Below, in pieces: positions 1 to 64,000 of a stretch of 64,000 bases of DNA. This DNA is from Myxococcales bacterium (GTDB lineage Bacteria; Myxococcota; Myxococcia; Myxococcales; JAJYLH01). The DNA is taken from assembly GCA_021787845.1 (NCBI GenBank), contig JAJYLH010000017.1, positions 1 to 64,000 on the forward strand. The letters are read 5' to 3'. The notes under the pieces were generated by a model. That model was not told the DNA's origin. It did no database searches and saw nothing but the letters and a program-made list of their open reading frames with translations. Within the stretch, counting starts at the first letter, position 1. Each line of letters begins with the position of its first letter. The translations under genes were made by a program, and so were the position numbers.

Positions 1-32
1 CGAACCCGCTGGCATGGCAGGTCCCCAAGCGC

Positions 33-242
33 TCACGGGCGGGGACGCCCGTGCCACGAAGTCGTGCTACGTGGCGTCGAGAATCTGCGCGCGGCGCGAG
101 CCTTTCGAGGCTTAGTAGATCAGGTTCCGCGTTGGTTCTTCTCCCGTGGCACGGGCGTCCTCGCCCGTCGAGGCTTGGTTGGCGCGACCGTGCCTGGAAT
201 TCCCGCCGGCCTTCCCACAGGCGGGGACGCCTGTGCCACAAG
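33..242. repeat. three copies of a short GC-rich hairpin repeat
   Basis: Positions 33-57, 145-168 and 216-240 carry variants of one inverted repeat, built around GGCACGGGCGTCC and its complement GGACGCCCGTGCC. The arms can fold on themselves, as in REP-like elements. Positions 1-327 hold no convincing gene: the short open frames there have no ribosome binding site and read through the repeats. Confidence 0.6.
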
Positions 243-327
243 AGCAGAGGGAGTCGGGCCGGAACCTGAACGAAGGCGATACCCCCACCTTCGGTGAGCG
301 GTTCTGGTTCCGCTATCCGGCGGCTCG

Positions 328-783
328 CTAGAAACCGCTCGTCACGAACCAGCCGTGCGGCGCGCGCGGCTCGCGCACCAGCGTCATCCGCTTGTCGTCC
401 GAGGTGCGGTGCCAGGTCGCGTCGACCGTGTTCAGGATGAAGTCTTCTGAATAGAAATAGTCGACGTAGGCGGTGTTGCCGTGGACTTCGACGCTGCGGA
501 CGTTGACGTCGAGGTGGACGTCCTTGACGTGGGCGAAGTCGCTCGCGAGCTTGTTTTCGAGGGTGCTGTAGCTGATGGACTGGCGCTCGTCCAAGTAGCG
601 CGGGCTCGCGAGCGCGACGATGGCCTTCGCGTCCTTGGTCTCGAAAGCGTTCTTGTAGTCGCGCAGAACCGCGAGCAGGGCGCGGTCGTCGGCGGTGTCG
701 GGGATGTGGCTGCCGGGAATCAGCGCGGGCGCGCAGGCGCAGGCGAGCGCGCAGGCGAGCGCGAGCGAGAGGCGGCGGGGCAT
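328..783 (-). CDS. small NTF2/SnoaL-like putative lipoprotein
   Basis: This 151-residue protein begins with a positively charged and hydrophobic signal region (residues 1-20) ending in ACAC-AP, which resembles a lipobox, so it is probably exported and lipidated. The mature part has the feel of a nuclear-transport-factor-2/SnoaL fold: an early helix with LRDYKNAFETKDAKAIVAL, then alternating strands rich in aromatic residues (VDYFYSEDF, ATWHRTSD) and a C-terminal GWFVTSGF. Such domains are often ligand binding or structural, and no catalytic residues can be assigned. It is the last gene before the repeat-bearing left end and stands alone on the minus strand. The family assignment is inference from pattern; it is otherwise hypothetical. 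Confidence 0.7.
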   Translation of the reverse strand: MPRRLSLALACALACACAPALIPGSHIPDTADDRALLAVLRDYKNAFETKDAKAIVALASPRYLDERQSISYSTLENKLASDFAHVKDVHLDVNVRSVEVHGNTAYVDYFYSEDFILNTVDATWHRTSDDKRMTLVREPRAPHGWFVTSGF

Positions 784-901
784 CGGCTCTTCTCCAGGTG
801 GGCGGTAGCGGCTTCGCTCGGCCCGAAGGAGGCTCGCGAAGGGTCGGCGACCTTACGGGCAAACGGCTGTTCTCGTCAAAGAATTCCGATCGCGCGGCTT
901 C

Positions 902-1450
902 TCAAGGCCGGACCTCGCGTCGCAGCGGATCGACGAACGCGCGGTGGGGGGCGTCGATGCCCTTGGTCGTCGGGACCGACGCGCCCAGCATCACGCCGAA
1001 GGCCAGGTGGCCGAGGAAGAACGGCCAGACGGTGCCGAAGGTGGTCGCGACCCACGGCGCCGCCAAAGGGAGGAACGCGAATTGGACCACGAGCCAGATG
1101 GCGACGCCGTACGCGAGGCCGAGGCCGAGCTGCCGCTTGCGGGTGGTGCGGCCGACCACCACGGCGAAGAGCCCGCCGAGGATGGCGCTGGTCGCGAAGT
1201 GGACGACGACGCCGAGGGCGGCGGCCTCGGCGCTCCCCGACAGCGCTCTCGGCCCCTGGAAGACCGAGGCGATGACGTCCGCCGGCTCGAGGAACGGCTG
1301 GTCGCGGGCGAGGGCGAGGATGCCGAGGACGATGAGCATCACGAGGCCCGCGACGAGGCCTGGCCCCAGGCCGACCCGGAAGCCCGCGCCAGCGTGCTGG
1401 ACCGGCGCGTCCGGATCGACGTTGACCGGCGGCTGCTCGAGATCGTTCAT
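902..1450 (-). CDS. four-helix inner-membrane protein of unknown function
   Basis: The protein (182 residues) has a short polar N-terminus rich in Asp and Pro and then about four hydrophobic segments (GLVAGLVMLIVLGILALA, a Gly/Ala-rich one near residue 90, VAIWLVVQFAFLPLAA, and one in FLGHLAFGVMLGA). The pattern recalls small YagU/DUF1440- or DUF6789-type membrane proteins, but I cannot name a family with certainty. I chose the ATG at 1448-1450 because GAGGAA lies about eight bases upstream on the coding strand. The frame remains open to a TTG at 1495, without a ribosome binding site. It is monocistronic by position. Confidence 0.65.
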   Translation of the reverse strand: MNDLEQPPVNVDPDAPVQHAGAGFRVGLGPGLVAGLVMLIVLGILALARDQPFLEPADVIASVFQGPRALSGSAEAAALGVVVHFATSAILGGLFAVVVGRTTRKRQLGLGLAYGVAIWLVVQFAFLPLAAPWVATTFGTVWPFFLGHLAFGVMLGASVPTTKGIDAPHRAFVDPLRREVRP

Positions 1451-1679
1451 CGCCCGGTTCCTCGCCCGCGCGACGCGGATGGAAAACCGATTCAAGGCTA
1501 GCCACGGCCATCACCCGAGCCGAGCGCTGAGCGGACGCTTGCCGCGCGGGTCCCGGGAGGGCAGCCGCTCGGCCCGATGCGGCGCGGCATAACGCACGCT
1601 CCCGGATGTTCGACCGCCCGTTCGACAGACGCGCGACCGTCGTGGCCGCCGTCTTCTCACCCCCCCGAAGGAGACAGCG

Positions 1680-2630
1680 ATGGCCCCTCACCCGCACGTT
1701 CGCTCGGCCTGGGCGCTGGCCGTGCTGGTCCTCTTCGCCGCGAGCGCCCGGGCGAGCGTCATCTGGCGCGGCGACTTCTCGACCGGCGATCTGTCGCAGT
1801 GGAGCAGCATGGAGGAGGTCTCGACCGACCGGCTGCGCGTGGTGCCGGACCCGCTCGGCGCGGCCCGGGACGTGTTGCGGGCGACCGTGGTCGACGGCGA
1901 CAACCCGATCGATTCGAGCGGCAACCGCAACGAGCTCTTGTACACGGGCGACGACGTCGCTGGGCAGGAGCGCTGGTACCGCTGGCAGACGCTCTGGCCC
2001 GCCGACTACGCGACCGAGGACACCTGGCAGGTCTTCACCCAGTGGCACCAGTACGAAGGGGGCGGCTCCCCTCCCGTCGAGTTCTTCGCCTGGGGTGACG
2101 CCATCTATTTGCGGGTGCAGCTCGACAACCCGGACGGCTCGGTCTGGTCGGCGCCGCTCGAGCGCGGGAAGTGGCACGACTTCGTCTTCCACGTCCGCTG
2201 GTCGAGCGATGCGAGCGTCGGCTACGTCGAGCTCTGGTACGACGGAAAGCTCGTGGTCGCCCGGCACGACTGCGCGACGCTCTTCCCGGGGACCGGCGTG
2301 TACTTGAAGCAGGGCCTCTACCGCAACGACACCATCATCCCGACGCAGACCATCTTCCACGCGGGGATGGTCGTCGGCACCACCCTCGACGACGTGGTGC
2401 CGCCGCCAGCCGCGGAGGTGACGACGGCCATCGCTCCCGCCCCCAGCGCGCCCGCCGCGACCACCAGCACACCGGCAGCGGTCTCGACGAGTGGCACGGC
2501 TTCGGAGGGGGCGCAACCGATCACGGGCCGCGCCGGATGCGACGAGGCGGGCTCGACCGCGTTCGCGCTCCTCTTCGTGCTCGCAGCTCTGGCCCTGCGC
2601 CGCCGGCGGGCGCGAGGGGTCGCCGACTGA
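1680..2630 (+). CDS. heparin-lyase-like jelly-roll protein with MYXO-CTERM-type tail
   Basis: A 316-residue exported protein. It has a signal peptide (residues 1-25, ending ASARA), then a beta-rich domain with the features of the polysaccharide lyase (heparin lyase I/PL20-like, PF14099) fold: GDFSTGDLSQW at the start, WYRWQTLWP, VFTQWHQYEG, a KWHDFVFHVRW strand, VELWYDGK and YLKQGLYR. A Thr/Pro/Ala-rich linker follows, then GCDEAG, one membrane helix and RRRRAR, the layout of the MYXO-CTERM sorting signal found in myxobacteria. It is therefore likely to be cell-surface anchored and to bind or cleave a uronate-containing polysaccharide; lyase activity is inference. GGAGA sits just before the ATG. 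Confidence 0.75.
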   Translation: MAPHPHVRSAWALAVLVLFAASARASVIWRGDFSTGDLSQWSSMEEVSTDRLRVVPDPLGAARDVLRATVVDGDNPIDSSGNRNELLYTGDDVAGQERWYRWQTLWPADYATEDTWQVFTQWHQYEGGGSPPVEFFAWGDAIYLRVQLDNPDGSVWSAPLERGKWHDFVFHVRWSSDASVGYVELWYDGKLVVARHDCATLFPGTGVYLKQGLYRNDTIIPTQTIFHAGMVVGTTLDDVVPPPAAEVTTAIAPAPSAPAATTSTPAAVSTSGTASEGAQPITGRAGCDEAGSTAFALLFVLAALALRRRRARGVAD

Positions 2631-2663
2631 GCGGGTGTGTCCATGGTGCAGACGCAGAGGAAG

Positions 2664-2754
2664 GGCCAGAACCGCTCATCCAGCGCAGTCGAAGGACGAG
2701 CAGTTCTGGCCCGCGGGCGTCGCGCTCATCCTTCGACTGCGCTCAGGATGAGCG
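2664..2754. repeat. dispersed palindromic repeat, CTTCGACTGCGCTC family
   Basis: Two inverted copies lie here. The first (2664-2710) is bounded by GCCAGAACCGCTC and its complement, and the second (2723-2754) reads GCTCATCCTTCGACTGCGCT then CAGGATGAGC. Related copies occur at 19964-20030 (inside nrdJ), 49531-49618 and 55606-55686. The arrangement between a plus-strand and a minus-strand gene end could also terminate transcription. Confidence 0.7.
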
Positions 2755-2792
2755 GCTAGGTGCGCAGCGCGCGAAGTTCTTGGCTGCGCCGG

Positions 2793-3485
2793 CTAACGCG
2801 CGCGCGCGTGCGCCGACGCCTCCTGCGAGTGCTCCTGCTCATCGAAAGCGATCGGAGGTGGCGGGAGCGCTTCGGGTGACGGCCGTCGCGCCAACGCGCG
2901 CCGCGACGCCGCCCAGGTCCACCCGAGGTAGGCGAGCAGGAAAAGCGCCAGCGCGCCCAGGACGAGGCTCTGGAAGTGGCGCGCCCGGTCGACCACCGCG
3001 GGTCCGTAGCGGTAGCCGAGGATCACCCACAAGGGCGCCGAGACCAGCGCCGCGAGGCCGTCGAAGAGCAGGAACTTCCAGTACGGCACCCCGATGGTGC
3101 CGGAGGAGAAGAACGTCACCGACCGCACCCCGGGCATGTACCGGGCGGCGAGAATCATCTTGTGGCCGTGGCGGCGAAAGAGCGCGTCGGCCCGCGCGAG
3201 CCGGGCGGGGGTGAGGTAGCGGCGCAGGAACGTCCGCTGCGCGATCGACAGGCCGAAGCGGTAGCCGAGCCCGAAGAGGATGGTGTCGCCGCCGAGGATG
3301 CCGGCGAGGCCGACCACGATCATCGGGAGGACGCCGTGGCCCTCGTGGTAGGCGAGGTAGCCGCCGGACACGAGGATGATGTCTTCGGGGACCGGCACCC
3401 CGAAGCCGCAGAGCAAGAGCAGCACGAGCACGACCCCGTAGCCGACGAGCCCGCCGAAACCGGTGATGAGGTTGAAGGGGTCCAT
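2793..3485 (-). CDS. DedA family membrane protein
   Basis: A 230-residue polytopic membrane protein of the DedA/VTT (SNARE-associated) superfamily, whose members act in phospholipid (undecaprenyl-phosphate or phosphatidylethanolamine) flipping across the inner membrane. Visible signatures are the re-entrant loop motif GFGVPVPEDIIL (residues 27-38), GDTILFGLGYRFG, and the conserved F/Y-x-PG-x-R motif in AARYMPGVRSVTFFSSG. Hydrophobic segments lie near residues 10-30, 50-75, 140-160 and 175-190. The C-terminal 45 residues are Arg/Pro rich and probably cytoplasmic. Length matches the family. Which lipid it moves cannot be told from sequence. Confidence 0.9.
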   Translation of the reverse strand: MDPFNLITGFGGLVGYGVVLVLLLLCGFGVPVPEDIILVSGGYLAYHEGHGVLPMIVVGLAGILGGDTILFGLGYRFGLSIAQRTFLRRYLTPARLARADALFRRHGHKMILAARYMPGVRSVTFFSSGTIGVPYWKFLLFDGLAALVSAPLWVILGYRYGPAVVDRARHFQSLVLGALALFLLAYLGWTWAASRRALARRPSPEALPPPPIAFDEQEHSQEASAHARAR

Positions 3486-3553
3486 CCTGCCTTGGGCCTA
3501 CGCTTCCCGCCGGTCGCGCCCACGCCCGCCGTGGCCGCTGCTGCTTCGCTGGC

Positions 3554-4663
3554 TCACTTGCGGCGGACCGCGCGGCCGGCGATCTCGGCGGACCGGACCA
3601 GCTCCTCCACCGCCTTGCGACCGTCGAACCCCTGCGCGACCTGGGCGACGAAGGTGCCCTTCGCGGAAGGGAAAGCGCTCGCTGGCTGCGCGAGCGCCGC
3701 GAGGAAGGCGTCCGTCAGCAAGTAGCCCTCGCGCATCGCGGCGGCGACGTTAGCCTGCGGATCCGCGCTCCAGAGCTTCGCCGCGACGGCGCGAGCCAAG
3801 CTGCCGGTCAGCGCCTGCGCGGGGGTCAGCGTCGTGGGAACCTTCTTCGCCGCCTGGAGCCGCGTCAGCGCCTCGGCGAGAGCGGGGCAGGTCACCTTCG
3901 CCGTCTGGTCCGCGGCGAGCAGCCGCGAGTAAGCCTCGAGCGCGGGTTTCAAGTCGAGCGGGCCCTGTCCCGGCAGGCCGAACTCGACGAGGTGCGAGCC
4001 GTCCGCCGTCTTCGCCGCGATGACGTCGCCCGGCGCGTCCAACGGCTCCGGCACGAGGACCAGGAGCGGTGCCGTGTTCTCGTCGAGCCGGTAGGCCGCC
4101 CGCAGCTTGGCGAAGGGGCCGTCGGTCTCACCGCGCAGCGACTTGTACAGCTTGCGGTAGGCGGTCGCGGTCGATCGCGCGAGGTCGTCGAGATGGGCGT
4201 CCTTCGCGAACTGCGCGAGCAGCGGCCCGAGGCCATGGAGCGCGGCGGGAAAGCCTGCACCCTCGGCGAAGTCGGGCGGCGCGCCGAGCAGCAGCGCTGC
4301 CCTCTCGTAGTCGGAGAGGCTTGCCGGGTGCTGGTCGAGGAAGCGGTCGATCGGCGCGCGCGCGGCGGGCGCGAGCGAGGCCAACGCCTGCCGCACCGTG
4401 TCTCGCAGCGGCGGGTAGGCGCGGCCGGGAAAGGGCAGGGCGCGCGTCTGTTGCCCGCCATCGAAGCCCGCGGCGTTGAACGCGCAGAAGAGCGCGAAGA
4501 GCTGGTCGTCGCGCCGCAGCTCGTAGCCGGTGTCGGTGTAGAGGCTCGCGAGCAGGTCGGCGCTGTCGGCCCGGGCCGGCGCTGGCGCGGCAAGCCCCAC
4601 GGCCACCGTGGCGGCCAACGCGGGAGCGAGAAGGAGTCGGCGAGCGAACGTCACTTGCGGCAT
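3554..4663 (-). CDS. exported hypothetical protein
   Basis: The 369-residue product has a Sec signal peptide (residues 1-32, ending APARA-DS). The remainder is mostly alpha-helical, Ala/Leu rich, without membrane segments, and contains LFALFCAFNAAGFDG near residue 60. That stretch resembles the start of DUF4932-type secreted proteins, but no HExxH metal site is visible. I cannot assign a function. It lies downstream of nothing co-directional within 250 bases, so it is probably transcribed alone. The start is the ATG at 4661-4663, chosen because the signal peptide begins directly after it. Confidence 0.7.
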   Translation of the reverse strand: MPQVTFARRLLLAPALAATVAVGLAAPAPARADSADLLASLYTDTGYELRRDDQLFALFCAFNAAGFDGGQQTRALPFPGRAYPPLRDTVRQALASLAPAARAPIDRFLDQHPASLSDYERAALLLGAPPDFAEGAGFPAALHGLGPLLAQFAKDAHLDDLARSTATAYRKLYKSLRGETDGPFAKLRAAYRLDENTAPLLVLVPEPLDAPGDVIAAKTADGSHLVEFGLPGQGPLDLKPALEAYSRLLAADQTAKVTCPALAEALTRLQAAKKVPTTLTPAQALTGSLARAVAAKLWSADPQANVAAAMREGYLLTDAFLAALAQPASAFPSAKGTFVAQVAQGFDGRKAVEELVRSAEIAGRAVRRK

Positions 4664-4794
4664 CCTCGGCGCGCGGGGCGCGAAAGCAGAGCGTTATTTC
4701 TTAGCATCGCGCGCGGCGACCCGCCAGCTTTCGGCGGTCAGAGCGGACGAGCGATCGCGATCCGTGCGGAATCTCGGCGCGTCGCGCCAATGCG

Positions 4795-4876
4795 TCGGAT
4801 GGGTGGAGCGGAAGCGGAGCCCATCGTCTCCAGCAATCGCCCAGTCGATGGGCTCCGCTCCGCTTCACCCATCCGG
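4795..4876. repeat. inverted repeat of the GGATGGGTGGAGCGGA family
   Basis: A GGATGGGTGGAGCGGAAGCG arm followed by GAGCCCATCG is mirrored by CGATGGGCTCCGCTCCGCTT CACCCATCC, leaving a loop of about 20 bases. Related copies stand at 10485-10514 (half element) and 37003-37097. The gap 4664-4910 contains nothing else I can name. Confidence 0.75.
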
Positions 4877-4910
4877 CGGTTTGGTTGGCAGGTGTCAGCC
4901 CGCGCTTGGG

Positions 4911-5813
4911 TCAGAACGCGTATCCGGCGCCAGCGGCGAGGAGCACGCCGTCGAGGAGGTCGGCGGAGAAGTAGTGCTCGAGCCCGAGGTCGGCGAAGAC
5001 GCGCCAGCGGCGGATCCGCACCTCGGCGCCGATCGATCCGCGCAGGGCGACGCCGCTGGAGAAGATCGCCGCGCCGGCGGTGAGGTAGGGTCTGAGAGCG
5101 CTCTTGCCGAGCTTGGGGCTCAGCCGCGCTTCCAGCCTGAGGCCGACCGGGAGGCTCCCCCGGGTCGGGCCGACCAGCAGCGCTTGTGCCCCGAGGAGCG
5201 AGCCCTGTGCCAGGACGCCCGCCGACAGCGCCCCCGCGCCCGCGCGCAGGTCGAGCTCGCCGCGCGCCAGGGCCACCCACTCCAGCGCCGAGACCAAGCC
5301 CGGCGCGACCGGCCGCCCGTCGGCGAGCGCGAGCTGCGTGAGGAGCGGCTTCACGGTATCGAGGACCGGCTCCAGGGAGCCCGCGGCCTCGACGCGCTGG
5401 CCGACGCGGGCGATCACCCGGGCGCGGCCGACGTCGAGGAGGGTCATGCTGACCAGCACGGAGTTCCCGATCCGCGACAGCTCGCCGCTCAAGGCGCGGT
5501 CGACCCCCAGGGCGCCCGCGAGCTCGGCGACACAGCTCCCGTTGTCCTTGCAGCCGAGCAGCTCCTTTCGCTGTTCGAGGCCGAGGAGGCTGTTGATGTC
5601 GTCGAGGCCGACGACGGTGTAGACGCCGAGCGCGCTCAGCTCGGTCTGGGCGTACTGCGAGACGCTCTGGGCGACCGAGCGGGAGACGCCGCTGCCCGCT
5701 CGGAGCCCGAGGAAGACGAGCCGGGGCACCGCTGCCGCTGGGGAGGACCAGAGGAGGGCAGCGGCCAACGCGATCGCCCATCGCGCGGACAGGTGGGCTC
5801 GAAAGTAGGGCAC
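4911..5813 (-). CDS. exported TolB/CsgG-like N-domain protein with beta-rich C-terminus
   Basis: I start this protein at the GTG at 5811-5813, preceded by AAGGGGA; the frame upstream only translates the 9-bp repeat as DRTDRTDRS. The 300-residue product has a signal peptide (to about residue 23, SSPAAA). It then has a TolB/CsgG-type alpha/beta domain with the layout often seen in myxobacteria: VAQSVSQYAQTELSALG, a short LLGLEQRKELLGC, then GSCVAELAGALGVDRALSGEL, and VLVSMTLLDV. The C-terminal half has alternating strands ending in aromatic GYAF, suggesting an outer-membrane barrel or sheet. A role in envelope transport or assembly is inference. Confidence 0.75.
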   Translation of the reverse strand: MPYFRAHLSARWAIALAAALLWSSPAAAVPRLVFLGLRAGSGVSRSVAQSVSQYAQTELSALGVYTVVGLDDINSLLGLEQRKELLGCKDNGSCVAELAGALGVDRALSGELSRIGNSVLVSMTLLDVGRARVIARVGQRVEAAGSLEPVLDTVKPLLTQLALADGRPVAPGLVSALEWVALARGELDLRAGAGALSAGVLAQGSLLGAQALLVGPTRGSLPVGLRLEARLSPKLGKSALRPYLTAGAAIFSSGVALRGSIGAEVRIRRWRVFADLGLEHYFSADLLDGVLLAAGAGYAF

Positions 5814-5836
5814 CGGTTTCCCCTTGGGCTCGGACG

Positions 5837-5880
5837 ACCGATCAGACCGATCGGTCCGATCGGTCCGATCGGTCCGATCG
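5837..5880. repeat. 9-bp GATCGGTCC array, copy 1
   Basis: About five units of GATCGGTCC in tandem with one GATCAGACC variant; the first junction forms a palindrome of the GGACCGATCGGTCC type. It sits immediately upstream of the start chosen for the TolB-like gene and downstream of the kelch gene. Confidence 0.9.
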
Positions 5881-5960
5881 TCGCTCGCCCGGCGGCGCGG
5901 GAGAAGCGCCAGGCCGCCGACCACCGACCCGTGCGAACCGGACCACGCCCGCGACGACAT

Positions 5961-7256
5961 TCAAGCCCGGCGGCGGCGGAAGGCGAGGAGCAGGACGAGC
6001 CCGGCGGCGAACGCCTCGGGCGGGAAGGTCTGGCACTGGCAGCCGTACTGGCCGTGCGGCGACGTGCCGGAGTCGCCGGTTCCGCTGGGTCCGGTGCCGC
6101 CGGAGCCGCCGTCGTTGCCTCCGGAACCGCTCCCGCCGTCCGTGCCGGTGACGTTGCCGCCGTCGCCGCCGGAGCCGCTGCCCCCGTCGGGCGTCGTCAC
6201 CGAGCTGTCCTCGTACGACCACAGCTCGCTGCTCGCGGACGAGGACTGGTCGGCGATGCCGCCGTAGACGAGCAAGCGCTGGTGGCCCGAGTCGTAGGTG
6301 GCGGCGTGGTCGTAGCGCGCGGAGGGGCCCGACACGTCGACCTTGCTCCACCGCGAGCCGTTCCATTCCCAGGTGTCGCCGTAGACGCCGTCGGTGCTCG
6401 GATCGCCGAACGCCTCGCCCCCGAAGAGGACCGCGGCATTGCGAGCGTCGTCCCAGGTGAAGGTCACGCCGTCGAGCGGCGGTGGCCAGGTGCCGGACTT
6501 CTGCACCTGCGTCCACGCGCAGTCGGTCGCGTCGCCCGCCGTGCAGTCGAAGCGCCACAGGTCATCGAAAGAGGTGCCGCCCTGCTGGCCGCCGTAGAGC
6601 CACACGACCCCGCCGCTCGAGTTGGGCTCGTACGCGAGGCCCGCGCCCATCCGCCCGGGAGGATCGCTGCCGCCCCCCGGCGACAGCTCGAGCCAGGCGT
6701 CGTTCGCCAGGTTGAACGCCCAGGTCGCCGCGTCGTCGCCGTTGGACGAGTCGCGCCCGCCGAAGAGGACCTCGCGCCCGTGCGCGGAGTCGAACGCCAT
6801 CGCCGCGAAGCGCAGCGCGGGCGGCTGGGTCGAGGTGGTGACCTGGGTCCAGCCGCCGGTGCCGCCGATCCACGTCTCGTCGGTGTTGCCGACGGCGTTG
6901 GTGCCGGGGTCGACGATGTTTCCGCCGAAGACGAGCGCCCGGCCGTCGGCGGTGGGGGCGTAGGCGACGCCGAAGCGCGGGTTGGGCGCGGCGCTCGAAG
7001 TCACCGCCTGCCATGCGCCGCTCTCCAGGACTTCGAGGTCGCCGTACGTCGTGCCGGTTTCGCCGTACTGGCAGATGCCCGACTTGCAGCCGAAGGCGAG
7101 GAGCGGCGTGTTCGCGCCCGGGAGATAGACCAGCGCGGCGCCTTCGCGCGGTGTGCCGCCGCTGGTGGGGATCATCCGCCAGCGGGGAGCGGCACCGCTC
7201 GCGGCGGGCACGGCGAGCAGAACGAGTGCGGCGACCGCCGCGAGCCGGGAGCACAT
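5961..7256 (-). CDS. secreted kelch-repeat protein with MYXO-CTERM-type tail
   Basis: A 431-residue secreted protein. The start is placed at MCSRLAAVAAL, which begins a clear signal peptide; a longer frame to 7316 adds 20 residues without signal character. Residues 25-330 contain about six kelch-type blades, seen as recurring LVFGG, VLFGG, WLYGG and LVYGG strands followed by DxW motifs (DTWEWNGSRW, DLWRFDC), which form a beta-propeller. A low-complexity Gly/Ser/Asp/Thr linker follows, then CQCQTFPP, one hydrophobic helix and a terminal RRRRA, as in MYXO-CTERM anchoring. Propellers of this sort usually bind proteins or glycans; the partner is unknown. Confidence 0.8.
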   Translation of the reverse strand: MCSRLAAVAALVLLAVPAASGAAPRWRMIPTSGGTPREGAALVYLPGANTPLLAFGCKSGICQYGETGTTYGDLEVLESGAWQAVTSSAAPNPRFGVAYAPTADGRALVFGGNIVDPGTNAVGNTDETWIGGTGGWTQVTTSTQPPALRFAAMAFDSAHGREVLFGGRDSSNGDDAATWAFNLANDAWLELSPGGGSDPPGRMGAGLAYEPNSSGGVVWLYGGQQGGTSFDDLWRFDCTAGDATDCAWTQVQKSGTWPPPLDGVTFTWDDARNAAVLFGGEAFGDPSTDGVYGDTWEWNGSRWSKVDVSGPSARYDHAATYDSGHQRLLVYGGIADQSSSASSELWSYEDSSVTTPDGGSGSGGDGGNVTGTDGGSGSGGNDGGSGGTGPSGTGDSGTSPHGQYGCQCQTFPPEAFAAGLVLLLAFRRRRA

Positions 7257-7321
7257 GGCGGCGCACGATAGCGCAGAGCTCGGACGCCCGGAACGCCCGA
7301 AGGCGCCCAGGCACAACCGCC

Positions 7322-7357
7322 ATCGGACCGATCGGACGGATCGGTCCGATCGGACCG
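7322..7357. repeat. 9-bp GATCGGTCC array, copy 2
   Basis: Four alternating units, ATCGGACCG, ATCGGACGG, ATCGGTCCG and ATCGGACCG, in the gap between the kelch gene start and the MoxR gene end (same strand). Confidence 0.9.
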
Positions 7358-7428
7358 CTCGGTGATGACGCCGGTCGAGGCCACGGGCCAGGAGCGACCG
7401 ACGGGCACGCGGCCGGGGACGCCCCCGT

Positions 7429-8346
7429 TCACTCCGGCGCGATGACCGCGAGGTGGTTCAGCGCCTGGGCGAGGTCGGACTCGTGCTTGAGCACGACCGA
7501 GAGGGTCTCGCCGACGAGCTTGGCGTCGAGGCTCGGCGCGTCCAGGAGCACGAGCGCGCGGGCCCAGTCGAGGGTCTCGGAAATCGAGGGCGGCTTCTTC
7601 AGCTCGAGCTTGCGCAGGGCGGTGACGGCCGCGACGACCCGCTGCGCCAGCGCCGCGGCGATGTCCGGCACGCGCGCGCGGACGATGGCGAGCTCCCGCT
7701 CGGGCGCGGGGAAGTCGAGGAAGAGGTGCAGACAGCGGCGCTTGAGCGCGTCGGAGAGCTCCCGGGTCGCGTTCGAGGTCAAGACGACGCGCGGAATCGA
7801 CACCGCCCGGATGGTGCCCAGCTCGGGCACGCTCACCGCGTAGTCCGAGAGCACCTCCAAGAGGAACGCCTCGAACTCCGGGTCGGCCTTGTCGATCTCG
7901 TCGATGAGCAGCACCACCGGCTCCGGCGAGCGGATGGCGGCGAGCAGCGGCCGCGGGAGCAGGAAGCGCTGGCTGAAGAAGACCGCGTCCGACCCCGCGA
8001 TGCGGCTCGCGGCCTCCTCGAGCGTGTCCGTGCCCTGCAGGAGCTCGCCCAGCTTGTCCTTCAGGAGCTGGGTGTAGAGGAGCTGCTTCGCGTACTCCCA
8101 CTCGTAGAGCGCCTTCGCCTCGTCGAGCCCCTCGTAGCACTGGAGCCGGACGAGAGGCCTGCCGGTGCCCTCGGCGAGGGCGCGCGCGAGGTCGGTCTTG
8201 CCGACGCCGGCGGGGCCTTCGACGAGCAGCGGCTTCTCCATCCGGTCCGCGAGGAAGAGGATGGTCGCGATGTCGCGGCTCGGGAGGTAGCCCGCGCGGG
8301 TCAGCCGCTCGGAGGCGTCGTCGATGCTCGCGAACGAGCCGGTCAT
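7429..8346 (-). CDS. MoxR-family AAA+ ATPase
   Basis: A 305-residue AAA+ ATPase of the MoxR family, which act as chaperones that load cofactors or remodel complexes, normally with VWA-domain partners. Walker A is GPAGVGKT (residues 44-51). Walker B is VVLLIDEIDKAD. The sensor-1 strand VVLTSNATREL and the arginine-finger region LKRRCLHLFLDFP follow. The CYEGLDEAKALYEWEY stretch after Walker A is the MoxR-specific insert, of the CoxD/NorQ-like type. No DUF58 or VWA gene is adjacent, which is unusual, so its client is unknown. The gene is bracketed by two 9-bp repeat arrays. Confidence 0.92.
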   Translation of the reverse strand: MTGSFASIDDASERLTRAGYLPSRDIATILFLADRMEKPLLVEGPAGVGKTDLARALAEGTGRPLVRLQCYEGLDEAKALYEWEYAKQLLYTQLLKDKLGELLQGTDTLEEAASRIAGSDAVFFSQRFLLPRPLLAAIRSPEPVVLLIDEIDKADPEFEAFLLEVLSDYAVSVPELGTIRAVSIPRVVLTSNATRELSDALKRRCLHLFLDFPAPERELAIVRARVPDIAAALAQRVVAAVTALRKLELKKPPSISETLDWARALVLLDAPSLDAKLVGETLSVVLKHESDLAQALNHLAVIAPE

Positions 8347-8372
8347 CCGAAGTCGACCTCGCGCGGGTGGAC

Positions 8373-8413
8373 GATCGGACCGATCGATCGGATCGGTCCG
8401 ATCGGTCGGATCG
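8373..8413. repeat. 9-bp GATCGGTCC array, copy 3
   Basis: Runs GATCGGACC GATCGATCG GATCGGTCC GATCGGTCG GATCG, just upstream of the MoxR start and downstream of the 8478 gene. Confidence 0.9.
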
Positions 8414-8477
8414 CATGCTCATCGGGCCGACCGCGCCTGGCACCACGAGCTCCCAGGAGCGGCACCGGAACCCCGTC

Positions 8478-9428
8478 CTACTTCTTCTGGCTCCGGTCGA
8501 GCTCCTTCGCGCTCATCACCTCGGCCTGGCCGGTGAAGATCTCGGCGCCCTGGACGCGCCAGTCGGGCTGCACGTCGAGCTGCGACTTGATGGCAAACGG
8601 CAGCGGCGGATCTCCGGTCTGCGACTTGATCTCCCCGTCGATCTCCAGCGTGGCGGTCTGGGCGTTCGCCGGCATCGGGTCGATGTACCAGACGGCGTAC
8701 GCGGCCTGCGGCGGGAACTGCCGAATCCAGCCGTCGGGGTAGTCGAGGAGCGACTCCGGCCCGCCCGGTCCGCCCTGGTGGCCGAGGTACTGGTCCTTCT
8801 TCCCCTTCGCGTTGGTGCCGACGTACTGCGCGTCGAGCGCGTTGAACGACAGGTCGAGGATCATCTTCCCGCTCGTCGCCTGGCCGTTCTCGGTCGCGAT
8901 GGACTCGTGCCGCGGCGCGCCCCAGACCGCCATGTCGATGCGCAGCCGGTCCTGAGTGCCCTGCTTGACCCGCTTGATGCCGAGCAGGTCGAAGCGCACC
9001 CCGTACATCGTCGACGAGGAAATCGGCCGGTACTGCCCGTCCTCCAGCAGGTCGTAGAACGACTTCGCCATCTTGTAGTAGTGCTCGCGCAGGGCCGCCT
9101 GGTCCTGGGAAATCACGCCGGCCTTCTTCGCCGCGTCGAGGGCGAGCTTGAGCGGCCCGTCCTGGTGGTACATCCCCGGGTGCTGGTTCGAGATGTTGTC
9201 GATCTGCGCCTGGTACCAGCGGGTCTGGCTCGCCAGCTCGTCGCGCCAGCGGTCGGTATCGCCCAGCGCGTAGGTGTAGCTCGCGCGCTCGACGTACTCG
9301 GCGTGGAGCTGCGCGAGCTTCGCTTTCAGGTCGAGGTGGTTGACCTCGTCCTGGTGCGAGTTGAAGGCGAGGATGGCGAGGACGACCAGCGCCCCGCCGA
9401 TGACAAGCACCTTGATCACCGGCTTCAT
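8478..9428 (-). CDS. membrane-anchored hypothetical protein
   Basis: The start is the ATG at 9426-9428 (MKPVIKVLVIGGALVVLAI). Longer frames extend into the GGACACGTGAGTGTCC repeat region and are rejected. The 316-residue product has one N-terminal membrane segment (residues 4-22), a helical stretch rich in Lys/Glu/Gln, and a C-terminal beta-rich half with YRPISSSTMYGVRFDLLGIKRV, IDMAVWG and AAYAVWYIDP. No family is recognised. The topology suggests an anchored periplasmic protein. It ends 50 bases upstream of copy 3 of the 9-bp array. Confidence 0.7.
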   Translation of the reverse strand: MKPVIKVLVIGGALVVLAILAFNSHQDEVNHLDLKAKLAQLHAEYVERASYTYALGDTDRWRDELASQTRWYQAQIDNISNQHPGMYHQDGPLKLALDAAKKAGVISQDQAALREHYYKMAKSFYDLLEDGQYRPISSSTMYGVRFDLLGIKRVKQGTQDRLRIDMAVWGAPRHESIATENGQATSGKMILDLSFNALDAQYVGTNAKGKKDQYLGHQGGPGGPESLLDYPDGWIRQFPPQAAYAVWYIDPMPANAQTATLEIDGEIKSQTGDPPLPFAIKSQLDVQPDWRVQGAEIFTGQAEVMSAKELDRSQKK

Positions 9429-9548
9429 CGTGAACGACTCCCGATTCGCTCTCGCGGGCGCTCCGCCGCGCCCCGAGACGAAGGCCGCCCTTCCTAGCCC
9501 ATCCGGCGGCCGGGCGCAAATCGGGGGCGCGCTGGGGTCCCGGTCGAT

Positions 9549-9815
9549 CCGGTTGACGCACTTGCCCCGAGTTGGTGCCGGACACGTGAGTGTCCGGGCA
9601 CAGGCACGGCCGCCGCACGCGCACAGGCTTCGCGTAGACGGCGCATCCGCGCGATGGTGTCGCCTGTACCCTTTGGGCGGGTGGGGAAGCCGGACACGTG
9701 AGTGTCCGGGTACAGGCACGGCCACCGCACGCGCACAGGCTTCGCGTAGACGGCGCATCCGCGCGATGGTGTCGCCTGTACCCGGACACTCACGTGTCCG
9801 GCTCCAAGTCCGGCT
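9549..9815. repeat. GGACACGTGAGTGTCC palindromic element with a 95-bp tandem duplication
   Basis: Two copies of a 95-bp unit (9577-9671 and 9689-9783) differ at only a few bases. Each begins GCCGGACACGTGAGTGTCCG; an inverted copy of that end, CCCGGACACTCACGTGTCCG, closes the block at 9781-9802. A leading CGGTTGACGCA at 9550-9560 also occurs at 38588. The 442-base gap 9429-9870 holds nothing else. Confidence 0.85.
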
Positions 9816-9870
9816 CCAAGCGGGTGGACCGGCCGGGCATGGTTCGGAGGTGACCCGAGCGCTCTTCCGT

Positions 9871-10380
9871 TCACGCCAACTGCGGCGGGCCGGGGGGCGC
9901 CTGCTGCTTGAGGCGGCGGAACTCGAGGTACATCGACGCGCGCCAGCGGACGATCATCCCGAACGCGAGCAGGTAGAAGAGCGCCGCGGTCTTCATCGGC
10001 GGGAGCATCTCGTCGAGATAGTCGTGCAGCGCGAAGCGGACGAGCACCAGCCCGATGAGGATGGTCAGGAACGCCTTCGAGCGCTGGAGGTAGATCGCGT
10101 CGCCGCGCCGGGTCAGCTTGGAGGTCTTCTGGAGCGGCACCGCGAGGAGCAGCGCGCCGAGCAGCACCGCTACGAGCCCCCAGGTGAGCGGCACGCGCAT
10201 CTTCGGGTCGAGGAACATGCAGAAGCCGGTCGCCATCCCGAGCGGCGGCATCACGATCTTCGCCGTCGAGATGGCGGTCTTCGTCTCGCGCACGCGCCAG
10301 AGCAGGATGACGCCGCCGCCGACCAGCGTCGCGGCGAGCATCAGGAGCTTCAGGTGAGGGAGGTTGGTGATCGCGTCCAC
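9871..10380 (-). CDS. CcdC-like (DUF1453) membrane protein
   Basis: A 169-residue membrane protein with about four to five hydrophobic segments. The block KIVMPPLGMATGFCMFLDPKMRVP (residues about 41-64) matches the conserved KI-x-PP-x-M-x-TGF-x-MF pattern of CcdC/DUF1453 proteins, whose gene lies in a cytochrome c maturation cluster in Bacillus but whose function is not established. Here no cytochrome maturation gene is adjacent. The start codon is GTG at 10378-10380 with GGAGG unusually close to it, so the exact start is less certain; an internal ATG lies at residue 14. Confidence 0.75.
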   Translation of the reverse strand: MDAITNLPHLKLLMLAATLVGGGVILLWRVRETKTAISTAKIVMPPLGMATGFCMFLDPKMRVPLTWGLVAVLLGALLLAVPLQKTSKLTRRGDAIYLQRSKAFLTILIGLVLVRFALHDYLDEMLPPMKTAALFYLLAFGMIVRWRASMYLEFRRLKQQAPPGPPQLA

Positions 10381-10484
10381 GCCTCCAAGCTTAACGGTGG
10401 TCCCGTCCGCTCGCCGCGATGTCGGCTACCGGTCGCCCGGCGAACGGGCAGGCGCCGATTCTCGGGGCTCGATCCGATTCGTAG

Positions 10485-10582
10485 GACGGGTGGAGCGCAG
10501 CGGAGCCCATCGTCGAGGGGCGTGGCTGATGTGGCGAGGACCTCGAAGCGCCTCCGCAGGACCTCGAAGCGCCTCCGGAAGA
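10485..10582. repeat. half-copy of the GGTGGAGCG family plus a 21-bp direct repeat
   Basis: Positions 10485-10514 (GGACGGGTGGAGCGCAGCGG AGCCCATCG) match one arm of the element at 4795. Positions 10540-10582 contain two direct copies of GGACCTCGAAGCGCCTCCG spaced 21 bases apart. The gap 10381-10770 holds no supportable gene. Confidence 0.65.
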
Positions 10583-10770
10583 CTCGACCGCGCCGGGCGC
10601 TTCGCGGACCGCCACCGACCCGGCCCTGGCCGAGGCCCGAGCGCCCGCGCCTCGGAGCCCTCGCGGCGGCGAACGCGCGCCCGCATCGCACGGCTTCCGG
10701 ACTCCCGCCGGTGGAGAAACGCGAAGGCGGCAGCCCCCGGCCACCGCCTCCGACCCGGAACCCGTTCCTA

Positions 10771-11514
10771 TTACGCGGTCTCCGGGGCCTCCGCCTTCTT
10801 CGCGCTGGCGGACTTCGCCTTCGCCTTCTTCTGGCCCTTCTTGTCCGTGGCCGGCGGAGTGTTGCCGTTCGACTTCTTCTTCGCCGCTGCCTTCTTCTTT
10901 CCGAACTTGACGAAGAACGACTCGACGAAGGCCGCCTTCTTCGGAAACTTGTTCTGGAGCGTGCCGTGCAGGGCGATGTAGCTCCCGCCCCAATCGTCCT
11001 TCGCGGTGTCGAGCGCCGCCTGCGCCGTCGCGTCGTCCGCCTCGGCCTTGGCCAGGTTCACCAGCGGCTTCTGCCACTGCGTCTTGAGATCCGCCAGCGG
11101 CTTCGCATACTCCGCACGGGTCTTGGGCAAGCCCGCGAGGTGGTCGCCGACATCCTTGAACCAGTCGTAGAAGTCGAGGGCGGTCAGGCGCTTCACCTTG
11201 GTCAACGACATCGTGAAGAGCGCCGTGTAGCGCTTGTCCTTGCGGTTCTTCCCGACCTCTTTGAACGCGGTGATTTCGACCTCGGTGATGAGGTCCTGCG
11301 AGTCGAAGTGGACGCAGAACACCGGGCCACGCATGTCGATGACGTGGTCGTCGGTGTCCAGCGCCTTCGACTGCGCCGCCTTGAGCCCGTCATGGACGGG
11401 CTGGATCTCGTTAGCGAACCCCTTGGTCGTGTTGCGCGAGCGCAACCGCGACATCGTCGTCCGCGACGCCTTGAGCAGCGTGCCGGGTGCCGCGGTGTTC
11501 GGAGGCTTCTCCAT
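10771..11514 (-). CDS. hypothetical protein with Lys/Ala-rich C-terminal tail
   Basis: The 247-residue protein has no signal peptide or membrane segment. Residues 1-150 form a mixed alpha/beta region (HVIDMRGPVFCVHFDSQDLITEVEITAF, followed by a charged helical part) of no family I recognise. The last 60 residues are a highly basic, Lys/Ala-rich tail (KFGKKKAAAKKKS... KKAKAKSASAKK), like histone H1-type tails of DNA-binding proteins in high-GC bacteria. AAGGAGGG stands six bases before the ATG, a strong ribosome binding site. The protein at 40987-42033 has a comparable Lys/Ala-rich low-complexity segment, at its N-terminus. DNA binding is inference. Confidence 0.65.
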   Translation of the reverse strand: MEKPPNTAAPGTLLKASRTTMSRLRSRNTTKGFANEIQPVHDGLKAAQSKALDTDDHVIDMRGPVFCVHFDSQDLITEVEITAFKEVGKNRKDKRYTALFTMSLTKVKRLTALDFYDWFKDVGDHLAGLPKTRAEYAKPLADLKTQWQKPLVNLAKAEADDATAQAALDTAKDDWGGSYIALHGTLQNKFPKKAAFVESFFVKFGKKKAAAKKKSNGNTPPATDKKGQKKAKAKSASAKKAEAPETA

Positions 11515-11745
11515 GTCGTCCCTCCTTTCTCAGGCCCGCGTGCCGGGGGTCGCGCGGGCATCCGAGGCGGATGGGTGCTGCGTGGGCGCCTCGGTGAAGC
11601 CATCCTGCGCCGGACAAAAAAGGGAGTCAAGAATTATTTCGACGGCGATCTCGCGCTATCGAGAACGCCGTTCACAAAATGCCGGCGGCCGGACCGGCCC
11701 CACCGCGCGCGAAGATGCGGATCGGGCGGAGCACGCGTGGGGGAG

Positions 11746-11955
11746 GCGCATCGACTTTCCGATGCGGAGAAAGCACGCGCTCCGAAGGCGCATCGACTTT
11801 TCGATGCGGGGATAGCACGCGCTCCGAAGGCGCATCGACTTTCCGATGCGGGGAAAGCACGCGCTCCCAAGGCGCATCGACTCTCCGATGCCGGCGCCGA
11901 ACGCGCTCTGGACCCCCATCGACTTTCCGATGCGGGCGCGGAAAGCATGCGGAGG
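11746..11955. repeat. 42-bp tandem hairpin array, five units
   Basis: Five units of 42 bp start at about 11746, 11788, 11830, 11872 and 11914. Each carries GCATCG-ACTTTC-CGATGC (a six-base-pair stem with a six-base loop) followed by GGGGAAAGCACGCGCTCC or a variant. The last two units are degenerate. All frames stay open through it because 42 is divisible by three; on the minus strand it reads as a 14-residue repeat with SESRCAFGARA. It lies about 240 bases upstream of the defence operon start. The rest of 11515-12197 holds no supportable gene. Confidence 0.85.
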
Positions 11956-12197
11956 AGCCCCGGAAAGCGGGTGTCCAGTCGTCTCAGGTCCGCGCTGGTT
12001 CCCCGGGCGGGATCAGGGAGCAGCCGCGACCTGGAGCATCGTCGTCGAAGGCGCCACCGGCTCGGTCGGCGTTGGATGCCCGGCGCGTCGTCGCAGGCCA
12101 GATGAGCGAGCGTCGCCAGCCAGGGCGCTTGACGCTGCGCGGAAAACTCGCAAGTATCTGGAAGGTGCGTCGTCGCATAGCCGCGACGGAGGCCGAG

Positions 12198-13403
12198 ATG
12201 AGCACGCCGATGCTGAAATCGCTCCGAGTCTCGGGGCTATTGTCCTTCGGGCCCGAGCCGGTGGACATCCCGCTGACGCCGCTCAACGTGCTCATCGGAC
12301 CGAACGGTTCCGGGAAGTCCAACACCATCGAGGTCCTGTCGCTCCTGCAAGCCGCGCCGACGGACATCACGCGGCCGATCCGGAAAGGTGGTGGAGTACA
12401 AGAATGGGTCTGGAAGGGGGCGTCGCCACAGGACGCTTGGGCGATGGTCGAGGTGTTGGTGCGTAACCCATTCCTGCCGCGTCGCCCGGAGCACTCCACT
12501 GGATGGTTTCGGTATCGCCTCAAGATATACACGCTAGGTGGGTCGCCGTTTCTCATCGGCGACGAGACGCTCGAGGATGAGAACGCGCAACCAGGTCAGC
12601 AGAGACCATCTACCTTTTTCGAGTATGAGAACGGGCGGCCGATGCTCAGCATCAGAGGTGGACCCGAGCGTCGGGAAGTGCAACAAGGAAAGCTCAACCC
12701 GCAGCAGTCGATTCTGTCGCAGAGGAGAGAGCCGGAATTGTACCCCGAGATCACGAACACAGCGGAGCTGTTCTCGAGGATTCGCATCTATCGCGAGTGG
12801 TCTTTCGGCCGTCTTGCTCCCGCGCGCTTGCCGCAACGAACAGATCTTCCGAACGATCATCTCGATGAGGACACATCGAACCTCGCGCTGGTGCTGAGCC
12901 GCCTTCGACAGTACCCAGAGGTCAAGCGATCTTTGGTCAGAGAGCTCGGCACTCTGTCGCCGCACTTCGACGATTTCGAACTGAAGCTCGAAGGAGGAAC
13001 GGTGCAGATTGTCTTCATCGAAGGTGGTTTCACGATTCCCGCGACACGCCTGTCGGACGGCACTCTCCGTTACCTCTGCCTTCTCGCCATCCTGCTCGAC
13101 CCGACGCCGCCGCCGCTCGTGTGCATCGAAGAGCCCGAGCTCGGCCTGCACCCGGACATGATGCCGCAGATTGCTCGGCTCCTGCGGGAAGCGTCCGAAC
13201 GGATGCAGTTGGTTGTCACGACTCACTCGGATGCGCTGGTGAGCGCGCTTTCCGACACGCCGGAATCGGTAATCGTGTGCGAGAAGGAGGAGTCGAAGAC
13301 CTCGCTCGAACGCCTCAACGCCGCCGAGCTGAAACCGTGGCTGGAGAAATACCGGCTTGGGCAACTCTGGATGCGCGGAGATCTCGGAGGTACGCGATGG
13401 TGA
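12198..13403 (+). CDS. SMC/OLD-type AAA ATPase of a putative defence operon
   Basis: A 401-residue ABC/SMC-type ATPase of the AAA_15/AAA_21 group found in OLD, PARIS (AriA) and similar anti-phage systems. Walker A is GPNGSGKS (residues 34-41). A signature-like LSDGTLRYLCLLAILL, Walker B CIEEPELGLHP (E311, E312) and the switch His in TTHSDAL (H343) are all present, so it should bind and hydrolyse ATP. I begin it at the ATG at 12198, five bases after GGAGG; a longer frame runs back through the 42-bp array. Its stop overlaps the next start by seven bases (ATG at 13397), implying translational coupling. As in PARIS, the ATPase may sense infection and control the TOPRIM-like partner; that is inference. 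Confidence 0.88.
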   Translation: MSTPMLKSLRVSGLLSFGPEPVDIPLTPLNVLIGPNGSGKSNTIEVLSLLQAAPTDITRPIRKGGGVQEWVWKGASPQDAWAMVEVLVRNPFLPRRPEHSTGWFRYRLKIYTLGGSPFLIGDETLEDENAQPGQQRPSTFFEYENGRPMLSIRGGPERREVQQGKLNPQQSILSQRREPELYPEITNTAELFSRIRIYREWSFGRLAPARLPQRTDLPNDHLDEDTSNLALVLSRLRQYPEVKRSLVRELGTLSPHFDDFELKLEGGTVQIVFIEGGFTIPATRLSDGTLRYLCLLAILLDPTPPPLVCIEEPELGLHPDMMPQIARLLREASERMQLVVTTHSDALVSALSDTPESVIVCEKEESKTSLERLNAAELKPWLEKYRLGQLWMRGDLGGTRW

Positions 13404-14005
13404 AGCGCGCCGGCAAGCTCTTCATCGAGGGCGGCGGCGACTCCAACGACTTGCAGGCGGAGTGCCGCAACACCTTTCGGAACCTTCTCGAGAAGGCGGG
13501 GTTGAAGGGGCGCCTGCCGCGCATCATCGCGGCTGGTCCGCGCGAGGGCGCCTACCGAGACTTCTGTTCCTTCTTCAGCGATGGAACGGTGCGCGCGTTC
13601 TTGCTCGTCGACAGCGAGGGGCCGGTTTCCGCGACCTCGCCCTGGGAACACCTGAAGCAACGCGACAAGTGGGAGAAGCCCCCGCGCGCCACCGACGACC
13701 AGTGTCATCTCATGGTGCAGTGCATGGAGACCTGGTTTCTCGCCGACCCGCCCGCTTTGCAGACGTTCTTCGGCCAGGGCTTCGCACCGAAATCGCTGCC
13801 GGCGCATGCGAACATCGAGGACGCTCCGAAGACCGAGGTGCTCGCCGGCCTCGAGGCCGCGACCGCGCAGACGAAGACCAAGGGCGAGTACGACAAGGGC
13901 GCGCACAGCTTCAAGGTTCTCGGGACGCTCGACCCGGCGAAGGTCCGGCAGCGCTCGAAGTGGGCCGAGCGGTTCTTCGCGACGATGGAGAGGGTTCTCG
14001 AGTAA
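13397..14005 (+). CDS. DUF4276/TOPRIM-like putative effector
   Basis: A 202-residue protein encoded in overlap with the ATPase. It has the motif order of TOPRIM-like folds: an early acidic strand KLFIEGGGDSND (E11, D15), an LLVDSEG strand (D72, E74) and MVQCMETWFLAD (E111, D117), which is the typical pattern of DUF4276 proteins. These residues could bind Mg2+ for nuclease activity, as in OLD-family and AriB-type partners, though catalysis is not shown. CGGAGG lies six bases before the ATG. Fifteen bases separate its stop from the restriction-modification gene. A second ATPase plus TOPRIM-like pair occurs at 42268-44201. Confidence 0.78.
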   Translation: MVKRAGKLFIEGGGDSNDLQAECRNTFRNLLEKAGLKGRLPRIIAAGPREGAYRDFCSFFSDGTVRAFLLVDSEGPVSATSPWEHLKQRDKWEKPPRATDDQCHLMVQCMETWFLADPPALQTFFGQGFAPKSLPAHANIEDAPKTEVLAGLEAATAQTKTKGEYDKGAHSFKVLGTLDPAKVRQRSKWAERFFATMERVLE

Positions 14006-14020
14006 CCGGAAGGCGACGTG

Positions 14021-16840
14021 ATGGCAATCGACCGCGCGACCATCGAACGGCTGGTGAAGCACTTCGAGCGTCTCGAAGCGACCGGCGCGAGCCGCGACCT
14101 GAAGGAAGCGGCCGTCCGGGACGAATTCATCAACCCCTTCTTCGAAGCGCTCGGATGGGACGTGCGCAACGTCGCGCGCAAGGCGCCGCGGTTCAAGGAC
14201 GTGCTCAAGAACGAGACCGTCCGGCGCGGCGAGGAGACCAAGGAACCGGACTACACGTTTCGCATCGGCGGCGGCGACGTGTTCTACCTGGAGGCGAAGA
14301 AGCCCGCGGTCATCATCACGACGGATCGCGAGCCGGCGTTGCAGCTTCGCCGCTACTCATGGCCCGCCGAGTCGCATCTCTTCGGCGTACTGACGAACTT
14401 CCGGGACCTGCTCGTCTACGATCGCGCGGTACGGCCCTCGCCAACGGACGGCGCGATGTCCGCGTGCCTCCTGCGGCTGCGGTTCGACGAGTATCTGCCG
14501 CGCCTCGACGAGCTGGCATCGCTGCTGACGCGCGAGGGCATCGAAGGAGCCGAGCATCCGATCTTCACGCAAACGCGCGAGACCCGGCGCGGGACGCTCC
14601 CGTTCGATGATCAGTTCCTCGCTCAGCTCGAAGCATGGCGACTTCTCCTCGGGAGAAGCATCGCATCGGCGAATCCGGAGCTCGACGCGCCGGCCGTCAC
14701 TCTCGTCGTTCAACGCATCATTGACCGACTGCTCTTCCTGAGAATCTGCGAGGACAAGGGCATCGAGCCGTACCGCACGCTCGACCGTATCGCCGGACAG
14801 GACAAGCCGTTCGCGCGTCTGGTCAAGCTCTTCCATTACGCCGACCGGCGATTCAACTCGGGGCTGTTCCACTTCCGACCGGCTGCCGGCCGCAGCGAAG
14901 AAATCGATCGTCTGACCACGAGCTTGTCCGTTCCTGACGCGCCCGTCGTCGAGCTCCTTCGCGGCTTGTATCCGCCGTCGCTGCCGTATGCCTTTGGCGC
15001 GTTGCCGCCGGACATCCTCGGTCAGGTCTACGAACGGTTCCTCGGCAACGTCCTGGAGATTCATCGCGGCCGTCGAGTTCGCGCGGTGCCGAAGGAGGAG
15101 GTCCGACGAGCCGGCGCCATCTACTACACGCCCGCGCCGGTCGTCAGACACATCGTCCATTCGGTCTTGGAGCCGCTGCTGCAAACGCACGCGCCCGACT
15201 TCAAGCAGCCGCTGCGCGTGCTCGACCCCGCTTGCGGTTCGGGATCGTTTCTCGTCGAGGCGTACCTTTACTTGCTCGACTGGTACCTCGACCGGTTCAC
15301 GGCGAGCCCGTCCGCGACGCGTGCAGCGTTGCGCAAAGGTCTGCTCGTCCGAGACGGTGGGACGCCGCGGCTCAGCCTCGATGCGCGGCGACGCATCCTT
15401 CTCGCGCACGTCCACGGCGTCGATGTCGATCGCAACGCGGTCGAAGTGACGAAGCTTTCGCTCCTCATCCAGATGCTCGCGCCGTGCGCGCCGGAGATTG
15501 CGCAAGTCGATTTCGACGATGGCCACGAGAGCCTCTTGCCGGACCTCGGGCGCAACATCGTTGCCGGAAACAGCATCATCGAGCCGGACTTCGAGAGCAC
15601 GTCGCGTTCGGCGGAGACGCGCAGCACCATCTCCGCGCTGCCGATGCGATGGGATGAGGCTTTCCCCGATGTCACCGCGGCCGGCGGCTTCGATGCCATC
15701 ATTGGCAACCCGCCTTACGACAAGGTCTCGCGCCGGGAGACGCCGTACGAATACGACTACCTGAAGCAGCACTTCCCGCGCACCGCGCAGTACAAGATCG
15801 AGCTCTACGCAGTCTTCATCGAACGCGTGTTGCAACTCCTGCGCGAAGGCGGCCTGCATTCTTTCATCGTGCCGAACAGCTTTCTCGCCGGCGTGTACCT
15901 CGAAGATCTTCGCAACTTGATGGCGCTCGACAATACCCTCGTCGATCTCGCGTTCTTGCAGTTCCAAGTCTTTCGCGCCGCGAAGCTCGATTCGGTCATC
16001 TATATCGTGAAGCGAGAGAAGCCGACTCCGGCGACGCGCCTGCGCCTGCGCAAGGCGGACGAGTCGTTCCAAACCATCCCGGAGGGCGAACAAGTCCTGA
16101 CCGTGAAGCAGTGGCAACAGAGCGCCGGCCGCACGTTCGCGATGACCACCGGCGCAGGCGCGCAGCGGCTCGTGCGAGAGCTGGAACAGGCGCCGCGGCG
16201 GCTCAGCGACCTCGCGACGATTCACCTCGGCCTCGTGCCGAAATCAAACGATCTCGTCAGCGACTCCCGCACGAGCACCGCGCGCGATGGCCTCCTCCGA
16301 GCCCGCGACTTTGGCCGCTACGAACAAGCGACGCCGATACGATGGTTCGACTTCGCCCACACGGAAATCGCCGGGGGCACCAAGGACGCCGCGGTCTACC
16401 AGACCGGCCCGCGCATCGTCGCCCACGCCATCCGCAACCTGCGCATCCCGCGACGCCTCGTCTGCGGACTCGCCGAGGCAGGCACCTTTACCGACGGAAC
16501 CGTCCACAACATCCTCCCGAAGCCGGGAGTCGATGCGCTCACCCTCCTCGGCATCCTCGACTCGAACGTGATCGATCGCTACTACGCCGCCCGGTTCCCC
16601 GAACATCGCATCAAGGGCGAGTACCTGAAGTCGCTCCCGATGCCCGAGCTGTCGCGACGCGATGCGGAGAGCATCGCAAAGCTGGTTCGTCAGCGTATCG
16701 AGGCGAACGCGATGCCGGACCCGCTCGACCGTGAGCGACAGATCAGGCACTGCGAGCGAGAGCTCGATGCCGCCGTCGCCCAGGCGTTCGGGCTGTCGGA
16801 GGCGGCGGCGGTGTTCGTGGCGAGGACGGCGGCGATGTAG
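14021..16840 (+). CDS. type IIG (Eco57I-like) restriction-modification enzyme
   Basis: A 939-residue single-chain restriction-methylation enzyme. The N-terminal nuclease shows a PD-(D/E)xK pattern: EPDYTF (D77) then VFYLEAKK (E91-x-K93). The methyltransferase core has motif I DPACGSGSF beginning at residue 402, a DVD-x-NAVEVTKLSL acidic loop, and motif IV NPPY at 563-566, the signature of N6-adenine methylation. The C-terminal part (about 700-900: HLGLVPKSNDL, GRYEQATPIRWFD, FPEHRIKGEYLKSLPMP) is the TaqI-like target-recognition region. The ATG at 14021 follows GGAAGG; a GTG directly before it is less likely. It is the third gene of the operon. All key residues are present, so it looks intact. 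Confidence 0.9.
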   Translation: MAIDRATIERLVKHFERLEATGASRDLKEAAVRDEFINPFFEALGWDVRNVARKAPRFKDVLKNETVRRGEETKEPDYTFRIGGGDVFYLEAKKPAVIITTDREPALQLRRYSWPAESHLFGVLTNFRDLLVYDRAVRPSPTDGAMSACLLRLRFDEYLPRLDELASLLTREGIEGAEHPIFTQTRETRRGTLPFDDQFLAQLEAWRLLLGRSIASANPELDAPAVTLVVQRIIDRLLFLRICEDKGIEPYRTLDRIAGQDKPFARLVKLFHYADRRFNSGLFHFRPAAGRSEEIDRLTTSLSVPDAPVVELLRGLYPPSLPYAFGALPPDILGQVYERFLGNVLEIHRGRRVRAVPKEEVRRAGAIYYTPAPVVRHIVHSVLEPLLQTHAPDFKQPLRVLDPACGSGSFLVEAYLYLLDWYLDRFTASPSATRAALRKGLLVRDGGTPRLSLDARRRILLAHVHGVDVDRNAVEVTKLSLLIQMLAPCAPEIAQVDFDDGHESLLPDLGRNIVAGNSIIEPDFESTSRSAETRSTISALPMRWDEAFPDVTAAGGFDAIIGNPPYDKVSRRETPYEYDYLKQHFPRTAQYKIELYAVFIERVLQLLREGGLHSFIVPNSFLAGVYLEDLRNLMALDNTLVDLAFLQFQVFRAAKLDSVIYIVKREKPTPATRLRLRKADESFQTIPEGEQVLTVKQWQQSAGRTFAMTTGAGAQRLVRELEQAPRRLSDLATIHLGLVPKSNDLVSDSRTSTARDGLLRARDFGRYEQATPIRWFDFAHTEIAGGTKDAAVYQTGPRIVAHAIRNLRIPRRLVCGLAEAGTFTDGTVHNILPKPGVDALTLLGILDSNVIDRYYAARFPEHRIKGEYLKSLPMPELSRRDAESIAKLVRQRIEANAMPDPLDRERQIRHCERELDAAVAQAFGLSEAAAVFVARTAAM

Positions 16841-16889
16841 TGCCACGAATCGATACTCTTCCGCGATCACCATCAGACAGAGCAGTAGC

Positions 16890-19154
16890 TCAGAGACGCT
16901 TTGCCGCTGCAACAGCCGGATCGGAAGAACGATCTTGCTCCAGAAGAAGCTGGCGGGCACGAGCTCGCGCCCGCGAAACGGGATGCCAGATCGTGTTCCC
17001 CCGTAAGACAATGGGCAGCGCTAGACCCTCGTGTTGCAAGATAGCTAGAACGCCTGCCACTTTGGATTGCTCGTTCTGGTGCATCCCTCGGAACAAGGCG
17101 TTCTCACGACGTCCGTGCCCCTTCTGGATGTAGAGCTTCCGAAGGACCGCCAAGAGAACTCTGGCTCCAAGGGGAAGTCGGTCTTGCTCAAGAAGCTCAT
17201 TAGTTGTGGTTGCAAGCGTGTCATATTCACCGATCTCGCATTTTCCCATCCACGATGGCGTGTCGCGCTCCGAGAAGACGTTGAGAACGCTCTTAACAGT
17301 ACAGTCCTCTATCGCCACGCTCGTTTCATCACGTCGGTCCACGATAACCGTGTCGATCTGACAGTCCTCAAGGCAAAGACGCGAAACCGATGGTCCGGAA
17401 AGATCGACGATGGAAAGATCTCCTCCGGTAATCTTCAATCCTTGGAAGTCCACGTGTTGAGCAGTTGTTCCACCGCGCAACGCAAGAGCGACAAGATCCC
17501 CAGCAAGTGTTGGGGAGTTCCATCGCATCGCGGCCTCGCGAGCGGCAACCACTGCGTGCGCAACGAGAGACTCGTCCGCGTCCTGCCGAGAACGGACGGC
17601 GTCAACTGCAAGTTCGCCCAAAGGATTCTGCCAACGGGACGCATGGGGGTCCACGTACGGGTTCTCGAGGAATCTGGCCACATCTCCCGCTCGTAGGACA
17701 TCTACTAGCTGATCATCGAGGAAGGCTCTGCTTCCGGTTTGCCGATCTCGAGCTGTGAGGCCAGGAAGTCGTTGAAGCAGTGGGCGTGCAGTTTCATCGG
17801 GATACGCGCCAGTTTCCGCTCGAAAGGCGCCGCCGATATCGTCTTCGGTCAAGGGACCTAGGCCATCAGCCATGATGCGGGCCTTGGAGGCAAGTCGCTC
17901 CAAGATGTTGCGTATTGTGGATGCGTCAAGGTACTTGTGAATCTTCGCCTCACGTTCGCAGATCTTGTCGATCATCGAGGACCATGCCCGTGCCGGCTCA
18001 ACTTCCTCGGAAAGTGCGTCTTGAAGGAAGCCGCGAGCCGCGAAGGTGGCGAGCAGGAGAGGACGCCGTGGCAGCCAATCTGGCACCTCGAAATCAATCC
18101 CGACTTCGGTGAGGTACTTCCGCGCAGACTCGTCATCAAAATCGATCAGCTGCACAAGAGGATCGGTGCTTCGAAGTCCTAGGGAGTTTCGAAGCTCGCC
18201 GTGGGAGTCAAAGAAGTGCTCGCGGCCGCAGACGAGCAGACCTCCCTTCCCTCTCGCCAGCTCAACAAAGCGAGCAACTAGACTAACCGCATTCGCGCGG
18301 AGATCACGTAGACGCTTGTTCCCGCGGCCACTCCATGAGATGGAGGCGATCTCGTCAAATCCGTCAAGAAGCACGATGCATTGACCAGCGTTAAAGGCGC
18401 GTACAAGCTGATGGGGCTGTTCAAATCCAACGTGCCTGGCATGGCGGACAAGCGCCTCAGCCGGTTCGGACTGACCCCAGTGGTCTCTCAGGTTCAACGC
18501 AATGGGAACGAGCGAACTGTTTGAACGGAAGAAGGCCCTCTTAAGTTCGTCGAAGACGTGTTTGAAGGTAAGACTCTTCCCAACGCCAAAATCACCGATC
18601 ATACAGGAAACTGCACCCGCAGTTAGCTCGCCGGCCAACTGGCTAATGGTATACGTCACAGCGGTACGGGTGTCGACGATCGGCGTCGGCACAAAACGAA
18701 CCTCTTTCAAATCCACCGAGTCGTTCCGCGGATCAACGGCACTCCCAAAAGGGTATGACGTTCGGAGCTGTAGGTATTTTTGTCCATCGATCAATTTCTT
18801 CTGAAACTCCGCGAAGGAGATGACGGTGACTTTAAGCATCTTGCCGAGGGAGTGCTGTTCTGCAGTGGGCTCGTCACGGGTAACAAACCAACAAGCTACG
18901 AGCCTTCCGTGCTTGCCGCGGTCGTCGCGGTAGGTCTTGAGCTTGTTCCCGTCCTTTTTCAACTTCTCGAGGGTCCGCGACGTGGTGCACTCGACGTAGT
19001 GGGTGAGATCCTCTGTCTCAATAATACAGTCACGTTCGCGCCCGTCTACGAGGTCGGGTGCGCCATCGCCCGGTCGCGCGTCCCAAAGAGCGCGCGCGGC
19101 ACGGCGGACCTCCGCCTCAAATGCCGATGCCTCCTCAAAAGATGCTCCAGACAT
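16890..19154 (-). CDS. nuclease-domain NACHT NTPase (bacterial NLR-like defence protein)
   Basis: A 754-residue predicted defence protein. Residues 30-110 look like a PD-(D/E)xK-type nuclease domain (IIETEDLTHYVECTTSR), but the usual ExK lysine position reads Thr (ECT), so catalysis is uncertain. A NACHT module follows: Walker A GDFGVGKS (187-194), Walker B IVLLDGFDEI (260-269), LLVCGREHFF and WLPRRPLLLATF. The C-terminus (about 570-640) has short beta-strand repeats resembling a right-handed helix or sensor region. The coding strand is visibly lower in GC than its neighbours, suggesting recent transfer. GAGGTGA precedes the ATG at 19152-19154; an upstream ATG at 19205 would overlap nrdJ. It is convergent with the type IIG gene, 49 bases apart, and lies 25 bases after nrdJ. 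Confidence 0.82.
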   Translation of the reverse strand: MSGASFEEASAFEAEVRRAARALWDARPGDGAPDLVDGRERDCIIETEDLTHYVECTTSRTLEKLKKDGNKLKTYRDDRGKHGRLVACWFVTRDEPTAEQHSLGKMLKVTVISFAEFQKKLIDGQKYLQLRTSYPFGSAVDPRNDSVDLKEVRFVPTPIVDTRTAVTYTISQLAGELTAGAVSCMIGDFGVGKSLTFKHVFDELKRAFFRSNSSLVPIALNLRDHWGQSEPAEALVRHARHVGFEQPHQLVRAFNAGQCIVLLDGFDEIASISWSGRGNKRLRDLRANAVSLVARFVELARGKGGLLVCGREHFFDSHGELRNSLGLRSTDPLVQLIDFDDESARKYLTEVGIDFEVPDWLPRRPLLLATFAARGFLQDALSEEVEPARAWSSMIDKICEREAKIHKYLDASTIRNILERLASKARIMADGLGPLTEDDIGGAFRAETGAYPDETARPLLQRLPGLTARDRQTGSRAFLDDQLVDVLRAGDVARFLENPYVDPHASRWQNPLGELAVDAVRSRQDADESLVAHAVVAAREAAMRWNSPTLAGDLVALALRGGTTAQHVDFQGLKITGGDLSIVDLSGPSVSRLCLEDCQIDTVIVDRRDETSVAIEDCTVKSVLNVFSERDTPSWMGKCEIGEYDTLATTTNELLEQDRLPLGARVLLAVLRKLYIQKGHGRRENALFRGMHQNEQSKVAGVLAILQHEGLALPIVLRGNTIWHPVSRARARARQLLLEQDRSSDPAVAAAKRL

Positions 19155-19179
19155 CCAGGTCACCTCAGCGGTAGGTCCC

Positions 19180-22100
19180 TCAGCTGCACCCCATGCTGGT
19201 ACCACAGTTCAAGCACTTGAAGCAAGCGCCGTTGCGGACGGTGATGTGGCCGCAGGTATCGCAGAACGGGGCATCGCCTCCCAGCTCTCCCAAGAGCGCG
19301 TCTTGGGCGGAGGCTCCACGCCGTTTGAGCTCGTTGCGCTGTTCGGCCATCTCGGCGGTGGTCGGCAGGCGCGGCGCCGCGGTCGATGATGCGATGGGCG
19401 GCGTCTGGATGGAGCTCGCCGAGGCCTGGGCGCGCATGGACGGGTCATCGGAGACCGCGCTCGTCGGATGATCCTGCGCCTGCTCCGGCGGGACGTGGGC
19501 GAGGTCGTCGCGGCCCAAGTATTCGACCGCCAGCGCGCGGAAAACGAAGTCGATGACGCTCGTCGCGAACTTCACGCGGTCGTGTCCCTTGACCGGTCCC
19601 TGCGGCTCGAAGCGGGTGAAGACGAACTGGTCGACCAGCACCTCCAAGGGCACTCCGTACTGGAGCGCAATCGAAGTCAGCATCGAGAAGCAGTTGAGCA
19701 TCGACCGGTACGCCGCGCCCTCCTTGTGCATGTCGATGAAGATTTCGCCGAGCCGCCCGTCCGCGTACTCGCCCGTCCGCAGGAACAGCTTGAACCCGCC
19801 GATGCGCGCCTCCTGGGTGATGCCCAGCCGCCGGGCCGGCAACCGATGCCGTTCGAGCTTCGCCGGCGAGCTGACCGAGGGCTTTCCATCGATGGTCGTC
19901 GGCGCGTTCGCGGCAATCGCTTGCGCGCGGGCCGCCATGCCCGCATCCAGGGGCGTTCGTCCTTCCCGCTCATCGTGAGCTTGTCGAAGGGCGCCCGACG
20001 ATAGGGCGGTCGGGCTCCGCTCCGGATGAACGGGTTCGGACTCGGGCCCACGCATCTCGAAACCGCGGTGAGCGGATTCGGTGTCCGCAGTGCCCAGCCC
20101 GAGTCCGCGCTGGCCATCTTCCGATGCCACGCCGGCGCTCAGGCTCTGCGCGACCGTCTGCACCGTGCTCGCGACCGCCGCTTCCACTTCCTGCTTCGCC
20201 GCCGCGGGAATCGGCGCGGTCTTCGATTCCGCCTTCGTCTCTGCCTTCGTCGACAACGGCTGCGACAGCTTGCAGCCATCGCGGTAGAGCGCAATCGCCT
20301 TGAGCCCCAGCTTCCACGAGTCGTAGTGGATGCGCTCGATGTCCTCGATCGTCGCCTCGTGCGGCAGGTTGATGGTCTTCGAAATCGCTCCCGAGATGAA
20401 CGGCTGCACCGCGGCCATCATCCGGATGTGGCCCATCGGTTCGATGTAGCGCTTCCCGTACGGGCCGCAGCGGTTCGCGCAGTCGAACACCACGAGGTGC
20501 TGCGGCTCCAGGCCCGGCGCGCCTTCGATGGTCTGGCGGCCGCAGATGATGTCGTTCGCCTCGCTGACCTGCTTCTTGGTGAAGCCGAGGAAGCCGAGCA
20601 GATCGAACGCGAAGCTCGCGCGCTCCTCTTCGGGGACCCCCAGCCGCTCGAGCAATGTCGCGCCGACGACCCGCGGCGAGAACGCCTGCTTCAAGTCCAG
20701 CGCGCCCTTGAGCGCCCGTTCGACGCTGGCGATCTCCTCCGGCAGGAAGCCCTTCGCCTTCAGGGTCTCGCGGTTGATGTGCGGCGCGTCGTCGAGGGTC
20801 GAGGTGCCGACCGCGTAGCGGATGATCGCGGTCACGGTCTCGTCGTCGTAGCCGAGAGACTTGAGCGCCCGCGGCACCGACTGGTTGACGATTTTGAAGA
20901 AGCCGCCGCCCGCCAGCTTCTTGAACTTCACCAGCGCGAAGTCGGGCTCGACGCCGGTCGTGTCGCAATCCATCAGGAGGCCGATGGTGCCCGTCGGCGC
21001 GAGCACGCTCGCCTGCGCGTTGCGGTAGCCGTGCTCCTCGCCCAGCTCGATCGCGCGCGTCCAGCATTCGCGCGCCGCCTCGAGCAGGTCCTGCGGCACG
21101 TGTCCCGCGGGAATCGCCTCCGCCGCGTCGGAGTGCATCCGCATCACGTCCAGCATCGACGCGCGGTTTGGAGCGAAGCTCGGGAACGGCCCTTTCACCG
21201 CCGCCATCTCCGCCGAGAGCGCGTAGGCTTCGCCGGTCATCAGCGACGTGATCGCCGCCGCCACGTCGCGCCCGGCGTCGGAGTCGTAGGGCAGCCCCTT
21301 GACCATCAGGAGCGTGCCCAGGTTCGCGTACCCGAGGCCGAGCGTTCGGAACTTGTGAGACTTCTCGGCAATCTTCTGCGTCGGATAGCTCGCGAGGTCC
21401 ACCAGGATTTCCTGCGCGAGGAAGAACGTCCGACACGCATGCCGGAAGCCCTCGACGTCGAAGCGCCCCTGGTCGTCGAGGAACTTCAAGAGGTTCACCG
21501 ACGCGAGGTTGCAGGCGGTGTCATCGATGAAGAGGTACTCGCTGCAGGGGTTCGACGCGTTGATGCGTTCCGACTTCTTGCACGTGTGCCACTTGTTGAT
21601 CGTGTCGTCGAACTGGATGCCGGGGTCGGCGCAGTACCAGGAGGCGTCGGCGATCATCCGCCAGAGGTCGCGAGCGCGGTGGGTCTTGTGCTCCTGGCCG
21701 GTGGTGCGAAAGCGCGTGGTCCAGCTCTCGTCCTCGTCCACGCGACGCATGAACTCGTCGGTCACGCGCACCGAGTTGTTCGAGTTCTGTCCCGCGACCG
21801 TGTGGTAGGCCTCGCCGTTGAAGTCCGACGAGTAGCCCGCCGCGATCAGCGCCGCGACCTTGCGCTCCTCGCGCTTCTTCCAGGTGATGAACCGGTCGAT
21901 TTCCGGATGGTCGAGGTCGACGATCACCATCTTCGCCGCGCGCCGGGTGGTGCCGCCGGATTTGGTCGCGCCGGCGCCGCGGTCGAGCACTTCGAGGAAG
22001 CTCATCAGACCCGACGACAAACCGCCGCCAGAGAGCTTCTCCATCTCCCCGCGCAGCCGGGAGAAGTTGGTGCCGGTACCCGAGCCGTACTTGAAGACGC

Positions 22101-22791
22101 GGCTCTCGTTCTTGACCAGGTCGAAGATGCTGGAGAGGTCGTCGTCGACCGACTGGATGAAGCACGCCGACACTTGCGGGCGCTGGTAGGCGTTCGCGGT
22201 CGGCTCCGCACGGCCGGCGGCGTCGCTCCAGGCGAAGTTCCCGCCCGAGCCCTCGATGCCGTACTGATGGTAGAGGCCGCAGTTGAACCACACCGGGCTG
22301 TTGAACGCACCGATCTGGTGCACGAGCATGTAGCTCAGCTCGGCCTCGAAGCTGTCGGCGGTCGCCTCGTCCGCGAGCAGTCCCTGCTCGACGCCGGAAG
22401 CGCGGATGGTCCGGGCGACGCGCTCGACGAGCTGGCGGACGCTCTTCTCGTGGCCGGTGCCGGGGACGCCCGCCTTGCGGAAGTACTTGCTGACCGCGAC
22501 GTCGGTCGCGAGCTGGCTCCAGTCGGCCGGCACCTCGACGTCGTCGAGCCGGAAGACCACCGTGCCGTCGGGGTCGGCGATGACGCTCTTGCTCGCGGTC
22601 CACTCGACCTGGTCGAGCGGGTCGATGCCCGTCCGCGTGAACCGCCGCGGAATCGAGAGAGCGCGCGCGGCGTGCTTCTCCTCTTTCTCCGGGCTCATTT
22701 CCACGAGCGCTTCGGGCACCGGAAGCTGCGGACCGGCCACGTCGTCCGTCAGGTGCCCGCTTGCGAGCGTCTTCATCGTTCCCTTGTCCAT
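19180..22791 (-). CDS. nrdJ: adenosylcobalamin-dependent (class II) ribonucleotide reductase
   Basis: A 1203-residue class II ribonucleotide reductase, reducing ribonucleotides to deoxyribonucleotides with a cobalamin-derived radical. Landmarks are FNSPVWFNCG, the PQVSACFIQSVDD strand, GSGTGTNFSRLRG, NPCSEYLF (active-site Cys and Glu), ASVNLLKFLD, APTGTIGLLMDCDTTGVEP and a C-terminal CDTC-x-CLNC-type zinc ribbon. The start is the ATG at 22789-22791 behind AGGAGA; the longer frame is repeat sequence. The region between the catalytic core and the C-terminal domain is a long low-complexity linker that contains a dispersed repeat at 19964-20030. NrdR-type control is possible (see 22930). The nuclease-NACHT gene begins 25 bases downstream. 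Confidence 0.95.
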   Translation of the reverse strand: MDKGTMKTLASGHLTDDVAGPQLPVPEALVEMSPEKEEKHAARALSIPRRFTRTGIDPLDQVEWTASKSVIADPDGTVVFRLDDVEVPADWSQLATDVAVSKYFRKAGVPGTGHEKSVRQLVERVARTIRASGVEQGLLADEATADSFEAELSYMLVHQIGAFNSPVWFNCGLYHQYGIEGSGGNFAWSDAAGRAEPTANAYQRPQVSACFIQSVDDDLSSIFDLVKNESRVFKYGSGTGTNFSRLRGEMEKLSGGGLSSGLMSFLEVLDRGAGATKSGGTTRRAAKMVIVDLDHPEIDRFITWKKREERKVAALIAAGYSSDFNGEAYHTVAGQNSNNSVRVTDEFMRRVDEDESWTTRFRTTGQEHKTHRARDLWRMIADASWYCADPGIQFDDTINKWHTCKKSERINASNPCSEYLFIDDTACNLASVNLLKFLDDQGRFDVEGFRHACRTFFLAQEILVDLASYPTQKIAEKSHKFRTLGLGYANLGTLLMVKGLPYDSDAGRDVAAAITSLMTGEAYALSAEMAAVKGPFPSFAPNRASMLDVMRMHSDAAEAIPAGHVPQDLLEAARECWTRAIELGEEHGYRNAQASVLAPTGTIGLLMDCDTTGVEPDFALVKFKKLAGGGFFKIVNQSVPRALKSLGYDDETVTAIIRYAVGTSTLDDAPHINRETLKAKGFLPEEIASVERALKGALDLKQAFSPRVVGATLLERLGVPEEERASFAFDLLGFLGFTKKQVSEANDIICGRQTIEGAPGLEPQHLVVFDCANRCGPYGKRYIEPMGHIRMMAAVQPFISGAISKTINLPHEATIEDIERIHYDSWKLGLKAIALYRDGCKLSQPLSTKAETKAESKTAPIPAAAKQEVEAAVASTVQTVAQSLSAGVASEDGQRGLGLGTADTESAHRGFEMRGPESEPVHPERSPTALSSGALRQAHDEREGRTPLDAGMAARAQAIAANAPTTIDGKPSVSSPAKLERHRLPARRLGITQEARIGGFKLFLRTGEYADGRLGEIFIDMHKEGAAYRSMLNCFSMLTSIALQYGVPLEVLVDQFVFTRFEPQGPVKGHDRVKFATSVIDFVFRALAVEYLGRDDLAHVPPEQAQDHPTSAVSDDPSMRAQASASSIQTPPIASSTAAPRLPTTAEMAEQRNELKRRGASAQDALLGELGGDAPFCDTCGHITVRNGACFKCLNCGTSMGCS
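19964..20030. repeat. dispersed repeat embedded in the nrdJ linker
   Basis: On the nrdJ coding strand this reads CATCCGGAGCGGAGCCCGAC then CTTCGACAAGCTCACGATGAG, the same CTTCGA-N-GCTCA-GATGAGC family seen between genes at 2664, 49531 and 55606. It is translated in frame as PERSPTALSSGALRQAHDER, lengthening the linker before the C-terminal domain. Confidence 0.75.
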
Positions 22792-22929
22792 CCTGCTCTC
22801 CTGCCGACCTCGAAAAGATGGCGGCGGCCTCGCGGGCCCGACCCGGCGGTGGTGAAAAAGCGCGACCGGGCATGTAAGCACCCGCCGGCAAGGACTACAA
22901 CCCCTCGTGCGTAAGCGCCCGAAAGGACA

Positions 22930-22942
22930 CCACAAATTGTGG
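22930..22942 (-). promoter_or_regulatory. CCACAA-N-TTGTGG palindrome upstream of nrdJ
   Basis: A 13-base inverted repeat about 140 bases upstream of the nrdJ start, within a GC-rich stretch. The extended sequence ACACCACAAATTGTGGAG partly resembles the NrdR box (ACAC-W-ATATAT-W-GTGT). No second box at the usual spacing was found, so NrdR binding is only a suggestion. Confidence 0.3.
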
Positions 22943-23025
22943 AGGGGCCTCGGGGAGGGGCGCCAGGCGAAACCGACCGGCCGCGGCGGTCGGGGAGGGA
23001 TCGCTCGGCTTCAGACTCGCTGGGC

Positions 23026-23062
23026 GACCGATCGGTCCGATCCGACCGATCGGTCCGATCGC
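23026..23062. repeat. 9-bp GATCGGTCC array, copy 4
   Basis: Reads GACCGATCGGTCC GATCC GACCGATCGGTCC GATCG, two palindromic units in the divergent gap between nrdJ and the alpha-2-macroglobulin gene. The gap 22792-23170 contains this and the CCACAA palindrome only. Confidence 0.9.
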
Positions 23063-23170
23063 GGGACACCCGCCGGCCACTCGGACACTTGACGGCGGCC
23101 CGCGGATGCGGTCGAACAACGGCGTTCAAGCCCTCGCCTCGGCGCCGCTGGCGCGCGACCGGAGTTCGCC

Positions 23171-26100
23171 ATGTCCCATCGTCTCGCCCTCCTCTTCCTG
23201 GCAGCGCTCTCGCTCAGCGCCTGCCACGCGACCCTCGAGGTGCCGGTCGCGTCGCCGTCGGGTCCGCAGACCGAGCTGCCGCAGTTCGCGCGGTTCCAGG
23301 TCTCGCAGCCGCTGTACGACCCGGCGAAGCCGCTCGCGAAGCTGCCGACGCCGACGGTCACCGTGAGCCCGCCGGTACCGTTCCGGGTGAGCGTCTCGTC
23401 GCCGTACACCGTCGACGTCGACTTCGTCGCTCCGCTCGCGCCCGCGCAGGATTACGCCGTCACCCTGGAGCCCGGGCTCGTCGCCGAGAACGGCGCGGAG
23501 GTGAAGACCGCGCGCACGATTCGCTTCCGCACGCCGCTCAACGCGGTCCACGACATCGCCGTGCACGACGCGGCGAGCGAGCAAGAGCAGACCGCCTTCG
23601 TCGGCGCCGACGGCAAGCTGACCGAAGCGCTCGACGGCATCGGGCCGAACGACGCGATTTCCGTCGACTTCGACTACGCGATTCCCGCCTCGCAGCTCGA
23701 CTTCGTCAAGGTCTTCGTGCGGGATGGACAAGCGGTGCCGGTCACCATCAAGCAGGAGCGCGTGCCACACATCCTCGTGCTCTCGCCGAAGACCACCTGG
23801 CCGCGCGACGCCGCGCTCGTGCTGTCGATCGATCGCGGTCTCAAGGTCGGCGATCCCGGCGCGGGGCCGCTGGGCACGGAAAAGCCCTTTGCTTATGACC
23901 TCCATTCCTGGAGCTCGCTGGTGGTGAAGTCGGGACCGCACGCGGACGACGGCGGCTGCGTCTCGGCGACGACGGTGCCGCTCGAGTTCTCGAACCCGGT
24001 GTCGTGCCAGCTCACCTTGAGCCACCTGTCGATCGATGTGCCTGGGACCACCATCCACTGCGTCGGCGAGCTGACCGCGCGCCAGCAGCGGTACGAGCTG
24101 AGCCCGCCGCCGCCCGCGAATCGAGCGCTGACCTTGTCGGTGACGCCCGGCATTCACGACGCGTTCGGCGAGCACTCCTTGCAGCCATCGAGCTTCCCGT
24201 TCACCGCCTGCGAAGCGTCGGTGCAGTTCGCCTACACGAAGCCGTTCGAGATTCTCGATCCCGGCCAGAACGATGAGGAGGTCGAACGGCTGCACGGCGC
24301 CGCTTCCCTTCAGGTGGAGGGCAAGCGCTTGGGGCTGAAGGACGTGTGGAAGGTCCTCGACCAGGAGCATCTGACCGACCAAGTCGCGTGGACCGACCTG
24401 CCGTGGTGGATGCAGGAAGGCGAGATGTACGACGAGTGGGAGGAGGACGCCGCGGCGAACCAGAAGAAGCCGGGCGAGCTCTCCGGCAACGCCATCCCTG
24501 AGCTCGCAGGCGCGACCGAGGTCACGGTACCGGTGCCGGGGAGCGGCTGGAGCGACGTGTCGTTCGGGCTCGACCAGTTCCTCGGCGGGAAGAAGGGGCT
24601 GGTGCTCCTGCGCGAGACGCCGCTGGGCACGAACGGAAAGCCGAACGGACGCGCGGAGCTGCGGCTCGTAAACGTGACGGACATCGGGCTGTCGGCGCGG
24701 ATGTCGCGCGAGACGCTGGTGGTGCTGGCCGCGAGCTACTCGTCAGGGCAGCCGCTCGGCGGCGTGCATGTTGTCGCGCGCTCGGAGAAGGGCGAGGTCC
24801 TGGGCGAGGGCGTGACCGGTGCCGATGGGCTCCTTAGGCTCCCGCTCCTCGCACGGCAGGACGTGCACGGTTTGAACGACATGCGGCTGTTGGTCGTCGC
24901 GACTAAGGGCGACGACGAGGCGTTCCTCTGGAGCCGGTTCGTCGTCGATCCGAACTACGGCAACGATGCGCCGCAGCTCGTCGGGCTCGTCTACACCGAC
25001 CGCGGCATCTACCGACCCGGCGAGAACGGTCACGTGCACGCGGTGGTGCGGCTCGGGTCGGCCGACGGGCTCACCTCGCTCGCGGGAACGAAGGCGCACC
25101 TGACCATCCAAGCGCCGGACGATTCGTCGTTCATCGAGAAGGATTTCACGCTCAGCCCGTTCGGATCGTTCGACGAGGCGCTGAGCATCCCGAAGACCGC
25201 GAAGGTCGGCGACTACTCGATGCGCGTGACCGCGGGCGGCTCGACCGTCTACGGCAGCTTCAAGGTCGGCGAGTTCCGGCGCGCCGAAATGAAGGTGGAG
25301 ATTCAGGCGCCGCCGAAGGTCGCGTGGGGCAGCGAGCTGAAGGCGGTGGTGCAGGGCGAGTACCTCTTCGGCGCGCCGACGAGCGGGCTGGACCTGGAGT
25401 GGAGCCTCTCGCGGCGGGCGGTCGATTTTTCGTCGCAGAAGTTCCCCGACGCGGACTTCAGCGCCCCGACGAGGGACGAGTGGAATTCCGAGGAGAGCGC
25501 GACCCTCATCACCGAGGGCAAGGCGACGCTCGACCAGAACGGCTCCTTCGTCGTCCGCCAACCGATGGCGCTGCCGAACCCCGTGTCGCAGCGGGAGCAG
25601 GTCGCGCTGGCGGCGACGGTCGAGGACAAGAACGGGCAGTCGGTCTCGCGGGTGGCGACAGTCGATCTGTACGGCGCGGACGTGCTCGCGGGCATCGAGG
25701 GCGACGGCTTTCTCGCGCCGGTGAACAAGCCGCTGACCGTCACCGCGGTGAGCGTCACCCCTGCCGACGGGCTCGCGGCGGGCACGAAGATGCGGGTGCT
25801 CACCCGGATGGTCACCTGGCGGAGCATCAACCGCGCGGGCTCCGGCGGCGGCTACTACTGGACCAGCGAGCGCGTCGTCAGCCCTGACCAGGAGCGCTGC
25901 CAGGGTACGACCGACGCGATGGGCCGCTTCACCTGCACCTTCACCCCCGAGCACGGCGGCGACCTGGAAATCATCGCCGAGGCGACCGACCAGTCCGGCC
26001 GCGTCGCGCGCGCGGGCGACTGGCGCTGGATCTACGGCGACGCGAGCTACTGGGGCCAGTCGAGCGACAACCCGAAGGTCGGCGTGATGTTCGACCGCAC

Positions 26101-28864
26101 CACCGTCGACGCCGGCCAGCCGGTCAAGGTGGCGATCACGAGCCCGTACAAGCAGGGCGTCGCCCTCGTCACCGTCGAGCGCGAGGACGTGCTCTGGCAA
26201 AAGAGCTTCACGATGGGAACCAACGCGACGGTCGAGCTGCCGACGAGCCTCGCGTGGGCGCCGGACGTGGTGGTGGTGGCGACGGTGGTGCGCGCGCGCC
26301 TGACGCCCAAGCCGGGGCAGGCGAACCCCGAGAAGGACAAGCCGCAATACGCCATCGGGAACAAGACGCTGATCGTGCGGCCGAAAGAGGAGCGGCTCGG
26401 GGTCAAGGTTTCCCTCGCTCGCGAGCAGCTCGAGCCGCGACAGAACGAGACCGCTACCATTCAGGTGAAGCGCTTCGACGGGACGCCGGCGGCGAACGCG
26501 GAGGTCAACCTCTGGGCGGTCGACGAGGGCGTGCTGATGCTAACCGGGTACACGACGCCGGACCTCCTCTCGTCGATGTTCGTCCACCGCGACAAGCGGA
26601 CGCTGGGGCTCGACACGCGCGCGTACGTGCTGGGGAAGCGCACCTTCGTCGAGCCGGTAATCAAGGGGCAGCCCGACGGCGGTGGCGGCGGGCACGGGAA
26701 CGACAACGAGATTCGCCGCGACTTCAACCCGCTCGCGGTGTGGGTCGGCAGCGCGGTCACCGATGCGAACGGGCAGGTGACGCAGAGCTTTACCGTTCCC
26801 GATAACCTCACCACTTATCGCGTGATGGCGGTCGTCGCGGGCAACGGCTCGCACTTCGGCCAAGGCGACGCCGAGTTCCGGGTGAACAAGCCGCTCATGC
26901 TCAGGCAGGCGATGAGCCGGTTCGTCCGGCCGGGCGACACGCTCGACGCGGGCGTGCTGGTGAACCAGCTCACGAAGGCGCCGGGGACGGCGACCGTGTC
27001 GCTCGACACCTACGATTCCAAGCTGTTCACGCTGACCGGCCCGACCTCGGTGCAGGTTCCCATCAAGCCGGGCGAGACCGTTCCCGTCCTCTTCCACTTC
27101 ACGGCGAAGGACGCGGTGGGCAAGAGCGCTCTCGTCTTCTCCGCGTCGATGGGCACGCACCTCGACCGGGTACAGCTCGACCTGCCGGTGATCCGCCGGA
27201 CGCCGCGGGAGTCGGTGAGCGTCAGCGGCGAAATCGCGAGCGGCAAGTTCGACGGGTCGCTCAAGCTGCCGCCGCAAGGCCGAGCGGAAGCGGTCGAGGT
27301 GAACGTCAGCGGTTACCCCTTGAGCGCGATGGAGAGCCGGCTGCGCGAGATGGTCGGCTACCCGTACGGCTGCCTGGAGCAGAAGACCAGTGAGATTCTG
27401 CCGATGCTCGCCATCCGCGACCTCGCGCAGCAGCTCGACATGAAGTCGATTCCGGTCGACGAGATCAAGGGCTGGACACAGTATTACCTGTCGATCATCC
27501 CGCGCTACCGCTGCGCCGACGACGGGTTCGATTACTGGCCCGGCTGCCATTACGGCTCGAGCACCATCCTGTCGTCGTACGCGCTCGAAGGGATGCTGAC
27601 CGCGCGCAAGTACGGCTTCACCGTGCCCCAGAGCGAAATCGATCGGACGGTCGCGTTCCTGCAGAAGATGGTTCGCGCCGGCAGCAACGGCCGCGACGAG
27701 TACAACGGCGACGGCATGCAGGACCACGACTTCGTCGGCGCGTTGCGCGTCCTCGCCGAGGCGGGCCATCCGCAGCCGGAGATCGAGAAGGCGCGCTTCG
27801 AGTCGCGTGCGGGGATGCCGCTGTTCTCGAAGACCGACCTCGTGCGCGCCATCGCCTACCAGTACGGCACGGCGGCGGCGCAGAACCCGATGGTCGAGAC
27901 GCTGATGGCGGAAATCGGCCAGGCCGGCAAGCAGGTCGGGGGCACGCTGACCTACGACGCCGATGATCCGCAGCGCTACTGGTGGGCATGGGAGTCGCCG
28001 CAACGCAACACCGCTCTCGTCTTACGGACGCTGCTTCAGGTCGAGCCGGCGGACGGGCGCATCCCGCTCTTGGTGAAAGGGCTCGTCGACCTGGACGACG
28101 CCGACCCCTACTACGTCAGCTCGGACGTGACGCAGACGCTGCTCGCGCTGTCGGACGTCGTGCGCGACGAGAAGCTGAGCGCGAACCCGCCGAGCGCGAC
28201 CGTCACGGTGGGCGGCCAGACGCTCGGCTCCGGGTCGCTCGGCGTGAAGACGGCGAGCTACGACGTGCCGGCGCAAGAGCTCGGCAGCGATATCCCGGTC
28301 GAGATCGCGAACACCGGCGGCGTGCCGGTCTTCTTCGGCGCGTACCTGAGCTACGACTACCCGGCGACGGCGAGGCTACCGGCGGCGAGCAGCGGCTTCA
28401 CACTGACGCGCGAATACGACGGGCAGGATGGGAAACCGCTGCCGCTCACCGAGACCGATCACGGGCAGCGTCTCGACCTCACCGTCGGCGACTACGTCAA
28501 GGTGAAGGTGGATGTGCGGGTCGGCTCTGAGGGGCGGCTGGTGCTGATCGAGGATCCGCTCGCGGCGGGGCTGGAGCCGGTGGACACGAGCCTCGCGACG
28601 ACCAACACCGCTGCCGTTCGGCGCATGGGCGGTGACCAGCAGAACGACTGGTGGGACGACTTCGACCGGCAGCTCTACGACGACCGGGTCGAGTGGCACT
28701 TCCAGCACGTCTGGTCGCACGACATCGTGCTGAGCTACCTCGCGCGGGCGACGACCGCGGGAACGTTCTACGCGCCGGGCGCGCATGCCGAGCGGATGTA
28801 CCAGCCGGCGGTCAACGGGCGCTCCACCGGGATGGTCGTGCGCATCGCGCCGAAGGGTGAGTAG
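23171..28864 (+). CDS. bacterial alpha-2-macroglobulin lipoprotein
   Basis: A 1897-residue periplasmic protease trap of the YfhM (ECAM) type. The lipobox LSAC (around residue 19) marks it as a lipoprotein. Macroglobulin-type beta domains occupy the first two thirds (for example GLVYTDRGIYRPGENGHVHAVVR and NYGNDAPQ). A large insertion and the conserved INLWAVDEGVL-like strand (EVNLWAVDEGVLMLTGY) precede the thioester domain, where GCLEQ gives Cys1401 and Gln1404, so the thioester should form. The C-terminus ends in the receptor-like fold. GGAG stands seven bases before the ATG. The adjacent downstream pbpC reproduces the conserved enterobacterial pairing, thought to protect the envelope when peptidoglycan is breached. 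Confidence 0.95.
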   Translation: MSHRLALLFLAALSLSACHATLEVPVASPSGPQTELPQFARFQVSQPLYDPAKPLAKLPTPTVTVSPPVPFRVSVSSPYTVDVDFVAPLAPAQDYAVTLEPGLVAENGAEVKTARTIRFRTPLNAVHDIAVHDAASEQEQTAFVGADGKLTEALDGIGPNDAISVDFDYAIPASQLDFVKVFVRDGQAVPVTIKQERVPHILVLSPKTTWPRDAALVLSIDRGLKVGDPGAGPLGTEKPFAYDLHSWSSLVVKSGPHADDGGCVSATTVPLEFSNPVSCQLTLSHLSIDVPGTTIHCVGELTARQQRYELSPPPPANRALTLSVTPGIHDAFGEHSLQPSSFPFTACEASVQFAYTKPFEILDPGQNDEEVERLHGAASLQVEGKRLGLKDVWKVLDQEHLTDQVAWTDLPWWMQEGEMYDEWEEDAAANQKKPGELSGNAIPELAGATEVTVPVPGSGWSDVSFGLDQFLGGKKGLVLLRETPLGTNGKPNGRAELRLVNVTDIGLSARMSRETLVVLAASYSSGQPLGGVHVVARSEKGEVLGEGVTGADGLLRLPLLARQDVHGLNDMRLLVVATKGDDEAFLWSRFVVDPNYGNDAPQLVGLVYTDRGIYRPGENGHVHAVVRLGSADGLTSLAGTKAHLTIQAPDDSSFIEKDFTLSPFGSFDEALSIPKTAKVGDYSMRVTAGGSTVYGSFKVGEFRRAEMKVEIQAPPKVAWGSELKAVVQGEYLFGAPTSGLDLEWSLSRRAVDFSSQKFPDADFSAPTRDEWNSEESATLITEGKATLDQNGSFVVRQPMALPNPVSQREQVALAATVEDKNGQSVSRVATVDLYGADVLAGIEGDGFLAPVNKPLTVTAVSVTPADGLAAGTKMRVLTRMVTWRSINRAGSGGGYYWTSERVVSPDQERCQGTTDAMGRFTCTFTPEHGGDLEIIAEATDQSGRVARAGDWRWIYGDASYWGQSSDNPKVGVMFDRTTVDAGQPVKVAITSPYKQGVALVTVEREDVLWQKSFTMGTNATVELPTSLAWAPDVVVVATVVRARLTPKPGQANPEKDKPQYAIGNKTLIVRPKEERLGVKVSLAREQLEPRQNETATIQVKRFDGTPAANAEVNLWAVDEGVLMLTGYTTPDLLSSMFVHRDKRTLGLDTRAYVLGKRTFVEPVIKGQPDGGGGGHGNDNEIRRDFNPLAVWVGSAVTDANGQVTQSFTVPDNLTTYRVMAVVAGNGSHFGQGDAEFRVNKPLMLRQAMSRFVRPGDTLDAGVLVNQLTKAPGTATVSLDTYDSKLFTLTGPTSVQVPIKPGETVPVLFHFTAKDAVGKSALVFSASMGTHLDRVQLDLPVIRRTPRESVSVSGEIASGKFDGSLKLPPQGRAEAVEVNVSGYPLSAMESRLREMVGYPYGCLEQKTSEILPMLAIRDLAQQLDMKSIPVDEIKGWTQYYLSIIPRYRCADDGFDYWPGCHYGSSTILSSYALEGMLTARKYGFTVPQSEIDRTVAFLQKMVRAGSNGRDEYNGDGMQDHDFVGALRVLAEAGHPQPEIEKARFESRAGMPLFSKTDLVRAIAYQYGTAAAQNPMVETLMAEIGQAGKQVGGTLTYDADDPQRYWWAWESPQRNTALVLRTLLQVEPADGRIPLLVKGLVDLDDADPYYVSSDVTQTLLALSDVVRDEKLSANPPSATVTVGGQTLGSGSLGVKTASYDVPAQELGSDIPVEIANTGGVPVFFGAYLSYDYPATARLPAASSGFTLTREYDGQDGKPLPLTETDHGQRLDLTVGDYVKVKVDVRVGSEGRLVLIEDPLAAGLEPVDTSLATTNTAAVRRMGGDQQNDWWDDFDRQLYDDRVEWHFQHVWSHDIVLSYLARATTAGTFYAPGAHAERMYQPAVNGRSTGMVVRIAPKGE

Positions 28865-28920
28865 GAGCGGTAACGGGTGGCGCCTTGCTGAGCTGTCCGA
28901 GTCGTCCGCGTGTCCGCACG

Positions 28921-28964
28921 TCGATCAGACCGATCAGTCCGATCCGACCGATCGGTCCGATCGG
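28921..28964. repeat. 9-bp GATCGGTCC array, copy 5
   Basis: GATCAGACC GATCAGTCC GATCCGACC GATCGGTCC GATCGG between the co-directional alpha-2-macroglobulin and pbpC genes. Confidence 0.9.
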
Positions 28965-28991
28965 CGACCGAGAGCGAGGCGAGCCCCTCGC

Positions 28992-31388
28992 ATGACCGCG
29001 ATGGGCGTGCACCCCGAGCGAAAGCGGCGTCGCTGGGCGGTGGCGCTCGCGCTGGTCGTCGTGCCGGTCGCGGCGTTCGTCGCGGCGATTCTGGTGCCGG
29101 TCGCGCGCGCGCGGGTGGAGCCGCTGGCGTTCGACTCGCTGCACCTCTACGACCGCCATGGCTTGCCGCTCGGCGAGAGCTTGACCCGGGCGGACACGAG
29201 CGCGTTGTGGACGCCGATCGAGAAGATGTCGCCGGACCTCCTCGCCGCGGCGGTGGCTACTGAGGACAAGCGCTTCTACTCCCACCACGGCCTCGACTTT
29301 CTCGCCATCGCCCGCGCGACCTGGCGCGACCTGCGCGCCCGCCGCGTCGTCAGCGGCGCCTCGACGATCACCCAAGAGCTCGCGCGAATCATCCTCGCCG
29401 ACGAGGCCCGCGCGCAGGGCCTGACGCCGCCGCCCCGGACGCTCTGGCAGAAGATGAAGGAGGCGGTTCTCGCTTTGCGTTTGGAGCACACGTTCACGAA
29501 GCCGGAGATTCTCGAAGCCTGGCTGAACCGGGTGCCGATGGGCGGGGTCGCTGTCGGCGTGACCGAGGGCGCGTGGCGCTACTTCGGCGTCGCGCCGTCG
29601 GCGCTGAGCCTCGACCAGGCAGCGCTCCTCATCGGTCTGCCGCGCGGGCCGTCGAGCCTGCGGCCGGATCGCGATCCGCGTCTGGCGCGGCGCCGGCGGC
29701 ATCGGGTGCTCCTGTCGATGCTCAAGGACGGGCTCATCTCCGAAGCGCGCATGCGGGCCGCCGACCGGGCGCCGATTCTCGCGCGCGACCCGACGACCCA
29801 ACCCTTGCGCGCGCGGCTCGGCGCGTGGGTGGCGAAAGAGCTGCGCGAGCGGGGCGAGCCGGTCTCGGGCGACGTACGCACGACCATCGACTCGCGGCTC
29901 GAAGCGCGAATCATGCGCATCATGCACCGCACCATCGATCCTCTCCGCGGGCGTGGTGTGAAGAGCGGCGCGGTGGTCGTCCTCGACAACGACACCGACG
30001 AGCTCTTGGCGCTCATCGGCTCCATCGACGAAGCGGACCCGCGCTGGGGTCAGGTGAACGCCGCGTTTTCGCTGCGCCAGCCGGGAAGCTCGCTCAAGCC
30101 CTTCATCTACCTCGCCGCGCTGGAGCAGGGGAAGACGCTGGCGTCGCTCGCCGCCGATGTCGAGCAGGCGTTCCCCGACGCGCATGGCGCCTACCTGCCG
30201 CGCGACTACGACGACCGGTTTCACGGACCGGTGCGCTATCGGGAAGCGCTAGCGAACAGCTTGAACGTCGCGGCGGTCGACGTCCTGCGGCGAGAGGGCA
30301 TCCATGCGGCGGCGCAGGCGTTGGAGCGCGCAGGCATCACCACGATTTCGCGGATGCCGGAACACTACGGCCTGGGCCTGACGCTGGGGAGCCTGAGCGT
30401 GCAGCTCCTCGAGCTGACCGAGGCGTACGCGGTGCTCGCGCGCGGCGGTATCGCACGGCCGACGCGGGTGTTGCTGAGCCAGGCACCAGGCCCGTCGCGA
30501 CGGGTGTTCGATCCGCGGCTCGTCTATCTCATCGCCGACGCGCTGTCCGATCCGGCCGCGCGGGCGAACCAGTTCGGCTTCGACAGCATCCTGCGCACGC
30601 CCTACTGGAGCGCCGTCAAGACCGGCACCAGCAAGGGCTTTCGCGACAACTGGTGCCTGGGCTTCACCGGACATTACACGGTTGGAGTTTGGGTGGGGGA
30701 CCCCGAGGGGAAGCCGATGCAGCACGTCAGCGGCGTCACCGGCGCCGGACCGATCTGGCGCGGGGCGATGGATCTGCTTGCTCTACGCTCCTCGTCACCG
30801 CCGCCGCCCGAGCCGAGCGGTCTCGTCCACCGTCGCATCTGCCCGCTCTCCGGGATGCTCGCGGGGCCGCACTGTCCGGGCGCGGTGGACGAGGTGTTCG
30901 TCCAAGGCACCGAGCCGACCAAGGTCTGCGACTGGCATCGCGTGGTGCGGCTCGCCAAGTCGGACGGCCTGCCGCTGTCGCCGGGCTGCGACGCCCCTGC
31001 GGGGCCCCCCGAGCTGGAGACCTTGTTCCCGAGCCCGTTCGACGTCTGGGCGGTCGAGAACGGCAAGGGCGTACCCGCCGCCTGGAGCCGCTCCTGCTCT
31101 CCGCCAGCGGTGATGCCCGCCATGCCGCCCGAGCTGCTCTCGCCCGCGCCATTCGAGACCGTTCAGCTCGACTCGGAGGAGCCGCGAAAGGATCAGCAGC
31201 TCTTCCTGCTCGCCGACGTCGGAAGCTGGAGAGGACCGGTGCGGTTCCTCGTCGATGGGAAGCCGGCAGGGCTGCCGCTCGGCTTCGACGGCGCGCTGTG
31301 GATGGTGCAGCCGGGGCAGCACCAGGTCGTAGCGCAGCTCGGCGAAAACGGTCCGAAGAGCGAGCCGCACCTGGTCATCGTGCGCTAG
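28992..31388 (+). CDS. pbpC: penicillin-binding protein 1C
   Basis: A 798-residue bifunctional peptidoglycan synthase anchored by one N-terminal membrane segment (residues 15-37). The glycosyltransferase domain has the catalytic E91-D-K-RFYSHHG and GASTITQEL motifs. The transpeptidase domain has SSLK (S366, K369), an SLN triad member in ANSLN, and KTGTS (K543). The C-terminal RICPLSGMLAGPHCPG begins the BiPBP_C domain characteristic of PBP1C. The ATG at 28992 is preceded only by a weak purine-rich tract, and a second ATG lies three codons on. It follows the alpha-2-macroglobulin gene, which is the usual partner. Confidence 0.93.
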   Translation: MTAMGVHPERKRRRWAVALALVVVPVAAFVAAILVPVARARVEPLAFDSLHLYDRHGLPLGESLTRADTSALWTPIEKMSPDLLAAAVATEDKRFYSHHGLDFLAIARATWRDLRARRVVSGASTITQELARIILADEARAQGLTPPPRTLWQKMKEAVLALRLEHTFTKPEILEAWLNRVPMGGVAVGVTEGAWRYFGVAPSALSLDQAALLIGLPRGPSSLRPDRDPRLARRRRHRVLLSMLKDGLISEARMRAADRAPILARDPTTQPLRARLGAWVAKELRERGEPVSGDVRTTIDSRLEARIMRIMHRTIDPLRGRGVKSGAVVVLDNDTDELLALIGSIDEADPRWGQVNAAFSLRQPGSSLKPFIYLAALEQGKTLASLAADVEQAFPDAHGAYLPRDYDDRFHGPVRYREALANSLNVAAVDVLRREGIHAAAQALERAGITTISRMPEHYGLGLTLGSLSVQLLELTEAYAVLARGGIARPTRVLLSQAPGPSRRVFDPRLVYLIADALSDPAARANQFGFDSILRTPYWSAVKTGTSKGFRDNWCLGFTGHYTVGVWVGDPEGKPMQHVSGVTGAGPIWRGAMDLLALRSSSPPPPEPSGLVHRRICPLSGMLAGPHCPGAVDEVFVQGTEPTKVCDWHRVVRLAKSDGLPLSPGCDAPAGPPELETLFPSPFDVWAVENGKGVPAAWSRSCSPPAVMPAMPPELLSPAPFETVQLDSEEPRKDQQLFLLADVGSWRGPVRFLVDGKPAGLPLGFDGALWMVQPGQHQVVAQLGENGPKSEPHLVIVR

Positions 31389-31531
31389 AGCCACGTCGCC
31401 AGAGTCTGGCTCGGGGCCGCGCTCGCCCTGCCGGTCACGCGAGGACGCCGGGCGCGCGGGCGCTCGCGGCTTGCCCCGGCGCGCCAAACGCGGGAGAGTC
31501 GCGGCGAAATCCTCACCCACGGAGACACGTC

Positions 31532-32050
31532 ATGAAGCCGTTTCGCACCCTCGCTCTCGCCGCCGCCGCGGTGCTCCTCGCGCTGCCGGTCCGCGCCGAT
31601 CCGACGTCGAAGCCTGCTGCCCCGATGTCGGAGAAGGAGAAGAACATCCGCAAGCTCCTCGAGCTGACCGGCGCCGCCAAGCTCGGCAAGCAGATGCTCG
31701 ACACGATGGCCGACCAGTTCTCGCAGATGCCGAACATCCCGCCCGGCTTCATGGAGAAGCTCAAGGAGCTGGCGAAGCCGGACGACCTGGTCGAGCTCAT
31801 CATCCCCATCTACATGCAGAACCTGGACGACCAGACGGTGAAGGACGCGGTGGCGTTCTACTCGAGCCCCTCGGGCCAGAAGCTCTCCGCCGCGCAGCCG
31901 GTGATGATGCGGCAGACGATGGTCGTCGCCCGCAAGTGGGGCCAGGACCTCGCGCTGCGGGTGATCGACGCGATGCGACAAGAGCACGCGAAGGATGCGG
32001 CCGACACGACGATCTCCGGCCCGGTCGCGACGCCCCCGACCTCGAAGTAG
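31532..32050 (+). CDS. exported DUF2059 protein
   Basis: The 172-residue product has a signal peptide (residues 1-23, PVRADP). The remainder matches the helical DUF2059 pattern: MSEKEKNIRKLLELTGAAKLGKQMLDTM, then DDLVELIIPIYMQNLDDQTVKDAVAFYSSPSGQKL, which is the conserved AFYxSPxGQK core of the family. The family is periplasmic and of unknown function. GGAG lies seven bases before the ATG. It follows pbpC by 143 bases on the same strand and may be co-transcribed. The C-terminal 20 residues are low complexity. Confidence 0.88.
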   Translation: MKPFRTLALAAAAVLLALPVRADPTSKPAAPMSEKEKNIRKLLELTGAAKLGKQMLDTMADQFSQMPNIPPGFMEKLKELAKPDDLVELIIPIYMQNLDDQTVKDAVAFYSSPSGQKLSAAQPVMMRQTMVVARKWGQDLALRVIDAMRQEHAKDAADTTISGPVATPPTSK

Positions 32051-32217
32051 CCGGACGCCAGCGGTCCGCGGACGCCCTCGCTTTCGAAAACGAATCGCCG
32101 CGCGCGCCGGCCGCCTCTTGATCTCGCCAGGCTCGCCCGCTACTCATGCTCTCGCCCGATGCGCCTTCGAAGTCGAGCGGGCTTAGGTGAGCAGGAGAGG
32201 CGCTGGGGTCGATTGCG

Positions 32218-33504
32218 ATGAGCCAGAAGCTTCCCATGGTGCCGGACGTCGTGCCGCGCGAGGCGCCGCGTGACCCGGCGAAGAAAGAGCTGGTCCACAC
32301 GCCGGACGCGCGGCCGGTCGGCACCTCCATCGCCGAGCCGGTAGCCGAGGCGCAACAGCGCTTCTACCGGTCGCCCGTCGAGCGGCACTTCCCGTACGCG
32401 CCCAAGGGTGCGTTCGCCGGCGTGCCCGACGCGCAGTGGAGCGACTGGCACTGGCAGCAGCGAAACCGCATCACCCAGATGGCGGAGCTCGAGCGCGTCA
32501 TCCACGTCAGCGCGGCCGAACGCGAGGCATTCGACAAGACGAGCGCCGCGTTCCACATGGGCATCACGCCGTACTATGCGGCGCTGATGGACGTCGACGA
32601 TCCGTCGTGTCCGGTGCGGCAGCAGTCGGTGCCGACCCTGGGCGAGCTGCACGTCGTCCACGAGGACCTGGACGACCCGCTGGGCGAAGAGAAGGACATG
32701 CCGGTCGCGGGCATCACCCACCGGTATCCGGACCGCGTCCTCTTCTACCTGACGCACAACTGCCCGGTGTACTGCCGGCACTGCACCCGCAAGCGCAAGG
32801 TCTCCGACCCGTCGAGCGCGGCGGCGAAGAAGCAGATCGAGGACGGGCTCCAGTACATCGAGCGGACCCCGGCCATTCGCGACGTGGTGCTCTCGGGAGG
32901 GGATCCGCTCACGCTCTCCGACGAGCGGCTCGACTACATCCTCGGCCGGCTGCGCGCCATCCCGCACATCGAGGTGTTCCGGCTCGGCACCCGGAATCTG
33001 GTGACGCTCCCGCAGCGGGTGACCCGCGACCTCGCGGCGATGCTCCGAAAGCACCATCCGGTCTACGTCCACACCCACTTCAACCATCCCAAGGAGTGCA
33101 CCCGCGAGGCGTACGAGGCGTGCCGGATTCTCGCCGACGCCGGCTGCAACCTCGGCAACCAGATGGTGCTCTTGAAGGGCATCAACGACGATCCGGCAGT
33201 CGTCAAGGAGCTGAACCACAAGCTCCTGATGATGAGCGTCCGTCCCTATTACATCTATCAGTGCGACTTGGCGCGGGGCATCTCGCACTTTCGGACGCCG
33301 GTCGCGGTGGGGCTGAAGATCATCGAGTCCCTGCGCGGCTGGACGAGCGGGATGGCGGTGCCGCACTTCGTGGTCGACGCGCCCAAGGGCGGCGGGAAGA
33401 TTCCGCTCATTCCGGACTACGTGCTCGGCCACGAGGGGCACAAGCTTTCCTTGCGCAACTACCGGGGGGACCTCTTCGAGTACTTCGAGCCAGACGGCGA
33501 GTAG
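32218..33504 (+). CDS. kamA: lysine 2,3-aminomutase family radical SAM enzyme
   Basis: A 428-residue radical SAM/PLP enzyme of the lysine 2,3-aminomutase family, which interconverts L-alpha-lysine and beta-lysine (used in lysine catabolism or as an osmolyte precursor). The radical SAM cluster is C182-PVY-C186-RH-C189 in the canonical NCPVYCRHCTRKR context; SGGDPL binds SAM. The PLP lysine is expected at K394 in APKGGGKIP, and the Asp/Glu pocket lies in QCDLARGISHFRTP. The length fits KamA rather than the shorter EpmB, and no efp gene is nearby. The ribosome binding site is weak. A methyltransferase gene follows by 31 bases. Confidence 0.93.
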   Translation: MSQKLPMVPDVVPREAPRDPAKKELVHTPDARPVGTSIAEPVAEAQQRFYRSPVERHFPYAPKGAFAGVPDAQWSDWHWQQRNRITQMAELERVIHVSAAEREAFDKTSAAFHMGITPYYAALMDVDDPSCPVRQQSVPTLGELHVVHEDLDDPLGEEKDMPVAGITHRYPDRVLFYLTHNCPVYCRHCTRKRKVSDPSSAAAKKQIEDGLQYIERTPAIRDVVLSGGDPLTLSDERLDYILGRLRAIPHIEVFRLGTRNLVTLPQRVTRDLAAMLRKHHPVYVHTHFNHPKECTREAYEACRILADAGCNLGNQMVLLKGINDDPAVVKELNHKLLMMSVRPYYIYQCDLARGISHFRTPVAVGLKIIESLRGWTSGMAVPHFVVDAPKGGGKIPLIPDYVLGHEGHKLSLRNYRGDLFEYFEPDGE

Positions 33505-33535
33505 GAGCGGCGCCGCTCTTTCGCAAGGAGCGCGG

Positions 33536-34222
33536 ATGAAACGTCGGGAGGGGGATCTGTCGCAAGTCTTCCATGCCCTCGCGACGGGAGCGCACCGGCT
33601 GCGCCAGACGGCGTCGCTCCAGCCGAGCTCCAAGTTCCTCGCGCGGGCGCTGGTGAAGAAGCTGCCGCTCGAGGACGCGAAGTGCGTCATCGCGCTGGGC
33701 CCGGGGCTGCAGGAGGTGACGCGGCTGGTGCTCGCGCGGCTGCCGCCCGACGCCCACGTGCACGCGATCGAGGCCGACGACTCGCCGGCGTTCGTTCGCG
33801 GCGGCCGCCTCGACGACCCCCGCCTCAGGCCGCTGCACGGCACCGCCGCCGAGGCCGCCTCGCTATTGCGCCACGACGGCTGCCTCGTCGGCACGGACGC
33901 GATCATCTCGTCGATGCGGCTGTCGACGATGCCGAGCGCGTCGCGCGAAGAGGTGCTGGGCGCCGCGAGCGACGTGCTCAAGCCGGGCGGCCGGTTCGTG
34001 CAGGTCCAGTACGCGCACGCGCGCGCCATCAGCTTCCAGCCGGGCGAAGGGCTGGGGCCGTTCGACGGCGAGGAGTTCCTGTCGCGCTGGTTCCACGACG
34101 TCGAGGCGCGGTTCGTGGCGCTCAACCTGCCGCCGGCGTTCGTCTACACCTGCAAGCGCGCGCGGGCGATTGCGGTGGCGCCGCGGCGAATGACCCACTG
34201 GCGGCTGGCCGGCGCGCGATGA
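33536..34222 (+). CDS. PmtA-like phospholipid N-methyltransferase family protein
   Basis: A 228-residue SAM-dependent methyltransferase-like protein related in layout to PmtA/rRNA-adenine-dimethylase-type enzymes. It shows the N-terminal QPSSKFLARALVKK element, a glycine-rich loop ALGPGLQEVTRLVL (the usual GPGTG reads GPGLQ, a deviation in the SAM loop), acidic IEADDSP, DDPRLRPLHGTAAE, IISSMRLSTM and VLKPGGRFVQVQYAHA. Phosphatidylethanolamine methylation is the likely role, but the altered loop makes activity uncertain. AAGGAG precedes the ATG. It follows kamA closely and probably shares its transcript. Confidence 0.78.
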   Translation: MKRREGDLSQVFHALATGAHRLRQTASLQPSSKFLARALVKKLPLEDAKCVIALGPGLQEVTRLVLARLPPDAHVHAIEADDSPAFVRGGRLDDPRLRPLHGTAAEAASLLRHDGCLVGTDAIISSMRLSTMPSASREEVLGAASDVLKPGGRFVQVQYAHARAISFQPGEGLGPFDGEEFLSRWFHDVEARFVALNLPPAFVYTCKRARAIAVAPRRMTHWRLAGAR

Positions 34223-34320
34223 GGGCGGGCGCCGTCGCGCAGGGTCTTGGTTCCGACCGGGCGAGCGACGGACACGTGGTCGAGTGGGGGCGCGCCCGCT
34301 GCTGCGGCGCCGACCGAAGC

Positions 34321-34369
34321 GGTCCGATTCGACCGATCGGTCCGATCCGACCGATCGGTCCGATCGGTC
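34321..34369. repeat. 9-bp GATCGGTCC array, copy 6
   Basis: GGTCC GATTC GACCGATCGGTCC GATCC GACCGATCGGTCC GATCGGTC, between the methyltransferase gene and the DUF1684 gene. Confidence 0.9.
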
Positions 34370-34388
34370 ATCGTTCGGGCCCGCTGGC

Positions 34389-35291
34389 ATGGGTGACTCG
34401 ATGATGCTGCCGCTCGTTCTCGCGACCGCGTTCGCGGCGCCGGTGAAGATGACCCCGATGGAGGCGGGCGCGACGGTGCGGCTCTTGTTTCGCCAGCGCC
34501 GGGCGGCGCAACGCTGGCTCGCGCAGGACCGCGCTTCGTATCTCGCGACCATCGGCCGCTACGACTTCGGCACGAAACGGACGCTCGCCGTCGGCTCGGC
34601 CCCGGACGAGGACGTGCGGCTCGAAGGCCGCGGCCTGCGACCGCATCACCTCGAAGTGACCGTCGCGGGCGAAGAGTTCGAGGTGCAGGCAGTCGATTCG
34701 AAAGCGACGTTCCTCTTCCACAACGCGCCGATGCGCACGGCGAAGATGACGAGCGGGTCCCTCCGGGTCGGGCGCTTCACGTTGCGGCTGTCGAACCAGA
34801 ACTACCCGGCGATTCTGGTGCAGGACCCGAAGAGCCCGCGCTTCGAGGACTACAAGGGCCTGCAGTTCTTCCCCATCGACTTCGCCTACCGCTACATCCT
34901 GCCGCTGACGCCGAACCCGAAGCCGGAGACGGTCGTCATCCTCTCGACCCGCGGCGATCGCCGCAAGGCGTTGCGCGTCGGCTGGTTCGACTTCCTCGTC
35001 CACGGCGAGCGCTGCCGGCTGGAGGTCGACCGCCTCCTCGAGCCGGGCCTCGGCGAGAGCGATCTCAGCGTCTTCTTCCGCGACCAGACCACCGGCCACG
35101 AGTCGTACCCGGTCGGCCGCTACGTCGACCCGGAGAAGCTGTCGAACGGCGAGTACCTGCTCGACTTCAACCTCGCCTACAACCCGGCCTGCGCGTACTC
35201 GCCGTACTACAACTGCCCGATTCCCCCGCGCGCGAACCGGCTGCGCGTCGCCATCCGCGCGGGCGAGATGGACGCGCACTACCGGCACTGA
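34389..35291 (+). CDS. exported DUF1684 protein
   Basis: A 300-residue protein with a short signal-like start (MMLPLVLATAFAAP). Residues 150-300 carry the strongly conserved DUF1684 pattern: YKGLQFFPIDFAYRY, ESYPVGRYVDPEKL, LDFNLAYNPACAYSPYYNCPIPP and RLRVAIRAGEM. The family is widespread and uncharacterised; the conserved Cys/Asn/Pro cluster could bind a ligand. I place the start at the ATG at 34389, because upstream frame only translates the 9-bp repeat. Confidence 0.88.
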   Translation: MGDSMMLPLVLATAFAAPVKMTPMEAGATVRLLFRQRRAAQRWLAQDRASYLATIGRYDFGTKRTLAVGSAPDEDVRLEGRGLRPHHLEVTVAGEEFEVQAVDSKATFLFHNAPMRTAKMTSGSLRVGRFTLRLSNQNYPAILVQDPKSPRFEDYKGLQFFPIDFAYRYILPLTPNPKPETVVILSTRGDRRKALRVGWFDFLVHGERCRLEVDRLLEPGLGESDLSVFFRDQTTGHESYPVGRYVDPEKLSNGEYLLDFNLAYNPACAYSPYYNCPIPPRANRLRVAIRAGEMDAHYRH

Positions 35292-35365
35292 AAGTCGAAG
35301 GCTTTCCGTCGCGCTCTGGTGGGCCGAATCACTGGCCGTCCGAGGGAACCGGATAGCGCTTCCCG

Positions 35366-36910
35366 TCAGAGCTTCCGCTTCGACTCGCGGACGATCCGCT
35401 CGTAGGCGAGAGCGACCGCGTTCGCGAGCTTGACGAGGCCGGCGGCGGTGGAGCCCACGTCCGGTCCGGCCACGCGGTCGCCGTAGATCAGGTTCACCAC
35501 CCGCCCGCGCATGACGACCGGCACCACGATCGCGCTCTGCGGCGGCGATCGTCTCAGCGCCTGAAACAGGTGCCGGTGCAGCGGCAGGTTCGAGACCGGT
35601 CCCGACACCACCTGCACCCGGTCGCACGCGTCGCGGAACATCGACGGCGCGTCGAGCGTGAGCGACAGCCGCTCCACGATCGTCGTGTCGGTGCCGCCGC
35701 CGCGTCCGACCCAGCCGAAGATCGAGCGGTCCCGCACGGTGAACAGGAGCGTCGTATCGAGCAGGCTCAATCCGAAGCGCAGGACGATCTCGCCGACCTC
35801 CTCGCGGGTGTGCACCTCGTCGAGGCCGTGAAACGCTTCGGCCAAGGAGAGCGTGGGCGGCGGCTCGCTGACCTTCCACTGAGCCGGCGTCACGACGGAA
35901 GCCGAGCTTGCCGCGGGCGTCGGCACCGGTGCCGACGGGCGCACCAGCGTCGGCGAGTCTGTTCGCGGAATTCCCGCCGCCGGTGGCGGGGCGGAGGGCG
36001 GCCGGAGCGCCGGAGGCAGCGTCGCAATCGTTCGCCGCGTCGCGGGAGGCAGCGTCGGTGTCGGTGGGCGCAACAGCGGTGGCGCGGTCGAGGCGCGGTT
36101 GCGGGTCGAGAGCGGATTCGGCAACCCCGTCGAGACGCCGAACGGCGCGAGCGGCGGTGGCGTCGGTCGCGCGGCGGGCGGTCCCGGGGAGGGCGCCATC
36201 GTCGGCGGAATGTGCGGCGGCGCGGTCGCCAGGCGGGAGCCGGAGAGCAGCGATGGTGGCCGCGAGGCCGGCGGAGGAGTGCTCGTCGGGCGCGCCGGCG
36301 GAGCGACCGGCGGGGACGGCGGTCGCGCTCCTCGAAAAATCTCATCGACCGAGGTCACGGGAATCGTCCGCCGCTCCGAAAGATCGACGGCCGAGGTCAC
36401 GGCAATCGTCGGCCGCTCCGAGGGATCGACGGCCGAGGTCATGCCGGAATCGTGGGGCGACACCTGGATGAAGCGGTGCTCGCGCCGGATGCCGTAGCGC
36501 TTCTCGAGCCAGCGGTAGAGCCGCAGCTCGGCGATGACGTAGGTGACGAGGCGCAGGCCGGTCGTGAACGCGATCTCGTCGGTCGCGGCGAGGTCGGCGG
36601 GGTTGACCATCGCGAGGTGGAGCCGGCGATGTTCGCGGTGGAGCGGAAAGCACTCGTGCTTCGCGGCGAGGGGGCCGGGCACGAGGTCCAGCACCTCTTG
36701 CGGCGCGGCCGCGCACATCGCATCGATGGCGACGGGAAACCCGGTCGTGCGCCCGAGCCATTCGTCGATGCGCTGCGGCTCGACGAACTTGAGCTCGACG
36801 AGGTTCGTGCCGAGCCGTCCGCCGTAGAGCACCTGCATCCGCAGCGCCTCCTCGAGCTGCCGCGGCGTGATGACGCCCTCGCGAACGAGCACTGTGCCGA
36901 GCTTGGCCAT
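35366..36910 (-). CDS. GspE-N (MshEN-like) plus Pro-rich linker plus GAF-like domain protein
   Basis: A 514-residue protein in three parts. Residues 1-150 match the GspE/PilB N-terminal (MshEN) domain, which in some relatives binds cyclic-di-GMP: MAKLGTVLVREGVITPRQLEEAL, GRLGTNLVEL, IDEWLGRTTGFP, LHLAMVNPADLAATDEI. Residues about 160-365 are a long Pro/Ala/Thr/Ser linker with two near-copies of TIAVTSAVDxSER-type sequence. Residues 385-510 look GAF-like (LRFGLSLLDTTLLFTVRD, SAIVVPVVMRGRVVNLIYGD). No ATPase domain is present, so it is a signalling protein rather than a secretion motor. The ATG at 36908 is chosen because conserved homology starts there. Confidence 0.78.
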   Translation of the reverse strand: MAKLGTVLVREGVITPRQLEEALRMQVLYGGRLGTNLVELKFVEPQRIDEWLGRTTGFPVAIDAMCAAAPQEVLDLVPGPLAAKHECFPLHREHRRLHLAMVNPADLAATDEIAFTTGLRLVTYVIAELRLYRWLEKRYGIRREHRFIQVSPHDSGMTSAVDPSERPTIAVTSAVDLSERRTIPVTSVDEIFRGARPPSPPVAPPARPTSTPPPASRPPSLLSGSRLATAPPHIPPTMAPSPGPPAARPTPPPLAPFGVSTGLPNPLSTRNRASTAPPLLRPPTPTLPPATRRTIATLPPALRPPSAPPPAAGIPRTDSPTLVRPSAPVPTPAASSASVVTPAQWKVSEPPPTLSLAEAFHGLDEVHTREEVGEIVLRFGLSLLDTTLLFTVRDRSIFGWVGRGGGTDTTIVERLSLTLDAPSMFRDACDRVQVVSGPVSNLPLHRHLFQALRRSPPQSAIVVPVVMRGRVVNLIYGDRVAGPDVGSTAAGLVKLANAVALAYERIVRESKRKL

Positions 36911-37002
36911 CGCGCGCCCCAGAACCGACCGCGGCCGGGAGTCTAGGGGATGTCGGGGCATGTGCGCCAGCGGAAGTTCTGGGCGGGCGGTCGCGGCACC
37001 GG

Positions 37003-37097
37003 AGGATGGGTAGAGACCGTTGGATGGGTGAAGCGGAGCGCGGCGCCCATCAACTGGGCGATCCCGGCTGCGATGGGCTCCGCTGTCCCTCCACCCA
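37003..37097. repeat. inverted repeat of the GGATGGGTGGAGCGGA family, second full copy
   Basis: GGATGGGTGAAGCGGAGCGC and GCGCCCATC, then CGATGGGCTCCGCTGTCCCT CCACCC, mirror each other across about 20 bases. It abuts the truD stop codon. Confidence 0.7.
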
Positions 37098-37099
37098 AC

Positions 37100-38437
37100 C
37101 TACGGCTGGCGCGGTTTCGCGGGTCCTCGCCTCGCTGCGCGGGCGGCTTTCTTCTCCCGTTGCAGCTCGAGGAAGCCCTTCTTCGGCGGCGGCTTCGGCT
37201 TCGGTTCGCGCGGGCGCACCGGCCGCTTCGTTGGGCGTTCCTCCGTTTCGCGTGCGCGCTGGTGCTCGTCGGTGGCGTACCAGAGGACGCGGCGGACGAC
37301 GAGCGTCGCGTAGGCGCCGGGCGGCAGGGTGAACGAGAGCACGACCTTCAGCCGCCCGCGATTCTCCTCGTCCGGTTTCGGTTCGCCCGCGTGGAGCTTG
37401 CCCGGGACGACGAAGAGCGGCCGCTCCTCGTGCTTGAAGTGGAAGGCGTTCAGGCGCGGCACGACGAGCTTGTCCAGCGACAGCTTCTCCCGCGCGAGGA
37501 TTCCCCGGCAGGCCGCCTCGATCGCCGGGTCCTGGAAGACGGTGTCGGGGCCGAGGAGTGGAAAGGTCTTGCTCGACACCACGGTCGCGAGGTCGGGCGG
37601 CAGGGCGCGCGGCAACGCGAGCGCGCCGAGCTGATAGCGCAGCGGAATCAGATCCTTCCCGGCGATCTTCTCGTGGAGGTAGCGGCGGACGGCGTCGTTC
37701 CACAGCGCGCTCTGGTATTCGAAGACGACCATCATCCGCTGCCGGCGGTCGAGCGCGACGAGAGCGGAGCCGTAGTCCTTCGGCCGTTCCCGCAGGCGCT
37801 CGAGCATCGGGCGATACTTCTGCCAGCCCTCTTGCGGCGGGTTCAGGCGCCACTCGCCCCAGTGGTCGCGGATCCACGCCTTGATTTTCGCGTCGCTCGT
37901 CCGGTCGAGCTCCGACGGGTGGGCGATGAGCGCCTTGAGCGCCGCCTCGAAGTCGCCGCGCAGGAGGTCCTTCGCGATGAACCCCTGGCCGTGTTTGACG
38001 AAGCCGAAGCGCTGCGAGTCGAAGTAGTTGACGACGCCGACCCGCTCGACCTCGGCGATCGACTCGGGCAGGCGCTCGACGTCCTTCTCCGACAGGTCGC
38101 GCACGATGACCGAGAAGCGGTTGGAGACGATGTTCTCGGCGGAGAGCGCGCGGTCGGACCGGCCGAGGAGTGTCAGCTTGAGGTCCGGCTCCTGGAGCTC
38201 GACCGCCTTGCCGCGCACGGCGATGAGCTGCTCGGTGCGGCCCTGCTTGTCCTTGAGCCCGCAGAACGACACGTCCCGGCGCTTGACGTGGAACCGCTCG
38301 CGCAGCCGCTCGACCGCGCCGAAGGTGGTCAGCTTCTGCTTGTCCATCCGGTAGACGAACCACTCGCCCCGCTTCGACGGCGTGAAGCGATAGCTCTCGA
38401 CCACCGAGAAGTCTTCCGGACGCTGCTTGGTCTTCAT
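37100..38437 (-). CDS. truD: tRNA pseudouridine(13) synthase TruD
   Basis: A 445-residue pseudouridine synthase that modifies U13 of tRNA. The catalytic motif GLKDKQGRT (nucleophile D63) and the diagnostic VVNYFDSQRFG motif are clear, along with an N-terminal QRPEDFSVVE strand. The last 60 residues form a basic Lys/Arg/Pro-rich tail (EPKPKPPPKKGFLELQREKKAARAARR), an extension not found in Escherichia coli TruD, that could add RNA affinity. GGAGAG precedes the ATG. Confidence 0.94.
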   Translation of the reverse strand: MKTKQRPEDFSVVESYRFTPSKRGEWFVYRMDKQKLTTFGAVERLRERFHVKRRDVSFCGLKDKQGRTEQLIAVRGKAVELQEPDLKLTLLGRSDRALSAENIVSNRFSVIVRDLSEKDVERLPESIAEVERVGVVNYFDSQRFGFVKHGQGFIAKDLLRGDFEAALKALIAHPSELDRTSDAKIKAWIRDHWGEWRLNPPQEGWQKYRPMLERLRERPKDYGSALVALDRRQRMMVVFEYQSALWNDAVRRYLHEKIAGKDLIPLRYQLGALALPRALPPDLATVVSSKTFPLLGPDTVFQDPAIEAACRGILAREKLSLDKLVVPRLNAFHFKHEERPLFVVPGKLHAGEPKPDEENRGRLKVVLSFTLPPGAYATLVVRRVLWYATDEHQRARETEERPTKRPVRPREPKPKPPPKKGFLELQREKKAARAARRGPAKPRQP

Positions 38438-38514
38438 CCGCTCTCCGATGCCGAGCCACCGTCGGCGCGGCCTTGTAGCACCACGGCCGCTCGCGCGCTC
38501 GTCACGCCTTTGTT

Positions 38515-38560
38515 CGGACCGATCGGTCCGATCGGTCCGATCGGTCGGATCGGTCCGATG
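38515..38560. repeat. 9-bp GATCGGTCC array, copy 7
   Basis: Five units: GGACC GATCGGTCC GATCGGTCC GATCGGTCG GATCGGTCC GATGG, upstream of truD. Confidence 0.9.
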
Positions 38561-38586
38561 GCGCGGATGGACGAACCATGCCTATT

Positions 38587-38765
38587 CGGTTGACGCACTG
38601 GCCCAACGTTGGAGCCGGACACGTCAGTGTCCGGGTACAGGCACTGCGTCCGAGGAATCCTCGTGGTGCCGGACCGCTGGTCCGGCAGGTGGGCCAGCGG
38701 CCTGCCACCACTGAGTCGGTTTCGGTCCCCGCCGGCACCCGGACACTCGCGTGTCCGGCTCCATG
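38587..38765. repeat. GGACACGTGAGTGTCC palindromic element, second copy
   Basis: Starts with CGGTTGACGCACTGGCCCAA, then GGAGCCGGACACGTCAGTGT CCGGGTACAGGCAC, and ends with CACCCGGACACTCGCGTGTC CGGCTCC, mirroring the ends of the 9549 element with a different interior. It lies between truD and the MscS gene. Confidence 0.8.
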
Positions 38766-38801
38766 TTTCTCGTCGGGGGGACGGCGCGCCTCCAGGGCCT
38801 C

Positions 38802-40070
38802 CTAGCTGGCCTTCTTCTTCGTCGCAGCGATGTCGCCGAACCACTTCTCCTTGGGCACCACGATCGGCTGCGGCGGGTTCGCTCGGAAGTGCGGCGACAT
38901 GATCTGCACGCCGGCCTCGTTGAAGGCGTCCTGCACGTTCTCGTGGAGGTCCGAGAGAATCCATGGCCGCCGGGTAGCCTCGTCGACGAACGCGAAGAGC
39001 TGGTACTCGACGTAGTAGTCGCTGAGGGCGCGTTGCAGCACGTACGGCGCCGGGTTCTCGCGGATGCCCGCCGTCTGCTTGGCCGCGGAGACGAGCAGCT
39101 CGTGTACCACCCGCCAGGGCGCGTCGTAGCCGATGGTCACCGTCACCGGCAGCACCACGCCGTGCTCGCCCGCGAGCCGCGAGTAGTTCACCGTCGGCTC
39201 CTTCACCACGATGTTCGAGGGAATCGTCACCTCCTCGTCGCGGATGGTCCGGATTTTCGTGGACATCATGTTCAGCGCGGTGACCGTCCCCTCGATGTCG
39301 CCGATGCGCACCCAATCGCCGGTCTTGAGCGCGCGCGAATACATGACGACGAGCCCGCTCATCGCCTGGCCGATAACGCCGGAGCTGCCGAGCGAGAGCA
39401 TCACGCCGACGAGCACTGTCACGCCCTTGAACGCCGCGCTCTGCGAGCCCGGGAGGTACGGGTACGCAGCGATGAGCGCGGCGAGCCAGAGCAGCGCCAT
39501 CACGATCCGCCGGGTCGGGTGCGCGAGGTCCGGGTGGAGCCAGGAAATCTTGACGCTCCCCAGCTCGACGGCGGTGAAGAAGCTGCTGGCGAGCTTCTGC
39601 AGGAAGCGGGTGATCCAGAGAATCACCACCACCGCGGCGAGGCCGGGGAGAGCGCCTGCGATCGTCAGCGCTATCTTCTTCGCCTGCGCGAAGAGCGTCT
39701 GGCCGAGGAGCGCGCCGATTTCGTACGTCGGCGTGAACCGCGTCAGGACGAACGTCACCCAGCCGTAGGCCGCGAGCAGGCCGAGGGCCCACGCGGCGAG
39801 CGAGATGAAGCGGAGCAGGAGGGCGCGAATCTGCGACGCGCGCAGGATGGTGAACCCGCGGATGCCGATTTCCTTCGTCCAGGCCTGGGCCTTGAGCCGC
39901 CGGGCGAGGTGGTGCTCGGTCCGGCTGAGGGCGACCGCCGCGCCGACGAAGAGGAGCGTCGCGATGGTCGCCGCGATGATCGAGCGCAGGAGCGGGTGGC
40001 CGACCTTCGCCGGCGGATGCGGCACGCGGGCGGCGACGGCGGCGAGCAACGGCAGCGGATGGACCAGCAT
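38802..40070 (-). CDS. MscS-family mechanosensitive channel
   Basis: A 422-residue channel of the small-conductance mechanosensitive (MscS) family, releasing osmolytes on hypo-osmotic shock. It has an extended N-terminus with about four hydrophobic segments before the conserved core. The pore helix is represented by GVTVLVGVMLSLGSSGVIGQAMSGLVVMYSR, and the cytoplasmic vestibule by VRIGDIEGTVTALNMMSTKIRTIRDEEVTIPSNIVV and NYSR. Length is typical of the larger YnaI/YbiO-like forms. The start ATG at 40068-40070 has a weak ribosome binding site. Confidence 0.92.
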   Translation of the reverse strand: MLVHPLPLLAAVAARVPHPPAKVGHPLLRSIIAATIATLLFVGAAVALSRTEHHLARRLKAQAWTKEIGIRGFTILRASQIRALLLRFISLAAWALGLLAAYGWVTFVLTRFTPTYEIGALLGQTLFAQAKKIALTIAGALPGLAAVVVILWITRFLQKLASSFFTAVELGSVKISWLHPDLAHPTRRIVMALLWLAALIAAYPYLPGSQSAAFKGVTVLVGVMLSLGSSGVIGQAMSGLVVMYSRALKTGDWVRIGDIEGTVTALNMMSTKIRTIRDEEVTIPSNIVVKEPTVNYSRLAGEHGVVLPVTVTIGYDAPWRVVHELLVSAAKQTAGIRENPAPYVLQRALSDYYVEYQLFAFVDEATRRPWILSDLHENVQDAFNEAGVQIMSPHFRANPPQPIVVPKEKWFGDIAATKKKAS

Positions 40071-40149
40071 GGCCGGAGACTACGAGCGTTCGCATCCGCG
40101 ATTCAACTCGGGGCTCGGGCGCTTGGCCCGGGCGCGCTTCTCGGCTCCC

Positions 40150-40720
40150 TGTCGGCGGCGGAGGACCTGAAGTCGATTGCGGAGGAGATGAAGTGCACGG
40201 CGGAGCACCTGAAGTCGAGGGCGCAGGAGGCGAAGTGGACGGCGCAGGACATGACATCGGCGGCGCAGGACCGGAGGTCAGCGGCGTAGGACCTGACATC
40301 GGCGGCGCAGGACATGAGGTCGATGGCGCGGGACATGAGATCGACGGCGCAGGACCTGATGTCGACGGCGCAGGACATGACATCGGCGGCGCAGGACATG
40401 ACGTTGGCGGCGCGGGACATGAGGTCGACGGCGCAGGACATGAGGTCGACGGCGCAGGACATGAGGTCGGCGGCGCAGGACATGAGATCGACGGCGCAGG
40501 ACATGAGGTCGGCGGCGGAGGACCTGACGTCGGTTGCGGAGGACCTGAGCTCGGCTGCGCAGGACCTGAGCTCGGCTGCGCAGGACCTGAGCTCGGTTGC
40601 GGAGGACCTGAGCTCGGCTGCGCAGGACCTGAGCTCGGTTGCGGAGGACCTGACGTCGGTTGCGGAGGACCTGAACTCGGCTGCGGAGGACCTGACGTCG
40701 GTTGCGGAGGACCGGAAGCG
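40150..40720. repeat. 21-bp minisatellite, about 27 units
   Basis: A period-21 tandem repeat with units such as GCGCAGGACATGAGGTCGAC and GCGGAGGACCTGAGCTCGGTT. Several subtypes are interspersed. The period is a multiple of three, so open frames run through it: plus-strand heptads AxDMRS/AEDLSSV, minus-strand heptads SSATDVRSS, and a Gly/Pro-rich frame. The plus heptad frame, amphipathic and typical of coiled coils, has one in-frame TAG at about 40286. The minus frame (40103-40897, 264 residues) is uninterrupted. None has a convincing ribosome binding site, so I annotate the repeat, not a gene. Confidence 0.85.
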
Positions 40721-40986
40721 GGTGCTGGAGTCCTCACAAGGCCAGGCTGCTTCTCTCGCGCGCCGTCCGATCCTACCGCGACGGTCAGGGCGGGCTGGCT
40801 CCCACGCAGCGGAGGAGTCGGCCCGACGAAAAATCGACCCGATGCGGGTGAATACCTCTTGACGACCGCCCGGTCGTTCGGCGTAAGCTCGGAGCACTCC
40901 CGGACGACCGCACTTCTCCGGCCGCCATCGAGAGCTTGCCGCGAGCGCTCCTGCTCGGCAGCCGCTCGCAGAAGGTTGGGGCAGTC

Positions 40987-42033
<1,047 letters not shown>

Positions 42034-42063
42034 GGCGAAGCTGAGGCGGGGGCCACGCTGGCG

Positions 42064-42107
42064 GTCGATCGGACCGATCAGTCGGATCCGACCGATCGGT
42101 CTGATCG
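42064..42107. repeat. 9-bp GATCGGTCC array, copy 8
   Basis: GATCGGACC GATCAGTCG GATCCGACC GATCGGTCT GATCG, upstream of the second AAA ATPase gene. Confidence 0.88.
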
Positions 42108-42267
42108 CCGACCGCGAGGAGCGGCGCGACACGCGATACCTCCGAGCCTGCCTAGTCAGATTTGCCGAAGAGGAGGACGCCGCCTCGCGCAGGTCGTGGC
42201 GGGCGAATGGCCGCGAGACATGGGTCGTGAGCGCGGGAAGGTGTATAAGCTCTGCGAGGATGAGCCG

Positions 42268-43512
42268 ATGGGCATCGTCCACGAGCTGAACGAGGTGCAC
42301 ATGAAGAACGACGAGCGGAAGGCACTGCCGATCAACCACCTGCGGATCGAGAACTTCCGCTGCCTCAAGGATGTCTCCCTCGACCTCGAGCCCCTCACCG
42401 TCTTGGTCGGCCCGAACGGGTCAGGGAAGACGAGCATCCTTCGGGGACTCGAGTGCCTCGGAGTGGTAGTCCCGAACTACCCGCAGCCACACCCAGTGTT
42501 CGGGCAATCGAACAACGGCAACATCATTAGCTCCACGTTCCGTGGGCGCGGCGGAATGGTTCGGATGTTCCTGAGGGGTCAGTTGGATGGAACCGAGTTC
42601 GAGTACGGCATTGGATTTCCGCCAGAGCGAGTCTGGGCGGTGGACGAGCGACTCGAGACGAGCAGATTGCTCTTCGAGCGACAGCAAGATAAGTCTGGCA
42701 CGGTGACCTCGACCTCGTCGGGCAAACGGCAATCTTGGGACAACAACGCAAGTATCCTGAACAACCAGACTAGATTCAACCTACGCTTCAACGCGCACGC
42801 CAACACGCCGGCTGAGCTTGTCGCCTCACTGCCATTCCTTGACTCAATGGCAGGCCTGTTCGAAGGCATGACGGACTATCGGCTCCAACCCTCAAGCCTT
42901 CTGACGGAGCACTCCCACAACGAGCAGCATCCGTGGAACCCGGGTCGGTCGATGACTGACGCCGGGATTGGTCTCAGCGAGGAGCTCGCTGGCTTGCTAC
43001 TCACGGGCCGAGGGCGACTCGACCGCATCGAGCAGCATCTGCGCGATTGGTTTCCCGACTTCCTGCGTCTTCAAGTCAGTGGACAGCAGATCAACATCGA
43101 ACGACGTGATCACAGTATCGTCGAGCAGCGTGGCATTTCCGACGGTTTCTTGATGATGCTCGGCTACCTGGTTCTCGCGCTCGGTCGGCCGGGCCAGCGA
43201 CTCCTCTTGCTAGAAGAGCCCGAGAACGGCGTCCACCCTGGTCTCATCCAACGCGTCATTCGTTTCCTCAAGTCACTGGCGAACGACCCCGAGGATCCGA
43301 CGCAGATCCTGATGACCACGCACTCGCCGCTCGTTCTGAACGAGATCGAGCCGGAGGCGATCCGCCTCGTCGAGCGCAGCGAAGAAACCGGCGAAACCAG
43401 CGTTCGACCGTTTACCTCTGTGCCCGACTTGGAACGCCTGCTCGAGTTTCAATGGCCCGGGGAGGTCTGGGTAAACTTGCGTGTCGATCAGCCGCCCGCG
43501 AAGGAGGGCTGA
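42268..43512 (+). CDS. second SMC/OLD-type AAA ATPase (AAA_21)
   Basis: A 414-residue ATPase of the AAA_15/AAA_21 group. It begins with the typical INHLRIENFRCLKDVSLDLEPLTVLVGPNGSGKT (Walker A residues 48-55), has an SDGFLMMLGYL signature-like helix, Walker B LLLLEEPENGVHP (E316, E317) and the switch His in TTHSPLVL (H352). I use the ATG at 42268, eight bases after GAGGATGA; another ATG at 42301 also has a purine-rich tract before it. It is followed after two bases by the TOPRIM-like gene. The sequence is distinct from the 12198 ATPase and lower in GC than its surroundings, as expected for an acquired defence gene. Confidence 0.88.
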   Translation: MGIVHELNEVHMKNDERKALPINHLRIENFRCLKDVSLDLEPLTVLVGPNGSGKTSILRGLECLGVVVPNYPQPHPVFGQSNNGNIISSTFRGRGGMVRMFLRGQLDGTEFEYGIGFPPERVWAVDERLETSRLLFERQQDKSGTVTSTSSGKRQSWDNNASILNNQTRFNLRFNAHANTPAELVASLPFLDSMAGLFEGMTDYRLQPSSLLTEHSHNEQHPWNPGRSMTDAGIGLSEELAGLLLTGRGRLDRIEQHLRDWFPDFLRLQVSGQQINIERRDHSIVEQRGISDGFLMMLGYLVLALGRPGQRLLLLEEPENGVHPGLIQRVIRFLKSLANDPEDPTQILMTTHSPLVLNEIEPEAIRLVERSEETGETSVRPFTSVPDLERLLEFQWPGEVWVNLRVDQPPAKEG

Positions 43513-43514
43513 CC

Positions 43515-44201
43515 GTGCGGCTCGAACTCTGGGTAGAAGGTCCTGGCGACGCGGCGCCGAGCAAGGGAGGCGAGGCACCGAAGGGTGCGCTGCCGACACT
43601 GATTCGCCGGCTGATTGTCGAGGCAAGCGAACCATCGGATCCTCGTTGGCAGATTTCCGACGACGACGTGATCATCCGAAACCTGGGCAAGCACATCAAG
43701 GAGAAGGCACGTAGCTTCCAGCGGCACATTGCGGACGAGCGGGATACGTGGACTCGCAAGCTGCTCGCGGTGATGACGCAGTCTGACGCCGACAATCTTC
43801 TTATCGTGGCGGCTTGGGATCGGGACCGGCGGGAGGAGACGCAAAGGTACGCCCGCGATGCGGCGCATGTCTTGGAGGAACAAGGCTGGCACCGACTGCA
43901 CGTTCTGCTTTCCATCCAAGAGGTCGAGGCCCTTCTGCTCTCCGATGTCGATGCCTTCCAAGATGCCTTCGGTCGCGTGCCAAGCAACTTGCCGCGCAAC
44001 CCGGAAGCGGTCAGTGACCCGAAGAAGGCGCTCGGCGACGCCCTTGCGGAGTGTCGCGAGGCCCGGAATCGAGAGACCTACGCGGACCTCGCCCGCTACC
44101 TTTCGCTCGAGCGAGTCGAGAAAGCATGTCCGAACTCGTTCGCGCCCTTCGCGACTCGCCTTCGCCAGTCGATCGGCGAGATCGACACGGCGTTCGCATG
44201 A
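43515..44201 (+). CDS. TOPRIM-like partner of the second AAA ATPase (DUF4276-like)
   Basis: A 228-residue protein starting at GTG 43515, six bases after AAGGAGGG and two bases after the ATPase stop. The TOPRIM-type motif order is present: LELWVEGPGD (E8), then LLIVAAWDRDRRE (D102-x-D104), then VEALLLSDVDAF (E138, D144). These acidic residues could coordinate Mg2+ for nicking or phosphodiesterase activity. Compared with the 13397 protein the motifs match but the rest differs, so the two pairs are separate acquisitions of the same design. The pair resembles PARIS (AriA/AriB) and OLD-like systems in organisation; this is inference. Confidence 0.75.
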   Translation: MRLELWVEGPGDAAPSKGGEAPKGALPTLIRRLIVEASEPSDPRWQISDDDVIIRNLGKHIKEKARSFQRHIADERDTWTRKLLAVMTQSDADNLLIVAAWDRDRREETQRYARDAAHVLEEQGWHRLHVLLSIQEVEALLLSDVDAFQDAFGRVPSNLPRNPEAVSDPKKALGDALAECREARNRETYADLARYLSLERVEKACPNSFAPFATRLRQSIGEIDTAFA

Positions 44202-44250
44202 CGAGGGTGTGGCCAGAGCTCGACGAATGTGATCTCTGGAGCCGCTTGCG

Positions 44251-44448
44251 TCAGCCTTTCTCGGTCACCTCGACGATCGCCTTGCGCACGGCGTCAGCTA
44301 GGATGTCGGCTTCGTCCATCGTCAAGGACAGCGGTGGCATCAGCACGATGACGTTCCCGAGCGGCCGGAGCAGGACGCCGTGCTTCCGCGCCGCGAGGCA
44401 GACGCGATGCCCGACGCGGTCGCCGTAGGGGTACTCGGCTTTCGTCGC
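44251..44448 (-). pseudogene. duplicated 3' end of bioA
   Basis: This 198-base stretch aligns without any gap to the last 198 bases of bioA (45478-45675), with about 18 mismatches by eye (roughly 91% identity). Both end in a TGA stop at the same relative place. The translated tail matches BioA from ATKAEYPYGDRVGH to the C-terminus with conservative changes (TETG to TEKG, ADEADLL to MDEADIL). The upstream 600 bases of bioA are absent, so it is a fragment, not an expressed enzyme. It separates the second AAA/TOPRIM pair from the HEPN/MNT pair. Confidence 0.9.
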
Positions 44449-44474
44449 TGGTCCCTCCTCAACCACCCACCTTG

Positions 44475-44876
44475 TCAGTCGCTCGCGGCCAGAACCGCTC
44501 GCACGCGGTCGTAGACATCACGGGCCGCCGCCGCCGCTCGTTCGGCGATGGCGAGGTCGATCTCGTCTGTTCCCGGATACCTCGGCTCGACGGCGAGCTG
44601 GGCGAGGAATGCGAGATCGTTGGCGTCGAGCGCCAGTCGTGTCCTGGTCGGCTCAGGCAGGAGCAGCTCGAGGGCCTCGAGGTCATGCGTTCGGGGGAAC
44701 GGCACTCGTCGCGACGTCAGCAGTGCCTTGAGCGACTTCTCCGCGACCTGTTGGGCGTGGAAGGCCACGGTGTCCAGCGGCGGGTCCGGCGCCGGCAGCA
44801 CGAGCGCGATGTTCCGCAAGTCGTTCGCGGCCTTGCGCAGCCACGCCGCCGCGTGCTCGCGCGCCTCATCCGACAT
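44475..44876 (-). CDS. HEPN domain protein of an MNT/HEPN toxin-antitoxin pair
   Basis: A 133-residue helical HEPN-domain protein. Visible family features are AWLRKAANDLRNIAL at the start, FHAQQVAEKSLKALL in the second helix and FPRTHDLEAL before helix three. HEPN proteins partnered with MNT nucleotidyltransferases are usually RNase toxins that the MNT enzyme neutralises by AMPylation. The catalytic Rx4-6H motif is not obvious here, so toxin activity is less certain. The start overlaps the MNT stop by 11 bases, which couples translation. Confidence 0.85.
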   Translation of the reverse strand: MSDEAREHAAAWLRKAANDLRNIALVLPAPDPPLDTVAFHAQQVAEKSLKALLTSRRVPFPRTHDLEALELLLPEPTRTRLALDANDLAFLAQLAVEPRYPGTDEIDLAIAERAAAAARDVYDRVRAVLAASD

Positions 44877-45195
44877 GGAGCACCCGTCCTTCGTGCGCGG
44901 CCGGCCAGGCGACGGTCCCCGGCACGTCCTTCTGCCGCTCGTACTCCTCCGGCGCGAGCACGACGATGTCCTTGGCGACGTGGAATTCCCGCAAGGCGCG
45001 ACGCGCGTCGAGCGCTGCGTCGAGCCGCCTGCCGGCGAACGGCATGACGACCAGCAGGTCCACGTCGCTGTCGGCGGTCGCGCGGCCGGTCGCCTGCGAG
45101 CCGAAAAGGACTATCCGGCTCGGATGAAGCGCGCTCACGAGGCGACTGACCATCGCCTCGAGCACCGACGAGCTCACGACCCCACAGGGCGACAT
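44866..45195 (-). CDS. MNT-type nucleotidyltransferase (antitoxin candidate)
   Basis: A 109-residue minimal nucleotidyltransferase. The diagnostic FGSQATGRATADSDVDLLVV motif holds GS (32-33) and the D44-x-D46 metal pair. A third acidic residue is plausible in VAKDIVVLAPEE. In the known HEPN/MNT pairs this enzyme modifies the HEPN toxin. The ATG follows GAGGAGG. It lies 282 bases from the bioA stop, and the gap carries a third GGACAC-type palindromic element. Confidence 0.88.
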   Translation of the reverse strand: MSPCGVVSSSVLEAMVSRLVSALHPSRIVLFGSQATGRATADSDVDLLVVMPFAGRRLDAALDARRALREFHVAKDIVVLAPEEYERQKDVPGTVAWPAAHEGRVLHVG

Positions 45196-45350
45196 CTTCA
45201 GCCTCCTCGTGACGAGGCTAGCATCGGACCAGACGATGCTGCAAGCGCCCGCCCTACGTCACCGTAACCGGATGAGACTTGCGCCGCGCCCCGGGGACGT
45301 GCCGGCAATGCCACGGGTCGGGCGAATTTTGGCGAGGCATGAGAAGTTGG

Positions 45351-45415
45351 ACCGGACACTTACGTGTCCAGCTCCAAGTCCAGCTCCAAGTTCAGCTCCA
45401 AATGCGTCAACCGGA
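45351..45415. repeat. GGACACGTGAGTGTCC palindromic element, truncated third copy
   Basis: GGACCGGACACTTACGTGTC CAGCTCC, followed by three tandem CAAGTCCAGCT/CAAGTTCAGCT-like units, then AATGCGTCAACCGG, the inverse of the CGGTTGACGCA end of the other copies. The remainder of 45196-45477 holds nothing else. Confidence 0.65.
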
Positions 45416-45477
45416 CAGGCATTGTACGTTCGAGAGCATCTCGCCGGCGCCCATCGAGCTAATCGAAACCACGCGCA

Positions 45478-46851
45478 TCAGCCGGTCTCGGTCACCTCGA
45501 CGATCGCCTTGCGCAGGGCGCTGGCGAGGAGGTCAGCTTCGTCGGCGGTCAAGGACAGCGGCGGCATCAGCACGATGACGTTCCCCAGTGGCCGGAGCAG
45601 GACGCCGTGCTTCCGCGCCGCGAGGCAGACGCGATGCCCGACGCGGTCGCCGTAGGGAAACTCGGCTTTCGTCGCACGGTCGTGGACGAGCTCGATGCCG
45701 ATCATCATCCCGCGCTGGCGGACCTCGCCGACGTGCTCGAGTCGGGCAATTTCGGCGAGGTGCGTTGCGAGCCGCTCGATGATCGGCCGCATGCGGTCGA
45801 GGGTCTTCTCCCGCCGGAAGATTTCCAGGTTCGCGAGCGCCGCCGCGCAGGCGAGCGGGTTGCCGGTGTAGGTATGGCCGTGGAAGAACGTCCGCTCCTC
45901 GGCGACGGTCCCGAGGAACGCGGAGTAGACCTCGTCGGTCGTGATGGTCGCTGCGAGCGGGAGGTAGCCGCCGGTCAAGCCCTTCGCGACGCAGAGGAAG
46001 TCGGGCCGCACGCCCTCCTGCTCCACTGCGAACATCGTCCCGGTGCGGCCGAAGCCCGTCGCCACCTCGTCGCAGATCAGTAGGATTTCGTGCTTGCGGC
46101 ACAGCTCCGAGAGCCGACGCAGGTAGCCGGACGGCTGCACGAGCATCCCGGCCGCGCCTTGCACCAGCGGCTCGACGATGACCGCCGCGAGCTCGCGCCC
46201 TTTCTCTTGGAAGAGCTTCTCCGCCGCCGCCAGCGAGCCTTCGAGACAGTCGCCGTCGCCGGTCCAACGATACGCGTGTGGCGTCGGCAGTCGCTCGACG
46301 GGGAAGAGCAGGCCGCGGAACTTCGAATGGAAGAGGTCGACGCCACCGACCGAGACCGAGCCGAGCGTGTCGCCGTGGTATGCCTCGCCCAGCGCCGCGA
46401 AGCGCGCCTTCTCGGGACGGCCGCGCTGGAGCCAGTATTGATAGGACATCTTCAGCGCCACCTCGACGGACGTGGAGCCGGAGTCTGAGTAGAAGACCCG
46501 CGTCAGGCCGTCGGGCACGAGATCGACCAGCTCTTTCGCGAGGAGGATCGACGGGACGTTGGCGAGGCCGAGGAGCGTCGAGTGCGCTACGCGGTCGAGC
46601 TGCGCGCGGATGGCCTCGTCGATTTCCTTGCGCCGATGCCCGTGGACCGTGACCCAGAGCGACGAGACGCCATCGAGAAACCGCCGGCCGTGAACGTCGA
46701 TGAGCCAGTTGCCCTCGGCGCGCTCGATGATCAGCGGTTCGTCGTCCGGCCAGACCTGCATCTGCGTGAACGGATGCCAGACATGACGGCGGTCGAGGTC
46801 GAGCAGCGCGTCGGGTGACATTTCGGCCTGGGTCGGCGTGGGTGCCGCCAT
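45478..46851 (-). CDS. bioA: adenosylmethionine-8-amino-7-oxononanoate aminotransferase
   Basis: A 457-residue class III aminotransferase of the biotin pathway, converting KAPA to DAPA with S-adenosylmethionine as amino donor. The N-terminal RRHVWHPFTQM, GSSLWVTVHGH and AYHGDTLGSVSVGG loops identify BioA. The PLP lysine is in VAKGLTGGYLPL, the aspartate in ICDEVATGFGRTG. The ATG at 46849-46851 follows GGGAGG; an upstream frame adds 18 residues without homology. No other bio gene is nearby. Its 3' end is duplicated at 44251-44448. Confidence 0.93.
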   Translation of the reverse strand: MAAPTPTQAEMSPDALLDLDRRHVWHPFTQMQVWPDDEPLIIERAEGNWLIDVHGRRFLDGVSSLWVTVHGHRRKEIDEAIRAQLDRVAHSTLLGLANVPSILLAKELVDLVPDGLTRVFYSDSGSTSVEVALKMSYQYWLQRGRPEKARFAALGEAYHGDTLGSVSVGGVDLFHSKFRGLLFPVERLPTPHAYRWTGDGDCLEGSLAAAEKLFQEKGRELAAVIVEPLVQGAAGMLVQPSGYLRRLSELCRKHEILLICDEVATGFGRTGTMFAVEQEGVRPDFLCVAKGLTGGYLPLAATITTDEVYSAFLGTVAEERTFFHGHTYTGNPLACAAALANLEIFRREKTLDRMRPIIERLATHLAEIARLEHVGEVRQRGMMIGIELVHDRATKAEFPYGDRVGHRVCLAARKHGVLLRPLGNVIVLMPPLSLTADEADLLASALRKAIVEVTETG

Positions 46852-46918
46852 GAGGTACCTCCCGGCCGCGTCGTGTAGCACGAAACCAGAAGCCGCGTAC
46901 GGCACCCGCGCTTACGCC

Positions 46919-46968
46919 ATCGGACCGATCGGACGGATCCGACCGATCGGTCCGATCGGTCCGATCGA
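46919..46968. repeat. 9-bp GATCGGTCC array, copy 9
   Basis: GGACC GATCGGACG GATCC GACCGATCGGTCC GATCGGTCC GATCGACT, between bioA and the nitric oxide reductase gene (same strand). It ends directly at the reductase stop. Confidence 0.9.
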
Positions 46969-46970
46969 CT

Positions 46971-49283
46971 CTATGCCGCCAGCACGCCCGGGCTCTCTTC
47001 CTTCGCCGGCTCGACGGCCACGTCGCGCTTGAGGAACCCGTGCAAGGTGGCGACGACGATCGGCACCACGCCGACGAGCAGAAAGGTCATGTCGCCCGCG
47101 ATGCGCACCCAGGCGAGGACGTGGAAGGTGCCCGTCATGGTGAAGGTCAGTTGCCGCGCGCTCCAGTAGCCATGGGTGATGGACTGCCAGAGCTGCAGCA
47201 CGCCCGCCGGGAACAGGTCGAGCACCAGCATCAGCGCGAGGCCGCCGTTCAGTCCCCAGAAGCCGACCCGCACCCAGCGCTCCGTCGTCGCCCAGGTGGT
47301 GTCCGACTGCATCGAGCGAAGGGCGAACATCAGCACCGCCAGCGCCAGCATGCCAAAGACCCCGAACATCGCCGCATGGCCGTGGTTCGCGGTCAGGGTC
47401 GTTCCGATCTCGAAGTAGGACACGATGGGCAGGTTGATGAAGAACCCGAACACGCCCGCGCCGACGAAGTTCCAGAAGCCGACCGCCATCAGGAAGCGGA
47501 TGGTCCAACGGTGGTTCGTCGCCATCTCTTGACCGCACTCCGCGCACGCGCTCCGGCCGAGGCGGATGAAGTCCCACGCATCGAGTGTCAGAAGCGTGAG
47601 GGGCACGACCTCGAGCGCCGAGAAGCAAGCACCCAGGGCCATGCTGACTTGCGGCTGGCCCGTGAAGTACCAGTGGTGCGCGGTGCCGACGAGCCCGCCG
47701 CCGAGGTAGAGCATCACGTCGAGGTAGATGAGCCGCGTCGCATGACGCGCACTGACGAGACCCATCTGCGTGAAGATGATGGCGACGATCACCGTCGCGA
47801 AGAGCTCGAAGAAGCCTTCGACCCAGAGGTGGATGATCCAGAACCGCCAGTTGTCGATGACCGCGAAGTTGGTATGCGGTCCGTAGAAGAGCGCCGGGAC
47901 GTAGAAGAGCGGAATCGCCACCGCGGCGTAGAGAAAGAGCGACGCGAGCTCGCCTTTCTCCGGGTCCTTGATGGCCGGCTTGAGCGCGCGATACATCAGC
48001 GCCAGCCAGAACGCGAGCCCGCCGGCGAGGAGGATTTGCCAGAAGCGGCCGAGGTCCAGGTATTCGGAACCCTGATGCCCGAGCCAGAACCACAAGTGGC
48101 CGAGCCAGCCGTTGACGCCGATGTACTCGCCGAAGAGGCTGCCGAGCGTCACCAAGACCAGCGCGCCGAGGAGCACGTAGACGCCGGTCGCTTGTCCCTT
48201 GGGCTCGCGTCCGCCGACCAGCGGCGCCAGGAAGAGGCCGCCCGCGATCCACGCGGCGGCGATCCAGAAGATCGCAAGCTGCAGATGCCAGGTGCGCAGG
48301 ATGTTGTAGGGAATCCAGTTCGCGAGCTTGAAGCCGTAGAAGCCGTTCGGCTCGACCCAGTAGTGCGCGAGCGCGCCGCCGGCGAGCGATTGCAGTAGGA
48401 AGAGCAGCGCCACCACCGCGAAGATCGCGCCCGTCGCCCACTGGCTCTTCGTCAGCGTCGCCGGCCGGAGCGGATGGTGATCGTGCTTGATCGGTTCGGG
48501 ATTTCCGCGCCAGCCGAGATAGTCGAACTTGCCGAGCAGGAAAAGTATCGCGCCGAGGCCGCCGAGCAGGAACAGGAGGCTCACCGCGCTCCACACATAC
48601 GCCGCGGTCGCCGGACGGTTGCCGACCAGCGGCTCCGGCGGGAAGTTGTTCGTATAGCTGTAGGTCTTGCCCGGCCGGTGCGAGACCTCCGCCCAGGCCG
48701 CCCAGGCGAAGTACGCCGTCAGGTCGTGCAGCTCCGTCGGGCTACTGATCAGCTTCGCCGGCAGCCCCGGCGCCGCGTTGGGCTTGGTGAAGTAGTTCGT
48801 CCAGTACGCCACCTGCGACTGGAAGCCCTGCGCTTGGCCCGCGGTGAAGGTCAGCGTCTTCGACGACGCGTCGTACCGGTTCGTCTGCTCGTCGGCCTTG
48901 ACCGCTTGCGCGATGACCGCTTGCGAACCGAGGTCGAGCTGCGCATAAGGCCGACGGAGACGCTGCTCCGCGAGGTAGTCGCGATCGACCGTGGCCGAGC
49001 GATGCAGATACTCGGTTCCGTAGTCGGGGCCGAGGTACGCGCCGTGACCCCAGAGCGTCCCGTGCTCCATCAGGGCGTGCTGGAGGAAGACGCTTTGGCC
49101 GTGCTCGATCTGCTTGCCGGTGAAGAGCACCTGCCCGGAGGCGTCGACGACCGTGGCGGGAATCGGCGGCGCGTCGTGGTAGGCGAGCACCGTCATGAAG
49201 ATCAGAATCGAGAAGCCGAAGATCATCACCAGGAGCGCGCCGTGGCGCCACCAGGGTGATAGCTTGCTTGCCGGATTCGACAT
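46971..49283 (-). CDS. norZ: quinol-dependent nitric oxide reductase (qNOR)
   Basis: A 770-residue single-subunit nitric oxide reductase that reduces NO to N2O using quinol in the inner membrane. The N-terminal 200 residues form the periplasmic fused NorC-like domain without heme (GKQIEHGQSVFLQHALMEHGTLWGHGAYLGPDY). Twelve or more membrane segments follow with heme/FeB ligands in HLQLAIFW, the NOR-specific acidic HLWVEGFFELFATV, GTAHHWYFTG (His-His) and ANHGHAAMFG. The ATG at 49281-49283 follows AGGAGG. A sigma-54-type promoter lies about 77 bases upstream and a sigma-54 activator gene is adjacent. Detoxification rather than full denitrification is likely, since no nir or nos gene is visible. 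Confidence 0.95.
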   Translation of the reverse strand: MSNPASKLSPWWRHGALLVMIFGFSILIFMTVLAYHDAPPIPATVVDASGQVLFTGKQIEHGQSVFLQHALMEHGTLWGHGAYLGPDYGTEYLHRSATVDRDYLAEQRLRRPYAQLDLGSQAVIAQAVKADEQTNRYDASSKTLTFTAGQAQGFQSQVAYWTNYFTKPNAAPGLPAKLISSPTELHDLTAYFAWAAWAEVSHRPGKTYSYTNNFPPEPLVGNRPATAAYVWSAVSLLFLLGGLGAILFLLGKFDYLGWRGNPEPIKHDHHPLRPATLTKSQWATGAIFAVVALLFLLQSLAGGALAHYWVEPNGFYGFKLANWIPYNILRTWHLQLAIFWIAAAWIAGGLFLAPLVGGREPKGQATGVYVLLGALVLVTLGSLFGEYIGVNGWLGHLWFWLGHQGSEYLDLGRFWQILLAGGLAFWLALMYRALKPAIKDPEKGELASLFLYAAVAIPLFYVPALFYGPHTNFAVIDNWRFWIIHLWVEGFFELFATVIVAIIFTQMGLVSARHATRLIYLDVMLYLGGGLVGTAHHWYFTGQPQVSMALGACFSALEVVPLTLLTLDAWDFIRLGRSACAECGQEMATNHRWTIRFLMAVGFWNFVGAGVFGFFINLPIVSYFEIGTTLTANHGHAAMFGVFGMLALAVLMFALRSMQSDTTWATTERWVRVGFWGLNGGLALMLVLDLFPAGVLQLWQSITHGYWSARQLTFTMTGTFHVLAWVRIAGDMTFLLVGVVPIVVATLHGFLKRDVAVEPAKEESPGVLAA

Positions 49284-49359
49284 GGGACCGTCCTCCTGTT
49301 GAGATCTCTGGTTGCGAACGAACGCAACACGCCAGCGTCCCCACGCCGGGCTGGGACGA

Positions 49360-49375
49360 TGCAGCGCGCGTGCCA
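49360..49375 (-). promoter_or_regulatory. sigma-54 (-24/-12) promoter of the qNOR gene
   Basis: On the minus strand this reads TGGCACGCGCGCTGCA: GG and GC are separated by exactly ten bases, and the first block TGGCACG matches the -24 consensus perfectly. The -12 block is CTGCA instead of TTGCA. The -12 GC lies about 77 bases upstream of the qNOR start, a fitting position. The neighbouring gene encodes a sigma-54 activator. Confidence 0.75.
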
Positions 49376-49530
49376 GCCGCGTCAAGCGCGGAATCTCGTG
49401 ATGTTCGCGAGCGACCACAACGGGTCGCGGATCCATTTTGGAGCACGCGGAAGCGTGGATTCCGGCAGCGCGTTTGGGTTGCCCCCAGTCGTATTGCCCG
49501 TCAGAAGTCTGCACCATCAAGGCTACTGAG

Positions 49531-49618
49531 CGAAGAACCGCTCGACCTGAACGCAGTCGAAGCGCGAGTGGTTCTTCGCGGGGCCGCCCATCCCTCGACT
49601 ACGCTCGGGATGAGCGGG
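49531..49618. repeat. CTTCGACTACGCTC-family palindromic repeat
   Basis: CGAAGAACCGCTCGACCTGA ... CGAGTGGTTCTTCG form one inverted repeat (49531-49578), followed by CATCCCTCGACTACGCTCGG GATGAGC (49589-49615). Related to the repeats at 2664 and 55606. The gap 49284-49785 otherwise contains the sigma-54 promoter and the array below. Confidence 0.7.
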
Positions 49619-49716
49619 AGTGGATCGCTCGGGCTGAGCGTGTGACAAACAATGACACTTGTGGCGGGTTACACGAGCTGGACGTTCCGGCTTCGGGGTT
49701 GGTCGCATGCGCCCGA

Positions 49717-49763
49717 CGATCGGACCGATCGGACCGATCGGACCGATCGGTCGGATCGGTCTG
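49717..49763. repeat. 9-bp GATCGGTCC array, copy 10
   Basis: GACGATCGGACC GATCGGACC GATCGGACC GATCGGTCG GATCGGTCT, about five units, just after the end of the sigma-54 activator gene. Confidence 0.9.
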
Positions 49764-49785
49764 AGCTGCGCTTCGAGCCCGGGGT

Positions 49786-50799
49786 TCAGCTCTCTTCGAA
49801 TGTCCGCAACTTTCGCCAAAGGGTATTGCGACCGATGTCGAGGCGCTTGGCGGCCTCGCGCTGGTTGCCACGGCAGATCTTGAGCACTGACTCGATGTAC
49901 GCGCGCTCCATTTCGGCGAGCGTGCGGACGCTTTCGCGCTCCTTCTCGTTCGCGCGCGGGGGCGGGCTCGTCAGCTCTTCCGGCAGGTGCTCCGGGTGTA
50001 TCTCTTCGCCGCGCGAGAGCGTGACCGCGTGCACGACGGCGTTCTTCAGCTCGCGGATGTTCCCCGGCCACGGATGGTGCTCGAAGAGGCGCCGCGCGGC
50101 GGGCGAGACCGGCGTCAGGCAGTGGCCCTCCTGGTCGAGGAACAGCTTGACGAGCGGCATCACGTCGGCGACGCGCTCGCGCAAGGGCGGCACCTCCAGC
50201 GCGAAGACCTTCAGGCGATAGTAGAGATCTTCGCGGAACCTGCCCTCGCGGATCAGCGCTTTCAGGTCGCGATGCGTCGCGCAGATGATGCGGACGTCGA
50301 CCGCGTGCGGGCGCGTGTCGCCGACCTTGCGGACTTCCCCGTCCTGGAGCACGCGCAGGAGCTTCGCTTGCAGCACGAGCGGCATCTCGCCGATTTCGTC
50401 GAGCAGCAGCGTGCCGCCGTCCGCCGCCTGGAAGAGGCCGGCGTGATCGGACATCGCGCCGGTGAACGCGCCGCGGACGTGGCCGAACAGCTCGCTCTCC
50501 AGGAGCTCGCCCGGCAGCGCGGCGACGTTGACCGCGAGGAAGGGCTTCCCCTTGCGCGGGCTGTTCGCGTGCAGCGCGCGAGCCAGCACCTCCTTGCCCG
50601 TGCCGCTCTCGCCCGTGATCACCACCGGCGCCTGGGTCTCGGCAATCGGCGCGACGCGCGAGAGCAGTGCCTGCATCGGCTCGCTCTCGGCCACCATTCT
50701 GGAACACTTGCCCATCCCCTGGACGCTGGGCGACAGCCGGCAAATCGGGCAAAGCCCGCCGGTCTGCTCGAACGGCTCGGTGCAGGTGTGCGCGCGCAT
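49786..50799 (-). CDS. sigma-54-dependent activator with four-Cys N-terminus
   Basis: A 337-residue enhancer-binding protein of the NtrC/NorR class. Walker A GESGTGKE (63-70), the sigma-54 contact loop GAFTGA (110-115), Walker [10 protein letters not shown] and the Fis-type helix-turn-helix [20 protein letters not shown] at the C-terminus are intact. Unusually the sensory domain is only about 40 residues and contains Cys6, Cys17, Cys20 and Cys32 (with CPIC), which could bind an iron-sulphur cluster or zinc. Classical NorR has a GAF domain with a mononuclear iron. GGAGGA precedes the ATG at 50797-50799. It probably controls the adjacent qNOR gene. The frame upstream to 51327 is antisense to the Fe-S factor gene and is rejected. 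Confidence 0.88.
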
Positions 50800-50907
50800 C
50801 CTCAGGGTCCTCCGACTCCATTTCGGAACATCGCACGAGACCGGGAACGTCCGCAAGCACGGCGTTGGCACCTCCGGAACCCGCCGGCTTTCTACGGCGC
50901 CAACGGC

Positions 50908-50949
50908 CGATCGGACCGATCGGTCGGATCGGACTGATCGGTCGGATCG
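50908..50949. repeat. 9-bp GATCGGTCC array, copy 11
   Basis: CCGATCGGACC GATCGGTCG GATCGGACT GATCGGTCG GATCG, in the divergent gap between the sigma-54 activator and the MIP18-type gene. Confidence 0.9.
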
Positions 50950-51018
50950 ACGGGCCGCATGCGGCACGGCGGCTGCAACGGGGTCGTCACGGGTGGCGCG
51001 AAGGAGGAGACCGCTCGC

Positions 51019-51321
51019 ATGGACACGCGCGACATCTACCAAGCTCTGCACGAGGTGCTCGACCCCGAAGTCGGCGTGAACGTCGTCGACCTCGGGCTCG
51101 TCTACGAAGTCACCCACCAAGACGGCGACGTCCGCGTGCGGATGACGATGACGACGCCCGCCTGTCCGCTCGGTAGCCTCTTGCACGACGAGGTCGAGGG
51201 TGCCATCCGCGACCGGCTGCCCGACGCGCGCTCGGTCGAAGTGGAGATCACGTTCGACCCGCCCTGGACCCAGGACCGCATCACCCCCGAAGGCAGGCGC
51301 CAGCTCGGCTGGGGCGCCTGA
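51019..51321 (+). CDS. MIP18/DUF59-family metal-sulphur cluster assembly factor
   Basis: A 100-residue protein of the MIP18 (DUF59, SufT/PaaD-like) family that helps mature iron-sulphur proteins. The diagnostic DPEVGVNVVDLGLVYEV and the TTPACPLGSLLHDEV loop (with the conserved Cys) are clear. AAGGAGGA lies ten bases before the ATG; an upstream frame to 50958 is rejected. NO destroys iron-sulphur clusters, so its place beside the NO-response genes fits a repair role (inference). It heads an operon with the next two genes. Confidence 0.9.
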   Translation: MDTRDIYQALHEVLDPEVGVNVVDLGLVYEVTHQDGDVRVRMTMTTPACPLGSLLHDEVEGAIRDRLPDARSVEVEITFDPPWTQDRITPEGRRQLGWGA

Positions 51322-51348
51322 AGACAAACCCCCATCTCAAGGAGAGAC

Positions 51349-51582
51349 ATGGCCACGCCCAACGTTTTCGACGTTCGTGAAGTGCCGCCGCGCGACCGGC
51401 ATCCGCGCATCTTCCAGACCTTCGACGCGCTCGAGACCGGCGAGACCTTCGAGCTCGTCAACGACCACGACCCGGCGCCCTTGCGCTACCAACTTCTCGC
51501 CGAACGGGATGCGAACCTCGTCTGGGACTACCTCGAGGCGGGCCCGGAGGTCTGGCGCGTGCGGGTGGGGAAGAGCGCGTGA
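51349..51582 (+). CDS. DUF2249 protein
   Basis: A 77-residue protein of the DUF2249 family, common in bacteria next to nitrogen-oxide and iron-sulphur genes. Conserved features: FDVREVPPRDRHPRIFQTFDAL, FELVNDHDPAPLRYQL and the trailing PEVWRVRVGK. AAGGAGA precedes the ATG. The stop overlaps the next gene's GTG start by four bases (GTGA). Its function is unknown. Confidence 0.9.
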   Translation: MATPNVFDVREVPPRDRHPRIFQTFDALETGETFELVNDHDPAPLRYQLLAERDANLVWDYLEAGPEVWRVRVGKSA

Positions 51583-52700
51583 CGCCGGCGGTGCGCTGGC
51601 CGCGGGTGGCGCTGCTCGCTCCGGCGTTCCTTGTGCTCGCGGTCGGCGCGCTCGCCGGGCTCGTGCGCATCGGCTGGCCGGGCTCGCCCGCGCCGGCCGC
51701 GGCGGTCATCTGGCACGGGCCCGTGCTCGTCGGCGGCTTCTACGGCGCGCTCATCGCGTTGGAGCGCGCGGTCGCCGTCCAGAAACGCTGGACCTTCGCC
51801 GCGCCCGCGCTCGCCGCGACCGGAGCCCTCGCCGCCGCCTTCGGAGCCGACGTGCGCCTCGCCGCGACGCTCGTTGCCGCCGGCAGCGCCGTCTTCGTCG
51901 GCGCGAGCATCGTCGTCTTCGCGCGCGAACGCGCGGCCTTCACCGCGATGCTCATCGGCGGCGCTCTCGCCTGGCTCGTCGCGAGCGCGCTCTGGATTCT
52001 CGCGGCGCCGGTTCCACGAATCGTCCCGTGGTGGATCGCGTTCCTCGCGCTGACCATCGCCGGCGAGCGGCTGGAGATGACCCGCCTGACCCCGATGCCC
52101 TCCTGGTCGCGCTCGATCTTCTCCGCCATCGGCGCGGTCGCGATCGTCGCCTGCGTCGTCACCCTCTTCGCTCCAGTCCTGGGCATGCGCGGCTTGGGCC
52201 TCGCGCTTGTGCTGCTCGCGCTGTGGATCGGCCGGTTCGACGCGGCTCGCCGCACCCTGCGCACGCGCGGCGTCACGCGGTTCATGGCGCTCGCGCTCTT
52301 TTCCGCCTGGGCGTGGCTCGCCGTCGCGGGGCTCGTCCTGCTGGCCGCCGGCCGCCTTTCCTCTGGTCCCCTCTACGACGCTGCCCTCCATACGACCTTC
52401 CTCGGCTTCGGACTCTCGATGATCTTCGGCCACGCGCCGATCGTCCTCCCCGCGGTCACCGGCCTCGACGTGCCCTATCGCCGTTGGATGTACGCGCCGC
52501 TCGCCGTCCTCCACGCCTCGGTCGGCTTGCGCGTCGTCTGCGATTTGGCCGGCCTCTTCACCCTTCGCCGCTGGGCCGGGCTCGCCAACGCCGTCGCTAT
52601 CGCGCTCTTCGTGATGACGGTCGCCCTCTCGGCGGTCGCGGCCAGGCAGGAGCGGTCACGCCGGGCGGCGACTGCGGGTCCGGTCCGTTTGCCGGCCTGA
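51579..52700 (+). CDS. polytopic membrane protein, NnrS-like
   Basis: The 373-residue product has about ten to twelve hydrophobic segments and very few charged residues outside loops. Repeated HGP, GFYGALIALERA and the later HTTFLGFGLSMIFGHAPIVLPAVTG resemble the histidine-bearing helices of NnrS, a heme-copper membrane protein that protects against NO. Translational coupling to the DUF2249 gene and the neighbouring qNOR support a role in NO tolerance. The NnrS assignment is by pattern only. Confidence 0.72.
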   Translation: MTPAVRWPRVALLAPAFLVLAVGALAGLVRIGWPGSPAPAAAVIWHGPVLVGGFYGALIALERAVAVQKRWTFAAPALAATGALAAAFGADVRLAATLVAAGSAVFVGASIVVFARERAAFTAMLIGGALAWLVASALWILAAPVPRIVPWWIAFLALTIAGERLEMTRLTPMPSWSRSIFSAIGAVAIVACVVTLFAPVLGMRGLGLALVLLALWIGRFDAARRTLRTRGVTRFMALALFSAWAWLAVAGLVLLAAGRLSSGPLYDAALHTTFLGFGLSMIFGHAPIVLPAVTGLDVPYRRWMYAPLAVLHASVGLRVVCDLAGLFTLRRWAGLANAVAIALFVMTVALSAVAARQERSRRAATAGPVRLPA

Positions 52701-52817
52701 ACGAAAGCGCAGAGCAGCAGCGCTTCCGAGAACGTTCGCGGCGGCGCCTGCCGGCTGCCGACGGGCTGCGCTGACGCTCCACCCGACCTCCGAGCCACGG
52801 ATCGGCGGCTCCAGGGC

Positions 52818-52845
52818 TTGACTGGTTCGCCCGCCGTGGTACAAA
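52818..52845 (+). promoter_or_regulatory. sigma-70-like promoter of the FN3/RCC1 gene
   Basis: TTGACT at 52818-52823 and TACAAA at 52840-52845 are separated by 16 bases. The ATG at 52874 lies about 29 bases further. The stretch 52701-52873 otherwise holds nothing supportable. Confidence 0.55.
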
Positions 52846-52873
52846 AATCCGGGCTATTGCGCGGGGCTGCCGC

Positions 52874-55471
52874 ATGCATCGACCGGTCGAACGGCTCGTT
52901 TCGCTGGGGTTCGTCGCGCTCGTTGCCGCGTGCGGGTCGTCGGCGACCGCGCCCGACGCGCCGAGCGCGGTCCGCGCCACCGCGGGCAACGCGCAGGCGA
53001 CCGTGAGCTGGACGGCGCCGGCGAAGGACGGCGGGAGCGCTGTCCTCTCCTACGAGGTCACCTCGAAGCCCGGCGGCCTGAGCGCGAAGGTCAGCGCCTC
53101 CAAGAAGACCGCGACGGTCACCGGCCTGACGAACGGCACGCGCTACATGTTCACGGTGGTCGCGACCAATAAGCAAGGCAGCAGCGCTGCCTCCCAGCCG
53201 TCCAACGCGGTGACGCCTCTGGCGGTTCCCGGGGCGCCCACCGGTGTCACCGCCACCGTCTCGGGCATCGGGGAAGCGACGGTCTCCTGGACCGCTCCCG
53301 CCGACAACGGCGGCAGCGCCATCAAGAGCTACACCGTGACGAGCTACACTTCGGGCTCGAGCCCGAGCCCCAAGCCGACCGCCGTGACCGCGACGACCGC
53401 CACGATCAAGGGACTGGCCAACGGTCAGACCTACGCCTTCTCGGTCTACGCGACGAGCGCCGCCGGAGACGGTCCTCCTTCGCCGATGTCCGCGGATGTC
53501 ACGATGTGGAACGTTCCCGGAGCGCCTGGCGATGTTCGCGGCGTCCCCAGCAACGAAGCGGCGACCATCACCTGGACCGCGTCGGCCGATCACGGCAGTC
53601 CCATTACGGGGTACACGCTTGTCGTCATGCCGGGAAACGTCAAGAGAGCCCAGGTCGCTTCGCCCTATGTCTTCACCGGACTCGCGAATGGCACCACCTA
53701 CACCTTTTCGATCCATGCGACGAACGCCGTGGGCGACGGCCCTTCGGCCAGCACCGATCCCGTGCTCGTGGCCGACGTGCCAGGCGTTCCGACCGATTGC
53801 GCGGCGGTCGCGGGCGTGGCGGAGGCGACGGTGACCTGGGGCCCTCCCGGCTCCGATGGCGGCAGCGCGATTGTCACGTACACCGTCACCACCCTCGCCA
53901 CGGACGGTTCCATCGTGGGTACGCCGCAGACGACGGCCGACGCGACCACCCTGAGCTCGAACGTCACCCACCTCTTGCATCAGGGCTACAGCTTCATGGT
54001 CCACGCGACCAACGCGGTCGGCGATGGCCCCGACTGTTCACCGACCGATCCCGTGACGCCGGTGACCGCGCCCGACCCACCGACGGACGTGGTCGCCTCG
54101 GCCGGCAACGGTCACGCGACGGTTTCCTGGTATCCCCCGACCTCGAACGGCGGCGATCCGGTGACGAAGTACATCGTCACCTCCTGGCTGTCCGATGGAA
54201 CGCAAGCCGATCCGAGCGCGACCGTCGACGCCGGGCAAACCAAGGCTTCCGTCACCGGTCTCACCGACGGCACCACCTACACGTTCAAAGTGCAAGCGGA
54301 GTCCGACGTCGGAGACAGCGACTTTTCCGAGCCGTCGAACGCGGTGACGCCCGACCCGGCCACGGCGGTCGCGGCCGGGCAAAGCCACTCGTGCGAGCTC
54401 GTCGCCGATGGCGTGCGCTGCTGGGGCTCGAACAACTATGGCCAACTCGGAGACGACACCACCCAGCAGCGCCACTCGCCGGTGCAGGTCTCGGGACTGA
54501 CGACCGGCGTGACCGCGCTCGCCGCGGGCGGTCAGGACACCTGTGCCATCGTCGATGGCGGCGCCGAGTGCTGGGGCTATGACAACTTCGGACAGCTCGG
54601 CGACGGCTTCACCGGAGAAGACAGTTGGGTCCCGGCGCCGGTGACCGGATTGGCGAGCGGCGTCGCGGCGATTGCCGTGGGCCTCGGATCCGCTTGCGCG
54701 GTGACGAGCGACGGGGCGGCGCAATGCTGGGGTCACGACAACGTCGGCCAGCTCGGAGACGGCTCGACCTCCGACAGCAACGTGCCGGTTCCGGTTACCG
54801 GCTTGACGAGCGGCGTCACCGCGGTCGGCTTGGGCTCGGATGCTCTCCACGCGTTCGCCTGCGCGCTGGTGGATGGAGGGGTCCAATGCTGGGGCAACGA
54901 CGTCTACGGACAGATTGGAGACGACGCCGACATGACGCCGGGCAAGATTCCGCCTCCACCGAACCAGCCGGCGCCGGTCTCGGTCACCGGACTCTCGAAC
55001 GGCGTCCAGGCCCTGGCGTTGGGAGGGCAATTCGCGTGCGCGCTGCTGACCGATGGAAGCGTGGAGTGCTGGGGGAACGACAACATGGGCCAATGCGGCG
55101 ACAACACCGACCTGACGACCTCGAACGGGAGAGCGACGCCGGTACCGGTGAGCGGACTGACGAGCGGCGTGACGGCCATCGCGGCGGGCAGCAACCACGC
55201 CTGCGCGATCGTCAACGGCGGGGTGGAGTGCTGGGGTTGGAACGCGTACGGCCAGCTCGGAAACGGCACCACGACGGACAGCCCGGTACCGGTTCAGGTG
55301 ACCGGCTTGACGAGCGGCGCCACCGCCATCGCCGCGAGTGGAGAACACTCCTGCGCGCTCCAGGGCGGTGTCGTTCTGTGCTGGGGCTCGAATTCGAACG
55401 GTGAGCTCGGCAACGGCACCCCCAGCCAATCCCAGGCGACACCGGTCCCCGTGGCCGACTCGGGGCTGTGA
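52874..55471 (+). CDS. lipoprotein with five FN3 domains and seven RCC1-type repeats
   Basis: An 865-residue lipoprotein (lipobox LVAAC near residue 19). Residues 26-500 hold five fibronectin type III domains, each with a P-x-x-PTxVxA start, ATVSWTAP-type B strand and NGTTYTF-type E strand. Residues 500-865 hold seven RCC1-type repeats, seen as VAAGQSHSCEL-x-CWG and variants with paired Cys and CWG, forming a beta-propeller. The protein should stand on the outer surface. Similar architectures are common in myxobacteria and are presumed adhesive; no ligand is known. It has a plausible promoter at 52818. Confidence 0.88.
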   Translation: MHRPVERLVSLGFVALVAACGSSATAPDAPSAVRATAGNAQATVSWTAPAKDGGSAVLSYEVTSKPGGLSAKVSASKKTATVTGLTNGTRYMFTVVATNKQGSSAASQPSNAVTPLAVPGAPTGVTATVSGIGEATVSWTAPADNGGSAIKSYTVTSYTSGSSPSPKPTAVTATTATIKGLANGQTYAFSVYATSAAGDGPPSPMSADVTMWNVPGAPGDVRGVPSNEAATITWTASADHGSPITGYTLVVMPGNVKRAQVASPYVFTGLANGTTYTFSIHATNAVGDGPSASTDPVLVADVPGVPTDCAAVAGVAEATVTWGPPGSDGGSAIVTYTVTTLATDGSIVGTPQTTADATTLSSNVTHLLHQGYSFMVHATNAVGDGPDCSPTDPVTPVTAPDPPTDVVASAGNGHATVSWYPPTSNGGDPVTKYIVTSWLSDGTQADPSATVDAGQTKASVTGLTDGTTYTFKVQAESDVGDSDFSEPSNAVTPDPATAVAAGQSHSCELVADGVRCWGSNNYGQLGDDTTQQRHSPVQVSGLTTGVTALAAGGQDTCAIVDGGAECWGYDNFGQLGDGFTGEDSWVPAPVTGLASGVAAIAVGLGSACAVTSDGAAQCWGHDNVGQLGDGSTSDSNVPVPVTGLTSGVTAVGLGSDALHAFACALVDGGVQCWGNDVYGQIGDDADMTPGKIPPPPNQPAPVSVTGLSNGVQALALGGQFACALLTDGSVECWGNDNMGQCGDNTDLTTSNGRATPVPVSGLTSGVTAIAAGSNHACAIVNGGVECWGWNAYGQLGNGTTTDSPVPVQVTGLTSGATAIAASGEHSCALQGGVVLCWGSNSNGELGNGTPSQSQATPVPVADSGL

Positions 55472-55527
55472 AATCAGGTCCGCTTTCCGGCCCACGGCGT
55501 CCATTGGCGACGAGCACGCAGCAAGCT

Positions 55528-55564
55528 GATCAGACCGATCGGTCGGATCGGTCGGATCGGTCGG
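55528..55564. repeat. 9-bp GATCGGTCC array, copy 12
   Basis: GATCAGACC GATCGGTCG GATCGGTCG GATCGGTCG, in the convergent gap between the FN3/RCC1 gene and miaA. Confidence 0.9.
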
Positions 55565-55605
55565 AACTGCTTATCGGGATCACCGCACCACGCTCGCGTT
55601 TCTGG

Positions 55606-55686
55606 CCGCTCGTCCTGAGCGCAGTCGAAGGATGGGCGGCCGGTGCGGCACGCGCTCGTCCCTCGACTGCGCTCGGGATGAGCGGC
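55606..55686. repeat. CTTCGACTGCGCTC-family inverted repeat
   Basis: CCGCTCGTCCTGAGCGCAGT CGAAGGATGGG at 55606-55636, then after a short interior the arm CTCGTCCCTCGACTGCGCTC GGGATGAGCGGC at 55655-55686. Same family as 2664, 19964 and 49531. Confidence 0.75.
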
Positions 55687-55736
55687 ATTGCCCACCTGGC
55701 TTGGTGTGGTCAACCCGATAAGCATCTCGGTCGGAA

Positions 55737-56678
55737 TCATGAGGCGGCGGGCGATCGGCGTTGCTGGTCCCGCGCCGTCCGCCAGAGGCCCAGCGCGACT
55801 TCGAACGCGCGTTCTGGCGCCACCCAGGTCCATTGCGGCTCTGCCCGAAACCAGGTCCGCTGCCGCTTGGCGTACTGCCGCTGCGCCGTCGCGACGAGCT
55901 CCGTCGCCCTCTCGCGGGTGAGCGTGCCCTCCAGCACCGCCAGCGCTTCCCGATAGCCCATCACCCGGTGCAGCCGCTCGCGCGAACGGGGATTCTCGTC
56001 GGCGCGCGCCGCCTCTTCGACCAGGCCCGCGGCGAACATCTCCGCCACCCGCGCCCGGATGCGCTCGGCCAGGACGGGCATCGGCACGTCGAGGGCGATG
56101 CGCACCGCGGCGTAGCGCGGCCGGCCTCGCGCGTGGCGCCGGTGCAGCTCGCTCAGGGGCACACCGGTCAGCGCGAACACCTCCAGCGCTCGCACGATGC
56201 GCACCGGGTCGGTCGGCGAAACCTTCCGCGCCGAGTCCGGATCGACCTCACCGAGGCGGGCATGCAGCGCCGACAGCCCGCGCTCTTCGGCTTCGCGCTC
56301 GAGCGAACGGCGCAGCTCGTCGTCGCGCGGCGGTGCGTCGACGAGGCCGAAGAGCAGCGCGCGAATCCACAGCCCTGTGCCGCCGACCAGCAGCGCTGCC
56401 TTCCCCCGCGACTGAACGTCGGCGATGGCACGATCGGCGAGCGCGACGAACTGCGCGGCATCGAGCTGATCGCCCGGGTCGGCGACGTCGTAGAGGTGAT
56501 GAAGGACTTGCGCCCGCTCGCCCGCGCTCGGCTTGCCGGTCCCGAGGTCGAGACCCCGATAGACCTGCTGCGAATCGGCGTTGATGATTTCGCCGCCCAG
56601 CGCCAGGGCGAGACGGATGGCAAGAGCGCTCTTACCCGACGCGGTGGGCCCCGCGATCACCAGGAGCGGTGCCGCCAC
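55737..56678 (-). CDS. miaA: tRNA dimethylallyltransferase
   Basis: A 313-residue enzyme that transfers dimethylallyl from DMAPP to A37 of tRNAs reading UNN codons. The P-loop GPTASGKS (residues 10-17), DSQQVYRGLDLGTGKPS, GGTGLWIRALLFG, and RQYAKRQRTWFR near the C-terminus are the MiaA signatures. The Rsm22-like gene ends at the base next to its start (stop codon directly followed by ATG), so the two form an operon for tRNA and ribosome modification. Confidence 0.95.
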   Translation of the reverse strand: MAAPLLVIAGPTASGKSALAIRLALALGGEIINADSQQVYRGLDLGTGKPSAGERAQVLHHLYDVADPGDQLDAAQFVALADRAIADVQSRGKAALLVGGTGLWIRALLFGLVDAPPRDDELRRSLEREAEERGLSALHARLGEVDPDSARKVSPTDPVRIVRALEVFALTGVPLSELHRRHARGRPRYAAVRIALDVPMPVLAERIRARVAEMFAAGLVEEAARADENPRSRERLHRVMGYREALAVLEGTLTRERATELVATAQRQYAKRQRTWFRAEPQWTWVAPERAFEVALGLWRTARDQQRRSPAAS

Positions 56679-57806
56679 CTAGTCGCGTTCCTTCGCCGAC
56701 CGGACCACCGTCACCACCGACGCCGCCCCGACGCGCTTGCCGTCGGCGCCGGGCACCGTCGGGTCCAGCCGCGCGATGTCGCCTCGTTCCAGCGTGGAGA
56801 ACGCGGCGTTCGGCTCGCTCGTCTCGCGGTCGAGCCGCACCAGCGGATGCCGGCCGAGGGGGCCGCAGCCGAAGTAGCGCAGCTTCCCCTTCTCCGGGAG
56901 CGGCTCGCTGACGATGCGAAAGAGCGCCGCGTCCTTCACCCGCTCCATCGGCGCGTTGGTCAGTACGACGTAGGCGAATTTGAGCGACTCGCGGGCGAGC
57001 CCGGCCTCCTCGGCGGCGCGGACGGCGAGCGGCGGCGCTTCCCACGGGCGGTCGGCATGGCACCAGTCGCGCGGCTTGGCGATGGCCGGACAGGGAAGCT
57101 GCGTCAGACACGGAGCCAGGGCGTACATCGAGGCCTGCTGGATCAGCCGGTCGCGCATTACCAACAGCTCGCGCCCCGTCCGCTTGAGCGCCGGTTCCAC
57201 GAGCACCAGGAGCCCTCCAGGCGCCAGCCGCTTCGAGAGCTCGACCGCGAACGTCGCCCGGCGGTCGAGACGCGCGCTCTCTTCCTGGAACAGCTCGTTC
57301 AAGACGTGCGCGGCGACGACGACATCGAACGGGCCGGCCGGCAGCGCTTGCCCTGCCCGCCAGGCTTTCGGCGAGACCGCCCCCAGCTCCTTCGGCCAAA
57401 GCTTCGCCATCGACTCGAGCGCGAGCGGTGAGGCCTCGAGCGCGACGGTCTCGACGCTCTTCCCGTGCGCGGCGAGCCATTCGGCGGCCGCCTGCGCGGC
57501 TGGACCGGGACCCGCGCCGACGTCGAGCACGCGCGCGCTCGGCGCCGCCGGGGGCTCCACCTCCGCGAGCGCGCGCACGACCTGGGCTTTGGACGCCGGG
57601 AAGAAATAGGCGAGGTACGCGGCGAGCGTGGTTCGGTCCGAAAGATACGGCGAGCGTGGTGTCTCGGGCGGCAGGTCGGAGACGAAGCGGGCGTGCAGCT
57701 CGGCGGCAGCCTTGCCGAGGAGCTTCCAGCGCTGATCGTCGAGCGGTCCGACGAGCCGTTCGATTTCCGCCGAAAGCCGCGTCGGATCCGGGTCGCGCGC
57801 CGTCAT
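56679..57806 (-). CDS. Rsm22/METTL17-like ribosomal-subunit methyltransferase family protein
   Basis: A 375-residue protein matching the Rsm22 family, related to mitochondrial METTL17. A SAM-binding region reads RVLDVGAGPGPAAQAAAEW, followed by VVAAHVLNELF and LAPGGLLVLVEPALKRTGRELL. The cysteine set CLTQLPC-x9-C with a later FGCGPLG Cys corresponds to the iron-sulphur cluster ligands described for the METTL17/Rsm22 family. The start at ATG 57804-57806 is chosen because the preceding 77 codons show no homology-like content. It likely assists small-subunit assembly. It abuts miaA. Confidence 0.85.
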   Translation of the reverse strand: MTARDPDPTRLSAEIERLVGPLDDQRWKLLGKAAAELHARFVSDLPPETPRSPYLSDRTTLAAYLAYFFPASKAQVVRALAEVEPPAAPSARVLDVGAGPGPAAQAAAEWLAAHGKSVETVALEASPLALESMAKLWPKELGAVSPKAWRAGQALPAGPFDVVVAAHVLNELFQEESARLDRRATFAVELSKRLAPGGLLVLVEPALKRTGRELLVMRDRLIQQASMYALAPCLTQLPCPAIAKPRDWCHADRPWEAPPLAVRAAEEAGLARESLKFAYVVLTNAPMERVKDAALFRIVSEPLPEKGKLRYFGCGPLGRHPLVRLDRETSEPNAAFSTLERGDIARLDPTVPGADGKRVGAASVVTVVRSAKERD

Positions 57807-57900
57807 GTCCGCGATTCTCACCGAAGCGGGAAGGACGCGCCATCGAATCGTCGGCGAGGCCGCTCGCTTCCTGCCGTGGGATCGACGGAGCGATGGCGGA

Positions 57901-57983
57901 CTGCGTATCCGGTTGACCGCGCGTGGACGAGAGCGCCACCACCGAGTTAGCGAATCGCAGGTGGGGTCAACCGGGATACGCAG
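57901..57983. repeat. 83-bp inverted-repeat element (MITE-like)
   Basis: CTGCGTATCCGGTTGACC at 57901-57918 is mirrored by GGTCAACCGGGATACGCAG at 57965-57983, enclosing about 46 bases. The CGGTTGAC end resembles the CGGTTGACGCA end of the GGACAC elements. It lies in the divergent gap 57807-58117 between the Rsm22-like and MutS-like genes. Confidence 0.65.
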
Positions 57984-58117
57984 ACGACCGCGGAACCAGG
58001 CAGCCATCGCTCGACGATGGGTTTCGCTCCGCGTCACAGGTCTTCGCCCGTCCTCCGCGTCCAGGCGACCGGGGCCGCGCCGGGACGTGCCGCGCGATGC
58101 CCGCGGCGGGCACGGAA

Positions 58118-59935
58118 ATGCGGTATCAGCCTTTTTCGATGCCGTCCGCCCGCGAGGAGTACGAGCTTCGCCGTCTGGCCGCGCTCGGAGACGATGCGCG
58201 GCTCGACCCCTGGAGCGCCGCGTGCGGGCACGGCCGGGTGGTGCTGGTCGCCGCCGCGCTCGCGCTGCTGGGCTTCACCGGTTTCGGTCAGGTCGTGCCC
58301 TTGCGGGGAGCGTATGCGGTGCTGCTCGCCGCGTTCGTCGGGCTCGGCGTCGTCCACTCCCGCATCGAGCGGCGCCGGCGGGCCGCGCGACGACGGGCGG
58401 CGCAGTACGCGCGGGCGATCGATCGGCTCGACGGCAAGTGGATGGACTTCGTCTCCACCGGAGAAGCGCTCGCAAACGCGCAGCATCCGTACGCGCGGGA
58501 CCTCGACGTCGTCGGCCGCGGCTCGCTCTTCCAGCTCCTCGACACGACGCGCACCAAACAGGGCGAGCGCGCGCTCGGAGCGTGGCTGCTCTCGCCGGGG
58601 GAGCTCGCCGAGGTCGAATCGCGGCGGCGGGCGGCGCAGGCGCTCGCGACCGATCTCGATGCGCGCGAGCGGCTGGCGCTCGCGGGAACCGACGAGGTCG
58701 ACGCGCGAATCGACGAAGGACCGATCGAGAGCTGGGCGGAAGGGCCGGCGCTCCTCGTGGCGTCGCGGGCGCTGCGCATCGCGGCCTTCGCGCTGCCGGC
58801 GATCTTCGTCACGACGATCCTGCTCTTTCATTTCGACCTGCTGCCCTACTGGACGCCGATCGCCACCGGTGTCGTGGAGCTCGCCCTCCTGCGGCTGCAC
58901 CGCGATGCGATCAAGGCGACGGCGGCGATGGCGATGCCGGCCGAGTACGCGCTCTCGCAGCTCCTGCCGCTCTTGATTGCGGCTCGCGCTCTGCCGGTGT
59001 CGACCGCGGCCCTCGAGAAGCTCCACGCGCGTCTCGACGGCGCCATCCTCGCCATCCAGGCGCTGACCAGGCGGGTGACGGCCTTCCAGTCGCGCGCGAA
59101 CCTGTTCGTCGCGCTGCTCGGTCCGTTTCTCCTCTGGGACCTCCACGCCGCGATGGCGCTGGAGAGCTGGCGCGCGCGCCACGGACGATCGGTGCGCGAC
59201 TGGTTCCAGGCGCTCGGGGAGGCGGAAGCGCTCTCGGCCCTCGCGACGTACGTCTTCGAGCATCCTCTCGACGCCTGGCCAGAGCTCATCGGCGACCCTC
59301 CGACCTTCGAGGCGGAGGATTTGGGCCATCCGCTCTTGCCGATCGACCGCTGCGTGCGCAACGACGTGCGGCTCGACGGGAAGGGGACAGCGCTCCTGGT
59401 GACCGGCTCGAACATGTCGGGCAAGAGCACGCTCCTGCGCGCCTGCGGGCTCTCGGTGGTGATGGCCCTCGCCGGCCTGCCGGTGCGCGCCAAGCGGCTG
59501 AAGGTGTCGCGGGTGCAGCTTGCGACGTGCATGCGGGTAGCGGATTCGCTCCAGGAGGGCCAGAGCTATTTCCTCGCCGAGGTGCGGCGCCTGAAGCAGG
59601 TGGTGGACCTCGCTCGCGCGGGCGCGCCGGAGCTGTTCCTGCTCGACGAAATCCTCCAGGGCACCAACACCCGCGAGCGCAGCCTGGGCGCGCGCGGGGT
59701 GGTGAGGCGTCTCGTCGAGCTCGGCGCGACGGGGCTCGTCTCGACGCACGACCTCTCGCTCGTGCAGCTCGGGGAGGCGCTGGGCAGCCGCCTCAAGTTC
59801 GCGCACTTCACCGACCAGGTCGCCGGCGACCGGATGTCGTTCGACTATCGGATGCGCCCGGGCGTCGTGCAGAGCTCGAACGCGCTGCGCGTGATGCGCG
59901 CGAACGGCCTCGACGTGGACGTGCCGGACGATTGA
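58118..59935 (+). CDS. membrane-anchored MutS-family ATPase
   Basis: A 605-residue MutS-related protein. The C-terminal ATPase has the P-loop GSNMSGKST (430-438), CMRVADSLQEGQSYFLAEVRRL, Walker B LFLLDEILQGTNTRER and STHDLSL, all typical of MutS. The N-terminal mismatch-binding domains are missing. Instead two hydrophobic segments lie near residues 40-78 and two more near 220-265, which would anchor the protein in the inner membrane. The core (residues 110-200: LLDTTRTKQGERALGAWLLSP) matches MutS domain III. A mismatch repair role is doubtful; the substrate is unknown. The start is uncertain among ATGs at 58097, 58118 and 58139. Confidence 0.85.
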   Translation: MRYQPFSMPSAREEYELRRLAALGDDARLDPWSAACGHGRVVLVAAALALLGFTGFGQVVPLRGAYAVLLAAFVGLGVVHSRIERRRRAARRRAAQYARAIDRLDGKWMDFVSTGEALANAQHPYARDLDVVGRGSLFQLLDTTRTKQGERALGAWLLSPGELAEVESRRRAAQALATDLDARERLALAGTDEVDARIDEGPIESWAEGPALLVASRALRIAAFALPAIFVTTILLFHFDLLPYWTPIATGVVELALLRLHRDAIKATAAMAMPAEYALSQLLPLLIAARALPVSTAALEKLHARLDGAILAIQALTRRVTAFQSRANLFVALLGPFLLWDLHAAMALESWRARHGRSVRDWFQALGEAEALSALATYVFEHPLDAWPELIGDPPTFEAEDLGHPLLPIDRCVRNDVRLDGKGTALLVTGSNMSGKSTLLRACGLSVVMALAGLPVRAKRLKVSRVQLATCMRVADSLQEGQSYFLAEVRRLKQVVDLARAGAPELFLLDEILQGTNTRERSLGARGVVRRLVELGATGLVSTHDLSLVQLGEALGSRLKFAHFTDQVAGDRMSFDYRMRPGVVQSSNALRVMRANGLDVDVPDD

Positions 59936-59957
59936 TTCGTGCGGGGAGCGCGGCCTC

Positions 59958-61049
59958 TCAACGGACGAGCGCCAGGGCCGTCTCGGCGAGCGCGAGCGCT
60001 GCCGTTAGACCTGGCGATTCGATGCCGACCAAGTTGACCAGCCCGGGACGATCCATCGAGACGACGAAGTCGTGGTCCTCCGTCTCGTCGGGCGCGCGCA
60101 GCTTGGGGCGGATGCCACAGGAATCCCACGACAGGTCTTCGGCGCGAAGGCCCACGAGGATCTTCGCGGCGGCGTCGGCGAACCGGTCGCGCAGCGCCTC
60201 TTCGTCGGACGGCGGCGCATAGTCGTCACGGCGATCGATCCAGCGGGTATCGGGGCCGAGCCGGACGTTGCCGGCGAGGTCGAGGGTGAGGTGGACGCCG
60301 AGCCCCGGCGCGTGGCGCGCCCGCACCGGATAGACGAGCGCGGGTATTCGCCAGGGCGAGGGAAGCCGGAAGTAGTCGCCGCGGCAGGGATGGAGGCGGT
60401 AGCGCTCCACCCCGGCGAGGGCCGCGATTTCGTCCGCGTGGAGACCGGCGGCGTTGAAGACGAGCGGCGACTCGATGGAGCCGCGCGCCGTTTCGAGACG
60501 CCAGCGATCTCCGTGGAGGTCGAGCCCGAGCACCGGCGCCGAGGTCACGAACGTCGCGCCGTCGTCCTCAGCGGCCGCGCGATAGGACTGCGTCAGCGCG
60601 ACGGGGTCGACGATACCGGTCTCGCGGGACAGGAGCGCAACCTCGCCCCGCACGAACGGCGCCTGTTGTCGCAGCTCTCGAACGTCTTGGAAGCCGAGCT
60701 CCTCGACGCCGCAGGCGCGGGCGTTCGAGAGAAGCGTTTCCAACTCGTCCGCCTGCGTGCGCGGGCCGACGATCCATTTCCCGCACCGGCGATGCGGCAC
60801 GTCGTGGGCGTCACACCACTCGTAGAGCAGACGCCGGCCGCGAACGCAGGTGGTGGCCTTGAGCGAACCCGGCCGGTAGTAGAGCCCCCCGTGGACGACA
60901 CCGCTGTTGCGGGACGTCGTGCCCTCGGCGACCCGCGCTTCCCGTTCGAGGACGATAGGAGCCCTGCCGCCCTTCGCGAGCGCCTGCGCGAGGGCGCACC
61001 CGACGACGCCCGCCCCGATCACGACCGCCGGCGCTTCCTGCGACGACAT
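59958..61049 (-). CDS. LhgO-like FAD-dependent L-2-hydroxyglutarate oxidase
   Basis: A 363-residue FAD-dependent oxidoreductase of the DAO superfamily. The Rossmann motif VVIGAGVVGCALA (residues 9-21) and SRNSGVVHGGLYYRPGSLKA are typical of L-2-hydroxyglutarate oxidases such as LhgO. The later CRGDYFRL, YPV-x-GLGVHLTLDLAGNVRLGPD and FVVSMDRPGLVNLVGIESPGLTAAL support it. It would oxidise 2-hydroxyglutarate to 2-oxoglutarate at the membrane. I use the ATG at 61047-61049; the longer TTG start adds 12 residues. It is convergent with the MutS-like gene. Confidence 0.88.
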   Translation of the reverse strand: MSSQEAPAVVIGAGVVGCALAQALAKGGRAPIVLEREARVAEGTTSRNSGVVHGGLYYRPGSLKATTCVRGRRLLYEWCDAHDVPHRRCGKWIVGPRTQADELETLLSNARACGVEELGFQDVRELRQQAPFVRGEVALLSRETGIVDPVALTQSYRAAAEDDGATFVTSAPVLGLDLHGDRWRLETARGSIESPLVFNAAGLHADEIAALAGVERYRLHPCRGDYFRLPSPWRIPALVYPVRARHAPGLGVHLTLDLAGNVRLGPDTRWIDRRDDYAPPSDEEALRDRFADAAAKILVGLRAEDLSWDSCGIRPKLRAPDETEDHDFVVSMDRPGLVNLVGIESPGLTAALALAETALALVR

Positions 61050-61123
61050 GCCCAACGAGTGCCCGCCTTTGGCCGTGCGCGTCAACTCCCGCGCCGGCCG
61101 CGCTTGCGCTACGCTTCACTTCC

Positions 61124-62149
61124 ATGCGCGTGATAGCCATTCTCCTCGTCATTTCCCTGGCCGCGTGCGGCAGCGGGCCGAGCCGTTCGACCGATGCCGG
61201 TACGAACGCCGCCGACGCCGGCGGGCCGTGCGCCGCGACCACCTGGGGGAACCAGACCGCGATGGACGTGACCGTCGCGAAGGACCTCGAGTTCAGCTCG
61301 TACTCGCCGCAGGACGTGACCGTGTGCCTGCCGCCGGGGCCGTTCCGGCAGGTGACGTGGACCTTCACCGCGCAGGGCGGCGCGCTCGCGCAGTGCACGC
61401 AGCGCGACAGCACCGGCGTCTGCAACTCGACCGGCGACTACGTCGACCGCATCATCGAGAACGGGCTGGTCCTCGGCAGCGGTGCCGATGCCCCGGAGCT
61501 CGAGCTCGATCGCGCGGTGACCGCCTATGGCGGGACCACGAACTACACCCGCGACCTGACGCAGTTCGAGCGGCTCCTCGGCGGGCAAGACACCTTCCGG
61601 CTCTCGGTCCAGACCGGCTGCAAGCAGGGCGGCTACTCGGCGACGGCGGTGCTGCACCTCGTCAAGGGCCTGCCGACCGACTCCGGCCGCCACTGGGGCA
61701 CGGCGATGCAGGTCTTCCCGGCGCAGCGGGTGGCCGACGACGCGAGCGCCGGGTTCGGGTCGGCGAGCGCGAAGATTCACCTCGCCGAGGCGCTCTCAGG
61801 GGCAACGCTCCTGGTCTTCGCCACGGGCCACAACAACAAGGGCCAGGCGTGCGAGGAATTCTGCGCGGGCGCCCAGATCGAGCTGACGGTCGACGGCACC
61901 AGCCTCGGCACGGTCGCCCCGGTGCAAGGCGGAAACGACCCGCATTGCGTCGCCGGTTGCGATGGCTGCGGCCACTGCCAGGCGAGCAGCGTCGCCCGGG
62001 AGGGCTGGTGCCCCGGGGAGGCGTCGACGCAGCTCGGCTTCTTCGTCGGCGCCCTCTCCGCGGGGGACCACACGTTCACGTTCAAGAGCTTGAACGCCGT
62101 CACCCAGGGCGGCTACTGGGTCGTCTCCGCGGCGCTCGTCGCGCCGTAG
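61124..62149 (+). CDS. PNGase F-like C-terminal domain lipoprotein
   Basis: A 341-residue lipoprotein (LVISLAAC lipobox, then an Asp/Ala-rich linker). The mature part is beta-rich and Cys-rich. The tail pattern resembles the C-terminal domain of peptide:N-glycosidase F: LLVFATGHNNKGQACEEFC, then HCVAGCDGCGHCQ and REGWCPG, like the TGHG-x-CAEFC and RAGWCPG of that family. Whether catalytic Asp/Glu residues for glycan release are conserved cannot be judged. It would lie on the outer surface. Divergent from LhgO. Confidence 0.75.
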   Translation: MRVIAILLVISLAACGSGPSRSTDAGTNAADAGGPCAATTWGNQTAMDVTVAKDLEFSSYSPQDVTVCLPPGPFRQVTWTFTAQGGALAQCTQRDSTGVCNSTGDYVDRIIENGLVLGSGADAPELELDRAVTAYGGTTNYTRDLTQFERLLGGQDTFRLSVQTGCKQGGYSATAVLHLVKGLPTDSGRHWGTAMQVFPAQRVADDASAGFGSASAKIHLAEALSGATLLVFATGHNNKGQACEEFCAGAQIELTVDGTSLGTVAPVQGGNDPHCVAGCDGCGHCQASSVAREGWCPGEASTQLGFFVGALSAGDHTFTFKSLNAVTQGGYWVVSAALVAP

Positions 62150-62190
62150 GTCCTGGCGACGAGCCAAGGTCTGGCCTACGCGGGCTCTTC

Positions 62191-62222
62191 GAGACCGATC
62201 GGTCGGATCGGTCCGATCGGAC
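62191..62222. repeat. 9-bp GATCGGTCC array, copy 13
   Basis: GAGACC GATCGGTCG GATCGGTCC GATCGGAC, in the convergent gap between the PNGase F-like and ASH-domain genes. Confidence 0.85.
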
Positions 62223-62265
62223 AGAGGAGTCGGATTCGCGCGAGCCCGGCAGCGCTGCCGGTGTC

Positions 62266-63801
62266 CTACTGGCTGCAGACCTTGAAATAGAAGCCTTCGC
62301 CTTGGGTCGTGGGCTTCTCGAGCATCTTCAGGTCCGAGGTGGTGGGCGTGTAGTCCTGGACGTTGGTGAACGCCGAGGTCCCGTTGGACGCGCAGCGGTT
62401 GTCGAACGGCCCCACGGTCGCGGTCGTCGCGCCGTTTTCCTGGAGGTCGTAATAGATGTGCCACAGGACGTCGCCCGGCTGGGTGCAGCCGTCAGCCCAG
62501 GTCGTGATCTCGATGGGCTTTGCCGCGGTGGTGCCGAAGTCGCGCTGGTGCCCGCAGTCGATGTAGTCGAACCAGTCCGCGGAGTCCGGGCCGGTCGCCG
62601 GGTAGGTCTTGCTGCCCCCCGTGCAATAACCCTGAGTCACGTCGGAGCTGATCGGCCAGAGACGGTGGGGGTAAGCGCCGTTGCACCCCGAGTCGTAGTG
62701 GCCGACGCAATCGGAGCAGATGCCGTTGAGCGGCACCGCCACCGTGGGGTTCGTCGGGTCGCTGGAGGCGATGTCCACCTCGCCGGTGTCGGGGCTTTCG
62801 ACGCTGCTCGACACGGGCTGGTACAGCACCGTCGCCACCGCGCTGTCGCCGGGGACGATCGTCGCCGGCATCGACGGCGGCGCGGTGACGGTGAACGCGC
62901 TGCTCGAGCCGGCCTTGAGCACGACCGAGGTGAGGCTCAAGTCCGCTTTCCCGTCGTTCACGAGCGCGATGGGATGCGTCGCGCGGCTCCCGTAGCTGAG
63001 CATGGAAAAGTCGATCGACGTGGGGCTGACGGTCAGGTGCGGCATCGAGCGGCCGGTCAAGGCGACGGTGAGCTGCGTCTGGTCGGCGGCGGCGCTGTCG
63101 CCCTCCGGAGCGGTGACGATGATGGCGCTGGAGGTGTCGATGCCCGGGTCGGTCGGCGTGTAGCTGACGCCGAGGGCGTCGGTCGCGCCGGGCGCGACGC
63201 TGGTGACGCTTCCCGTGTCGATGGCGAACTCGTTGCCGCCGTCGGCGATGGCCGCGGAGACCAAGGTCAGCGCGAGGTTTCCGTGGTTCGTCACGTGCAG
63301 CGTCTTCGTCGCCGTCGTCTCCTTCATCACGTCGCCGAAGTCGATGGAGGTCGCGTCGAGCGCGGGCTTGGGCGTGCCGACGCCGTTGCCCTTGACCAGC
63401 ACCGTCAACTGCTCCGAGGCGACCCCGGTGTCCGCGATGAAGAAGGTGCCGTGCTTCTCGCCAGCCACGACCGGCGCGAACGCGATTTGGAAGTCGCCGG
63501 ACTCCTCGGCGTTCAAGCTCTTCGGCGGCGCGCTCGCCGAGAACGAGGAATCGGAGCCGTTCTCCCAACCAGAAGCGGTCACCTTGAGCGCCGCGTTCCC
63601 CTGGTTCGTCGCATGGACCGTCCGCGTCGCCTCGGTGCCGATTTGCACGTCCCCGAAGTCGATGGTGGCGCAGGCGGGTGCGCCCAGCGTGGGTCCGCTC
63701 GCGGGGCAGACGAGCCCGAGCTTCGAGTGCAGGGATTGAACGCCGGCGTCGGAGCAACCGAGCGCCACGAGCGCCACGACGAGACCGATACGCATCCGCA
63801 T
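62266..63801 (-). CDS. choice-of-anchor-D (ASH-like) repeat lipoprotein
   Basis: A 511-residue lipoprotein (lipobox LVALGC). Three immunoglobulin-like ASH/choice-of-anchor-D repeats occupy residues 40-370. Each starts with IDFGDV/IDFSML and ends with an NxG-x-A-L-x-V pattern. Residues 375-511 form a separate Cys-rich domain (ICSDCVGHYDSGCNGAYPHRLWP ... GYCTGGSKTYP ... IDCGHQRDFG). GAGGTGA stands just before the ATG at 63799-63801; the longer frame is not supported. Predicted to be surface exposed and adhesive or structural. Confidence 0.85.
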   Translation of the reverse strand: MRMRIGLVVALVALGCSDAGVQSLHSKLGLVCPASGPTLGAPACATIDFGDVQIGTEATRTVHATNQGNAALKVTASGWENGSDSSFSASAPPKSLNAEESGDFQIAFAPVVAGEKHGTFFIADTGVASEQLTVLVKGNGVGTPKPALDATSIDFGDVMKETTATKTLHVTNHGNLALTLVSAAIADGGNEFAIDTGSVTSVAPGATDALGVSYTPTDPGIDTSSAIIVTAPEGDSAAADQTQLTVALTGRSMPHLTVSPTSIDFSMLSYGSRATHPIALVNDGKADLSLTSVVLKAGSSSAFTVTAPPSMPATIVPGDSAVATVLYQPVSSSVESPDTGEVDIASSDPTNPTVAVPLNGICSDCVGHYDSGCNGAYPHRLWPISSDVTQGYCTGGSKTYPATGPDSADWFDYIDCGHQRDFGTTAAKPIEITTWADGCTQPGDVLWHIYYDLQENGATTATVGPFDNRCASNGTSAFTNVQDYTPTTSDLKMLEKPTTQGEGFYFKVCSQ

Positions 63802-64000
63802 GTTTTCACCTCGCAACGCATCAGCGCGCGCTTCGGGTCCGGTTGTCAAGGTCGTGGCGGAACAGAGCGGGACTGCTTTGCGGTTGACCACACCTCGACG
63901 AAAGCGCCTGCACGACTCGGTGGTAGCGACCGCTGGCCGGCCAGATAGGCATCTTTGTTCGCATCTCGCGGCCCACGGCCCACGGCCCGCGGCCACCGGA
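63802..64000. other. non-coding right end
   Basis: No gene, RNA or named repeat is supported here. The last bases are a simple CGGCCCACGGCC-type direct repeat. Confidence 0.5.

What the first reader, a model, noticed from the sequence alone, without database searches (positions are those of the whole stretch)
16890..19154. Nuclease-NACHT protein with an atypical ECT nuclease motif
A PD-(D/E)xK-like N-terminus is fused to a NACHT NTPase, the layout of bacterial NLR-like defence proteins. The catalytic position expected to be Lys is Thr (VECTT), and the C-terminus ends in beta-strand repeats rather than common TPR or LRR sensors. Lower GC points to transfer. It is adjacent and convergent to the operon above, which completes a defence island.
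Basis: partly seen in the sequence, partly recalled or inferred. Interest (0 to 1): 0.62.

Follow-up and report, generated by a model that had tools for sequence, protein, structure and literature searches.

The report
Phage-borne NACHT nuclease, relocated catalytic lysine
This myxobacterial gene encodes a bacterial immune-receptor-like protein with a DNA-cutting-type domain whose key lysine appears to have moved to a neighbouring helix; sister genes ride on phages, on a plasmid and beside other defence genes, so it is a recognisable variant of a known anti-phage design rather than something wholly new.

Summary
Window 16890-19154 (-) encodes an intact 754-aa protein: a PD-(D/E)xK-type N-terminus, a NACHT NTPase, a short pentapeptide-like beta-helix and a winged-helix-like C-terminus (so it does not end in beta repeats). 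GC3 is 60% against 90% in neighbouring nrdJ. Twelve full-length relatives (26-45% identical) were found: three in myxobacterial chromosomes, one in Pseudomonas phage Haddon, one in an Erwinia plasmid, seven in IMG/VR viral contigs. The Thr is no accident: Thr/Ser replaces the ExK lysine in 13 of 13 members, while E13, D42, E55 and a lysine nine residues after the Glu (K64) are invariant. AlphaFold2 puts K64 in the first turn of the helix after the third core strand, where this lysine is known to migrate in other PD-(D/E)xK families and in cap-snatching endonucleases. The nuclease is therefore probably active. One relative lies 28 nt behind a complete DISARM operon; another lies where flank homology with five sister species breaks off. 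Best reading: a mobile, phage-exchanged, bNACHT-like abortive-infection nuclease. The layout is known (bNACHT25, Mrr-NACHT); the shifted-lysine family is a new variant. Activity, substrate and trigger are untested.

The parts
16890..19154 (-). Nuclease-NACHT gene, 754 aa, intact
18750..19154 (-). Residues 1-135: restriction-endonuclease-like domain
   Evidence: AlphaFold2 mean pLDDT 78; Foldseek top hits Cdn1, R.BspD6I2, Can2, N.BspD6I
18942..18998 (-). Residues 53-71, YVECTTSRTLEKLKKDGNK: E55, Thr at the usual Lys position (57), invariant K64, then D68 and K71
19029..19031 (-). D42, invariant motif II aspartate
   Evidence: 13/13
19116..19118 (-). E13, invariant motif I glutamate in helix 1
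   Evidence: 13/13
18573..18596 (-). Walker A GDFGVGKS (residues 187-194)
18351..18368 (-). Walker B LDGFDE (residues 263-268)
17715..18662 (-). NACHT module with its helical/winged-helix part, about residues 165-480
   Evidence: Pfam; Foldseek NLRC4, NLRP9, NAIP5, NLRP3
17475..17714 (-). Helical linker, about residues 481-560
   Evidence: AlphaFold2 secondary structure
17220..17462 (-). Short pentapeptide-like beta-helix, about residues 565-645
   Evidence: AlphaFold2; weak profile match to pentapeptide proteins, E 0.003
16941..17216 (-). C-terminal winged-helix-like domain, residues 647-738, conserved K673, Q677, R682, G690, P725
   Evidence: match to a winged-helix repressor not significant, E 0.24
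12198..13403 (+). Neighbour: HEC-01A-type AAA ATPase
   Evidence: PADLOC E 4e-162
13397..14005 (+). Neighbour: HEC-01B (DUF4276)
   Evidence: PADLOC E 2e-77, Pfam E 9e-24
14021..16840 (+). Neighbour: type IIG restriction enzyme-methyltransferase (HSDR_N, Eco57I-type methylase, TaqI_C)
19180..22935 (-). Upstream, same strand: B12-dependent ribonucleotide reductase nrdJ; its stop is 25 nt before the NACHT start codon

Best explanation
The gene encodes a bacterial NACHT (NLR-like) immune switch. Inferred working: the C-terminal beta-helix and winged-helix region senses a product or consequence of phage infection; ATP binding by the NACHT module drives assembly; assembly activates the N-terminal PD-(D/E)xK domain, which cuts nucleic acid (most likely DNA) and stops the infected cell. 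The catalytic site is E13, D42, E55 plus a lysine that has moved from the third strand (E+2, now Thr/Ser) to the next helix (K64, E+9), backed by D68 and K71 on the same helical face. The gene moves between chromosomes, plasmids and phages. Shown by computation: domain layout, fold, family-wide motif, mobility pattern. Inferred: activity, substrate, trigger, defence.
For: Twelve full-length relatives. Across all 13, E13, D42, E55 and K64 are invariant, position 57 is T (11) or S (2), D68 is 12/13, position 71 is K/R. K64 is at the start of helix 62-81 just after strand 51-57; K64, D68 and K71 fall on one helical face (i, i+4, i+7). Foldseek ranks PD-(D/E)xK nucleases first (Cdn1 E 3e-4, R.BspD6I2 E 6e-4), with arenavirus endonucleases also listed. 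Precedents: PMC1913061 describes Thr at motif III with Lys migrated to the motif IV helix; PMC4909276 describes a helix-borne catalytic Lys in Hantaan, influenza and Lassa endonucleases, with Lassa D119 bonding K115 and K122, the same K-x3-D-x2-K spacing. NACHT. Defence and mobility: a relative directly behind DISARM drmD-MI-A-B-C; relatives in phage Haddon, an Erwinia plasmid and contigs with portal, integrase and replication genes; the tree mixes phage and chromosomal copies; copies are 7-18 GC points below their flanks (window copy); flank homology with five sister species stops at the G122 copy. A nuclease-NACHT defence protein has been shown experimentally (bNACHT25, PMC12169576).
Against: No member has been tested, so activity is inferred from conservation. 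Sequence profiles do not connect the N-terminus to any solved nuclease, and Pfam gives only weak hits in single members, one of them an 'inactive' REase family. PADLOC does not recognise the protein. The AlphaFold2 models rest on 8 sequences, and side-chain geometry could not be measured. Of four chromosomal copies, G118 has no recognised defence neighbour and G122 only a Ser/Thr kinase, weak evidence in myxobacteria.
Confidence: 0.68

Rival explanations
1. The N-terminal domain is a catalytically dead restriction-endonuclease fold, like the NACHT-associated inactive REases, used to bind nucleic acid or as an adaptor; the real effector step lies elsewhere.
For: Two of 12 members hit Pfam NA-iREase1, best E 0.03. 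Large myxobacterial NACHT proteins carry a domain at the same place that aligns with ours (hhalign E 2e-4, probability 46%) and lacks the catalytic residues. L082 shows an Mrr + NA-iREase1 + NACHT order.
Against: E13, D42, E55 and K64 are invariant in 13 sequences that are only 26-45% identical to the window protein, which is not expected of a dead site. The window protein itself does not reach NA-iREase1. No second effector domain is present in these 750-aa proteins.
Confidence: 0.15
2. The domain is an RNase rather than a DNase: its helix-borne lysine resembles that of cap-snatching endonucleases, and activation cuts RNA to stop the cell.
For: Same K-x3-D-x2-K helix pattern as Lassa K115/D119/K122 (PMC4909276); arenavirus endonucleases in the Foldseek list.
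Against: The best Foldseek matches are restriction or CARF-type nucleases, and the arenavirus matches superpose poorly (rmsd 12 A or more). Known nuclease-NACHT proteins degrade DNA (PMC12169576). The lysine shift alone does not tell DNA from RNA.
Confidence: 0.12
3. The gene is not about phage: it is a housekeeping regulator tied to nrdJ and DNA precursor metabolism.
For: It starts 25 nt after the nrdJ stop on the same strand, so it may be co-transcribed.
Against: None of the relatives whose flanks were read sits by nrdJ; they follow drmC or ftsA or lie in phages. Ten relatives of the host keep nrdJ without it. Its GC3 is far from that of nrdJ.
Confidence: 0.03

Closest known systems
bNACHT25/bNACHT32 (bNACHT clade 6; PMC12169576)
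   Same: N-terminal PD-(D/E)xK nuclease, central NACHT, C-terminal sensor; nuclease residue D48 is needed for defence
   Different: Clade 6 has an NCH1 helical C-terminus; here a beta-helix plus winged helix and no Pfam C-terminal hit. Whether bNACHT25 has ExK or a shifted Lys could not be read here
Mrr-NACHT fusions and P4-hotspot STAND nucleases (PMC1913061, PMC9122126)
   Same: Restriction-endonuclease-fold effector fused to a STAND NTPase, in mobile defence hotspots
   Different: Those use Mrr_cat or BpuSI_N nucleases; the Mrr-like Rhizobium NACHT protein in L009 reads the ordinary VEAK
PD-(D/E)xK families with migrated lysine (DUF506, DUF790, DUF1626; PMC1913061)
   Same: Motif III Lys replaced, in DUF1626 often by Thr, with basic residues in the motif IV helix
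   Different: Not described as NACHT fusions there; no sequence link found here
NA-iREase1 (PF22722)
   Same: REase-fold domain directly before NACHT
   Different: Described as inactive; catalytic residues are kept here, and the match is below threshold
Avs/AVAST STAND defence proteins
   Same: STAND NTPase with an N-terminal effector such as a nuclease
   Different: No PADLOC match for the window protein

Membership tests
bNACHT (bacterial NLR-related) proteins | Central NACHT NTPase with Walker A and LDGFDE-type Walker B | tested here: met
   PF05729 in 13/13 members, below the cut-off in the window copy; motifs invariant; NLR structures by Foldseek
bNACHT (bacterial NLR-related) proteins | Three-part layout: effector, NACHT, C-terminal sensor | tested here: met
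   AlphaFold2 layout and fold matches; the sensing role of the C-terminus is inferred
bNACHT (bacterial NLR-related) proteins | Protects against phage | not testable with these tools
   needs an infection assay
bNACHT clade 6 (bNACHT25) | C-terminal NCH1 helical domain | tested here: inconclusive
[quoted passage not shown]
   predicted structure and Foldseek
PD-(D/E)xK superfamily | Motif II Asp and motif III Glu | tested here: met
   D42 and E55 in 13/13
PD-(D/E)xK superfamily | Lys at Glu+2 (canonical ExK) | tested here: not met
   T or S in 13/13; accepted variants of the superfamily place the Lys in the motif IV helix (PMC1913061)
PD-(D/E)xK, migrated-lysine variant | Conserved basic residue in the helix after strand 3 | tested here: met
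   K64 in 13/13, helix 62-81
PD-(D/E)xK, migrated-lysine variant | Lys side chain reaches the active site; nuclease activity | not testable with these tools
   model coordinates not readable; no assay
NA-iREase1 (PF22722) | Profile match above the curated cut-off of 27 bits | tested here: not met
   no match in the window's genome; 2 of 12 members, best E 0.03
NA-iREase1 (PF22722) | Loss of catalytic residues | tested here: not met
   E13, D42, E55, K64 invariant
Avs/AVAST or other PADLOC system | Match to a PADLOC-DB 2.0.0 model | tested here: not met
   no family at E up to 1 for the window protein; only weak scattered hits in other members

The most novel reading that the evidence does not exclude
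This is a separate, phage-borne lineage of nuclease-NACHT immune proteins with a helix-borne catalytic lysine laid out like that of cap-snatching endonucleases (E, D, E, then K-x3-D-x2-K), switched on by an unusual beta-helix/winged-helix sensor and used by prophages to exclude rival phages, possibly by cutting RNA.
Probability: 0.15. Interest if true: 0.62.

Novelty: new variant of a known kind. Interest (0 to 1): 0.45.

Why it matters
A motif search for ExK would call this nuclease dead, and PADLOC misses the whole family. If the shifted lysine works, a class of immune nucleases is being overlooked, and the test is simple (K64A against T57A). The copies on phages and beside DISARM give ready material for asking what the C-terminal sensor detects.

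Tried and rejected
phmmer of the window protein against PDB sequences gave nothing useful, nor did profiles of the N-terminal or C-terminal parts. Single-query scans of IMG/VR added only copies already found. Blastn of two relatives against complete E. coli genomes found none. The Campylobacterales hit (L005) came from a shared 8-residue pattern and is a stand-alone endonuclease-like ORF beside a methyltransferase, reading INIK; not counted as a relative. Foldseek of the full model against viral predicted structures gave only generic ATPases. Accidental loss of the catalytic Lys was rejected because Thr/Ser is family-wide and K64 invariant. A K at E+3 as the replacement was rejected: present in 5 of 13 only. 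The idea that the gene belongs with nrdJ was rejected. Profile comparison with ordinary Mrr domains of two NACHT proteins gave nothing. A direct comparison with bNACHT25 was wanted but its sequence could not be reached.

Full report
Observation. The minus-strand ORF at 16890-19154 is intact and 754 aa long. Its start codon lies 25 nt after the stop of nrdJ, with a ribosome-site-like AGGTG. It converges on an operon of HEC-01A, HEC-01B and a type IIG restriction-modification enzyme ending at 16840. GC is 57.0% and GC3 59.7%, against 68.3% for the window and a GC3 of 89.5% for nrdJ. There is one copy in the genome.

Relatives. The genome search found one full-length relative in the order (G008). 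The plasmid and phage collections gave one each: an Erwinia persicina plasmid and Pseudomonas phage Haddon CDS0030. A profile of these four then found full-length copies in eight IMG/VR contigs (seven distinct proteins) and two more myxobacterial copies, G118 and G122. All are about 740-770 aa and align end to end. The alignment of 13 holds the window protein, three other chromosomal copies, Haddon, Erwinia and seven viral rows; two viral rows (L011, L012) are 98% alike, so there are about 12 independent sequences.

Nuclease domain. AlphaFold2 (8 sequences, mean pLDDT 78) gives helix 6-23, short strands up to 46, strand 51-57, helix 62-81, strand 86-92, helix 98-106, strand 110-113, the restriction-endonuclease core. 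The first Foldseek hits are Cdn1, R.BspD6I2, VC1899, N.BspD6I and Can2. E13 (helix 1), D42 (beside strand 2) and E55 (strand 3) are invariant; E55+2 is T in 11 and S in 2; K64 is invariant; D68 is 12/13; position 71 is K or R in all. K64 is the only invariant lysine of the domain.

What the Thr means. PMC1913061 notes that in several PD-(D/E)xK families the motif III lysine migrates to the motif IV helix, in DUF1626 often with Thr left behind. In Hantaan, influenza and Lassa endonucleases the catalytic lysine also comes from that helix, and in Lassa D119 bonds K115 and K122 (PMC4909276); K64, D68 and K71 here have the same spacing. The parallel is one of active-site layout. Common descent is not claimed, since the Foldseek superpositions onto arenavirus enzymes are poor.

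Caution on activity. Pfam holds a NACHT-associated inactive REase family (PF22722), and two members reach it weakly. Large myxobacterial NACHT proteins (frames of about 1,700-1,900 aa) have a domain at the same place, aligning over 121 columns (hhalign E 2e-4, probability 46%) but without the catalytic residues. So dead relatives may exist; the strict conservation in this family argues that this branch is alive.

NACHT and C-terminus. NACHT is matched by all 13 members, and Foldseek lists NLRC4, NLRP9, NAIP5 and NLRP3. After a helical stretch comes a short beta-helix (567-624), with a weak profile match to pentapeptide proteins (E 0.003), then a winged-helix-like domain 647-738 whose best sequence match, a winged-helix repressor, is not significant (E 0.24). 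The sensor role is inferred from position.

Mobility and defence context. The tree pairs the G008 chromosomal copy with phage Haddon (support 100/99) and the G122 chromosomal copy with a viral contig (95/96), so copies pass between phages and chromosomes. Viral neighbours include a portal protein, an integrase and replication genes. The G008 copy is 28 nt downstream of drmC in drmD-drmMI-drmA-drmB-drmC. At the G122 copy the flank matches five sister species at 94-98% and stops just before the gene; the far edge of that insertion was not found. The eleven other copies measured are about 7-18 GC points below their own flanks, and the window copy is 11 points below the window average. Ten relatives of the host whose nrdJ flank was read lack the gene there.

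Mechanism. Shown by computation: layout, folds, family-wide motif, mobility pattern. Inferred from bNACHT25, which needs its nuclease residue D48 and degrades DNA on infection (PMC12169576), and from STAND proteins in general: C-terminal sensing, ATP-dependent assembly through NACHT, activation of the nuclease, death or arrest of the infected cell. DNA as substrate is more likely than RNA because the nearest folds and the nearest tested systems cut DNA, but this is open.

Verdict. Nuclease-NACHT defence proteins are a known kind (PMC12169576), and STAND proteins with Mrr nucleases sit in P4-like phage-satellite hotspots (PMC9122126). New here is a coherent, phage-exchanged family with a shifted catalytic lysine and a beta-helix/winged-helix C-terminus that PADLOC does not recognise. 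Activity and trigger remain to be tested.

Noticed in passing
window 12198-16840 (+): HEC-01A/HEC-01B pair with a type IIG restriction-modification enzyme in one operon; a candidate defence cassette in its own right. Another relative of the type IIG enzyme (36% identical) lies elsewhere in the same genome (C24).
   Followed up: partly
L006 206-15954 (G008 contig 82): A relative of the NACHT gene sits 28 nt behind a complete DISARM operon drmD-drmMI-drmA-drmB-drmC on the same strand.
   Followed up: yes
L057 about 7535-11179 (G122): A relative sits just downstream of ftsA; five sister species keep the ftsA flank at 94-98% identity, but homology breaks off just before the NACHT gene. The far edge of the insertion was not found.
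   Followed up: partly
L022, L023, L026, L036: Large myxobacterial NACHT proteins carry a domain before NACHT that aligns with this nuclease but lacks its catalytic residues: possibly dead sister domains.
   Followed up: partly
L082 (G144 C58): A protein with an ordinary Mrr nuclease, then an NA-iREase1 domain, then NACHT: active and inactive REase folds in tandem.
   Followed up: no
all measured family copies: Copies are about 7-18 GC points below their flanks whatever the host, from 34% GC in the Erwinia plasmid to 63% GC in G008.
   Followed up: partly
window 11744-11936: A 42-bp tandem repeat, 4.6 copies, upstream of HEC-01A.
   Followed up: no
window 7322-7362, 8372-8413, 23025-23061, 9577-9783: Short 9/18-bp arrays of the CGATCGGTC type scattered in the window, and a 112-bp near-perfect tandem duplication.
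   Followed up: no
L005 7791-9157: Campylobacterales stand-alone endonuclease-like ORF reading INIK next to a DNA methyltransferase, picked up through a shared 8-residue pattern.
   Followed up: no
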